The notes under the pieces were generated by a model. It saw only the letters and a list, made by a program, of their open reading frames with translations, was not told where the DNA came from and did no database searches. The position numbers and the translations under genes were made by a program. Positions 1-64,000 of a stretch of DNA of 64,000 bases are shown here, one piece after another (the first letter of the stretch is position 1; the number at the start of each line of letters is the position of its first letter). The stretch is from Diprion similis (taxonomy: Eukaryota; Arthropoda; Insecta; Hymenoptera; Diprionidae), in contig NC_060116.1 in assembly GCF_021155765.1 (NCBI RefSeq), positions 12,338,001-12,402,000 on the forward strand. The letters run 5' to 3'.

Positions 1-1924
1 TCTAGCTTCTGTCCCTTACAAGCATATCTGTTCGCCAGATGTGTCCATCGGTTCGTGAACCACCCGCCGTTAAGGCTCTTTCGAAACAATAAAACCCAGA
101 TGGACTGAGGGACCGAGATAACCGTATAGAATGGTCGAATGTTGCCCACTTGAAACGGCGAAGAATGCGAAAAGTAGCTCGTTTAAACACCGAGCGAAGA
201 ACAGACTTCAACAGCATGCAGTTGAGAAAATGCAGGATCGATTATTTTCTCTGAAATATTGTTATTCGTTGATTTGTGTGTGTGTGTGTGTGTATGTGTG
301 TGTAACAGTCGCGAATAGCTGCAGATCTATAACTCGACAGCAAAAAAATCCACAGCAAACCGTTGCTTATAATAATTAGTTTTCACAGAAAGTCTAAAAT
401 CGAGGTGGAAAATGAATTTGGAAATCGATCGTTGAACATCGCAACAAGGAAGTATCAGAGAATATCCGGGGTGCATATGAATGTAATATCAGTGGTCAGA
501 CAGAGTCGATGTGATCTCCTTCTCTCTGTCAAACCGTCGAAATCGCACCCTGCCATTTCTTTCATTGTCCAATTGGTGTATTAGCTGCTATTATACTGTT
601 GAATGCATTGAATAGACAAAAGATTGCAGCGGCTCTCATCCTATAATCCTCGTCCCATCCTGTCAACTGGGAATTACAAGGTGGATGCGTGACGAGTCGA
701 AGGAGAAGCCGGGTATGACACGTTACATGGATAAAGCTCTCGAGGTATTATCGCTTCACGTACGAATGTGAAACCAACACCGAGGCGATTTGTCGCAAAG
801 CACATCGTGAATTGTCATACCGTTCGTACGTTAGTTCGTTAGCTAGAGTGATATATAATGGCCAGCATGCTCGTCCATGCACGCATTCAATGACCCGCGT
901 GGCAATTGAACAATTGAGCCAATCATAGTAATACTATACGAGTAGTATAGTAGTATTTTCGTACTCTCGATATGTTCCTTTCAATCAAATCTTCACATCT
1001 ACTTTCTACATATACACCTACACAAATATATATATATATATATATATATAATGTACGTAATATATATGTACATGCTTTTATTGCCAGATCAGTATTGAGT
1101 GCAGCGCGTATAATAAGACGTTGCAAACAGAAAATTGTTATTCAATTCCAGAAAAGACGATCGCATCGTCATTTATAAGGGATGATAGAATTTCCGATGC
1201 GGTGACAAAATTGTCGTTACAAAAAAAAAAAAAACCGACTTCGGTCAGAAGAAAAAGAGAAAAGTAGCTGCGAGAGGAAAGAAAGAAAGAAAGAAAAAAG
1301 GAAAGCTAGGAAATTCAATTCAGTATTCAAATTTGAATGAAATTCATTCGGTTGACTGCAGAGAACTGCGCTTCGCGATGTTGGGAATTAATTATACCGT
1401 TAATGAACTGAATACAAGAGAACTAATATATAATACGAAAGATATTCCGAGAACATCGCGTTAGCGTATCGCGGTAGCAAACTGGCATCATTCCCAAATT
1501 TAATCACATGAAAAGATAAAAAAGTAAAAATAAAGCCTGAATGAAAAAAGGAGAAGAAGAAGAAGGAGAAGGAGAAACCACGGCTATGAATCGTCGGTTG
1601 ATTAAATCGGCGATGAGGAATCAGATAATGAGAAGAAGAGAAGAAGAAAATTAAACATCAAAAAAAAAAAAAATAAATAAACAACACAGCACGATAAAAC
1701 AAGAAAACACAACGAGTGAAGACCATCTCACTGCAGATCGGACGAGCGAAGGGTACGTGGTTCGAGATATGGTCCAACGTCTCAATCTTCGTGTCTCGCC
1801 TCGTCTCGTATCGTCCGATGTACGTAAAAGGCTCTCGCTTACGATATATAATTACAGGTACATATGTATACAGGCATTTATACATATATATATATATGTA
1901 TATACAGAGGTGTTAGCCGGTTAC
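1..1924. other. Non-coding stretch, no gene seen
   Basis: No exon with convincing splice sites or protein-like composition was found on either strand. The stretch holds a GT microsatellite near 277-303, a TA tract near 1026-1050, A-rich runs, and a small inverted repeat around 928-953 built on ACTATAC/GTATAGT. It may be intron of the minus-strand gene suggested by the exon at 1925-2060. Confidence 0.6.
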
Positions 1925-2060
1925 CTGAGACCCAAGTGATCCAAGGATGTCGCCGTCGTCTCTAGTCCGTCTGTATCTAGGAGGCATAGATCGCTGGCTA
2001 ATTCGTAGGGCGCCTCTGGTGATGATGATGGTCGAGGTCGACGACGCCTCGGCGCTGCCT
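1925..2060 (-). CDS. Candidate internal exon of an unidentified minus-strand gene
   Basis: On the minus strand this block has a consensus acceptor: a CTAAT branch-like motif, a long pyrimidine tract, then CTGAAG. It ends with a good donor (CTCAG|GTAACC). The open frame of about 45 codons begins with an Arg/Pro/Ser-rich stretch and continues as APYELASDLCLLDTDGLE, which looks like protein rather than noise. It is also GC-richer than its surroundings. The exon enters in phase 1 (or phase 0 if the alternative AG two bases inside is used) and leaves in phase 2. I do not recognise the family. A possible preceding exon lies at 3586-3640 (minus), with an ATG and a phase-1 donor before GTGAGA, but that link is speculative. 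The partner exons on the low side would lie outside or near the window start. The plus strand here also has a 44-aa open frame, judged less likely. Confidence 0.4.
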
Positions 2061-2653
2061 CTTCAGGGTTGAAAAAGAAAAAGGAATTTTAATTAGATTG
2101 TCAAGCCGGCGTTATCGCTTCGGCGACGCTAAACTAACTATCCGTATTAAATTATCGGTGCCACGCCAGGGCGTCAGCTTTTCACGGCAAGATTTGTGTA
2201 ATGGTATACGAGGTGTTGAAAGCTGCCGTTTCGGTCGTAGAAATTAAACCACTCTCTATAAATTTTAATTCCACGTTGAGGGAGGGGTAAAAAACAATGA
2301 GAAATGCAAAGAAAAGATATTGACGTTGATAGAGGCACAAAGGGCACAAAGTAGCGAGTGGTAATTGGGGCGGTGAAACTTCCTCGGTTCCTTCAATTGC
2401 ATCCCTCGGGGTGGTGTCGAGTTACTTTCTCTCCCACGCGGCGGTTCTAATCCCCCCCTACGATGTAGGTATATAGCTTATGGTATTACAGGAGGGGGGA
2501 TCTCTCGACAGATCAAACGATATCTTTACTCTGAAGTGGAGCCCATTCAACCGTAGAGACATTTATAATTCTATAAAAGAAGAAACTTAATCTCCTTCTC
2601 CTACTTTTCCTCATCTTCGTCCCTTTCCTCGTGCAACCTATGCGGCGAGTCAA

Positions 2654-2677
2654 GAGAAGAAGAAGAAGAAGAAGAAG

Positions 2678-2706
<29 letters not shown>
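2654..2706. repeat. GAA trinucleotide microsatellite
   Basis: About 17 uninterrupted GAA units in non-coding DNA upstream of FGFR. Confidence 0.9.
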
Positions 2707-2708
<2 letters not shown>

Positions 2709-3828
2709 TGTCTAGTCTAACTGATCTGAGGTCCGGACCTCTGGACGTTAGTTTTTCGTCTATCGGACGTCTTTCCGAAGGCGCGCCGGAAAATTACGAG
2801 CATCGTTTAACTTCTGCCTGTATGCTGTGTGTGTCCGGCTTAGCAGTCGCGAGTCGGCGTCTTTTCACCAGAGGGAAAAAGCTATAGAGGTAAAATAAGG
2901 GGGGGGGGAGGAGAGAGAGAGAGAAGATAGAGAAAGACGAGGCGTTTTCCAAATTTCTTTTGATCGTCCAACTGGCAATGTGTTATATATACAAGTCGTT
3001 ATATGACACCTTTGACCCGAAGAGTCGGCGATAGTCGATGATCAATTTTTCTCAAAGGAACTACTACGATCGGATGCACTACAAGCCTGCTTGATATCTA
3101 ACTTTGCTTTTTTCAAACCCCCAGATATACATCCTAGAATTAATCAATCCGATCGCTGACGGCGTATAGAGTAAAGATCAATGACGATGACGATGAAACA
3201 AAAACCAGCGTGAACTGAATTTGTGATACGTTTGAATTTGCGTGGAGTAATACATAAATCCGAGTTCGTCGAGACTTTCTTTCATGCCGTAGTCATTCTG
3301 ACATCTGTCAAATACAATCTTTAAGAAAATGAAATAAAATGAAAATTTGAAAATAAAAATAGAACAAAGTAACAGGTATACATATATGTATACCGACGAG
3401 CACTGTCCCAGTGAAAAGACTATTAGCCGTGCAGGTTGAAGGATGAAGATCAGGTGTGCATATCAGGCATGCAATTAAAAGGGCATAAATCACGCGGGTG
3501 TCGTTAGGGTGTCCCGTGAATGTAGCATAGACTCGACAGTCGGTTCCAGTCAGAGGCCGCGACAGCCTCCGCCTTTTTATCTCACCAAAGTGGATAGATA
3601 CTATTTCGAGTCGCGAGTATAGGCGGTAGCAGAGGCGCATCGCGCACTGCGTGCCAGGGATCTCGCGGGCCTTGGATTTCTAGCTCCTGTTTCAGACTTC
3701 TAATGAGACATCGGCGGCGATGCAGCGATGCAGCGATGCAGCGGCAGCAACGCGTTTCTAATACCTACCTAAGTAGCTGCAGGCTCGTTGCTGCTCTTTA
3801 GCCGGCTTCATTTTAATCTTCTCCATTA

Positions 3829-3830
<2 letters not shown>

Positions 3831-3860
<30 letters not shown>
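3831..3860. repeat. GT dinucleotide microsatellite
   Basis: Fifteen perfect GT units in non-coding DNA upstream of FGFR. Confidence 0.9.
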
Positions 3861-3863
<3 letters not shown>

Positions 3864-4803
3864 GTTATTATTTAATCTTACATGCTTGTCCATTCTGATT
3901 TCTCCCAATTTCTTACCATACACTACACAACTGCAGTTCATGCAACGAGATGTCATACTCGTGTTGATTTACGTTACCATAGTTTCTGGATATTTTATGA
4001 TTATACAATATTTTTGAATCCGATCACGATCGGCAATAAAATTTTATACGATTATACATACCTATGTGTATATATAATATCGTACATATCCCATGAATTA
4101 CCCATATACATACGAAAATTCAACGTACCGCCGCAAAAACTCTCCAATTAATTTACGGCGAGCGCGTGCCACATCGAATAAGCTCTGCTCTATATATAGA
4201 CTATGGGGTGTTCGTCAGCTTGCGAGGAAAGCGAGTTGCTCCGATGTTGTACCTAAGGTTGAAAAAAATTTCTAGTCGCGGAACAGATTTTTTTCGTCGT
4301 CTGTTGACAAAACGAAAAATAAAAACAAACGGTCGTACCAAATAAAAAAAAAAAAATAATAAAAAATTGAAAATCAATTTATCTCGTCCCATAAAAAGCT
4401 CGACTCGAAATAGTTCGATGGTGACACTCGTGTGTCATTTCTCGAGAAAGGACGAATGATGAAAAAAAAAAAAAAAAAAATGATGATAAAAGTAGTGATA
4501 AAACAAAACAGTTATAGCGGACGTTATATAATAGGATTATAATTTTGGACGCATAGGTACTAAACCACGTTTCACGCTTGTCACTTTTCGTTAACGTTCA
4601 ATTACACCCAGTTTCACGAATTAATTAATCTGATTCCCATAAGACGCGAGTGTCCTCGGCACACTGGATGGTTGACTGGAATTCTCCGCTAAGCGTCGGA
4701 CACGTTAGTTCGTGATTTTTTAGTTCGATTTATTCCCCCCTCCTCTTTCGCGTCTCTTCGTGTCTAATTCTCTTTCTTATTATATATTCTTTTTTGAATG
4801 TCA

Positions 4804-4822
4804 GGGGGGGGGGGGGGGGGGG
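4804..4822. repeat. Poly-G run
   Basis: A run of about 19 G. The length is likely to be unreliable in any assembly. Confidence 0.8.
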
Positions 4823-5823
4823 GCGATTGTTATTGGATGAATCCCCTGAAGCATAACGATCCAGTTCGTATTAGCAAACATCGTGAATTCCTCAACAACA
4901 ATTTATACAAGACAGTTAGTTGTAGAGTAAAGCCGAACGCGGGACGAGCCATTAGGCCAGAGAAACCATTAGCATTGGGTTCGAGGTTTTAGGCTTGTGA
5001 GAATCTGGCGAACAGCTTTTCATCGCAACGTGTAACGACACATCATGTTACCCGGTCTCACCCCGTTGTTTATTTCCACAAGTCAATGGCTGACTCGAAC
5101 CTCCGTGTATAACCTGGCCGCTTTCAGGGTGCGTCAATCATTTCGTGTGTGCATATAGTACACGTTTCGCCCCGACAATTGGACGTTGGTATATAAAGAA
5201 AGCCCCCCCCCCCCCCCCCCCCCTTTAAAACGTTATATTTTTCCATCTCGCCAAAGTCACCCCGCAAGAATTACGCGCCCATAGTTTACGTAATACCTCC
5301 GTCGTCGTCGTGACAGGTTTTCTTCGTGGTTACAGTACGTGATACCTAATAAGTATTTATAAACCGCATTAGAACGTCGTAACATTCATTTGACACGAAG
5401 CTTTCAATTGAACCCTGTGTTACATATGCCGCTCAACGGACGGTTCACGCGTGGATTTATACTCATCAATTCGGTTCGCATATAGGGGCGCGAATTTGAC
5501 CCGTTATTGCCCGATGGCCATTCAATTGGAAATAATAATCAGTTACTTAAACAAGGGTACCAAGTGGTCACAGTTGCGGACAATATCGCGGTTATAGTTC
5601 AAATTAGTTTAAACTATTTTATCCCCGGCGCGTGATGACGAACCTTATGAGATCAATAAATTCGAATCTTGTTCAGATCTCGATGAAACGAATCGCGGGA
5701 AAGTTTTTTTTTTTTTTTTTTTTTTCATCCGGGCAAACGATACCAACGGAATCGAAAATTTCCAAATTCTAATTGGTAAGTGGCCGTTGGCGTCGGTCTT
5801 CCTCGAGGATGGACGTCGCCGTG

Positions 5824-5831
5824 TGACGTCA
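5824..5831. promoter_or_regulatory. CRE-like palindrome in a GC-rich block
   Basis: A perfect TGACGTCA octamer lies in the GC-richest block (about 5770-5940) upstream of FGFR. Octamers of this kind bind CREB/ATF-type bZIP factors. Its use as a promoter element here is inference from position and composition only. Confidence 0.25.
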
Positions 5832-8492
5832 CTGGCCATGTGGCCGACGCGAGGCGCCAGGAATAGCGTAACACCGAGAGGCCACGTCCAGCCACGAGCC
5901 AAGAGACGACACAAAGTCCTGCGATTGGTGCGAAGATGGAAGATAGAGTTTGACTTTCTTCTTTAATTCTGCAAGACGATCGTTTGACGTTATAAAAAAT
6001 CAAGTGTACGCGTATATACCTATATATATATGTGTGTGTGTGCACGATACGTATACACGAATCGAGGAATGGCGAAGTTCCAGATGCGAGGCAGATGACG
6101 GAAATCGGTGGAAAATCTGGAGTAAACAGCTGGTGCACGAATATACGCGGTGGGGATGATAAACTGTTCGATATCCGGCGAAGCTGGTGGATAATAGAAC
6201 AATGCGCGAGTTGCGGGAGGCAATTTCTGGACCAAAGTGGATCAGCGTCTCCCTCCTCCTCATGGTTAGTCCAGAACAGGCGACGCAAGTCGAGAGGATG
6301 TTTGGAGACAAACCAGCTCCAGAAATAATACTGCGAGTTGCAGCGTGGAAACAGCGATATTCGCGACTCGACTTCGTTAGGCGGAAGGCTTTCGCAAAAA
6401 GCTACGAGAATAAGATTCCCCGTCTGTTCTTCGGCGACCGGTGAACTTGAATTATAATTCATAAATGTCAAAGGCGCCAGTTTTTCGCACGTTTTATCGG
6501 TGGCATAGCTTTCGTTTCCTTCGCGAGCAGGAAGCAGCTCCGTCCTTCGGCGCCGGCTGAGGTTTCCTCGTCGTTTCCGGGTGCCCAGGTTTTATTTATA
6601 AAGAAAAAGCGAGCGAGAAATTCGTAAAGACGTTGATAGACGATAATTCATTGAGAATCAGCGTCGCCGGAAGTCGTGGATGCGCGAAACCAACCCGCGA
6701 GACACGCGAGGCTCTGGAAGTGCACGTTTAAAAAAATGCATCGCTGGGCAGTTGCATCCTAACCGTACAAAGAAAAAGACTCTGAAGGGCGTCGGATCGA
6801 TTATCGTCACGATCCTTGCCGCATGGTAGGATTTACCATTATAGAGATTATAGATTGAAATCGGCCCGCGACACTTCCGCGTGAATGACTCTTACAAATT
6901 TTCAGCTTGTTATAGTAGGTATACTTCGTTGGGTATATAAACCAAAAAGAACCCTGAGTGCAGGTGCAGCGGAACGGGAATGGACGGGATGACGTTCGGG
7001 CACATAAATTTCCTACGAATAAAAGAACAAAGTAAATAAATAACGACCGGATAAAACAAAAAAGAATACACTATGCAGTTCATTTATATGTGTGTGTGTG
7101 TGTATACCTATATACTCATATATATTGTGGACTGGTCACTTTATTGGTTTAGTTGACGAGCAAAAAGGAATTCAGTTTATATAATGCGGTGTGCAGAGCT
7201 ATATAGCACAAGAAAACTAAACAAATTCATCAACTGGGGTTACTCAATGGGGCCGAAGAATTGATTCGGATTTTTGAATCAGACCTGCAGCGGACTTTAA
7301 AATTTGTTGAAAAAATCATCCGACAAACAACTTGTTACAAGGAACAAATTGAAGAATCAGTAAAAAAAGAACGTTCACAGTTATAAATTTCGCAAGACGA
7401 GCCTAATTCCGATACTTATTGTAGAAAAAAATAAATAAAAAGCACCTTAGTTCTCACTCTCTCTCTCTCTCTCTAGCATAACTCTGGCTTTCGTAGCGAG
7501 ATAAACCCGAGTTGTAATTGTGCATCGGCTAATGGCACCTCGGGGCCGCCTATGTTTAGCCAGGATGCATTCTGCATGGGTATGCGTGCGAATATGCGGC
7601 GAATCTCGGATGAGACTTGAGGAGGGGGGAGAGTCACAGGACAGCGTCGCGTTTCAGTTCTGGCGATGATCCAGGATCGTCGCTTCGTCGAGACGGGCTC
7701 GAGTCCTCGTCACCTCATGAATGAACAAAATTCTACCATGTCCATCGCTTGGACAGGAATTGCGATGCGGCTATAGTGCACAATATTTTTCGGCTTCGAT
7801 CTTATGCGCAGTGCGCGTTATTGTATAAAGTGCAATGCGAACGTAATACGGATCATCGCGTTGTTGCGGCACAAACGATGGGCGGGAAAAATCAAGACGA
7901 GTAATTATATCGCGTATGAAAATCTAAATAGTCTTTGAGACGATGCATTGAAACGGTTGTTAAAATTCTGCTCGCGGATGTATAAAGAACGAAAGAACCC
8001 TGCAATTTATTTGCGCAGTAAATCCATCGGGCAGACTGCATCGTAATTATACGTTGCGGGACGAATTCTAAATTCGAAATAATCCCGGGTGTAACTTCGA
8101 GCCGATGATGGGATACCGTACGTGTCTTCACTCTGCATTATTTTCTTATACGATGATAATATAATTATCAACAATCTCGTACATCCCGGTGATATAAAGT
8201 CATTATACATAGGTATAGCTGGAGGTGCGGGTATCAATTTCTTTTGCATAAATCGCAGTGGACGCAAATTTAAAATCTGCGTCACCGAAATACCTTCGGC
8301 GTGAATATATATTTTGCTCGAAAGACGTGATTAATTCACCCACTTTACAGTCGCTATTTTAAAAGCGCAGCGGATGATTCGCGGGGGCCGTAAAAAAAGC
8401 CGAGAGCCATGCAGCTGGCATAGAAATACGATTAATCCAACGAAAGAAGAGAATTTTTTTCAAGCCATTTCACCCCGCCGTTTTCTTTTCAG

Positions 8493-11400
8493 ATTTGATA
8501 AACCCCGACGTGGTGATAAACGTTGGAGAAAAACTGCGTATCCGATGTCTACCGCAACCCGATTCGCAGACATCCTGGTACAAAAATGACACCCATTTCC
8601 AATCGTCGGCACCGACAATACGGGTGATGAGCGAGTGGATACGATTCAAGGCAGTCCAGGTAGCGGACACAGGCATCTACGGGTGCAAAGTCGCGACGAG
8701 AAACGTAATAGAGTGGAAAAACGTCTCGATAACGGTTGTCGAGCCGCCCGTAGAAGAGCAAAGAGACGAGCCGTTCCACCCCGAAAACGCGGCCCTCGAG
8801 TCGCGACGACCAGAGGAGGAAACGAACGAGCTTGAGACCGAGGCCAGAAAACGTAAGTAAAAAAATCGCGGAGTTCTTTGGGCTGAAATATTCTCGAATC
8901 GTGCGAGTGTCGTAATTTTCTCCGTTTCACTTTTCAGGCATGCCAGTGTCACTTTCGCTGCACATGGACGCCGACCCGGACAGCGACAAGGCGGAGGAAT
9001 CGGAGGTCGGGGTGCACAACACAACGGCCGAACTGAGTCCCCCGTATTTCCCGAAGATCGACGCGATGCACAAGGTGATCGCAAAGCCGGCGGGAAACAC
9101 GCTTAGACTGCGATGTCCAGGTAGCGGAAATCCCATGCCGAACATAACTTGGCTCAAGAATAACCAGGAGCCTACGAGGTCGCTTGGAATCGTTAAGATA
9201 CGGGGTTGGACCCTGAACATAGAAGACGTGGTCCCCGAGGACGGCGGAAACTACACTTGCATCCTGTGCAATTCCCTCGGTTGCACGAACTACACGTTTA
9301 AGGTCGACATTATAGGTGAGCATGACGGTGACAGGAGTAATAAGTATCGGTAACAGACTTATTGTTAGTAATAGTAGTAAGTGACAATAACGATTCATTG
9401 ACGATGTCAGCATCGCTGTTTCTTGTTCCCCCCCTCGCAATTCCTCGACGTATGTGTATCTACGTCACAACGCGACCTCGTGCCACCGTGTAAACACCAA
9501 CGGTGAATACAGCCAAACCTGAGTAACGAATAAAGATGTGTAACGAAATAATTCAGAGAGATTCCCGCACAAGCCGTACATCAACCCAGGATACCCAAAG
9601 AACGTCACCGCACAGTTGGGATCCTTGGTCCAATTCGAATGTTGTATCGTGTCGGACCTGGAGCCTGACATACAGTGGGTAAAAGTCCGTGGGAGTCCCG
9701 AAGAGGACAGAGAGCCCAATGGAACTGTGATTGAGGTACATCGCAATATCACACGTGGACCTACCTTCTCAATTTACCGCAAAAAAACAAAAGCAAAAAA
9801 AAAAAAAAAAACCGCAAACCTCTTATCTCTCTTGTTCCCTAACCTATCGCCAATTCATACGGACGGACAAGGTTTCATGGGCTGTACCTAATCATGGTGG
9901 CTGGATCCTATTGTACATGTAACACATATATATTGAGCAGTAAAGAAATGATCATCGACTGCTCTGGTGGCTGGAGGTTAAGGAAAAATATACTCAACAT
10001 ATTCATGTTTATCCTGTACTCGTTGTATTTGGCCAATGCCAAGGTTTTGGTTCTGTGACTTTAACTCAAAAACCGCTTCATATTTCAGGGTCAATTGCAT
10101 ATTTTCATTATTTTATTTTTCAATTTTTTTCAGCCTGTGAATAAGTTTCATTCAGAATTCACGGTGTTGGTTGTTGTAATATACATTTGGTGAATGGATG
10201 TTAAAAGAGAATATACACATACATGTAAATTCTTTATCATATAATTCATATCATGCTGTGACAATAAAGACAGTAAAAAATTATAATTACGGAAAATTTC
10301 GGCCTGATATGATTTATAGGTGAATAATGTATAGTTCTATCCTTGTAATCACTTGACTCTATAACTGAAAGAACGCGAACCATAACTTACCAGTAAGATT
10401 CCAATTGGTTACCATCAATTATAAGTAGAGCTTACATATTTCGCTCAGTGTTTAATTTTTACCCCTTTCCTATAAAGGAGATAATCTTATCGTTAGCTAA
10501 CTGAATTGGAATCCTTAGAGGTGAAAATATGTTCTGCTCGCGTTGATACTGCCTAGTGTTATACTACATCTTTTAATCCTCATTTACACGGGGTAACAAA
10601 ACATGTATCTCTAAATATGGTGGTTGGGCTTATTCTCATACGCAGAACGCTTAATTCATCGACCGATCCTGACGGTGGCGCCTCAGAATAGGACAGTACT
10701 AGTAGGAACCAACACGACATTGAACTGCCGAGTCCTCTCCGACGCTCATTCCCACGTGCAATGGTTCTACGGGTTTCATAACACCCTCGACACCACCAAC
10801 AAAAGTCTCGAGGTTAATAACGATTATAAATGATGTCTTGATGTCGCGCGGACGAAGTGATCGTACGCGTTGTAATTGTTCGCTTGCCCACAGCTTGTCC
10901 AATGCATGCGGAATTTAAGTTATATACAGACTAACGTATGAGAATTTCTATCCTGCTGTATGTGCTCTGCGCTCACGATCAGACGCTTTTAACCGATCTT
11001 TCTGGCTTCCTTATTTTCCTCTCTCTCTCTCTCTCTCTCTCGCTTTTGAATTCTAAAGAAAAATGTACGTCAATCTCTTTGTTATCGCTTTACGTGTGGT
11101 TCTGTCGATCGAAACTTGGAGACGACGGATCGATCGATCTCTAATCGGTACGGTTTCTGATATCAGGTTGGCGACACGAGTAGGCCGGACGTTTTGGAAC
11201 TGGCGAACGTAACCAAGGAACACGAAGGCTGGTACACTTGCATAGCAGCGAACAACCTGGGCGCCACATTCAGCAGCGCTTATCTCCGAGTGGTAGAATG
11301 TGAGTAGAGAGTAAAAAGACCAAGTTCAGCCGGCAATATTTCCCCGAATAATTATCGCTGAAATAATCCATCTTCCTGCCCAGCTCTGGAAGAGGAGAAC

Positions 11401-14400
11401 CAGGTTCCGCTAACCGCTCGGCCTCAATCGGTCCTGGTGAACGCGTTGGCTGGTATACTCTGCACGTCTTTTCTCTTCGGGATAATAATCGTCGTCAGTA
11501 TATTCCGACGACTGAAACGAGAGAAGATGAAGAAAATACTGGCGATAGAAACTGCTCGAGCTGCGGTCGTGACCCAGTGGACGAAGAAGGTGATCGTGGA
11601 GAAACAGCACCTGGCCAACGCTCAGAACGTTCAGGAGACGCTCCTAATGCCGATCGTAAAGATCGAGAAGCAAAAATCGACCGCCACGGCCGAAGACAGC
11701 TCGGGAGGAAGTATTTCCGAGTACGAATTGCCGATGGACAATGCCTGGGAACTTTCTCGGGATCATTTGGCACTCGGAAACACCCTCGGCGAAGGGGCAT
11801 TCGGAAAAGTTGTTCGCGCCCAGTCGAACTCCCTTAAGCCTGGAATACCGAGCGTCGTTGCTGTGAAAATGCTCAAGGGTACACGCCCAGAATCTTAATA
11901 ATGCGCATTGATCAATTGTACTAGTATAAAAAGAAGAAAACAACCCTCTCGCGTTCTTTTTTTCTCTCTTTTTTTTTTTTTTTTTTTTTCAAATAAGACT
12001 CTACTTATAAAGTGTTTAATTCGTTGGAATGATTCGATTTTCTTTCACGTGCGAGGAAAATTATTATTTCCAGCAATTAAATGATAATCCTAATTTATAC
12101 TTGCCTCAAATGAGAAAATTTATTTGAACCTATATCTCGATTTATTTATTACTATTATTATTATTGTTAATGTATAAAAAAAAAAAAGAGAATACATATA
12201 TACGTATATAGGATTTAGGATTGTACTAGGATAAATAAATATGTATTTATGCAAATCTATGCAAGTACGTTGAATCAAATGAGCATGGTTATTGCTCGAA
12301 TCTGGTTAGTATGCTGGAATTTTTACCGGTCTAAGTGAATAATAATTGTTTAACGTTCGTGCGATTTGATAGTAAATTCCGTTGAATTCATACGTTAAAA
12401 TAAGAATTTAATTTTTCTATTATTATTGAACTTGATATGAAAATACAAAACTTCAGTGATATAGGCAAATTTACTTGGAAACATTTCTGAAATTCTTCAA
12501 CGTTTCACAATAAATTCGGTAAAAAAGAAAAAAACAATATCAATTCAATACTTATTAAACGTCAACACCGGCAGCACTGTTGTTATTGGAATATATATAC
12601 GATTTTTGAAGAAGATAAAAAAAAAGAAGAAAAATCAACAACCTATAGTAATACTTGTGTCCACTTCCTGCGGCAAACGAAAAAAAAAAAAGAAAGAAAG
12701 AAAGAAAAAAACAATCTCTTATCAAACTCTCCGATGAAAATTGCGCAATTAGCGCATGCGCATTGATCGATCGCAGTACACTCATCAATTTTTTTTATTC
12801 CCCTTTGTATTCGAATCATAACCAATCCAATTCGACCTAATTATGTCCGACGTTATCACAGCTGTTCATTTGATTCGATGTGCATGAAATTTGATGACTC
12901 ATGACTATAAATATATATTAAATGTTTATATCAAGTATGAAACGAAAGTAACAAATCGAAAAATCGACATTATTTGTGGCAAGTACAGTTAAGAATGGTT
13001 TGAAAATAGAAAACAATTAAAAACGAACGAAACGTATCCGCGCAAAGACAGGAATGAATAACTAACGACATTTTGTTTCTACAGAGGGTCACACGGACGC
13101 GGAGATGATGGACCTGGTCTCGGAGATGGAAATGATGAAAGTGATCGGAAAGCACGTCAACATAATAAACCTGCTGGGCGCTTGCACTCAAGGGGGGCCG
13201 CTTTACGTGGTCGTCGAATTCGCGCCTCACGGAAACCTTCGGGACTTCCTGCGGGAACACAGACCCTCTTCCGGTTACGAGCCGACGATAGGCCAGGAAA
13301 TGAAGCAGCGAAAAACGCTGACGCAGAAGGACCTCGTCTCCTTCGCCTACCAGGTTGCCAGGGGCATGGAATACCTGGCGAGCAGACGCTGCATCCACAG
13401 AGATTTGGCGGCCAGGAACGTCCTCGTGAGCGACGAGTACGTCCTCAAGATAGCCGACTTTGGACTCGCCCGCGACATCCACTGCCACGATTACTACAGG
13501 AAAACGACTGACGGAAGGCTTCCGGTTAAGTGGATGGCACCCGAGGCCCTCTTTCACAGGCTTTATACCACTCAGTCCGACGTGTAAGTTCGCGTATATT
13601 GTCGAATTATGTACTTAGGAAGAGGGCTGAAAAAATGTTCGAATTTCGAGAATTTATTTAATTCGGCTGATGGTTGTTTTACACTAAAGAAAAAAAGTCA
13701 TTGCCATTGATAAACAACGTCACGATTATCGTCAATATCAATGCTTTTCCGATAATTTATTCTAATAAAAGAAAAATAAATAAAACGAATCACTTGCGAA
13801 ACGAATAATTGATTATAAAGATCAGATAAATTCTTGGAATTCGGCTAATCTTTCGACATTATTCTATACCTACTCGTCTATGCTTTCTTAAGATGATTTT
13901 AATCGTCAACAGGTGTTCTAATCTTCTAATCGAAAAAAAAATTTCTTCCGTTATTAGATGGTCGTACGGAATTCTGTTGTGGGAAATAATGACTCTGGGC
14001 GGTACGCCCTACCCGTCCGTTCCATCGGTTGAGAAATTGTTTCAGCTATTGAGATCCGGACACAGGATGGAAAAGCCGCCGTGTTGTTCTATCGAGATGT
14101 GAGTTAGAAAAAAATTGGTCCATTTTATTTGTTATATTATACAAATGCTCTGAATTTCACACTGACTTAAATTTCCGTGTTCCTCTTACCCTCAATCTGA
14201 TCTTTCTTTGATTCTACAGATACATGCTCATGAGGGATTGTTGGAGTTACCAACCAAACGAACGACCGATGTTCGGTGAACTGGTCGAGGACCTTGACAG
14301 GATATTGACGATAACCGCTAACGAGGTGAGTGAATCGCATCGATAAGATATCATTTTATTCGTCGCAAAGTTGGGGGAGGATTGAGAACCATCGAGTTTC

Positions 14401-14525
14401 CTTAAATTTTATAGGAGTACTTGGACCTTGGTCTACCACAGCTAGACACACCGCCATCGAGTCAGGAGTCGAGTGAAGCCGACGACGACGACGACGACGA
14501 CGAGAAGTTTCCCTACTTGTTGTGA
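8493..14525 (+). CDS. FGFR: Fibroblast growth factor receptor (heartless/breathless type), N-terminus not found
   Basis: Single-pass receptor tyrosine kinase that binds FGF with heparan sulfate and signals through Ras/MAPK; in insects this family acts in mesoderm and tracheal cell migration. Exons: 8493-8852, 8938-9315, then either 9557-9735 or 10646-10812, then 11167-11299, 11384-11878, 13085-13583, 13958-14098, 14220-14325 and 14415-14525. Domains in order: Ig D1 (Cys...Trp...DTGIYGC), an acidic Glu-rich linker (acid box), Ig D2 ([11 protein letters not shown] to DGGNYTC), Ig D3, a transmembrane helix at about 11431-11508, and the kinase domain. Kinase motifs: [12 protein letters not shown] with the ATP lysine at 11866-11868, HRD at 13396-13404, DFG at 13456-13464, activation-loop [15 protein letters not shown], and the APE motif. 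The C-tail has seven consecutive Asp codons. About 800 residues are visible; the signal-peptide exon lies upstream of 8493 and must end in phase 1. Single-gene versus htl/btl assignment cannot be settled from here. Confidence 0.96.
9557..9735 (+). other. FGFR: FGFR alternative exon IIIa-1 (first half of Ig domain III)
   Basis: Acceptor ATTCAG|AG, donor GAG|GTACAT; enters in phase 1 and leaves in phase 0. It encodes [12 protein letters not shown], then the D3 cysteine (FECC) and IQWVK. This corresponds to vertebrate exon IIIa, including the ERxPHRP linker that follows D2. It is paralogous to the exon at 10646-10812 and has identical phases. Confidence 0.9.
10646..10812 (+). other. FGFR: FGFR alternative exon IIIa-2 (duplicate of 9557-9735)
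   Basis: Acceptor ATACGCAG|AA, donor CTCGAG|GTTAAT; same phases (1 in, 0 out) as the exon at 9557-9735. It encodes [32 protein letters not shown] and a shorter variable end. The matching landmarks (ER..H.P, N.T, C.V.SD, QW) show an exon duplication followed by divergence. Using both exons, or neither, breaks the frame (see findings). Confidence 0.88.
11020..11042. repeat. CT microsatellite in FGFR intron
   Basis: About 11 CT units between alternative exon IIIa-2 and the exon at 11167. It could act as a pyrimidine-rich splicing element, but it lies 125 bases from the acceptor. Confidence 0.8.
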
Positions 14526-17500
14526 ATAACCCGGCGAAAAGAGAAACGAAGGTGACAACAATTGCCGTTCGAGTGATGAATTTTCGATGGATAATCAAGA
14601 GGTCTAAAACTTGGTTGGGTAGAAATGATGAGAATGATGGAAAAGGAATCGTATAATCGAGATGAAATGAGAAAATAAATTTGCGAATAATAAACTAACA
14701 AACTGGCAAAGTATAATATACGTAATAGTGAAAAATCAGGTGAAATATGTAGTGTTTGTTACACTAAAGGACGAAAGTGAAAGAGAGGAAGAAAGGCGGT
14801 TAAAGTTTTTTGTGAGTGTAATGAGGTAAATTACGTCGGGATATTTGTACAACCGAACGTCGACTGATACATAGAGAACACGCCAAATGATACAAATCAG
14901 TATTGACAAAAACATTAATAGATAAATAAATAAATGAATGGATGATTAAACAAAACATAAAAATTAATACATGACGCATATTTTTTTGTAGACTTTTAAG
15001 GAACTATTGAAAAACGAGAGAAAAAATATAAAAATAAACCAACGCATGTACACGTGGTGCCCGATGATTCGAGGTGCTAATCGTGCAAGGTATAAATCAC
15101 ACGTTTTATACTTTTTACGTATTTATGTAATAATATAATCATGTGCCATGACTGAGTGCCTTTCAATTGTTACCAATCTAGTAAAATTGAAATTACATTA
15201 ATCGATCGAGCGATTGATTTTTAATTTCATCTAAAAGTGTACTAAAGTGTAAGAATGAATAATAATAATAATAATAAGCAAGTATTTTTATAATTGATTT
15301 ATATACGTGTATGTATATCTATAATAAACGTGCTCGTTCAACTCGTTGACAATTTATTATTATTGTTACAATTATTATTATCACACTTTCGAAAAGGCTC
15401 AAAATCTTGACAAACTTTTATCATTATTTCATGTATTATAGAAAGAAAACAACAACAATAAAAAAAAAAAAAAAAATTGAGAAACGAATTGCAATGGGTA
15501 CGATATTGTGTTTGTTACTAGTCAATTTATAAATTTCAACATTTTTGTACGATAGACTTTTCTTTTTTCTAAGATTTATAATATGTAATATTTCTACGTT
15601 ATTAGATATTTTTTTTTTATGTTAGATTTAATGCAAACTTGTAAAAAATACTGAAGAAAAAGGAAGAGATAATAATCACAAGAAGAATACAATTCGTTCA
15701 CATGTACGAACGTTAGGTACGAACCTTGCTGAAAATTTGTATCAGCTCGAACATAAGAGAGAACGTCACGTTTCAGTTTTTTGTATTAATACAGATACAT
15801 GTTTCCGTTAATATCGTGTGAAACAGTGGATCCAATCATCTCCAATATCTCTCTTGAAGGTATAATACGAATACCTCAAAGTATTTATAAAGCATTCAAC
15901 ATACGTGTATAAATAACAGTTTATAAAATTGTACTAGATAATAAATAGCATTAGATAATTTATTATTTGTAAATTCATCGCAAGTATTTCTTTTTTTCCG
16001 TCTTCTATTATGCGAAATCAGTTATTGAACATCGTAAATGAAACACAAGAGGTACACGTCATTGAATATAAAATGCCGTTACGCGAATGAATAGAGGAAA
16101 GAATTACCCTATCTTGTAACTGTGTATTCATTATTGTTAACAATGGAAAGAAATGAGACATTAAAAAAAAATAAAAATGAAAAAAAAAACAAAGAAAAAC
16201 CTGTAAAAAGTACATTTAAGTACGTTCACATCTAGGTTTATGTCGTTACAAAGTAAAAATAGTTTAGATTAAAAAAAAAAAACAAAAAAACTAAAAATAA
16301 CGTGTAAATAGGAGGCGAATTGTTTACTATTTCTTTAAAATGAAGAATGAAAAAAATGGAAAAAAATTCGTTGATCAGTGCCTAAATAACCATAGCGAAT
16401 GCCGCATTTACCTGCAAGCATGTATCGTATATTTGTATGTTCGGTGTAACTGAAGTGTAACGAGTTTCAACTCTACAATAAATGAAAATACGTGTACCCA
16501 ACAGTAATACTTATACGACAATTTCTCATTTCCCACCTTCCTGTGAGTTGAAATTTAGCACGGGATCAATCGATTATTGACTGGCAAGAAGACGATTCGA
16601 GTAAGTATTTCGACCGAGAATTTAACACAGTACAAAGTGAAATAATTTTTTTTTTCATCTCTGAGACTTTTTCTCTCTCTCTATCTTTCTCTCTTCCAAG
16701 GAAATATTTAGGAACGGCTTTCAAGAAAACGAAAACAATTTATAGAAATGATTCTGAAACATATCGTAACGAACTATAAGCGTTACAGAATAAATAGAAC
16801 AAGTTCGTGAGCTTATGAAGCGAACAAATAGAAAACAAAATTAAAAGACGAGGAAAAATACTTTAATGCTTGAATGTTTACAGATTAAAGTTTGAAACAG
16901 GACTGTTTTTATCATAATATTGGTTTGACGCAGCAACCTTATTCGTTATATGACATATCAACAAAGTTTTTATACAACTTTTATCTATGATGACTACTAA
17001 ATCAGAAAAGGGGATGAAACGAGCGACTTCACGCATTGTAAAAATATTAACGTATCAAACTAGAATGACCGGTATAATTTTAGGAAAGAAATTTGAAATT
17101 TGAAATTTGAAAATGGAACGTATCGCGCGCCGCGAAGATTAAACCGATTAAACGGATGACAGACGAAACAGATGCGATTAGATTAGTTCGAGAAAAGAGC
17201 GCTAAGAGGGCGTTTAAGTCAATACGTTTTGTTGTCATCAGCCACATTTACAATAAGTTGTTTTTACCAAATTTTTATTACAAATGTTATTTTATTCTAT
17301 ATATAAGGTGAAAAATAATACCATGAAAATGTATCAATCGTAATAAAAAATGTTCCCGCGTTGTTTGTTGGTGATGCATACGAGTGAGAGACGTGAAAGT
17401 TTATAGGCCAAAAGTAAGGTTAGAAATATGGTAACCCACTTTTTACAACGAAACAGAGTAATTGTCAAAAGTATAATTTTAACAGGATTATAAATTTAGG

Positions 17501-17674
17501 ATGAAAATTAGGCCCCCAACAAACAATCGGACTGTTTCAAAGGTGCTTTTAGCTATTATAGACGAAAATGAGAAAATTATTTGGGGAATGTTTTAATCCT
17601 CGTACTGCGATGGAAATTAACATTGTATTGAATCGAGTTATTTTTTCGCAGGTGATAACGTGAATACTGAATAA
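14526..17674 (+). other. FGFR 3' UTR and spacer to the PCGF3-type gene
   Basis: AT-rich, no open exon. Several AATAAA motifs occur; the one at 16477-16482, just before GT-rich sequence, is a plausible distal FGFR poly(A) signal. The right end holds the likely PCGF3 5' UTR: an acceptor at 17650-17651 opens an exon whose ATG is at 17675, and a possible 5' UTR donor (GTAAGG) lies near 17415. A triplicated AAATTTG motif lies near 17090. Confidence 0.55.
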
Positions 17675-18737
17675 ATGGTGCTCACCGGTGCCATGGAGAG
17701 GCGAATAAAGCTGAAAACATTAAACAGTCACATAACGTGCAAGATATGCCGCGGCTACCTTATAGATGCTACAACAGTGACGGAGTGCCTCCACACCTTT
17801 TGTAAAAGCTGCCTAGTCAAACACCTCGAGGAGAAACACACCTGCCCGACATGCCAAATAGTTATACACCAGTCACATCCCCTTCAGTATATTAGCTTCG
17901 ATAGAACCATGCAGGATATCGTCTACAAACTTGTCCCCGATCTCCAGGAGAGTGAGTAGTTTGCACGCTTTAATTTTCCCAATTATAACGACAATCGATA
18001 ACTAACGATTCGCTTTTCATTTCAGACGAAATCAAGAGAGAGCGAGAATTCTATAGAGCCCGAGGGTTGCCTTGTCCTAAGGATGTTTTACCAAACGCCG
18101 CCGAAATGGAAGAGGAAAAACAATCGGGCGACACTCACGCCGAGTCTGATTATCACCGAGCCGATGAACAGGTGAATAAAGATTTTTTATTTTTTCGTTC
18201 GACATTTAAAAGTTTCGTTTAAACTACGCGTCGACTAATAGACACGATTTTTTGCTTGGAGAAACGTAGTGTGTTTCAGAAATGTTTCTTCTTTCGTCAG
18301 ACGTTATAATTGGATGGAGTTTTTTTTCTATTCACAGGTGAACGTGTGCTTGGAATGCATGAACACAAGTTTAAAAACGTTGAAACGAAGATTTATAAGG
18401 TGTTCGGCACAGGCGACTATTACTCACTTGAAAAAATTTATTGCCAAAAAAGTCCTCAACGGTATGGAGAAATATCGCGATGTAAGTGAAATAAAAAAAT
18501 TTGGTATTTCTAATGCAAAATTCATAAGAAAGGAAAATACAGAGAGTCTTAAGGCGTAGCTTCGACGGGCCAATACTCTTTGCGATAAACTAATCTGTTT
18601 TTCGATTTCAGATCGATATTCTATGCAACAACGAGCTCCTGGGAAAGGATCATACGTTAAAATTCGTCTACGTAACAAGATGGAGGTTTCGGGACCCACC
18701 TTTAAGGCTCCAATACAGGCCTCGTATAGACATATAA
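17675..18737 (+). CDS. Pcgf3: Polycomb group RING finger protein 3-like (PCGF3; Drosophila L(3)73Ah)
   Basis: Nuclear subunit of non-canonical PRC1 (PRC1.3/1.5 type), which pairs with RING1/Sce to ubiquitylate histone H2A. Exons 17675-17951, 18026-18171, 18338-18481 and 18612-18737; 230 aa, close to vertebrate PCGF3. The RING finger is in exon 1: CKIC, then [11 protein letters not shown], then CPTC, followed by the PCGF3/5-typical HPLQYI and [13 protein letters not shown]. Exon 2 is a variable linker ending in DYHRADEQ. Exons 3-4 encode the RAWUL domain ([39 protein letters not shown]). An in-frame TAA directly precedes the chosen ATG; a second in-frame Met lies six codons later and could be used instead. 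The assignment to PCGF3 rather than PCGF5 or PSC rests on the near-identical RING flank and the short length. Confidence 0.96.
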
Positions 18738-21700
18738 TCTAAGCTCTTTCTCTCGGTGTATAGAAACAAGCTGTAACGTTAACCAGCTTCGAATGAAACT
18801 TTAACATATTTTCATCCAATCTACCAATCTACCGCCTTGCTATACAAGCCTATATATTCGAGATATGCAGCTTTTATTTATCAAATATCACGTTAGATTT
18901 CAGGCTGAGAATTTTGCACCAGCTCAACGATAAAAGAAAAGAAAAATAGAATGCATATAAATGTGTATACATATAAAAATTCATATATACGTATGTATAT
19001 AGATATAATTATTTTCGTGAGTAAAAGATGAATATATTTTATGATTAGCAAATTTATGGAGAAGAAAGGATATAAAAAAAAAAAAAAAAAACAAATCAAG
19101 AAAATCCGATTGTCATGATATAAAGCACAGTAACGTGAAATAATTTTAAACCGGACAAAAGAAGCACACGCGCTTGCGCATTTTTACATATTATTTCGAC
19201 ATTATAAACCATTTTTATCATTCACGTATCTTTATTTTATCTTTATCATGATTTGTGTCAAGGTTTCGACTCTAGAATTTACTTCTACCTAACTTTCCCC
19301 CAGCAGTCAAGTGTACATTCAAAAATTTTCTTTTCTTTTCTTGCAACGTTCTGAACAACTGAAGCAAGCGGTAAACACAAAAATATTCTGGAACAAAGAA
19401 ACACATTATCAATCCTGTTAAGTGAAGTCAAAGCAAGTTTTTTCCATCAACTATTGTTTCCAACGAATGAAACTTTGTACCAGTTCTATCAGTTCTGAAA
19501 TTTCGAAAATAACTTAAATATGCGTATACTTTGAATTGTACATCTAGTTAAAAATATCTAAGAATCATTGTGAAACGTATTTTTGTTCGACTTCGTACGA
19601 AACGGATCGATAATACTGTACAGTATATAATTTAATTTCTACCGATTTATCTTTACGTTTATCGTTTATATTTATTGATAAGAAAAAAATCGTATTTTAT
19701 TTTTACATCTCAGCCAGCACTAATTCCAGACCAAAATCAATAGAAAAAAAAAAGAAGAAAATCATTATCGTCAGCACGTTCGTATAATAGGACGTTTAGT
19801 TCGTCGTACATACTACATGAATTTTAGTATTTTCGATAACCAATAACAATAAAAATACCATCATGAATCTTCGTTATTTTCGTATGCAGTGATCGAACAA
19901 AGAAGTAATAATAATAAAATTTAGTTAACTTTAATTAATAATGTAAATGTGGCTGGTACAGAAGGCGTTGTAGTTTCAAACATTTAAATACGTAGATACA
20001 TTATACATATATAATATAGACAAGTATTTTTAAATGGGAATCAGAAACACATACATACATACATATAATAATGCCCATCTAAATTTATATTTTTCAAATT
20101 GTCGACGTCAATATACCGTGGGCTATTGTATAGTATATGTAGATGTTAAAAAAACGTAATACCTAAGAGTGCATTGCGTAGAGAGAATTTTAATTACGTG
20201 TTTTCCACACCTAGGCAATTTTTTCTCTCGGTACTTACTTCTTCGCAATAATTTTCTTTTCTGTTGTTTTTTTTTTTTTTTTTTTTCAAATTCTTTTCTT
20301 CGTTTTTGTTTGCATAGTAACACCGTAACGTAGTTCTCCATTCAATATATGAAATATATACCTGAATGTATATAGAATATTTTTTGACAGAACTCTGGAA
20401 TTATCCATTGCTTTAAATAGACTAATAATTACGTTACGATAATTCGACTAGCGTAAATAAATCTTGGACGTTGTGACTTTTTACCTTTGTATATTTATGC
20501 GCTGTATGTATTGTGGTTCACTATTCTATACTTCATTCGATATTCAAAGTTACCTCCTGATCGGTTGGTTTGTAATTACATTTAAAAACATGCGTCGAAA
20601 ATCAATAACGGCATATGTCAAAATTCGCATTCCTAAAATTAATCAAGATTTAATTCGAGTGAATTATAGAACTTGTGATTGCTGCTTGTATTAGATGAAT
20701 TTGATAAGTTTTAGATAATCATGAGAAGAAAAAGGAAGAAAAAACGAGTGTGATTGTACATATTGTTAGGATATAACTATATAAGCAACTTTGCTAAGTA
20801 GTGGTATACTCGATTGTACTAATGCTTAAATACGTTGTACACACGTGTATATGTATTATCATAAATTATTGAAATAAATATGTTTTGTACAGTATAATTG
20901 TTCATTCAACAAACGATCGTATTTCCCGTATGCATATACATACTTCTCCGCACTTATGCACGCCTAATTGAATACGCGATAATATATTTTCGGAGTTACT
21001 TTTTTTCTGTCCGATCACTAGTCTTACTCTCTCGCTCTCTCCGACAGTGTTACAACTTTTTATAAACTAGCGAACGTATTGCCCGTTGTTCATCCGTAAA
21101 TAAATATAAATTTCATTTTGAGGAATTTCATCCTCTCACGTAGGAGAAAGGTTTGAGAAAAGAAAAAAAACAGAAAAAAAAAAAAAACTAGACTTTCGCG
21201 ATTGTGCAGTATACAATACGTATAATACAACTTAACCGTGGTAATTTGTTCTAATGTTAGGTATACATATGACGATTAGAATAATTTCAAACAGTCCCAG
21301 CTGTGAGAATTGTTCAGGTGAAAACTTTTTATCCAAAGAAATTAATTACCTACAATTACAATACATTGTTCAACTATAAAACGTATAAAAAAAAAACAAA
21401 ACGCAGAATAATTTATAGCAGTGATCGCGAACAGGTGTACGAATTGACACGCGATTTATGATCATCGTGTGAAGATATGTATGTATAAGTAATCATAAGA
21501 AATTCGGTGAAGCTCGACGTTGCATTGAGTCTGGAATCTGGATTCATTCGCTTTACTTTCTCTCGTCTACGTAATACCGGCAGGCGATTACTAAATACTC
21601 GATGTATAACTGAAAATAAATTCTGTTATATATTGCGTCATATTCACGCACAGCAAGAGAGTGCGTTGCAAATATTACACGAACAACATACCGTTACAAC

Positions 21701-23455
21701 AATATCTCGTAGAATAGGTTTATAAAAGGCGATCAGTATACGTATGTACGTATGTACGTAGATATGCGTGAATCAACGAGGCGGAGAAAACGGGAAATTG
21801 TATACCGTTAAAAAGACGGCAAGAAAAATGTTAGGATCATTTCTTTTTCTTCCTAATCTGGTAGTCGGATAAATAGTAGGTATGTGTGTATATATATATA
21901 TATATATATTATATATGTATCCGCACTCTCAGCAGTTGTAATATCCACGGTGTAAAGATTGAAAGGATTTTGCGACCGTTAAAGGTCTCGCCTTTCACTT
22001 TCGTAGGGAGCTGAGTGCATGATAGTCGATATGCATACCTATACATACACGTTGCGAAGTTTAATTGACTTTACGGTATTCCCGAAGCCTCGTTAAGTTT
22101 CGTTTTTTCTTTATTTTTCTTCACTTTTTACTCATATCCGAAATCCTCACACGTGGAATTCCGCTCTCGATGAAAGCTGCTGTTATACGCTTCAATTAAC
22201 AGGAACGAGATTTTGTACTCCGTGATAAAAAATTTACTAATTTAGATAATTCGCCGAAATAAAACCGCGGTATTTCAATTATTATCAGCGGTCGGCAGTA
22301 ATAATTTTCACTTTCTATTCAATCAAATTTTGCCTTTTTCAAATGATCATATGCAATTTTGAATTATAAGTTCAGATGAATTTCCGCGTGTATTTTCTAC
22401 TGTATATCGTAATACAATATAAATATATTATGAACGAAATGTGTATTAAAGCCGAACAAATTGCACACCGTGTGCAGAAAATTGGTGAAAAGTGAAAATC
22501 GACGTATCAAAATTTAATACCGCATCTTTTTCGGCCGTATTTTGAGACAAATATCACGCTGCTCCTCGTCGACACGTTGAAATGAGGACACGATAAAATA
22601 TTGGAAAGCAATTAATTTCTAATTTCATTCTCATTATTAATTCAGAGATAATTAGAAAACGTGAAATTTTCATATTTTCCCTATCGTAGCGAACAATAAT
22701 TATTCATTACGATTTGCAATTTGCATTAAAGTGCGATCAGGGAAAAGACTATCGAAATATGTGTATTGTTAGATTGGCAAAAACAAAAAAAAAAAAAAAA
22801 AAAAAACGAAAAAAAACGAAAAAAAACAAAGCTGACGATAGACTGAAATTGCATAACGGAGAGCGATGGGTGAGCGTAATAGGAAGGCGGATGACATGAC
22901 GGTGATACGGTACTTTGCGATTAACAGGTAGGTGTAAGAGGCGAGTACGTGACCGTAGTTTCAACTACACAATGCTGAAAGTCGTCCTTGGTGTATTACA
23001 CATCGCATGTACGCATGTATGTATGTATGTACGATAGCAATCGTAAGAGAATCGTAAGCTAAGTTAAAAGTCTGCAGGCAGCGCCTCTAGCTGGGTAGAG
23101 TTGCGAGCACGTTGCGAGTGAGAAACGGAAGGCAAGGCAAAGTAGCGAGCAGAAAAAAAAGAAGGAGAAGAAAAACAAAGAAAAATTGAACGGCGCATGC
23201 GCGGAGCGAATGATCGGAGATAGAGAAGAGGAAGTAAGAGAGTCGTTGAAGCGACAGAGAGAAGAGAAGGGGATTTAGAGTTAGAGTCATTGCGTAGTGG
23301 TGGGCAGTAATAAACGGCGTAAAAATATACACAGAGGGGACACCGAGGATCAGTAGAAGATCCCCGAGCGCATAAAATTTCCACCTAAATGTATTTATTG
23401 ACGAAGAGGAAGAGGAGAACGAAAAGAAATAGCGTGATACTCGTTGGTAAGGTGG
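18738..23455 (+). other. PCGF3 3' UTR and spacer; R3HCC1-like promoter region at the right end
   Basis: AT-rich with no supported exon. AATAAA at 20873-20878 followed by TGTTTTGT is a credible distal poly(A) site for the PCGF3-type gene. Poly-A/poly-T runs and short TA and ACAT repeats are scattered. The stretch from about 23050 to 23450 is purine-rich (GAGA/AAGAA) and directly precedes the first R3HCC1-like coding exon, so it probably holds that promoter and 5' UTR. Confidence 0.55.
20873..20878 (+). terminator. Poly(A) signal, likely PCGF3-type gene
   Basis: Canonical AATAAA followed within 20 bases by a T/G-rich element. It would give a 3' UTR of about 2.1 kb. Confidence 0.45.
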
Positions 23456-23621
23456 ATGAAGATTTTCCCTAGATATATACTGATGAGTTTGCAGGACAGT
23501 TTGTTCTCCGAATACGTGGAGCGGGATATTAAGGAGTTTACCGTAAAAAGGGAACGAAAAAGGTACGTACAAACAAACAAACATACACATTCGTGCATAT
23601 CGCGTTTCGGAAGACAGTGGA

Positions 23622-23656
<35 letters not shown>

Positions 23657-26600
23657 ATCGTTCTAATACACCGAGATTTGTTATTACGTCAATTTCCCTT
23701 ATCCGTCGGCAGTTTGACCGACGACGATGAAAATGCGAAGTCGAGTTAGGTACGCAAGTATATTTTATTTCTCTGAAACGTTGATATTCCCGTCGCGCGA
23801 TTGCCGATTACTTAACCGTAACTGACGTTACGCGATCCTGTAACTTTTTACGTGTAGCTAGTAGAGCAACGCCGTAAAGAACGGCATGCAGGGCACGCAT
23901 GTTAAAATACCTACTCGAGGCCGCGATCGTAACGTTTGAGTCTGAGTAAATCAAGAACGGGTCACCTTAGCGCGGAATTCCGCTACGCTTGTGTTTGCTT
24001 GCACTCGTCTCGTTTTAGTCTTTTTTCCTTCTATTTTCCTCCTCCCCCCCCTCGAGGCGCAGTAGGGCTGATGCGCGGTTGTTTTAGTAGAAAATATGGC
24101 GGGTAGATTCGGATAACCACGTGCGGAATTCGACCGTCGTCGACGATTATCGTTACAATTAGGATTTATCAACGCGATGTCTAGTTACGTAGGCTCGACG
24201 AAAACATCGCCGAGCGATAAGGAGCGGCTCGTCGTTTTCCGTGATCGATATAAATCGCGAATTGAAAGAGTCAAAATGAAAGAAAAATTGTTTTGACAGG
24301 CGCCGAGGAGAGTCGGGATTATTTTATTTATTCACTTGTTATTCATTTTTTATTTATTTTTACGGCCTGGCGCGTGCACAGTTCAGGAAGCCGTCGAAAG
24401 AGAAAGTCAGGTGTATTATGTAAAGCCGTGTTATACGTATTAAGCCAGTATCTACCAGCGGCGGGGAAGCAAGGACTTCTGGCACGTTCACTCAACGTCG
24501 ACTTACTTCGTTTTATCCAGTTCGGTTTTACTTTCAGACGCGATTAGACGGGTTTTCACTTTCAGAGTACTCGTCTTCCCGCCTGTAAACAACTACAGAA
24601 GGTTCATCATACACCAATCGGTACAGAATCAATATCAAGATTTATTGTACACTTTTTCTATCGGCCAGGGTGCCCAGCGAAGGACCGTCGTGTGCTACAA
24701 GACTGATGTCGTAAGGTACAGTCTCAGTCTGTCGTTTCGTTGAAACTCTATAATATATGCTTCGAAGCTAAGTTACAAGCTGAAAAACGATCCCAGATTG
24801 TGAATTCTGTGATTAATAAATTGAATATCGTCTAAAGGGACCCCAAGTTGAATGGTGCCTCACCCGAAACGTGCGGTTTTAAAGTATCGGACTTCGCTTG
24901 TGCCATGGGAGTAGAGGGGCATAGATCGGCGTTAGAATCGCCAGAGAATACGCGTCAAAGACAAGGTGTGTGCTAAATTATTGTGATTATTGATTGTTCC
25001 AACTGTTCTTCGTTCCGACCTGCAAACACGTTACTGTTTTGTGTCGTTTTAGTGAAATCAGTGCCATCCATTGGAATTTACCGACCCCCGCCGGCGAGAA
25101 AAGCGAGATGTGATGTCCAGACTGATTCTCAGCAGGATCAACCAGCTTCCGAATCTTCCCAAGCATCCAAGTGAGTCAGTTTTAACAAAGTTCAGCTGCG
25201 TGCTTACTTATATGCTGTTTAAAGTTTTCCAAAAGCTCGTGTGTATGAATTCGCCACTTAAGTTGGGAATCGTGTAACTCGTTACCCATCTTGTTTGAAT
25301 GACTTTCTTGACATTAACAATATTTACAGGGCCAATCGACAGAAGAGACCAGACCGTGCAGTTTATGTTCCTAAACATCGACGTAGTAACGAAGCCGAGG
25401 CAAGCTCCTTGTCTCGAGAAACTTGCAGAGCTCCACGGTCAACTAGAGAACGGCGTAGCACAACGTCTTCACCTGCCCATACAAGCCTCAGATCTTATAA
25501 CGATAATCGTGGAATTGTGTCAGATTCCTTTAATAACGGGACACAAGAGATAGAACGTGAAGTCGAAGTCTCAGATGTTGCACCTGTTTTAGAAACAGAT
25601 AGAAATCTGTCCGGCGCGATTGAGATTCCAATTGGTCAGGAATCCACACAGACTCAAAATATAATTATAGATGATGTATTGAATACGAGTAGCATTAGTA
25701 GCTTAGTTAAAAATAACGACAAATTTGTCAGCGAAAGATTAACGAACTCTGAAGCTGATGTTTTTCTACCAAGTGACTCTACGGTAATAACTGAACGAAA
25801 TGTCGACAGCTACGTAGAACCGACATTGAAGAAAGGAAATTGTACTCCAATATTAAATAGGCTGGACGACGAATCAAGAGATGCCTGTTTAAGGGGAGAA
25901 CCTGAAATAGTACAAACAGACACAGAACCTAATAAAGAGCTGCGGCAGTGCGGGACTGGACTGATATTAGATAGTTGCGAAGCTGCGTCGAGTGAATTAG
26001 AGATAAACGAGGATCGACAATCGCCAATGAGTGTAGAAAAGGGAGAGGGTGGCAGAAATATCATCGAGTCTGTTGAACGGGATGAAATATATCCGCAAAT
26101 CGTTAAGAACGAGGATAGTTCAGATTTAATCATGTCGGAAGATCGTAACAGAAAGAAGGAGGAAACCAAAGAGGAACTTCTCAATTGCGACGAAGTTGTC
26201 AATCACAAAAATAGAAGGATAGTTAGGCAGAATATAGTATCAGATGTATTATTAATCTCTGATGAGAAACCCCGGCAAGATATTATTATAAACGAACCAC
26301 CAGCAATTCCGGTTTCCCCATCACTGCCGACAAAGGAGAAAAAAGTAAAAAAAATCGAAAGATCCAAGAGCAAACCAGCTCCACCACCTCTACCATCCTC
26401 TAAAGTTAATCGGGACGACTGCGATTGGGATAGCCTTTTTGACGATAATGGAGATTGCTTGGATCCTACATTGATTGAAGAAGTAAGCTTTTTAACTATT
26501 ATTGCAAAATGCGTTTCTTTATTTCACCTTTTTATCTACCAGATATTGTTTGACCTACATTTTGCAATATTGAAAAAAATGTACTCTTCTGACTCACAAT

Positions 26601-28699
26601 CAATAAGAACTGCATTTAACTTTCTAGCCTTCGAGCAGTGACGGAACGATATTTATTTACTACTAGAATTATCGTTATTTTTACAGTTAACTACAACTGT
26701 AGGCGAAGTTACAATAGAGAAACCCAAGAGTGACTACAGGGCGTATTCAAAAGCGCCGGTGGAAGTATCCAATGATGAGTTTGCGCATGTTGTTGAGATA
26801 TATAATTTCCCATCAGACTTTAAAACTAGCGACCTTGCAGCTGTCTTTAGTCCTTTCAAAAATGGAGGATTTGAACTAAAATGGGTTGATGATACGCATT
26901 GTCTGGGTGTATTCAGCAGCCCTCTTATAGGTGAGTAAACGTGAGATATTAATTGTTTATGTATACACATAGTACTAAATGTGCTAAGTATGCAAATCGG
27001 TCGTGTTACTTGATCCATGCTGTAACGTCGTTTAAACCTGTCTTGCAACTGGTACGTAACGGCTGCTTGACTTTATGCAATTGAGGATAATACGAGAAAA
27101 GTGCGCTCAATCAGGTCTTGGCAATAAAACAAGAATTAAAATTTATGAAAAAAGAACGAACGTTGCTCTCATTCCACCTGAACCGGCAAAGATGTAATGG
27201 AGATACTACAGAGTTTGAATTATGAGAAAAGGAAATGCTCCTTCAGGCTTGACTGAATCTCGATTAGATAAGAGCACATCAACTTTCTCCAATGCAGGAA
27301 ATAGATGCTTAGAAAATTGATGATCAAGTCTTTGAATAGTGGACAGATGGATGAACTTTGTGGTAGATTATCAATGACCATCCCTATATATTAGCAATTG
27401 GCTCACAATCAATAAAATCACTTATAGGTACACACATATGATTGTGTAGTAACAGAGTGAGCCGATATTTTGACCCAAAGTGAAAGTAGGAACTGTAATG
27501 TTACAACACCATGGAATTCAGCCAAGAATTTAACTCACTAGTTATGTAATTTGTTACAATTGAAGAATTACACTCTCTATTCCCCCTGAGTTGCTTGAGG
27601 AAATCCCTTTTATTATCACCTTTCGACTGTTGATTTCAATATTCATCGAAATGGATACAAATAAATTTCCCAAGTACTAAAGAAATCTTGCGTTAAAACA
27701 AAAGAAAAATCAGTAAAAAAGAATATAAAAAATCATAGAGATTGCCTACTAACAAATATGGTACAATATTGTATATTGGTAACAATAAACGATCATATTT
27801 CCTACCAATTTTGCAGTTATTTTATAATTGTATATTTGTAACAAAAAATTACCATCGCTGAATTTGATAGCTGCAAAATTAAAAAAACTAAATTACCGAA
27901 TCAAGTTCCTCAATAGAATAAAACGCGTTTCAATTTCAATTCATCAAATCCTTAACTCGAGATCTCTAAGAATTATATCACGTGAACCAGCAACCTGTTA
28001 ATTATCGTGAAAGGGGAATTACTGCTGGTAATGTCACCAATTACATAGTGCAAGGAGGAAAAGCTTAATAATTTGTAGAAACAAAAAATTATAACAAGCC
28101 ATTACACATCACCTCGTAATCATTTCAGCCCATTCCACATAATTACGAACAATTGAATCGTGTGGATATTTTTCACTAGAAATAAGCATTGATCGCTGGA
28201 AAATGTTTTTCTAGTAAATCACATAAAAAACATGTGAAATTTCAGTCAATTAACATGATTTGAATGGCATTTTAACTAGCTGCTGAGGTCTTGGCATCGG
28301 ATCATTCGTTTGTAAAGACTCGGCCCCTCAGCGAAGCGACAGCATTGAGCAAAACGAAAGCAAGAAGAAGTGCCGAATTCTTACAGCCTTATCGAGCAAG
28401 GCCAGAAACTTGCGCAGCATTAGCAAGACGATTGGTAACTGGAGCACTAGGCGTGAGACTGGCGACAGCTAGACAAGAGCGTGAGAGAGAGAAGGTTGTG
28501 CTACGTGAAGCAAAAGGTATAGAGTTTATTAAATCTCGCTTTTTTACGTAAGGCATGTAACTATATGCTCGTATTGTCTTATGGCACCTCAATCGCATAT
28601 GGATTGTTTCATCAAAGAACATTGACACTTTCAGAGAGACGAAGGCTAGCTAACAAACAACGAGCAGATGCTTGGCAAGGAGTCGTAGCAGAAAAGTAG
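23456..28699 (+). CDS. R3hcc1l: R3H and coiled-coil domain protein, R3HCC1/R3HCC1L type
   Basis: Probable RNA-associated protein of unknown exact role (Drosophila counterpart probably CG2162). Exons 23456-23562, 24566-24710, 24848-24965, 25053-25170, 25330-26482, 26687-26930, 28280-28516 and 28635-28699; 728 aa. Exons 1-2 encode an R3H-like domain ([12 protein letters not shown], then [16 protein letters not shown], then [16 protein letters not shown]). Exon 5 starts with the family motif [14 protein letters not shown], followed by a long acidic disordered region ending in [15 protein letters not shown]. Exons 6-7 encode an RRM-like fold ([11 protein letters not shown], then [12 protein letters not shown]) and the block [13 protein letters not shown]. 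The C-terminus is a charged coiled coil. The start is the first in-frame ATG after a stop at 23435; a second ATG at 23483 is an alternative. The exon-3 acceptor (24846-24847) has a weak pyrimidine tract and is the least certain junction. Confidence 0.93.
23621..23658. repeat. AAAT tetranucleotide repeat
   Basis: About nine AAAT units in intron 1 of the R3HCC1-like gene. Confidence 0.85.
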
Positions 28700-30005
28700 C
28701 ATTTATTATATAGAAAGATAATATTATTGCAAAATTTCATAACGTTGCCTATGAATACTAGTGCCTTGCTCATCTATTTTCAGTATCAACGAAAGCACAA
28801 TACAATTTGTTAAACTGAGTCGGCCATAGGTGTTGGGTATTTTGGTATTTAAATAACGCCGGTAGATGAGTGTGGCATGAAAACGCTATTGTGATTCTTT
28901 CATGTCCTTATATTGTGATAAACTCCTAAGTTTTAAGTTTGATTAATACAGGTAATTCTTTGACTCAAATATTCTCTATTCTTCATAACTGTATGCATAT
29001 CATTTAAGAAATGATAAAAAATATTATAACGCGTTGCCAAAACACTGAATATAAGACGACCTGAATACGGGGAAATGATATTCGGTAGTGTAACTAATAC
29101 GATGGAAATCATGACAGTTTATATACCTTTTCACAGTTTTATGAAAACATTTATTCAAATAGTGAGTTCCGTACTCCGATGGCTGTCTCTATTACGAATA
29201 AATACAGTTGAAAGATGTACGAATCGAAATATAATATTTATAAGTTTAAACGAGACGCGATTCAATTTCAGACAATAAAATGATTTGTAATTACAAATTA
29301 GAGTTTCTATGCCGTTATATTAAAATTTGAAAGATTGCAGGTGGATAGAGAAACGTAAGAAAATCTAAAAACTGTATAAATTTTTTAGTTCACTATATAA
29401 AGTATTCGTATGTATAGTTGTAAACGTATAGTGATATTTATACGATGGTTAAAAAGAAGCTTATAATGTAAACTTTTATTTAAGTGGAGGTCGCGCACGA
29501 ATGCCGAGTAATAGTATTGCATAATAGAAATGTGTTGTTATTGTCGCGAATTTTGTATGTAACAGCGTTTATGACTAAATGAAAAGAAGAGAGAAGGAGA
29601 ATAAAAATATAAATCCACCACAAACAGGTGGCAAATGGTTGTGTAATGTAACGACGTGGCATTATTGTTGCTTTTGTGTGCAAAAAAAGTTCTTTATGTA
29701 GGATATAGTAGTTATTTAATATAATGAAAAATAATAAGTATAACGTTGTGCCACAAAAATCTATACGTATACTCTATATTGTATAATTGTTAAAGACTTT
29801 ACGCACAATCGATGAAAAACATACATACCTAGGGGCTGTACTAATAGTCAAGCCTTGATGTAGTAAAATCGTCTTACTGACGTCTCAAGACTAATATCGA
29901 GTGCATAACGTTACCTACTATTAACGCAGCCCGAATAATACATGCAAAGTTTAACTGTGAAATTTGAAAAGAAAATTTTTAAAAACGAAACAATAATCAC
30001 GATAA

Positions 30006-30036
<31 letters not shown>

Positions 30037-31566
30037 TATCAGATTGTATTTTTATATACAATTGTTAATGATCTGAAATAAAAAAGCGTGTATCACGAAA
30101 TCCTAGTCATTATACGCAAAAGACATGTTACCTATATTCTATGTTATGCTGCAATATGTATTTAACTCTGTCCAATGACCAATAAAAATATTTTATGTAC
30201 TAAGCGATACCCTGTAAACTACTATTTATTATACATCCAAACAACCGTTTTTCACAATCAGTCAAAAATGTCATGTAATTTAATCGCATTCTTACCGTTT
30301 GCTGCTCAACTCCAGTTTCTCGTTTGACCGCCTTGCCGTTTTATGTGACACAACACAGTAAGTATGGATATTTTAATCACACACACACACACAAGTTCGA
30401 GCCAATTTCTTCGCGGCCAAACTTATTCCGCGATTAAGATTAGTCAAAACCGCACACTACTCGTCGCGGCCTAAACGCAAATACACAATCCTTAAAAGGT
30501 CGCATTCTATCTTACGATAGAAATCGAATTGGACATAAAAACCACCAAACATTTCGATAAGACCTGATTTATCTATCCGATATTTTAAGCAAGGCATACT
30601 CGAGGATAAATTCTTGAGAATGAAAAGTTATTTTCCAAATCTGTTGGGCAAAAATCACTCTACCGATCAGAATGTTCGGTCTGAAGTGAGGTGTGTAGAC
30701 TACAAACAGTTGAACGTTTACGGCGATAATGTTTACACTGAAAGCTTTGAGTATCAGCTTCGAATTCAATAACCGTTATACGTTCATTTTTTTAATGAAT
30801 TCACAGCAAGAATAGTCAAGTTACGATATCCCCTCCCTTACACGATACAAACTCTGTCTTGAAAAAGTAGAAACTGAAAATTTAACTTAGAAATTCACTC
30901 GTGTTTGTGTACATACACTTGAATCGAATAATATGGTTGTTTTTAACGTTCCTTTTAAATCGTTCCGTCTCAAGCGGATTGATTAAATCAACAAATTTAC
31001 ACAAATTAGGTAGCACATATCGCTGTTCAGATGTTTACGCGTCGATCTCTCGTACGAAACTGTCGAAGAATACTGCGGGAACAGATAACGCGCTGCAGAA
31101 TACGAGAACGTAAACAATTGAAGGGTGTGAGCAACTCGCGCGGGTAAATGAAAGATATTATGGCTCTGAATGTGGTTGTGGATCGTGTTTTTTTTTTTTA
31201 TCGTTTACGAAAGGAAGCCTATACACAGTAGTTTTCTTTGAGTGGGGATAACGTTTTTTCATTTCATTAAATTTACTTTTCCTGGACAGCGGATATTTGA
31301 GAATTTGAACCGAAACTCACTGTTATAATCTTGGGAGTATTTGGCTGGCGATTAAATTAGTTGAAAAAGTTTGAAAATGCTAATAATGAGCGGTATAGTT
31401 ATCGGGACAACATTTACATAATCATATATTGTTTTTTTTTTTTGGAAATTAAATTTACCTTTACACCCAAATTTTGATATTTAAAATGAGAATAGTTGTT
31501 AGTTTGTGGTCATTGTATGTTAAATGGTACATGTGTATATTGAAAATGTCACCCAATATTTAGGTT
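28700..31566. other. Convergent spacer between R3HCC1-like gene and SRP72
   Basis: No exon supported. It contains the 3' UTR of the plus-strand gene, with AATAAA at 30181-30186 as a likely distal signal, an AAT repeat at about 30008-30037, a CA repeat near 30379-30392, and the undefined 3' UTR of SRP72 on the right. Confidence 0.55.
30181..30186 (+). terminator. Poly(A) signal, likely R3HCC1-like gene
   Basis: AATAAA followed by TATTTTATGTAC. This gives a 3' UTR of about 1.5 kb; nearer cryptic sites are possible. Confidence 0.4.
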
Positions 31567-34454
31567 TTACCACTTGCTACCTTTCTTCTTTTTCTTCTGC
31601 TGCACTTTACGCTGTTGTTGTCTTGGACCGGCAGGTTCAACTGCAGGACTTTGGCGAGGATTTGGAGAGGGCTTTGCATTCGCTGGCATCTTAGTTATGT
31701 CACTGTAATAATTTAAAGTTTCATCAACGAGTCCGGAACAGATGCGAAAGAAGTTATTAAATTAATTAAATCATAAATAAAGTTTATCAAATGTTATTGG
31801 ACTTACTAAAGGTCACTGGCACCAGCTGCAGCTCCCTGGGTTCCTTTCATAGCAGCGTCTCTGTTTCTTCTGTCCCTCTTCTTTCTAAATCCACTACGTT
31901 CGTGTCTCGGTAGCCACCTTTCAGGATCTGGTGTTGAACTGAGGTCACAATTCTTGGGCAATTTTCCTTTACGCTTACGTTGCTTTCGTTTTTTCTGGGC
32001 TAAGTCGGTTCCAGGTGTCCTGGAATGACGAATAATGCTGGTACACTTGTTCTCTGCATAATGAAAATCCAATATAACAGCCTTACGTACCCAGGTGACT
32101 GCTCCACTTTACGCTTCACTACTTTAGTACCAATAACCCAGTTACTGGACTCAAGAGCATCGACATCAGTTGTTTCTGCAAGATGGTGAAGAGGCGGTAA
32201 TCGTTTTGACAAATTCTGCGCTCTGGTAGGATCAAATTGCGCGTAAGCTATCACCAGCTGTGCAAGAGTTCTGGTATCAGTAGGAGAAGCCTGGAGTAAT
32301 TCCTCCAGACTTGCAGCTGCTGCGCTAACTTCTCCTCCTCGCAAATGAAAGTCTGCTGCCTGACGCCACAAGGTACCCAGGTTAGCAGTGCTCTCCTGAA
32401 TTTCGAAAAGCAGTTTACATATTTCTAACGCAATCAGGAAAACTCAGAATCAAGGAACTACTCCAGAAATTGATTTACCTTATTTTTCTTATACCAGTTC
32501 ACCGCTTCCTTGAGGACAGCGGATGCTTTTTCACGAGTGTTATCTGCCAGGTGAAGCATTACCAGTGCGCTAACTATTCCAGGCATTGATCTGTCCTTCT
32601 CGTTCAAGTTTTCCAAAATTCTTATTGCCTCTTTTCGTTCATCGTGACTAAGGAGTAGCTGAACAGCGGCAAGTTTCATTGATAAATGCTTATCGTTCAC
32701 TGCATGTTCGTCCAGTAATTTGACTGCATTTTTGACTTTGCCTTCCTTGCTAAGTTGAATAGCTCTGATTAGCGATGCGTCTGCGCTAAGATCGGGATGC
32801 TGCTGCGCCAATTTTGTGCATAGCTGCTGGCACTGTTCTCCCTAAAAAAAAGTCGTGTCCTTATCTTCTTTTCTAAATGGACCGTGTCTCGCGATTAGTA
32901 ATCAAAAAATTGAAAGATCCGAGCCCATAATCTTACAAGTAAAAATGATGATTAACAACAGAATTTAAAATTAACAGGAGAGAACATCGTTAATGTGTCT
33001 TGATCAATTAATTCCCTATCAGTTAATCACGTACTTGATTAGTATACATTGCAAGAAGGCACTGATTGTAGGCAATGCTCTTCCGCTGTCTGGACGTCAA
33101 TTTGTGCTCCAAGCCTTCGTGTGTTGCGTTTCGCATCCTCTTCTTGCTGTCGAACACGTTTTGATCTTTATTCAAAGTGACAACATTGTTACTTGCAACA
33201 GCGACTAGAGCGACGTCATCTGGCTTGGCTTTTAGCGCCGCTAAATACAGCTCTTGGGCTTCTTTTTCGCGCCCCTGTAGGTGAAGACAATAGCCAAGTT
33301 GAACCTTGATTATACCAATTTCATCTTCAATATCCTCCTCGGTTGCTCCATCTTCTTCCAGTGCTTCCCTGCACATCTTCTCAGCGGTTCTCAATTTCTT
33401 TTCAGCCTCAACTAGCACCGCTCTATTGGTGCCGTTAGTTCCTTGAGCCACCAAACGGTGAGCCGCATTGTAAGTCAACTCATATGTACTTTCTCTCAGC
33501 GAAGGAACTTCTATATCCTTGAGGAAAACGATGCAAATGATCAACAAGAAAATCTCCCTACTTATTGTCTTGACTGTGATACCACTTAAGCTTTAAGATT
33601 ATCTACAAATTCCAAAGGGTTTTTAATTGATTCTGACCAAGGTTTACAATATGAAATATAAAATCTTACCGATCCTTCGGCAGCTAAGTTAGAAAGAACA
33701 GCGGCAAGGTTTGTTTCTCTCTCATCTTCATAGTCGTCGTTTGAATTTTTGATGATATCTCGATAAACGGCAAAGCATTCCTCATACTTTTCAAGGCGGT
33801 ACAAAATCTGAGCTTTGAGTTCTTTGATTTTCAGGGATGGATTCTGAACACCTTCTACTACTTTCAACGCTTCAGGTACTTGGTTCAAGCGGTACAAGCA
33901 ATACGCTTTTTCAAATTCCAAATTCCTGCGAATGTTATTGATACGTAAAGTTAAGAGAGAGAGAGAGAAAGAGAGAAAGAAATACTAAATAATTAAGCCA
34001 AATTTTTTCATCCATAAATCCTGAGCCCAACTGCACGGTTAGTCTATTAACATCTGGGAAGATACTCACGCTGACAGTTTTGGGTTTTTCACAATAAACT
34101 GCAAAGCGTCATTGAACTTTGACAGTTGAATGCAACAGATGATTTTGCAATGGAAAGCTTTTTCCTCGTCCGCGGAAATGCCGAGAACTGTAAATTAAAA
34201 TACAATTCACAAACGGCAACGGGGGGGGAGGGGGGGCAGAGTGTCCAATGATGTGAACGTTTCTAGGTTAAGCCCATGTCGGATTGACGAAGCCTTGACA
34301 ACCGCAAAGTTAGCAAAAAAATTTCACAATATAATCATCGGTCGACAGTCTTACTTCTATTCGCTGTCTTCAGCGCCCGTTCGTACTCCCCATTCTGTCC
34401 TAACTTATTTAATTCTGCGTACAAAGCAGGCAGATTCGACTCTTTCGAAGCCAT
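31567..34454 (-). CDS. Srp72: Signal recognition particle subunit SRP72
   Basis: Cytosolic SRP subunit. It pairs with SRP68, binds 7SL RNA and supports elongation arrest and targeting of secretory ribosomes to the ER. Exons in transcription order: 34454-34355, 34187-34070, 33925-33670, 33517-33035, 32841-32479, 32395-32091, 32019-31807 and 31702-31567; 657 aa, matching the usual ~650-670. The N-terminus MASKESNLPALYAELNKLG opens a TPR array that fills exons 1-5 (YNAAHRLVAQG, LGYCLHLQGREKEAQELYL). Exon 6 has the HTLAQL-like block TRTLAQLVIAYAQFDP. Exon 7 carries the conserved 7SL-binding region: a Lys-rich KGKLPKN followed by TPDPERWLPRHERSGFRKK, then KGTQGAAAGAS. The C-terminus ends in a KKKKKGSKW tail typical of the family. 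All junctions are GT-AG and in phase. Confidence 0.98.
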
Positions 34455-35295
34455 ATTGGTTTTATACTTATTTTGGCAGGCAGAAGTTCCAACGGGACGT
34501 TGAAGCTGATTCCAATAGTTTCTAAATATACCGAAAGATGGCGCTACTAATGGGTCAAAGTTTATACTTTAGATTTCAATGGTCGTAGGCGGGACCATTT
34601 AAAATTTTAGTAGCTTTCAGAAATGGGGATTTACGACGAATTTGGTCATATTCTATCACTGTCTTCGGTGCAATATTTACTTATAGTTTAACGAGAACGA
34701 CAGTTAATTCGAGTTATACTTCAGACTACGGATTGGTAATTGAGGGTCTTTTTAAAATTAAGTAACAATAGCGTTTGCATTGTCAAATTTGCTCTGAAGA
34801 TGATGCTACTTGTGGACATTTATTCTATATTTGAGATGAACTCGATCGTTTTACATTGCATCTTAGTTCAGTTAAATGATATTTTTCCTAGTTGTGTTGA
34901 TGACTGTTCTAATTTACATCTATCGTGCATTTTTCAACGAAATTGAAATTTTATTAAAAAGCAGCATGGAAATATTGTTGTATAAGTTTTATTGTTCACG
35001 TAAAAATTATACACGTACGATTTTTAATTATCTCATACTGAAAACTCATCGACTGTAATTATCGTGCGCATTAAAATCTTGGAATAAATTTCAACAGATT
35101 CTTCGTTAAATAAATGTAAAATATAAAATTATGAAAAATAAAAATGACATAAAATTTAGTACCGCTAGACTAGGACAGCATCTTCTCAGTAACCGGAAAT
35201 ATTTATTTCGCACTTAATATGATTACAATATTTTTTTTATCACATCATCCCACCCGGAGTTTCGGTTTCCTAAATCTAATCAGACGGAAATCTTG
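34455..35295. other. Spacer with SRP72 promoter and OBP-1 3' end
   Basis: No gene seen. SRP72 and OBP-1 are in tandem on the minus strand, so this 0.84 kb must hold the SRP72 promoter (no TATA seen next to its ATG) and the OBP-1 3' UTR. Confidence 0.6.
35202..35207 (-). terminator. Poly(A) signal of OBP-1
   Basis: AATAAA on the minus strand about 90 bases after the OBP-1 stop codon. Confidence 0.55.
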
Positions 35296-36099
35296 TTACA
35301 AAACGGCGACAGTTCGCGATTCCATGAAGCATTTAAGCAGCTTTGCACCGGTACGGCAGAAGGTACTTCCAGCTGAAATGGAAACGCGACGACAGTTAGT
35401 TTGCATTTCTTATAAAATATATTCGATATTGATCAATCACACCGTGGTTTTATGATAAAAATCTTACTACGTCCAGTGCAGGTATTGACTACTTGGTCTG
35501 CCTTTGCCTTTGGAACGTCAGCGGGTAATTTTGCACGGAAAACGTCCTCGTGAACATTTCCTTCAGCGTCGTACTGTTAAAAGAAAGAACCGTCAAGTAT
35601 ATCGAAAGAATTAATGCGATAATCTCACGTCGAAGGATAATTCTAATCAAAATGCTTACAACTCCGATATGTCTGAGGTAACAAGAGGCAAAACAAGCAA
35701 GTTTCTCATCGTCCTCTGCTATTTCTCCTCGTTTCGCATTCTCAACAGCATCTAAAATGTGATTGTTTGTTAGAATTGTACACAACTAAGAGAAAATGGA
35801 ACAGCGATAGTAAGCACTAAATGAACAAAAGTAAATAAGAAATTTGTTAGGCTGCACTTACTTGGCTCGACGCCTGACTCGGTGATGCAGGATTGCTTGT
35901 AGCCCATCAGTTTGGCTTTCTGTTCATCCGTCAATCCTCCCTGAAGAAGCGAGTGAAAAGAGGTTTTCGTCAATTATTTAAAAACGGTAAATTTTTCAGT
36001 GAAAGTTGCATTACGTATAAAAATATTAATCAATGTCATCTAATCACGTACCAAAGAACCAGCAACGCATAGGGCAAAGACGACGATTAGAATCTTCAT
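35296..36099 (-). CDS. OBP-1: classic six-cysteine odorant-binding protein
   Basis: Secreted carrier of small hydrophobic ligands (PBP/GOBP family). Exons in transcription order: 36099-36052, 35940-35862, 35751-35660, 35573-35468 and 35372-35296; 133 aa. Exon 1 is exactly the signal peptide (MKILIVVFALCVAGSL). The mature chain starts GGLTDEQKAKL. All six family cysteines are present: QSC (C1), LACFASC (C2-X3-C3), NTC (C4), TFC (C5), LKC (C6). Intron phases are 0-1-0-1; the final short exon seen in OBP-2 and OBP-7 is absent and the protein ends in the C6 exon. It is the only cluster member on the minus strand, separated from OBP-2 by 2.8 kb head to head. The specific ligand or expression site cannot be read from sequence. 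Confidence 0.96.
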
Positions 36100-36213
36100 T
36101 TTTACTCGATACAAATTAAATTTATTCCCACTTTCACGACGGACTTGCTGTGGCGCGATCGTTCGCGGTGATGCGAATTCTAACTGATCCTTCATCGATC
36201 TTTCGATTCCCTC

Positions 36214-36220
36214 TTATATA
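36214..36220 (-). promoter_or_regulatory. TATA box of OBP-1
   Basis: TATATAAG on the minus strand about 115 bases upstream of the OBP-1 ATG, the same arrangement as in the other cluster members. Confidence 0.6.
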
Positions 36221-38875
36221 CACGTGAGTGGCGTGCAGTTCGATGGCGTTATTCAAAACTGAGTAAGAACAGGAATAATCCTTCCCACTGTGCGCTATCG
36301 GCTTCAAGGCTAAGGAGGTGTGCTTTTGACTTGGACCTGCTACATTCATACGGTATTTAGTATTTAGACGAAAAGTTGTTTTTAAACGGCGAATCACTTT
36401 CTAGGTACTCCGAACCCTTTAACTTCGAAAATTTTGAAACTCGTTTCTGCATGGCAACTACACACATGCAAGTTGTAAGAATGCACTGTGCCTCTGACGA
36501 GGCAACTTTCACAATTTCTCATTTTCGAAATGCAAAAAATTGAATATCATTCTACGAATTCAGGTTTACACCAGCAGATGATTTAGCAATCAAAGAAATT
36601 TATTATAATTTACATTACGTAGGTAAGGATCATTTCGGTCGGCCTTGTATCGTTGCAGAGTCGGTAAAGTTAAAAAAATATTTATATATATTTTGCAAAG
36701 AATGTTGTCGAATATCAGAGAAGAATAATAATATTGTTTTCGTGTTCTATATAGAGTTAACATGAAGTTCAGTACAACGCCGATTTTATGACTTCGAAGA
36801 AGACAATTATTGTACATACCTACGTGCATGCTTCGAAAAATCGAGAGTGGCATACGTGATGAAGCCAAAGTGTTGCTGAAGAGAATCAACAACTGAATCG
36901 AATCGCCGAATAAAATTGCGTTGCGTACAGGAACGGAACGTCCCGACTAAATAATAATGTTACAAAGATAAGGAGAAATAAAAAACATAAATAAAAAAAG
37001 TTTGTGGACCGAAATTACAATTGTACATAGCATCGTTATTTCTTTAATAACCATGTTGCTTATTTTTTATGAGCGAGCTTGTGTAGCATAACTCGTTGAT
37101 TTTATCACTTCTGCCATTATTAATAATTGCGACTTAGTTAGCTGAGCAGGAACAGGTTATAACGATATTTTTTAACATCTATTATCCGTCAAGAATGAAT
37201 ATAACGTAACGGAACGTGTTTTTAAAATTTTTTTTACCAATTCTAATGTGTTTGCCTTTCGCGTTTACCTATGATATTTGCTCACTCTGCTGGTGATCGA
37301 TTTCGGCAATTTTTGTAGAAACTATCGGCTAAGTATCATGACTAACGTAAACATTTTTAATATTCAAATGGTAAATAAGTTGATATTTTGTTGCGTGTTT
37401 GTCGTGTGATTATTCACAATATTAACTGTCAATTAGCGCCTCATTGTGTGCCACTTGACTCACAAGCAGGTGGTAAAGGATTGATATTTGTTCTGAAAAT
37501 GCCTTCCTCGGATATGAGAAAGCGTCATATACAGACGATTTGCTGCATCAGCTTGTACCTTGGAAAATTTATAACTTTATTTATTTATAATTTGTAAAAC
37601 ATCGGTGGCTGATTAGACTCGTCGTCTTTTCTGGTAACATAGGACACTACATATTCATGTAATACGCGTGGCCTGAATAATAATACCAACAACGTGATCA
37701 CAATGCGTTCTCAAATTCAACAGTTCCCTGAATCAATGCATATTTATGATTCGACGGATCCCGAGAGCTGTACATACATGAATAAGAAATCGTAATACTT
37801 TGAAATCACATTTATCCGTGTTATTTGTTGGAATAAATAACTCGAAATATCGAATGTTATAAAAGATAAGACCAAATCTATGTGCGAGCAATTTTATTCA
37901 TCGGTTCGTCGAGGATATTAATAATAAAAAATCGTTCTTCTCGGTTTGCGACGAGCCTGTTAACGGAACCAAACACAAAATATCGACAAGCAGGTAAGAA
38001 ATTGAATTACATAAGATAACATCTCGAACACCTTGAGACCCCTAGGCGTCATCCGAATTCGGTATAATCTAGTTATCTGAAATTGCGAAAGCAATTCTGA
38101 CCGCAGGACGTTTCAATCTCTACTGGAATATATATTATGCATGTTAAATTTGATCTAAAATGTCGCTGGTCAAGGGCGATGCGTTACGTATTAGTTATAC
38201 TAATCTATAAATTTCCAAATATCCGGTGCATTGTATGATCTACAGGCTCTTTCGACGCTGCCGCAGTTCATGTGCGATGCGATTCTCTAATTACAAGTGT
38301 GAAGGACTTCGTTTTATACCCACATCGTGAATATCTCTGTAGATCGAGGAAGCACCTCGTGCAACTGCAATGTGTGAGATCAATCTCATTGTTTGACGTA
38401 ATTTGGATTTCATTATTCACCTCAGTCACGATCACGCGATGTGAATTATCTGCAATAAAATCTAGCAGGATTGAATGTGCAATTTGACTCGTACCTGCCA
38501 ATATTCCGTGATCGTTTGACCGGACATTTTGTAACTTTTTTTTCAATAAAAAATTTAACTCCATTTTGTAAATTTTTAGTCACGTATTAGGAACCTTGCT
38601 CCGCACTGTGATTTGGGCCTAAATATTGGGTCCTACAGACTCGTGCAAATAGCTTATTAAATTACAGCTCAGGGATTTCTCGGATATAAATGCAGCGTTG
38701 TGATGTTATAATAATTGGCTACCGAATCATCAGCAGTCAAACGAGACAAACTGCTGTCTATAATGATTTCATGATTGATGGAAAATTATAGCCTCTCCTT
38801 CCATATTCTATTGTTTATTTCTCCCTACCACGCATCGCTTATTCAGGATGGTAATTAATTTTCTCTCGTTTCGCG

Positions 38876-38883
38876 TATAAATA
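38876..38883 (+). promoter_or_regulatory. TATA box of OBP-2
   Basis: TATAAATA 52 bases before the ATG at 38935, implying a very short 5' UTR. Confidence 0.65.
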
Positions 38884-38934
38884 GAATCAAGTCAAAACAA
38901 ACTTCAGAAGGATAAAGAATTTTCGCAAACAATC

Positions 38935-40555
38935 ATGCAGCTCTTCATTACTTTGACCTTTGTCTTCGGCGTCGTCTGCTTTTCGGCAGTGTTCGCAGTG
39001 AGTAAATAATTATATTTATTTTTTGCACTGAATATTTCACACCGTAAAGTATTTTATGCGTTTTAATTGTCAAAAATCGCGTCTCTCCGTAGAAAGAAAA
39101 TTATTCCTTCATTTTTTTGGAGTACAATGTGTTCTCTAATTTTAAAGCGACGTTATTTCGCGCAGCTCCATCAGCCCGTCGCTTCAATAATTGCAATCAC
39201 ACTTTTTCATTCAACGGACGCTCAAAGTCAACATTCACATAGGAAATACGAATTTCAACAACACAGGATCCCGCCAATTTATTAAACACGATGCTCAAAA
39301 TTATCAGAATGGCAAACATTAAATCGAATGCATTGCAGTAGAAGATCACCCCGATTCTATTTACACAAAGTTTTTTCAGCATTCACGAATGATCCTAGCA
39401 GAGAAAAATCAGGAAAATATCATTAAACCGTAATGACAGTTAGAATTTCAAAAAAAAAAAAAAAAAAAAAAAAACAGCTGAAAAGAATTCACGCAAATAT
39501 TTGCGCTTCGGCTGTTCCGTTTCTTTTTTTTCAATAACATAAATTTTATGATAAAACGAGGCTAATCCGGAGATGGAAGAACACTTCAAGGAAACTTTGA
39601 AGAAGTGCGCTGATGATTCAGGCATAGATATGGCTGACTTGGAAAGCGTTAAAAATGGGGAATCGGCTGCTGACGAGAAGATGAACTGTTTCGGTGCCTG
39701 CATCCTCAAAGGCATGGGCGTGGTAAGATGGCTTGAAAATGTTATATTTTCACATGTATTGTTAAATTTTGAAAGAAGAATCGATTTTACTTTAAGATTC
39801 GATCTATTTCTAATTGGCAGATAATCACATATCTTAGAATAATTCCATAATGTGTAATATTTCATGGCTTCGTTCTCAACAAATTTTATTCATTTGTTTA
39901 CAGCTTGACGAGGAAGGAAACGTTCATAAGGAAGTGGCTATCGATAACTTACCAGAAGACGCGCCACGAGACGAGGCGATAAAAATGATCGAGACATGTG
40001 CCGAGCACAGTAATTTCCATTTTTCGATAATTACTCACGTTATGTACATTTAGAATCTGACGCAAAAGTCAATTTTTACCAACTGGAATATCCGATTTGT
40101 AATCGGTGGAAAAACTCTCTCGTAAACTCCAAGAAATTCCCATTTCATAATTCTGAACTTATTCAATCGACTATATATAAACTGCGGACGAAATATCGAA
40201 TGACATTGCAGAAATTACGAAACTGCAAGTTATTTATTCTGCATGAAAACTGAGCAGTATTGCATTGAACTTGTGATTAAATTGTGTTCGCATTATGTCA
40301 TTAATCTTGTATTATTATAATAATGTGGTTATAACTGGTATATGATTTTATTAATAAATTTTGTGCTTCAGAGGGTAAAAACGAGTGCGAAACGGCTGGT
40401 CTCGTCTTCAAATGCTTACTGGAAAACAAGGTGAGATGAAAAGAAAATTTCATCTCTTAGTCTCATAGGTATACGTAATTACATACATGAAAATCTGAAC
40501 AAATTTTCTCTCATTATTTCAGGCTGTCGAGATGTTCAAATTACCCGAGGAATAA
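38935..40555 (+). CDS. OBP-2: classic six-cysteine odorant-binding protein
   Basis: Secreted ligand carrier of the PBP/GOBP family. Exons 38935-38997, 39561-39722, 39904-40009, 40372-40430 and 40523-40555; 140 aa. Exon 1 is the 21-residue signal peptide, ending at AVFA. The mature chain begins ANPEMEEHFKETLKKC. Cysteines: KKC (C1), MNCFGAC (C2-X3-C3), ETC (C4), NEC (C5), FKC (C6). A 33-base last exon encodes the C-terminus (AVEMFKLPEE). Phases are 0-0-1-0, so compared with OBP-7 the second intron has been lost and its two exons fused. The exon-2 acceptor (39559-39560) is preceded by AT-rich sequence rather than a clean pyrimidine tract, yet it is the only AG that keeps the mature frame. Confidence 0.95.
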
Positions 40556-40629
40556 TGTAGCCTGCAGTACGTGTATAATAATTAAAGACTTGGTCACGAA
40601 AACAACGGCTACGTGAATTTGTAATTAAC

Positions 40630-40635
40630 AATAAA
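40630..40635 (+). terminator. Poly(A) signal of OBP-2
   Basis: AATAAA 75 bases after the OBP-2 stop codon. Confidence 0.6.
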
Positions 40636-43600
40636 CAGATGTTACGGTAGAAATTATTATGGTAAAATATATAGACATGTTATTTAGCAAGGCCTGTTGG
40701 TCCATAAATCGCTTTTCTTCTTTCTCCTTCACGCACGGAAATCATGTTCAACGTCATGTTGCCATCCATCGGAACCGTGACGATTGAATCTTGGACGTCT
40801 CGACTATTAATTTATAGGCATCTGGATTCTACGAACAGCCGGTTCCGATCAGGGATCACCTTATCACAGCTTCGTCGAGAGGCAATTCACCGTTATTTGG
40901 ACCTAGTGACCTTTACACGGCGAATATTCGCTCCACTCACTCGCTACGGTCTTTAAAATTCGTTACCAAGCGAACCGCGACTAAAATTTAACTAGAGCCA
41001 GTAAGAATTAGCATAAGAAAAAGAGAAAAGACGAAGAAAGGGAAGAGACAATCGTGAATGAAATGTAGTTTGTTGGAAAATTTTTCATAAAATGTTGCTT
41101 ATCAAAAAAATACTAGCAAAGTCTGCTGATCGGAACTATAATTTACAACAAAGAATTTTGCATTTGGATAAACTTTAAGAGGAGGAAAAAGGTTTTCTAG
41201 TGATTTTCATGAATTATTATTTTTTTTTTTCACAAGAAAGGAATGTATATAATTTATTGAAGCCTTGAGAACATTTTGTACACATATTCAAGTGAATATT
41301 GTAATTTTTTTTCAAGTATTTGCTCGGAAAATATGGAATATATCAACTGCCACCCATCGGAGCTCAACGTAGGGCTATGTGAATTCTGGAGGACACAGTT
41401 TTTATCCGAAATCAATAGATTTTCAAATTGACTTCATTTTTAGAGATGTTTAAACATAAGAGCATAATTTATTGCCACATTTTTAAAAGTTTATTTGCAA
41501 TAAAAAAATATTTCGAATAATGATATTACTCCAAATATAAAATGTTCTCAAGGTTTCAATAAATTATATGCATTTTTTTCTTGTCACAAAAATTCATGAA
41601 TATCGCTAAAAAATTTAGTCTTAAACCCATTTTCCCTGTTGAGAAAAAAATTCCCACCAAGCGTTGTTTCACAGATTGGAAAATTCTGCGATATCTTGAT
41701 ATGTACGAACAACGTAAGAATAATTATAGTAATTTTCCCACTCGTCAGCTCACGGGTTACGTAAATAAGAATACGACGTGGAGACGATGATGCCTGAGTA
41801 ATGCACGGGACATCCGTCGCTCAGAAATATGAGGAGGTTAATTGCCAGGTGGAAAATTATGGGAATAATCTGGCCAATTCTGACAGCCAGATATTATTCT
41901 TCCACCACGTATAGTCTTCCAGATTATTGATGATGAGGGGAGAAAACGAGGCTGCATGTATCCACAGAGTCGAAGGCTAGAGGGTTCATTGGCCTGTGTT
42001 TAACTTAGCTCCGAGGCATTTCTGGCACACAATTTGCGTGCGGGGCTTTGTCTGCTTCTTTTGCGTGTTATTAATCAAGATAGGATTGATCGCGAATTTT
42101 CTGACGCTATCAAGATGGGATGAAATATCGGTCAGTTCATCTCGGCCTCAAAATCCGGGGATAATTTTAGCCATCAGTCTCCGGTATTTATTCTTCGCTT
42201 AGTTATATGTGTGCATGAAAATCAGGATCGATATCTACAACAGATCGAAGCCAAGAGATCAGAGCTCGGTTTCGTAAAACTCAACCGGTTACACGAGTTG
42301 GATCGCAAGTGAACTTGACTTGAGATTGCAACGATTAGTGAACTTGAGATAACTGCTACTCACAAAGACAAGATAGTAAAAAAATTCTTCTCCAATCCTT
42401 GAAGAACGCGAGTGTTTATTTGACAGACGTCTTATATTTACGCCCACTCGAAAACACCGTTGCAGGCTCTCGGTGAATTGATATTCGCAAAACGAATTGG
42501 GCAGAATTTTACGTAGTATTTGCTCGTACTAGTTTCTTGTTTGCACTTGTAAAATTTTGCAAAATTCTATCGTATATTTGATCAGTGTGTTTATTCAATG
42601 CCAAGAAAGGCTAACTTTTACCATTTTCACGGAAATTTTGAGTCTCTCCGTTATTTAGTGAAACCGTTTGACGCGAGTGTAAAATCACCCAAGGCTAGAA
42701 TAATTCTTCTAAGAAAAAACGAGGTGATAAAAACTAGACCTAGGATAGAACGAAGATTAATGACGTCTAACTAGTGCTTATGCTCTTCGGTTTCTGCACG
42801 TCTTTCTATTATGAAAAAAACATATGATTACACGATTCGTTGATTGTTTTTATTTTTCGTCCTTACGATTAATAATTGTATTTTTAGTAAAGCTGTTACG
42901 ATACGTACCAATGACCGGTGATGACGCACGTTTTCTTTTAATCGTGAGACTACACCGCAGGTTTGCAACAATGCTGACACATTTTCTTTTTCCCACTTGA
43001 TGCATAATTTACATAATGAAAAACCACGGAACGTGCAACACAGTCGCGATAAGCAGCGGTAGGTAAAATGGCATTGAAATGCAAGGTAATGGTTGTCGAT
43101 GTAGGATCTGCGGTGGCTGACTGCGCAAAGTTTACAAACTTTGAGATGGGCCGATAGCTGAATCGAACGGAAATTACCGGTACCCAAGTAAATTCTCCTT
43201 CTAACGTAGGAATACGGAATTATAGCGATAATGTGATGCTTCACTTGTTTCGCCCTTGAGTGACGAACAAGCATCGTGAATCGGTTACTTTTCGACTGAA
43301 CTTTCGGGTTTCTTCCACAGACCCAAGGCAAAATTTTCGTGAAACAATCTTTACGCTTTTACATCAGGCGGATAATTACGACGTCAAATCAGGCAAGAAG
43401 TTTCTTTACATAATTGTAAACTCAGCCTTGATTTTGCTCGCGGTCTTTGTCTAAAGACGTCAAAACAAAGACTATAGTGAACTGTAGTAATTGGAAACAA
43501 AAACGTTGATAGGTGACTGTTCGGCTGATGTTGATGTTCAATTTTTGAAAATTCAGAATTTCGCGAATAGAAAAAAGTCAACTTTAATCCGATGCAGGAG

Positions 43601-43961
43601 GTAATCACAGGTAACTACAAGTATCGAGGAGTTTTCATCTCTTTGACAAAGCGTTTGTTTGTTATTCATTCACGCTTTACCGCGGACAGATTTGTAACAA
43701 GGACGTGACAAATTATGAACGTAAAGCATGTGACCGAATCGACCGCACCATTCATGCAGCGACAGGTTTTACACGTCCTGATTCAGCATCGCGTGCATTT
43801 TCAAATTCAAATATCATATCACGTGACATTACATGCAGCATTATATTCCGAGAGAGACAGAAATCGTGGCTTCACTGGATGTGCTTTTGCATTTTTAACA
43901 AGGTATCCAAGACGCAAAAATTTGGCAGGAAACGTGGTTGAAGTTGGCTGAAAAAAAAATC

Positions 43962-43981
43962 CCCCCCCCCCCCCCCCCCCC
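43962..43981. repeat. Poly-C run
   Basis: About 20 C in the spacer upstream of OBP-D. Confidence 0.8.
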
Positions 43982-44134
43982 TAGCCGTCCTCTCCCTCCT
44001 CTTCATCGCCCTTAGCGTTACCGAGTTTTTACCCTTCTCTACTAGCCTCCGGCTGAACCACTTTTTCATTGTTACATTCGCACATCCGGAGACCATTTTT
44101 GCGTGCTCGTTACCGCACGTTGCATTCTCGGGTG

Positions 44135-44142
44135 TATAAAAG
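44135..44142 (+). promoter_or_regulatory. TATA box of OBP-D
   Basis: TATAAAAG 110 bases upstream of the ATG at 44252. Confidence 0.65.
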
Positions 44143-44251
44143 GCGGCGATGTGTACCACAGGTTCGTCACAACTTGACGAGCACTCGAACGACACGTTGG
44201 TATCCTACTCTTTTACATTACATCACTGGAACGATCCTCACCCCATCGATC

Positions 44252-45638
44252 ATGAAGACGATCCTCGCATTCGCGACGCTGCTTTTCGCGCCTGCAATTC
44301 TGGTCGCTGTAAGTTTATCCCGAAATTTGATAATTTCACCCTTCAAGTATGAACACTTGATTGAGTTGTAAAAATATATGTAGTTGTTCTCGAATCATCT
44401 AAATGGCACTTTGACATCCGAAGCTTTTGAGGTGAATCTCTCATTGAAGGAGAAACATGGGATACTTTAATAACTGTGTGCTGTAATCAGCATTCATAAT
44501 TATCAACATCCTCCCACAGGCGAAGCCTCATCCACCCGAGTTGCCACCCCAAATAAAAGCTGCGCACGATGTGTGCATGGAAAAGCTCGGAGTAACAAGG
44601 GAACAGCTCCAAGAGCAAAGGAGGAACGGTGCGAACGAGAAGGAGGACTGCTTCAGAGCCTGCGTTGATAAGGAACTCGGCATTTTAACTGCCGATGGAA
44701 AAATCGACAAGGAAATGGCTGTTAAGGACTTCCCCCCTCACATTCCCAAGGATAACGCGACTAAGATCGTTGAGGCCTGTTTCGAGAAAAGTACGTCGTG
44801 TGTTTACTGTCTTTTGCCAATAATCGCTTCTCACACTCGATGAATGTCAACTCTTGACATCGGAAGGGATTATTCATTGATTCATTTTAATCGTTTCAGA
44901 GGGTAGCAGCGACTGCGAAACAGCCGCCATGTATCACAACTGCGTAAAGGTAATAATCCGTTCACCCTGAAGCTCGAAAATTTCAAATTATAACATTCTC
45001 TCCCAGTTCTCTGATCAAAACTCTCTTTGTTGCTCAGAAAATGGCTCCACGACCACCGATGCACCCTGAGCTACAGAAGATGCACGATGACTGCAAGAGC
45101 AAACTGAATCTGAGCGATGGTGAGATTGAAATTGAATTAATCGTTGTCACTAAAAATTCGTAAAAACCTTAGAGAAGAAAAATATACATTATTGATTTTC
45201 TTCGACAGAGGATCTCGAGAAAATGGAGCGCGAGGAGGAGAAGCTGAAGGAAAACTGCTTCTTCGCTTGCATGGCGAAAAAAGTTGGCTTTGTAAGTGTC
45301 GGATTGACGCTGATTAATAATAAAAACTAATCCTTGCAAAATTATTTCTTCAGATGAACGACGACGGCACGCTGAACGAGAAGGTCCTCGTCGAAAAGTC
45401 ACCGCCATTCGTGAAGAAGGAAGAGGCAGCTAAGGTCGCCGAGTTGTGCGGAAAGCAAAGTAAGTTAGCCGTGAGTAAAGAATCTCAAAAAACTCGTGCA
45501 TTCTAACTCGGATCATTTTTCCCATTCGCAGAAGGCGCCAACGAGTGTGAAACCGCAGTGATGATCCACAGGTGCATGAGAGACAATGATTTTAAGCTCG
45601 CTCATCGCCATGGCCCATATCCGGTATTGCCGCAATAA
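44252..45638 (+). CDS. OBP-D: double-domain (12-cysteine) odorant-binding protein
   Basis: One secreted protein with two complete PBP/GOBP domains. Exons 44252-44308, 44520-44790, 44900-44949, 45038-45119, 45209-45291, 45354-45459 and 45532-45638; 251 aa. Exon 1 is a signal peptide (MKTILAFATLLFAPAILVA). Domain 1 (exons 2-3) has DVC, EDCFRAC, EAC, SDC, HNC. Domain 2 (exons 4-7) has DDC, ENCFFAC, ELC, NEC, HRC. All 12 cysteines are in canonical spacing. Domain 2 has no signal peptide of its own; exon 3 ends in phase 0 (NCVK) and exon 4 continues in frame with KMAPRPPMHPEL. A Pro-rich segment therefore links the two domains. Domain 1 has lost two introns, while domain 2 keeps the 1-0-1 pattern. 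Double-domain OBPs are known in some insects (Drosophila Obp83cd/ef, binary OBPs in Nasonia). Two separate genes are unlikely, since no second ATG with a signal peptide lies in the 88-base intron. Confidence 0.94.
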
Positions 45639-47784
45639 TTAATGCGATCAAATCCAGCCGGATTTCCCCGACTAATCCTCAAGGTTTATCATAATATTAG
45701 TCGTAGCGGATAAGTTGTTTTTCATCAAATAGATCAACGCCCGAATGGGTTTAGAGTTAAGGTCAATATGGCTATATAGTGATAAAATAACGTGAACCAG
45801 TATTAACTGTAACTATTGTTATGCTTAAATCTTAAGAACAATTATTTCGATTTCCTAGAAGCTTATGTTTGTCTGTAAATTTGTAGATGCGACGCAAAAA
45901 CTTTTTGCAGTACTGATTTCACGTTGAGTATTTTCGTTTTGTGATCGTTATTATCACCAGTACTTAACCAGTTCCTGAACACGGAACCTAGTGGATTCTA
46001 CAACGTGTAAATACGTGAATTTCGTATTATGCAATAAATATACCGTTTGAAACAGTCATTGTCTATTTTTTCTAACGACCCTGATCTATCCATTAGCATT
46101 ATTCTGTTCGGAACTACAGTCTTTTAAATCAAGTTATACATTAAAAAAATATATACATATGTATATACAAAGTTCATAGGCATGCGGCTGTATGTGATTC
46201 CATATGATGAATAATAGAACATATAGTTATGCGTAGAATAACTATAAATGAGTGCCAATGAATAGTCGGCGCAGTAAAAACTTGCAGGTATAGAACCATC
46301 GTATTCGGCGAGCATCCTGTTATTATGGTCCGTCACTTTTGTGCCAGGGATTAATTAGCAATCATAACTCGAGTTGCGATGTGAAACGAGGATGGGGAAA
46401 AAATTTACGCCTAAGTGCGTTTAAATTGTGGATTATTTGTAATATTGATTCGTTAAGGTTTTCAAAATTATAGACGCAAAGTTGAATTCTAAGTATTATA
46501 CAATCAGTTTCATTGCATTGCAAAGTGTAAACAATTCTTCGAATAACCGATTGGTGCTCGTTCGAATTCGTTACAGGTTTGTAAATAAAATGTAGCATGT
46601 ATTATCCACACGAATGACATTCGAATTTTAAGAGCTCTCGTATCAGCGTATCGTATTCAGCGCAAATTATGTTCGCCAATTTGCCATTTTGTAAAAAAGA
46701 TCGCTTTGGAACTCAACGTCAATTAACTTGCCGCCGAAATTAGTGTCTCGTGAAGCCATTGGACGTGAAACATGGAATGTAATGAAGTGAAGCCGTTCCT
46801 AATGATACAATAATCAACCGACTCAACATGAATTGACGAAAAATTAGCATCAGGCATATGTATCTATCATCGTATCCTAATAATTTGCAAATCGAACATT
46901 CAAGATGAAAGAAATAATTCAAATCACGGTTCAGAGCTAGCCAAATACAGATGGATAATCACCAGGCACATTAATTAATAAACCGTTTTTACGCGTTAAT
47001 TGCAATCATGCGGTGCTTGTAATATATATATATATATGTATATATATATAGAATCTAATCGAAAGTAATAAATTGTAACTTCTAATCTTCGTCAGTTATT
47101 TAGATGATTGTAAATACGAGTTCTTGTCTCTAAATTGAAACGATAATTTATATCCATCCATTGACTTGGATTTAAATTCATCGTCAAAGTCTACTAACGA
47201 TTGTCAGGATGTCAAGAAAACCAAATACGATTGGTTTGGGAGTTGTGAATTTTGTCTCATTGCTGTATCAGAATCTGGTCGTCAAAAAGTTTGTTCAAAA
47301 GTGACAAAAATCGCGTCCATCCGGAGTACAAACCTGCAGCGTCAACGAATCGGATCATAAACGAAATAGATAATTGCTTGATTATTACGGGAAATTGACT
47401 TGTCTAGTTATTAATTTGAAGAAGGGGAAGACGAAGAATAGAGAAAGAAGGTATAATCGCGTTTGGAAAAAATGAAAAATTTGAAAAGATCGACGATCGG
47501 CCAAACAGGGATGTACAAGAGTGAATTTTACGTCGTGACATTCATCTATCCTTAAATAGCGAAGCAGGTTGACCGTTGTCGGCTTAAAGTAGTGAACCGT
47601 GAGGTCGGTGTGAATAAAAAGTAGCATATTTAGCAGTCGCGCTCTCCCATTGGTCCGAGGCTGTTGGTCATCAGGCGATTGAACCGTTCCACGTGATACG
47701 GGTTCTAGATTTTAAAACCTCTCAGCTCGGTTCATATTTGTGTACTCAAAAAACTCCCGTGGATCATCGTCGCTGGAATATATA
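45639..47784. other. Spacer between OBP-D and the MITE
   Basis: Contains the OBP-D poly(A) signal at 46033-46038 and a TA-rich tract at about 47019-47051. No exon is supported on either strand. Confidence 0.6.
46033..46038 (+). terminator. Poly(A) signal of OBP-D
   Basis: AATAAA about 395 bases after the OBP-D stop, followed by TTTGAAACAGTCATTGTC. Confidence 0.5.
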
Positions 47785-48239
47785 CAGGGTGTTTCGTTTT
47801 AATCGCCCCAGGCTCATTACTTCGAAACTAATTGTAAGCAAGATACAAAAATATAATTCGTAACGATTGTGGACGGGGTTTAAAGGGGGAAAAACGTGAA
47901 GTTATCAGATTTCTTCCAAGTAAAGCTGCCACGGTCAGGTAAACGTCAGATTTTTATTCTCAAATTGAACAATGTATTTTTTACATCGGCCTCTGAAAAC
48001 ATGCACAAAATTTTGGCGAAAGTACGCACGTTTTTACTATTATCATCTAATCTAAAATAAAAATAAAAAAAACACACGTACACACACACACAAGTTGGCC
48101 TTCGTCTGATTTGGCGGCTTCGCTCACAAAAAAAAAAAAGAATACCTTCGTGTTCTTTCCCCCTTAAAATCTTGAATATTTTGTAGGAAATGTTTTTTCG
48201 TATCTTGCTTAGTCAGGGTGATTAAAACGAAACACCCTG
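47785..48239. mobile_element. Fold-back MITE, Tc1/mariner-like (TA target duplication)
   Basis: The element starts CAGGGTGTTTCGTTTTAATC and ends with the reverse complement of the same 20 bases. It is flanked on both sides by TA (47783-47784 and 48240-48241), the target duplication of the IS630-Tc1-mariner superfamily. Inside the perfect ends, an imperfect inverted repeat continues for well over 100 bases: AAGCAAGATAC near 47838 pairs with GTATCTTGCTT near 48200, and TTTAAAGGGGGAAA near 47879 pairs with a counterpart near 48160. No transposase frame fits in 455 bp, so it is non-autonomous. It sits in the spacer upstream of OBP-3. A CA repeat near 48077-48092 lies in its centre. Confidence 0.85.
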
Positions 48240-48384
48240 TATTGATGCCATCACGTACGCTTAACACGTCTTCCTTCTTGCAAATTGATTCTAGCTACTT
48301 ATATTATGGCTTTCATAGTTTCCGATCCGTATCAAGACTGCTGATATGTAGGGGATTATGGGGGGAAGTGGACGTCATCCGGGG

Positions 48385-48391
48385 TATAAAT
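48385..48391 (+). promoter_or_regulatory. TATA box of OBP-3
   Basis: TATAAAT 138 bases before the OBP-3 ATG and only 146 bases from the right end of the MITE. Confidence 0.6.
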
Positions 48392-48522
48392 GTATGAAAA
48401 TTTGTACCGGTCTGGTTATAATATTGTCGATCGACAGATCCAAAGTCATCTACCGCACTTCTTGGATCGTCTTATACTCGTACCCCGAAATCTGAGAATA
48501 CGCGTTCTGCTCCTGCTTAAAC

Positions 48523-49741
48523 ATGAGAGTCGTTGCCATTCTCGTCACCATTTTGGCAGTCTCATTGGTGAGTTATCGTTTTAATGCACAGTATTACTAT
48601 TGATTGACAAATTGGCAATGAAAAGCCTACTCAAATTCAGGATTGTGGAAAACAATCCAACCAAATACTCACATCGTTTAGGGCTGATGACTATATAATA
48701 TCTGAGGTTTTATATCTATACGTACCTCAAAGTCGTTTCTGGAGTTTATTTTATTCGCTCCAGTACTGCGTCAGATTTTTATTCTGTTATTGTAATTGTT
48801 GTTATTATTCTATCTGATATTGAGATGCCAATTGTTCTCCTTTCGATCCACAGGCTGCCCCATCAGGACCAGGATTTTACTCTGAGGAGGCGGATGCGTC
48901 GAAGAAGGTAGAGAAGTTCTCCCTTGAAGGTCCTCTTCTGCAGGACGAAAACATCAGTTTGAAAAAGGAGGTGGAGACTCAAGAAGTACCGGAAGTTGTT
49001 GCGGTTGATGATGAGGAAAAGAATGATGCCAACGAGGCCCCGTACAGGAAGCCGACCATCGACGATTACAGGGATCTGTGCCGAACGAGCAATGGAGTCT
49101 CATACGGAGAAGTTGCGATTTTCGGTGAGAAGTTGGGCGATGATGCTCCACAGGAAATGAAATGCTACGTTCAGTGCATACAGGAGTATCTTGAAGACGT
49201 GAGTAATGCGGGGCATGGATAAAACGTGCATTTCGAATTCGAAAACAAGCAGAGCGAAGGAGGTTGATAATCGGAAAAGTCTAATTTTTTCCATCTTTCA
49301 TTAACAGAAACGCGAGAAAATAATGAAGAAGTATAATGACATATTTTGGAAGACCATAGAGGTCGTGGATGAGACTAGAGACCAGGCTGCAAAGTTAAAA
49401 ATCTGCGAAAACATAGGTGAGTTAATTATCTGAATCGTGATCACGACCTTAAAACAAACTTGTGATAAATTCTGACGTACCAACTGATGGTAAATTACCA
49501 AGGATCGATACTCTTTCCTGAATGACATTATACATGATGTGGTTTGTGGTTAACAATAAGGTTGGAAAATACAGGAGCCGGCGCTCCTCGTGTGATGATA
49601 GGGTGGATACTTTTTAAGATTCTCCTATTCGGTTGCACTGTACTAATGAATTTTTATTTCTCAATTCTGCCAACAGCGATTGATGATCCCTGCCATGTGG
49701 GGTACTTCAAACTTGCCTGCTTGATGAGATCAGGGAAGTAG
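48523..49741 (+). CDS. OBP-3: odorant-binding protein with long acidic N-terminal extension
   Basis: Secreted six-cysteine PBP/GOBP protein. Exons 48523-48567, 48854-49198, 49308-49416 and 49677-49741; 187 aa, about 50 longer than the other single-domain members. Exon 1 is the signal peptide (MRVVAILVTILAVSL). Between it and C1 (DLC) there are about 75 residues, rich in Glu/Asp/Lys and low in complexity (VETQEVPEVVAVDDEEK), where classic OBPs have 15-25. The OBP core then follows: MKCYVQC (C2-X3-C3), KIC (C4), DPC (C5), LAC (C6). Intron phases are 0-0-1. The extension is encoded in the same exon as C1-C3 with no break in frame, so it is not a misjoined intron. What the extension does is unknown. 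Confidence 0.94.
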
Positions 49742-52094
49742 AATGGCTGGGAAGTCCGCTGACGGGATCTGAAATGACGATTGTTATTTCGATTGTTTAT
49801 TTCTAATGATTGTTTGTCTGTAACCAAATCCACATAAGCACTTTCATTGTAATGAATTATTGTTTGAGGTTTAAAAGAGAAGAATAGTAGTTCGGTACCT
49901 AGAAGTGTATTTTACGAATCTAAGAATTTTAATGATCTGTATAATATAGAGATCAGTGAAGAACTTGCACGAGTGGATGTTGAGAAAAGAAAGTAGAAGA
50001 TTATATCCAGCGTATGAAATGACGAAATGCGATTTTCAAACTTCCCTTCAAACATGTAAACGTTCGCGTTTACGTCCCATAGAAAGCGGGACGTCGCTGA
50101 ACTTGAATATCGAATCTAAGTAGGGCTTCAGGCAGCTTCGTACCAATCTTGGGTAAAGAGGGGGAAAAAAACTGAATATTGGTTGGAAAATAAATAGGCC
50201 ATTGGTGGTGAGAAACGAGAAGATGGTTAAAAAGTTGAGAGGATGAGTCTGCCGAGAAGTGATAAAAGATAGAAGGAGGGAATGGAATAACGGTTCATTA
50301 TTACCCATAATAACAATATTGGACAAACCTAGAAGTTTGGTACAGAAAAGACTTGAGACTAAGTGAGCATAGCGTTGAGGGCTAATGAATAACTATAGAA
50401 AAAGAGAGTAAGAGCAGTAAGAGAGTAAAATACACGGTGGTATTTGTCGGCAGCATCGAAGGCAAAGGACAGGCAGCTGTCACCACCAAATTCCGGATCT
50501 TCTTTTGTGAAGACGCTGAATGGGGCTCGATCTCTACAAAATATCATAAAGGGGTGAATGAAAATGCTCGATTATCGAACCTTCCGATCTCGGAAAGACG
50601 ATTGAATACATGGATCGTGTTTTCGCGTCTGGCTAAATTTAGTTCCAATTTCACTTAAGATACTTATAATTTCGCGTTTTGTAATGGACCGATAATTGAA
50701 CTGTTTCAATGCTTTCGAAAAGATTTTGGTATCGAAAAATTTAAACACAGAAACAAATCTCGCTGATGAAATCAGAACTTTCAGGTTAAACGGGTTTGTG
50801 ACTCAATGTATAACGAATATCGGTGATTTGGTGCTTCCTGTGCTGTTCATTAAAAGAAAAAACATGTTGTACGATCCTGCAGCGAGCCTTTTAGCGAGGA
50901 TTTTCATGCAACAAGCAGGCTGAAGTTCTCACGCCTTGAAGAATCTTAAAATAAGGATTGCATAGCGGAAAAACCCATCTTGGATCTCGAGGTTTCTGGA
51001 ACGGGGCCGTTGGGTTTCGAATGAGGCGCTATTTTTATAGGTCAAGTCATATTTTACATGCAACCTTGGATTAACAGAGACTGAATAAAGTGACTTGTTC
51101 GACTGATTGTGAGAATGAGTATCTTGCTGCAGGTAAAAAAGATGCAAAGATTATCAAATCGGAAATTGAATCCAGTCACCGTTTTTCCAAAACGGTTCTT
51201 ATGTGACCAATTTGAAGTTAGTATGTAGTCATACGCACGACTTAATCTCACATGGGAAATTCGCTTCGTCGCATGAGATGTGAATCTTATTTTTACCCTC
51301 GGAAATTATATCGAAAAGTAAATATTTTTGAAAATAACAGTAACTGAGCTCACGAATAAAAATTTAATCTACTCGCGAGTTTCAAAAGTATGGAAGGATA
51401 TTTTTCAATGATTTGAGGACTTGAGTTTCATTCTCATTCTCAGATGATAGAAATTTGTTTTAAAATCATTAAAAAAAATGTGGTCAGGGTTTTACGATCC
51501 ATTTTTTAGTGATCCGGAGCGGTCTTTTCCGAAATGAATAAGTGTAGTCTGGGTTGAAAAAGAGTTGTGAAGAGTTTTCTTCGGGAGTATTGAGTATGCC
51601 CAGATATCGGAATAGAAACGATACACACACATACACATATACAGACATACCCACATGCATAACATATGCACGAAAATATTGCGGAATAGGTTATTCATAG
51701 TTACGACAATCGATCGTATTATTAATTATAACAAATCATGTTTTATTTGTCATTAACAGTTAAATGGAGTTCTAAGGCGATCGTTGGAAAACAATTCATT
51801 TGTGATTACTTTTATGGGCGGTTAAGGTAGACATTCAGTTGCACTCAATGGATAATTAAGCCCAAGAAAACAACCGATATCCATCGGTGATTGTTATCGT
51901 AATGTGACAGTTTGACTTCTTGAAAGCATGAGTGTATAAACTTTTCATCATCACGACCTCGACTCATTTGGTATAAAAGCATGGACTACCACATTGAGAA
52001 AGTCAGTTCTGCTTATCAAGAGCAAAACGTTCAGTCCGACTAAATTGCATTGCTGGTAAATCGATACCGTTCATTTGCGAATCCAAGAAACAAG
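49742..52094. other. Spacer between OBP-3 and OBP-4
   Basis: AT-rich, no exon or OBP remnant recognised. Carries the OBP-4 TATA box near its right end; AATAAA at 50189-50194 is a possible distal OBP-3 signal. Confidence 0.55.
51972..51979 (+). promoter_or_regulatory. TATA box of OBP-4
   Basis: TATAAAAG 116 bases before the ATG at 52095. Confidence 0.65.
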
Positions 52095-53109
52095 ATGAAC
52101 TACTTGCTTTTGACATTCGCCTGCCTGTCCGTTATCGTAGGGGTAAGAATTGAAAATCATCCCCTCATAGAGGGATTAAAATCTATATTTCGACGACCAT
52201 TGGAACATGCGGGCATTTTTATTTTCAGACCATAGCTGCAGAATTAGCTGACCATCATGTGGAAATCAGGAAGAAGTGTTCAGCCGAAAATCATTTGGAC
52301 AAAGGTAGAATGACATCTTGCGTTAATTCTTCAATATGATATTTATTTTTAAATGCTTTTGGAGCGGAATCGTCTGGTGTTGATCTTCTTTGGTGTAAAA
52401 ATTTACGGCAAGTCCACGATACTGAAAAAAAAAAAAATAATGACATCTGCATCTCCTTCTTATCTCAGTTAATTTAAATGTTATATGCACGTCTAGCTCC
52501 CTGATCAGACTGGTTTTGATCTTTCTTTTTCTATGCCCTCGAAAATCTAGTATCAGTCAACGCGGTGTATTTAGCAAATCCAAAGTCAAATTGCTACCTG
52601 AAATGTTTCCTCGAGAGCAACAAATTGGTAATTTCATCATCAACTGTAATCAGAGAATAAATAAACATTTATTTCATCTTTCAATTGTTTGTCATCCTTT
52701 CTCGTCCGCAGATCAATGCATACGGTGAGTTTGACATTCCCGCGGCACTCATGCTCATGGACCCGTCAATTCGCGAACAGGCCAGACCATTGGCGGAGAA
52801 ATGTGACAGATATAACTCGAAAATTGAGGATTTATGCGATAAGTCGCACGCAGTGATAGATTGCTTCTTCAAGGAAGCTCCAGCGGTGAGTTGTTTGCAC
52901 TTTGAAAAATTTTACAACGTACTACGAATTCAAAAGACGACAAGATAATTATTAAAAATCGTGAGGGATAAAATTTTTGCTCCTGGGAATATGATTTTAA
53001 GGGAAATCTTGTTAGTTTGAAATTTTGCCAAGCTTCGTTAATCAACAATTCGTCACCGTTGTTTCAGCTCTTCCCACAGCTGGGAATATTCGAGCCTCCT
53101 CAACTCTGA
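52095..53109 (+). CDS. OBP-4: odorant-binding protein, short C1-C2 spacing
   Basis: Secreted PBP/GOBP carrier. Exons 52095-52142, 52229-52304, 52551-52627, 52712-52885 and 53068-53109; 138 aa. The signal peptide begins MNYLLLTFACLSVIVG and runs into exon 2 (TIAAE). Cysteines: KKC (C1), SNCYLKC (C2-X3-C3), EKC (C4), DLC (C5), IDC (C6). C1 and C2 are separated by 22 residues instead of the 27 seen in OBP-1 and OBP-3. The C-terminus is an extended hydrophobic tail, LFPQLGIFEPPQL, in a separate last exon; in the family such tails can fold into the binding pocket. Exons 2-5 have exactly the same lengths as in OBP-5 (76, 77, 174, 42), so the two are tandem duplicates. Poly(A) signal at 53272-53277. 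Confidence 0.95.
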
Positions 53110-53271
53110 TGATCAACGACCCGAACAGACGAAAATATTGAGCAGGATTTACCAATAGTTGTCGAGCTGCAAGTTGGAGTGTTTCTCTTTTTTTATAAAT
53201 ATCCGTTACATATTCTGATGACACAATAATTCCCATGTAATCTTACTGTAGTCCCCCAATTCTATCCTACC

Positions 53272-53277
53272 AATAAA
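53272..53277 (+). terminator. Poly(A) signal of OBP-4
   Basis: AATAAA 163 bases after the OBP-4 stop. Confidence 0.6.
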
Positions 53278-56200
53278 GCATATAAAAATCCAAACCATGC
53301 AGTACGAATCAATGTAAGTTTCATTTAAGTTCAAAGTACTATTACCATTTGTTAGGATTAATTAATACCACACTGAAACAGTGAGAGGAAATTTCCGCCG
53401 GAAGTTTAATTGGCATATGAAACTTAAGGCTTTCAGCACACCAATTAGCAGAAGAATTTCGACAAAAGTTACTAGGCTTGCGAGAAAATCAGAATATTCC
53501 TGGAATGGATTTGATAAAGCAGAAACATTACCAGGTATTAGCAGACGACGCGATTCGCAGGTGATTTCCATCCCGACAGACGGTAAGATCCCGAGGATCG
53601 ATAACTTATCTACGGTGATTGAGGGATTCATCGATCCTGGAAAGCTGATATTTCGCTAGCAACAGTCCATGCTTTCGTGGACTTTGATCAACGGATGTTA
53701 ATTAATGATTTTTTTTTTGCGCTTTTGCTAATTCAGGTTAGTTGAGTCGTCAGAATGAGGAACTCCTCGACGAAATCTGGATTAGGGATCGGCAATCACA
53801 TCATAGTTTTTTTAAATTTGCGTGACACGTGTAGTTGTGAGTACAGACATAAAAGTACTAACAATAGTTGACAAAGAATTGATATTGAAATAAAACATTG
53901 AAACTGAAAAAGATCGGAGCAAAACCAAATCTGTGGTTGAAAAAAATTGAAAATATGATGTCTAAAATTCATCTCAAATATTTCCATATTTGGTTTATAC
54001 AAGATTTACTCTCGGCCGCTTAATTCGAAGATCAAATCTCAGGGTTACACGTACGCAGCCTCTCGCCGATGGGGAATGAGAGGAAAATGAAAAAAGGGAA
54101 AAGAAAAACGTGAATATACGATCGGAAATAAATGGGATTTAGGCGATGAGGAATGGAGTCGTCGGTGAAAATGGAAGGAATATAGAAAGGGGAGAAGATA
54201 AGAAAATTATGTCGGGTAGCCACGTCGTGTTGACGTTTAACGACGGTGACAAGGAGGCAAAAATCTTTTGGATATATTTTCATTTTGAGTGAAAGCCAAC
54301 GCGTGGATATAATATATACTTATAATATTCCTCGAGTCGGTGACTCGGCTGATGTTTCGAGACCAAAGTCGGCGGCTATATGTATATATCAGAGAACGAA
54401 AAGCGTAATAACAGAAAATACATTTTGACGTTTATTTGCCACAAATAATTTTCACCGTCAATTTGCCCGCGCCACCAAATTACAATACGATTAGAATTCG
54501 TTGATAATACTCCAAAAATGTATAATTTTTCAATTCCTAAACGTGGTCATTTAAAAGTTTAAATTTTAAATTTAATTTAAAAACCAAAAGCTGTTTGTAC
54601 GTGTTATTTGCCTGCTGGTAATAGAATGGCTAAAGAATCATAGCTGAATACAGTCAGTTTAGTTCTAGGTACATACAGTGTACCTAAATGCGGCTGTTAT
54701 ACAATTCACGAGGCAACGAGCGGTTTATCGTGAACCTACCTAGGCATATACGCTGTGTTACGCAATCATTGCGGAGATTACTGCTGCCTGTGTAATTAGA
54801 TAATTGAAAAGGATTGCGAGGGACGCCGTTGTACTTTGTAAGGGAAGGGGGGAGTTTATTTTTGTATGATAAAAACATAAAAATTTTCAAACCTTAGATT
54901 GCCATTTTCGAAAACATTTCGTATTTACCGACGATTCTGTAAAATGACTTGGCCGTTCTGCTAATCTTTGGAGAACAAAGATTCTTGCTTTATCTTCGAT
55001 TAAAATATTCTGCTCCAATAAAAATTATTTGACAGTGATTCCTGAATTCTTATACGCGTGAGAAAATTAATTTATATTGCTTGAAACAAATCTAAAATCA
55101 TGATCTGCTTTAACAAATGTCTCAAAGTTTAAGCAAATTTTATCATCCTGCATGAAAATATTTTTTGAATTCTCTAGTTTGTAGCTGCAGGAAAATCTTT
55201 GAACGAATATCCAATATACTGCAGTTGACATCGAGTCCTGAAGTACGGCATGTGCAGCTCTTTGAATCGTTACTCAAACTTCCGGATGATGGGAAGAGCA
55301 GGCGATTAAATCGTGTCTATCGCAATTTAGATGAGTAATTTTCAAATTTTTCAACCCGGGGGATACGATGTGCGGAATTTCCGGAGGTTTTCCAATATTT
55401 CATTCCGCACATCGGCCCGCTTCACGTTTGGAAATCTTTTATCCGAATTCACCGATAAATTGTTCATCGGCAGTTCCCAGGAGACGAGATCCGATGATTG
55501 AAATTTTCGAAAATCACACAACACCGAGAATCGTCGTTGCTGAAAAATCTATATTTTCAATTTAGTTTGAAAAAAAAAAATGAATATAACTAATTGTGCG
55601 CACTAATTTCGCAGGACACGCGAACGGCTGCAGGTGTGATCAGGAACGATAAAGTAACGGTGGCAACAAAGCCCCGCAGACGCATTGTAAGTACAATTCT
55701 GCACTTTGCTTTCGTAATAAATCACAAGTGTATCGCGTGCAGTGCGTTTTTGTCCATTTATCACGTACGTAAGTATTTTTTAGACTTATATTACAAGCGC
55801 AGCGACTGCGGAGTCCGAAGAAACGGAAAAACGCAACGTGACGTAACGTTGAAATGTATGCGGCAATTTTATCGTCCTCGCGAGACGCTGGAATCTCAAG
55901 CACATCCACTTGGGTATTTAGATATGCATTTCCCTCCAGAGAGAAAACGCACCCGAAAATGGTCGTCGTGGAATCTGATAGCGGAGCTGCATACGTATAA
56001 AAACTATCATCTGGTTGATTTGCGGCGAATCATGGTTAATAATGGTAATGAAAAAAGAGGATGCGAGGGTCTACACCCACTGTTTAAAATGGCGACTCTC
56101 CAACGCTGCGGCTAAATTTCCTCGAGCTGAGAATCCTGTTCCAATTTTAGAGTGAGCAGAATTCTAGCACTGAACCGCATTCGACGATCGTGACTCGGTC

Positions 56201-57135
56201 CTTGCTCTTTTGCACCCTCTCGAAATTGACAGGCTGGCAAAACTCAGGTCTAGAATCGAAATTCGACACTTTCCCGGAGTCGGACTCCTTCTCCGTCCAG
56301 CCGAATGGCGTGAAAAGGTAAAGGTAATGGAAAAGAGTGGAAATGGGCGGAGAACGTGCGGCGGAACTTCGCGACCGTCGATGAATGCAAATTGGAATGA
56401 TTACTGTTCGCGTGCTTCCTCATTCCGCTTGTACAGAAAATACCCGACGATTCTTACTTTCGATCGTCAACGAGTTTTAATCACGTCACTTGCCCACGAC
56501 TCGAGAATAGAACGTGATCACGATAGTTTAAGGAAAAAAGGAACCTCCTTGCGAAATATATTTTACAGAGTTCCATAGACTTTTTGAGTGCAGTTGATGT
56601 GGGCCCAGAGTTTACTGGCTGCATCCGGCGTTTCGATTTTCACCTGATTCCATCCAAACACGATACACTTTACCCCCTCTTACGAAAAACTCGCGTTTCT
56701 CATCAGCCCATTAAATCCATGTTTTCGTTCTTGAGGTGATTTCGTCATTGCATCCTGAGAAGGTCGCTAAGAAACGAGCAGATTGTTTCCAAGAACCTCG
56801 CTTTTCCATCGAGTTGTGTATGGAAATTTTACTGAAAACAGTATTCAACGTTAGATTAAACCGTCACCCATGCTAACGCTCAGCATGTGAACGTTATATG
56901 GATGTAATTTGAAGACACGAAAATACATTAGAAAATCGTTATTTCACAAGCGTGAAAATAGACTATGGACAAATATCAATTATTGGCTAATCGATATTTG
57001 TTACGTTACCAACTGAAAAAATAATCTATTTATAGCCAGCTGTACTTTCATTTCGGGCGGTTTAAATAATCATAATTGACTCGAATTCATCGCGTTTCTT
57101 GTATTATTGTCAAAGAGAACGTCATTCGAGTTTGA

Positions 57136-57143
57136 TATAAAAG
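57136..57143 (+). promoter_or_regulatory. TATA box of OBP-5
   Basis: TATAAAAG 72 bases before the ATG at 57215; the flanks (ATAAAAGCG) resemble those of OBP-4 (ATAAAAGCA). Confidence 0.65.
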
Positions 57144-57214
57144 CGAAACATCGGTTTTCGATTCCACATCAAAACGGTCCGTCCATCGCAGCTGAATCCT
57201 GCCGATCCGTAAAA

Positions 57215-58204
57215 ATGATGAAGTACTTACTCTCGACTTGTGCCTTGGCCTGTCTTCTGCTGCAGGTAAATAATAATCCGTATTAAACTTTTCTGTATTT
57301 TTGAATTGTCTTTAAATAAAAAATTTCATCCGTGACAGGCGAACGGCGAGCTGTTACCCGATCACCAAGCTGCAAACAGAGCACATTGCAAGGCAGAGAC
57401 TGGTCTGAAACAAGGTAATAGAATGGAGAACGTCTTACGCAAATCTAAGCCCAATTTAAAAAAATAATAATAACAATAACAATATCTGGTGACCAGGCAG
57501 TCATTAAAATGAAACCTTCCTGTGATTATCGTTGTTCGAATTAGTAGCAGTAATAAGCTAACGTACGACGACTCTGACTCACGATTTACAAGTGATAAAA
57601 CATAGTGAACTGGTTCACTTCGGTCGATCCACGGCTCGCTTATCTAACCAATTATCTCCGTTTTCTATTTCATTGCCAACTCTCCACAATTCGTCATCCA
57701 GCCTCTTCCGATGCCGCTTATCTCGCCCAACCAAGTGCGAAGTGCTACGTGAAATGCGTATTCGAGAGGAATGGATTGGTAATTTTCATAATACTTTTGC
57801 CTTATTGTCTCCGCTTACTTGAAGGCAACAATTTTCCAACTATTCGCTCATTCATTAGGAAAATTGTTCCAATGCTAATCCTTTTTTTTCCCGCAAGTTT
57901 GCCGCGAATGAAGGTAACTTCGTTGACCGGGCCTTAACTTTGGTCGACCCGAGCATTCGCACGCTAGCCAGACCGGTGGCTCAATCCTGCTTCAACAAGT
58001 TCGTAAAAGTTTCCGACAGATGCGAAAAGTCATACGGAATCGTAAAATGCATGTACGACCTGGTATCGCCGGTGAGTTTAGCTGATCATTATTGGCTCTA
58101 TAAGGCAACTTGAAAAAAAAAGATCGATGTCGACTGGTTCATGGTTGTTTTTTTTTCTACAGATTTTCAAAGTGCTGGGTTTGTTCGAACCGCCTGAGAT
58201 ATAA
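57215..58204 (+). CDS. OBP-5: odorant-binding protein, paralogue of OBP-4
   Basis: Secreted PBP/GOBP carrier. Exons 57215-57265, 57339-57414, 57702-57778, 57898-58071 and 58163-58204; 139 aa. Signal peptide MMKYLLSTCALACLLLQ plus ANG. Cysteines: AHC (C1), AKCYVKC (C2-X3-C3), QSC (C4), DRC (C5), VKC (C6), with the same shortened C1-C2 spacing as OBP-4. The tail IFKVLGLFEPPEI matches the OBP-4 tail (LGIFEPPQL). The shared block VDPSIRTLARPVA against MDPSIREQARPLA, and exons 2-5 of identical length, show an old tandem duplication with strong protein divergence. The exon-4 acceptor (GCAAG|TTT) follows a long pyrimidine run. Poly(A) signal at 58378-58383. Confidence 0.95.
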
Positions 58205-58377
58205 GAGTGAAAAACATGAAGTTGATGAAAAGGTTGGTGGCCAGCAGATTTCGCCGTTTCATTGCCTGGATCTAACGACACGAATTTTTTATTTGCATAT
58301 CGTATTGTTACAGTGTTAAATCTTTATCGTTTTAAGTCTGTGACAATTATCTTATTTTTCTGTTCTTCGAATCCAAT

Positions 58378-58383
58378 AATAAA
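58378..58383 (+). terminator. Poly(A) signal of OBP-5
   Basis: AATAAA 174 bases after the OBP-5 stop. Confidence 0.6.
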
Positions 58384-58911
58384 GAGTATTTTGCGTTGAA
58401 AATGATTTTGATACGGGTTGGGTTATCAGTTTCTGTTCACAGGGTGAGTTCAATTATTATAATCAACAATCTTGAGTTTGTTCAACTCGTTTAATGTCAT
58501 TGATTAAATCCTCTTCGTCTTGAGCCTTCAGGGCCGAAAATATGTCGCTAATTGGCTTTATTGAATCGAATTGAATTCCTCCAAGCTCCGATAGTGCGAA
58601 TAAGAGAAATTAGGCGCCTAATTAGTGTAATAAGTGAAATATTCAACGAAGCATTGCCCGAAAAATGGAGCAAAAGAATAATCGAAGCAGAACCAATTCA
58701 TCAAAAGAGGTGAATGTGAAACTGCCTGAGCAACGGTTTTTGTTGTTTAAAAAATGCGCTTTTGCTATCTTCGTGCAGGTGGAACGAAAACGAGTTGATA
58801 GTCGGAGCCAGAAACGACGGTTTAGGAATCATTTACGCGTGATCCGCTTGTTGTTTGGCGTCGTAAAGTGCCATTTGCGCAATCACCGAGCGATAACGCA
58901 GCGCCGCACCG

Positions 58912-58918
58912 TATAAAG
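58912..58918 (+). promoter_or_regulatory. TATA box of OBP-6
   Basis: TATAAAG 178 bases before the ATG at 59096, the longest such distance in the cluster. Confidence 0.5.
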
Positions 58919-59095
58919 TATGCGAAACGCACGGGCGGACAAAAACGACGTTAATTAGAAAAGGTAATGAATTGGCTCGGATGTGCCCCGCGTGCAGTTC
59001 GCATTTAATTGAGCCTGGAATTGCACCTGAGGTAGCTGGCTGTTCTCTCATTCGAAATCGGGCTTATCACGGGTTTGAATCGATCAGGCCGAACA

Positions 59096-60775
59096 ATGAG
59101 AGGCCCAACGAGCGTCTTGATCCTGGTCCTCTTCGCAGCAATTCTCCAGGTACGAATATAAAGCAAGAAGGCAAGAAATTGAAAGACCAAAGTAACTAAC
59201 AAAAGGGAAATAGAAAATTAAAACGAGCCATTGCGAGATCCTCTCATTGAGCAAGATTGTACGATTATTCATCCGCAATTAGAGTTTGAAAGACGACGCA
59301 ACGCCACGCGAGGCTTGACGGGTCGGATGTTTGTCGCGCAGTTTCAAACACGGCCGAGGGAGTACAAACATTATTTTCGGTTTGCCGACGAGGCCTAATC
59401 GCGAGTGCAATTAAGGCAATTGGCAATTTGAGCAGAGGACATATCATCTCATCTCGCAGCCCTCTACTCGGCAAGTACAATCATAATACACGTTCAGATA
59501 GACCGTTTCAAGGAGAACATCTGTACCCACGCGCTTGCAAAACCTACATCGTATCACATTCGTCGTACACACAGACATAAGAATAAGACACGTCATCGCG
59601 ATCACAAATTTCAAAGTGCTCGCAATTATCGGCACAACGAGCTTAAATCTTTCTTAAGCCTCAAGGAATTATCCAGGCCATTTTCCTTTTCCGCTTGCAG
59701 AGCCAGCAGGCGAAGGCGAACGTGAGGAAGGAGTGTCGCAGGGCGAGCGGCGTCTCCTGGGGTAAGGAAAGAAATCGGCATCCCATTAAAGTCCTAGTTT
59801 GACCCTTCGCTATCGGGTCGACGACCGAAAGCGGTATTGTCCAGTTAAGCCAATAACGAAGCCAGCAGTTATGTAGCCGTTAACTACAATCCTCCACCGA
59901 CGAATCAGCCTCCGCTTGCTCCAATACCTCCTCCCCCCTCCCCCGAACCCTCTTCCCCTCCTGCATCACGCGGTGCCGTGGCCTAGTTGACGCTTTGCAG
60001 ACGACCGAAAGACCGGATGCCGTCGTGATTGAGACACAGAATTGGCAATATACATAATATCTTTACCGAGACTTTATTGTACCCTCTGTATCAGCTCAGT
60101 TCTCTGCAGCTTTCGCAATTGCGGTTCAATTTGCGCGATGCTCGGTTTGTTTTCTTTTCTTTTCTTTTTTTTCTGATTTTTATTTTTAGTTTTTTAACCC
60201 CAACTCATCAGCCTTGATGTACCTATAGACAACTGGAAAGATAGAAAAAATTTGTTCCCATTTTCCTCAGCTTCCCTGAAGCGGTTGAAGAAAGGCAACT
60301 TCGAGGAAGTCGATTCGAAATTGAAATGCTACCTGAAATGCTTTATGGTGAAGAACGGAGTTATGAGCGAGGACAACGAGATAGAGATTGAAAATACCAT
60401 GAGGCACTTGCCGAGGAAGCTGCAGAGCGGATCGCGCGAAATATTAGAGAGATGCAAAACTATGCGTGAGTTATTCGGTGTGTTCGAAACAAGCGAATCT
60501 CGTCTTTAACATCCAATTTCACTTGATAATTACCGATGCAGGTGGTGAGGATTCGTGCGACACGGCTTTCCAGATAGCTAAATGCTACATCACGGCGCAC
60601 CCAGAGGTGAGAAACAAGGTTTGGAACCAGGGAGGCACGAGTAGAAAAAGCTTTGAGCTGGTCAGACGGCGATATTCAGCTTCGAACTGAGAGGTCGGCG
60701 TTACAAATGGATTCTCCAAGCTGTAATGCTTCGTGTATTAACTTTCAGGTATTGCGGAGGGTTGCTTTGGTGTGA
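59096..60775 (+). CDS. OBP-6: classic six-cysteine, basic odorant-binding protein
   Basis: Secreted PBP/GOBP carrier. Exons 59096-59149, 59701-59761, 60271-60465, 60542-60606 and 60749-60775; 133 aa. Signal peptide MRGPTSVLILVLFAAILQ, continuing SQQAKA in exon 2. Cysteines: KEC (C1), LKCYLKC (C2-X3-C3), ERC (C4), DSC (C5), AKC (C6). The chain is unusually rich in Lys/Arg (RKECRRAS, LKRLKKG, RHLPRKLQ) compared with the acidic OBP-2 and OBP-3. Intron phases are 0-1-1-0: the third ancestral intron is lost and its flanking exons are fused into one of 195 bases. The last exon is 27 bases (VLRRVALV). Poly(A) signal at 60843-60848. Confidence 0.95.
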
Positions 60776-60842
60776 AGAACTCGCGATTCGGCTGGAACGT
60801 TATTTGGACATTTGAAAAACGTTGCTTTTTCGTGCAAGTTGA

Positions 60843-60848
60843 AATAAA
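60843..60848 (+). terminator. Poly(A) signal of OBP-6
   Basis: AATAAA 68 bases after the stop, followed by TGTGTACG. Confidence 0.6.
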
Positions 60849-61757
60849 TGTGTACGATATTTGCTTGACCAGCCCTTGATTACCAGCCCGAATCATTGAA
60901 CCGTTAAAAAAATAAATCCATTCGAATGTAATCCATCATTCTTGAAGTGAAATTCTCAAACTGTAAAGCAAAAGCAAATGAAATAAATTTGAAATGGACG
61001 ATTTTTCTGGTTTCTTTCTTTTTCACAACGAACGTAATTAGGTTGATTAACCGATTTTTCTTTCATACTCATCACAAGTCTGCTTGTAGGTATAAGTTTA
61101 CTCGATTTTTTTTCTACCACATATTGAAAACCAGTACCGAATTCAAGATTTGATGAAAAAAGAATCGTCTGACTGTTCGATTATGAGAAAATTGCGTTAC
61201 CGTTACACGACGGTCGAAAAATGATCGAAGGAATAAATATCACGTAGATACACGTTCCACTCATTTTCTGCAAAGTATTTTTTAATTTCATGCGCTCTTC
61301 GAGAAAGGAAAAAAAATTAGGTCTACGATATTGATTTTGAATTCGAATATGCAAAGTACATTCTGGTCCCACATTTGAAAATCAGTTTCAATCGAAGATG
61401 AAACGACGGTGTGGGAATGAGCTTACAAGTTTCAATCATGGCTGTGATTGCCGTGCGATGGACTATAGATGTGTGAGTGGAGGTACTCGAATCTTTCCAA
61501 ACGGGACAAAAGAGGTCGGTGAATTTAGTAGGATGACCCTCATCTGCGCAAGGCTGCAGTGATGAGCCACATGTTAAATTATAACAAGCGAAAAAATTCA
61601 AGCCAATAACAACGTCGTGTCGAAGTTGGAGAGGATCTGTGTGGGTGAAGCTCGAGTGTAGAAGATAGAGGAACTTGCGAGTGTCCGTGTTTAACTAGCT
61701 AGCTACCCTCGTTTGTGTGCGTTGCGTAGGTGGATGGATGCGTGAGCGCGAATCCCT

Positions 61758-61765
61758 TATATATA
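61758..61765 (+). promoter_or_regulatory. TATA box of OBP-7
   Basis: TATATATA 78 bases before the ATG at 61843. Confidence 0.55.
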
Positions 61766-61842
61766 CACGATTCAAAGGCCAAGAGTGCATCCAGAACAGA
61801 TTTGACCACAGTCGACTGAACTTCGCGGTAACTAAAGTAAAG

Positions 61843-63566
61843 ATGAATAAACTCGTGCTCATTGGAATTCTGTGCGTCTGTGTCGCCACGGTGAGTCCAA
61901 TTCCTTCCTTGCTTTTTACTACCGTTCGACGAAATTTGATCAGCGATACCGCGACAACTTTTCCATCGTCAAGACAATTATTATTTCTGTGGAAAAAGAA
62001 GGGAGTAATATAAAAGTTATTTAGAAATTTGGGAAATCTTCTTTCGCGAAGTTCGTGTGGCGGATTATTTCTTTCGTTTAGACACTCGAGGATTCAACTT
62101 GCAATTAGCGTTGCGATACGGTTTGTGAAGCGCGTTTTTCTCCCACTTTTGTTATACTTTGAAAATTTATTCTCCTCTCGTCTTCATCGGTTTACCAATT
62201 AAAACTTCGAGGTTAGGGAGAAGCGTCGAAGCTGCGGATGAGAGTGAAAATGTATTGCTGGATATTGAACGATCGTTTGAGATATAAATTAGATTATCCG
62301 TATTTGTATATATCGTACGCGCAATTCGCATCCACATCGCTATAAATCAGATATTTTCAGGCTCTAAAGCCGAGGGCAGATACGAAGGCGAAATGCTACG
62401 CTCAGACGGGACTTGCTGTCGGTAAGTAACGGCCTGTTTTTATTTACAATGAAAAAACGAATCAGTAGAATAAAAAACTGATACACCTGCCTAAGATTTT
62501 TCGAAAAACTGATGCTTTTTGAGCTTGTTTGTTGTTATCGATTCCTGTGATATAAAGTGACGAGAATGAGAACTTCATTTTTCGTTATATCTTGTGTTGA
62601 AAATTATTTTTGCAAGACTGAGTTTTCTTTTTAATCTTATGGAGTATATAGTCCAAACGTACAAAGTGACAGCAAATAAATGCTTCTGTAGATCTTTGAC
62701 TCCGAGAAAATTCAGTCTATCTTGAAATTTCCGTCACCGTTGGTCAACTATAACGATAAAAATTCTTCTCGACTTTACAGACGACGTAAAAGCCATGAAA
62801 ACCTCGACCCCGAAACCTGAACAACAGAAATTGATCGTCGAATACTTGGCCTGCTTCATGCAAGACCGCGCTATGGTAAGTTATTCCGCACAGAATGAGA
62901 ATAAAAGAAAAATCTGAAAATAAAATTCAACAGACCATCCCGAAATCCGGTCTTATTTTATCAATTCGTTTTTTCCAGCTAACCGCCGACGGTGTTTTCA
63001 ACGCTGAAGCATGCAAGAAGGAGATCCGTCCCGAGAACTCAGCCGCAGCAAATCCCGTCATCGATGCCTGCGCCGGAAAGCGTGAGTTTCTCTTTGAAAT
63101 TGGTGAAGATAAAGTAAAAATTGAAATCAAAAGTGTCTCCGCTTTTCGGGATGCAGACTCTTGGAGTTAAAATTTCGCTAAGCTTGCGTAGCAGCTGCGT
63201 TGCAAGCCCATGAATATTCAAACACTATACGCGAACTCTTAGAAATCCGACTAATGGTCCAGAATTATTCATACGAGGTGTCGCGTTTTTTATGCCAATT
63301 TTTTTTCGTTCTCCGGCCCGCTCCCCTTGATTTTATCTCCATCCTTCGCTGTTCCAACGAAACACGCATCAAACATTTATTTTCAGGTGGATCCACCGCC
63401 GTCGAGACAACCACCAAGCTCCTCAAGTGCCTCAAGGAAAAGGACACCAAAGTGAGTTTAACGTCGGTGATATACTCACTCAATTATGGGTCGGCAAATA
63501 ATCGTACAACCGTCTGAATTCATTTTACGACTGTTTCAGCTCCTGGAGAAATTGGACCTCTTCTAA
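61843..63566 (+). CDS. OBP-7: C-minus odorant-binding protein
   Basis: Secreted PBP/GOBP carrier lacking the C2-C5 cysteine pair. Exons 61843-61890, 62361-62421, 62781-62875, 62979-63081, 63387-63451 and 63540-63566; 132 aa. Signal peptide MNKLVLIGILCVCVAT plus ALKPRA. Cysteines seen: AKC (C1), YLAC (C3), DAC (C4), LKC (C6). At the C2 position (four before C3) there is Glu, and at the C5 position (nine before C6) there is Val. An additional cysteine lies between C3 and C4 (NAEACKKE). Because C2 and C5 bond with each other in classic OBPs, their joint loss is the coherent C-minus state known from Apis and Drosophila. This gene keeps all five introns (phases 0-1-0-1-0), the fullest architecture in the cluster. 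Poly(A) signal at 63659-63664. Confidence 0.95.
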
Positions 63567-64000
63567 GCAACTTTCATCGCGGTTTAACCGTGGTGCAGGA
63601 TGTCCGCATCGAGGCACCGTTAAAATTCCGATGCGAATTGTATTTCATGTCTTATTAAAATAAATTGCTGAATTTCACATTCAAGCTCACCGTACACGAT
63701 TTATCTTCTTAATCCGTCTCGGAAAAACCTCCTTTCGATTATATCCCGTCATAGATTTAAGATGTGTAAATATCGAGCTTATTTTATAAATATTGTTAAG
63801 TATGTATTTGTTACGAAGTGAAAAAAAAAAACAACCAAAAACGAGCTAATATTATACAAAAAGTTTTCGACAAGTACGACGCTTTGTACATCAAATAAGA
63901 GAAACAAGAAACGATTGGATGAACGAAGAAACATTTAGCGTAGAATAAAAAAAAAAAAAAAAAACGAAAATACTGGAACAAACCAGAAGACGTGCGCTGA
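63567..64000 (+). other. OBP-7 3' UTR and downstream DNA
   Basis: Contains AATAAA at 63659-63664, 93 bases after the stop. The remainder to the window end is AT-rich with A-runs and shows no exon. Confidence 0.6.
63659..63664 (+). terminator. Poly(A) signal of OBP-7
   Basis: AATAAA 93 bases after the OBP-7 stop codon. Confidence 0.6.

Follow-up and report, generated by a model that had tools for sequence, protein, structure and literature searches.

The window analyzed here, a 64,000-nucleotide stretch of the Diprion similis genome, carries the body of an FGF receptor gene at positions 8493 to 14526. In order, the encoded protein contains a first Ig domain (D1), an acid box, a second and a third Ig domain (D2 and D3), a transmembrane segment, and a kinase, and it ends in ...DEKFPYLL followed by a stop codon. 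Three Ig domains with an acid box, one transmembrane segment, and a tyrosine kinase are the hallmarks of an FGF receptor, and all are found in this gene. Our reading of the receptor runs from the D1 exon onward, with the signal-peptide exon lying outside the located exons. The start of the D1 exon at 8493 is set by its AG; the joined-frame reading began one base later, which leaves the frame unaffected. The remaining exons, including two alternative exons (A and B) and the common exon that follows them (C), are as follows:

8938..9315, plus strand: common upstream exon encoding the acid box and Ig domain II (AG/GT borders, open frame, Pfam Ig matches)
9557..9735, plus strand: alternative exon A of 179 nt, IIIa type, encoding the first half of Ig domain III (open frame, AG/GT borders, paralogy with B, match of A+C to FGFR3 structures)
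10646..10812, plus strand: alternative exon B of 167 nt, IIIa type, encoding the first half of Ig domain III (open frame, AG/GT borders, paralogy with A, match of B+C to FGFR structures)
11167..11299, plus strand: common exon C, IIIb/IIIc type, present once and encoding the second half of Ig domain III (joined open frame, copy search)
11384..11878, plus strand: common exon, transmembrane segment, juxtamembrane region, and start of the kinase (open frame, AG/GT borders; transmembrane segment by eye)
13085..14526, plus strand: common exons 13085-13583, 13958-14098, 14220-14325, and 14415-14526, remainder of the tyrosine kinase and C terminus (joined open frame)

The domains were recognized by different kinds of evidence. 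D1 and D2 gave Pfam Ig matches, D3 was identified through matches to solved FGFR structures, and the acidic stretch and the hydrophobic segment were recognized by eye in the translation. Exon 13085-13583 has a Pfam tyrosine kinase match with an E value of 2e-56, and the piece encoded by 11384..11878 gave no Pfam match. The exons for D2, A, B, and C are all preceded by AG and followed by GT, and a 910-nt intron separates A from B.

The first half of D3 is encoded twice. A first-pass annotation of this DNA had proposed that A and B are paralogous, and the alignments bear this out. Comparing the 60 residues of A, including the split codon, with the 56 of B, 14 of 52 aligned residues are identical in both. 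Their global alignment score is 48.5, whereas shuffles average -14.3 (standard deviation of 7.5), and none of 5,000 shuffles scored as high. The local score between A and B (66) also exceeds the similarity of either exon to the other Ig domains (A with D1, 26, and with D2, 39; B with D1, 35, and with D2, 24). When compared with solved structures, A joined to C matches FGFR3 best (E value of 3.8e-22, 81.9 bits). B joined to C matches FGFR4 (E value of 3.3e-16, 62.3 bits) but ranks this receptor behind four non-FGFR multidomain Ig chains, namely, those of Fc receptor-like 5, titin, contactin-1, and Robo2. Judged by such sequence matches, A is closer than B to the vertebrate receptors.

The duplication appears to stop at two copies. 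A six-frame profile search of the window built on A and B recovered A and B alone above the inclusion threshold, with no third IIIa-type exon; in tblastn searches with A and B, the next best place outside the two exons was 57736-57798 (E value of 0.036). No second copy of exon C was found in the window, where the sole other match below an E value of 0.1 was the corresponding half of D2 (E value of 0.001). A protein scan for relatives among viral contigs and prokaryotic genome contigs returned none.

The lower score of B (62.3 bits against 81.9 bits for A in the best FGFR match) could be read as a sign of a decaying or unused copy, such that the gene would in practice always use A. Pairing of the 5' splice site with U1 is also weaker in B (-4.2) than in A (-5.7). 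However, B retains an open frame, the splice phases, the AG and GT borders, and the Ig cysteine and tryptophan, and its third-position GC content of 0.64 is coding-like, resembling that of A (0.63), D2 (0.71), and C (0.64). The pyrimidine content of the 3' splice site is in fact better in B (0.62) than in A (0.38), and the same kind of pair has been reported to be used in insects (PMC5703972). We therefore regard decay of B as very unlikely and infer that both exons are used in Diprion similis.

Joining the exons confirmed the coordinates and phases that the first-pass annotation had assigned to A and B. Both lengths leave a remainder of 2 on division by 3, with phase 1 at entry and phase 0 at exit, and the consequences are those that had been claimed. 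Counted from the D1 exon, the open frame runs for 799 residues before the stop codon when A alone is spliced in, and for 795 when B alone is. Joining A to B yields ...GTVIE N A and then a stop at codon 308, which is the third codon of B, whereas skipping both exons yields ...DII G W R H E and a stop at codon 251. A full receptor thus arises only when one of the two exons is used. Products with both or neither exon would presumably be nonfunctional and are probably cleared by nonsense-mediated decay. The further claim that the reading frame enforces exclusivity holds in part: wrong splicing is penalized by the frame, but the choice of exon is not made by the frame itself. Because the reading frame can punish errors but cannot choose an exon, a regulator is still needed. 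Exclusion by steric hindrance or by U2/U12 incompatibility can be rejected by inference, because the intron between A and B measures 910 nt and the exons for D2, A, B, and C all have AG and GT at their borders.

The anatomy, paralogy, and frame logic of the pair show the arrangement that characterizes the IIIa event of insects, that is, tandem paralogous first-half exons, a single second-half exon, and a full receptor only with one of the two. We are highly confident that this FGF receptor locus holds a mutually exclusive exon pair of the insect type. Its two members, A and B, would stem from tandem duplication of one exon that encoded the first half of Ig domain III, and either could be spliced between the D2 exon and exon C. 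Two receptors with a common kinase would result, distinguished by their D2-D3 linker and by the first half of D3.

In the structure alignment, the FGFR3 segment ERSPHRP...VYSDAQPHIQW lines up with a segment of A that starts with ERFPHKP; B, aligned to A, has ERLIHRP there. By our placement of the FGFR2 numbering, A has Phe-Pro and B has Leu-Ile where FGFR2 has the linker Ser-Pro. The Ser-Asp of the FGFR2 loop, under the numbering that we assume, is kept in both exons, and two residues further on there is a Glu in A and a His in B. These differences agree with the proposal of the first-pass annotation that the exon swap changes the D2-D3 linker and the front face of D3, subject to the FGFR2 numbering assumed here. 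Exon choice thus alters positions near the ligand. A-type and B-type receptors may consequently differ in ligand preference, and one might speculate that A serves Branchless-type signals and B serves FGF8-type signals. In FGFR2, the substitutions S252W and P253R in the D2-D3 linker lead to Apert syndrome, and Ser282 and Asp283 in the B'-C loop of D3 bind FGF10 (PMC6379346).

The likeliest chooser between A and B is a splicing regulator that binds the A-B intron. TGGTGG occurs on the plus strand of the window 7 times and on the minus strand 11 times, and 3 of the 7 plus-strand copies lie in the A-B intron, where 0.10 would be expected:

9895..9900, plus strand: TGGTGG, candidate Esrp/Fusilli site, 160 nt after A (motif from PMC4566030)
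9965..9970, plus strand: TGGTGG, candidate Esrp/Fusilli site, 230 nt after A (motif count)
10618..10623, plus strand: TGGTGG, candidate Esrp/Fusilli site, with its end 23 nt upstream of B (motif count)

TGGTGG is absent from both alternative exons, as well as from the 250 nt that precede A and the 250 nt that follow B. UGGUGG is the top-ranked SELEX motif of Esrp1 and, in the mouse, is enriched upstream of Esrp-silenced exons and downstream of Esrp-enhanced exons (PMC4566030). The Esrp motif from CLIP is UGGUGGUGG, and a crystal structure shows recognition of GGU (PMC10853802). Fusilli, the fly orthologue of Esrp, has reportedly acted as a splicing regulator in mammalian cells (PMC5478600). 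Two TGGTGG copies follow A and one precedes B, each no more than 250 nt away; this placement in Diprion similis fits the Esrp map by presence, with moderate significance. Based on these sites, Fusilli would be the best candidate regulator. Where expressed, it would promote A and silence B.

The statistical weight of the cluster depends on how it is counted. A scan for RNA pairing had revealed TGGTGGCTGG twice in the A-B intron, and TGGTGGTTGG before B was added by eye; TGGTGG was noticed by eye after that scan and counted only then, and the statistics are partly post hoc and come from one species. The longer pattern TGGTGGYTGG, written after the copies had been seen, has three copies in the 64 kb, all in the A-B intron. 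The Poisson probability of three TGGTGG copies is 0.00015, or approximately 0.006 after correction for 42 motif-by-intron tests; by shuffling of the intron, 27 of 20,000 sequences contain three copies, or approximately 0.06 after the same correction. The density of GGT in the intron is 17.6 per kb, compared with 9.8 per kb for the window.

On balance, we think it probable that the three copies are fortuitous or belong to a different protein that binds G-rich or GU-rich RNA. Among 287 random stretches, 144 contain at least one equally extreme six-mer, shuffled introns do reach three copies at the rate given above, and the motif had been noticed before it was counted. Against chance, TGGTGG is the most overrepresented of the 731 distinct six-mers of the intron, three copies of it occur in none of the 287 random stretches, and the positions of the sites agree with the published Esrp map (PMC4566030). 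Selection of the IIIa exon by Fusilli through UGGUGG in the A-B intron, with enhancement of A and silencing of B, is thus a tentative proposal that we consider rather doubtful. If it were true, Fusilli-expressing tissue would use A and other tissue B, and loss of fusilli would shift usage from A to B.

It is also conceivable, and in our judgment quite improbable, that the exon pair is real but that competing RNA pairing of the docking/selector kind, and not Esrp, selects between its two members. Such control is known in some other insect exon clusters. The best duplex between intron 1 and intron 2 (-27.7, against a shuffle mean of -24.5) and the ability of the intron 1 stretch 9465-9500 to pair with all three GGTGGYTGG copies (-20.3, -25.1, and -18.2 kcal/mol) would be compatible with it. 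However, shuffled sequences were as low in 1 of 25, 8 of 25, and 11 of 25 cases for the three intron pairs, so that the search for competing base-paired intron elements suggested by the first-pass annotation gave duplexes not clearly above chance. The slightly longer segment 9465-9515 of intron 1 can likewise base-pair with the three GGTGGYTGG copies of the A-B intron, again not clearly above chance. No known structured RNA was matched at Rfam gathering scores anywhere in the window.

Thirteen other splicing-factor patterns, written as consensus strings, were counted in the three introns. The MBNL pattern YGCY gave a P value of 0.017 in the intron before C, and the QKI string gave a P value of 0.054; apart from CUCUCU, the other values were 0.15 or more. 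The window holds 36 copies of TGCATG (25.9 expected), of which one falls in these introns, at 10903. The 9 overlapping CUCUCU (PTB-type) copies of the intron preceding C were rejected as a plain CT microsatellite; this repeat, at 11019-11040, is a PTB-type tract in appearance and a simple repeat in fact.

Two further regions of the window were noted for their open frames. On the minus strand, the two open frames of 32000-33547 gave weak matches to tetratricopeptide repeats, none of which reached the Pfam curated cutoffs, and they may resemble SRP72. On the plus strand, a 448-codon open reading frame at 25295-26641 lacks any Pfam match at an E value of 0.001.

Whether an exon pair of this kind had been described in insects was left as a question by the first-pass annotation, and the answer is yes. 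In their survey of the Ig III region, Burguera et al. (2017) report insects with a mutually exclusive IIIa exon and a constant IIIb/IIIc exon (PMC5703972, legend of Fig. 7), which supports the assignment of the duplicated exon here as IIIa and of the second-half exon as constant. In the non-chordates that they studied, the single IIIb/IIIc exon was constitutive in every observed transcript (PMC5703972). The insects showing the event in their figure appear to be the honey bee and Tribolium, and for the red flour beetle an earlier report of a splicing event at this place is that of Sharma et al. (2015) on Tribolium, as cited in PMC5703972. The exon pair of Diprion similis is thus of a kind already known in insects, and the lead on its regulator may be new. 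Burguera et al. map GU-rich Esrp SELEX motifs in other species, and their main text contains neither "fusilli" nor "UGG" or "TGG" (PMC5703972). In 15 of the 18 papers matched by a literature search, with subscription papers mostly outside it, neither the titles nor the openings of the abstracts link Fusilli to an insect FGFR.

The Diprion similis pair shares with the published insect event the gene, the duplicated half of Ig III, the constant IIIb/IIIc exon, and the probable use of one exon out of two. We know of no difference from that event, with the orthology of A and B to the published exons presumed from position. Dscam1-type docking/selector clusters likewise consist of paralogous exons in tandem, of which a single one is used each time, but the FGFR pair has two copies only, and pairing between its introns was not above chance in our scan.

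In chordates, the Esrp-controlled IIIb and IIIc exons are also alternative halves of Ig III used one at a time (PMC5703972 and PMC4566030), and the candidate Esrp sites in Diprion similis lie between the two alternative exons, as in the chordate system. The chordate duplication, however, affects the second half and leaves the first half constant, whereas the Diprion similis gene has the reverse; the duplications are separate, and the insect and chordate events are treated as independent (PMC5703972). If Fusilli does act on A and B, insects and chordates would use the same regulator on separately duplicated exons of one FGFR domain, and Esrp-FGFR control would either have arisen more than once or predate the exons on which it acts. 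The clean frame logic together with the candidate sites makes the question of a single or repeated origin of this control experimentally testable. Vertebrates switch the choice of FGF ligand by splicing the second half of Ig III, whereas insects with this form of the gene appear to switch through the first half, which carries the Apert linker positions and the ligand-touching loop.
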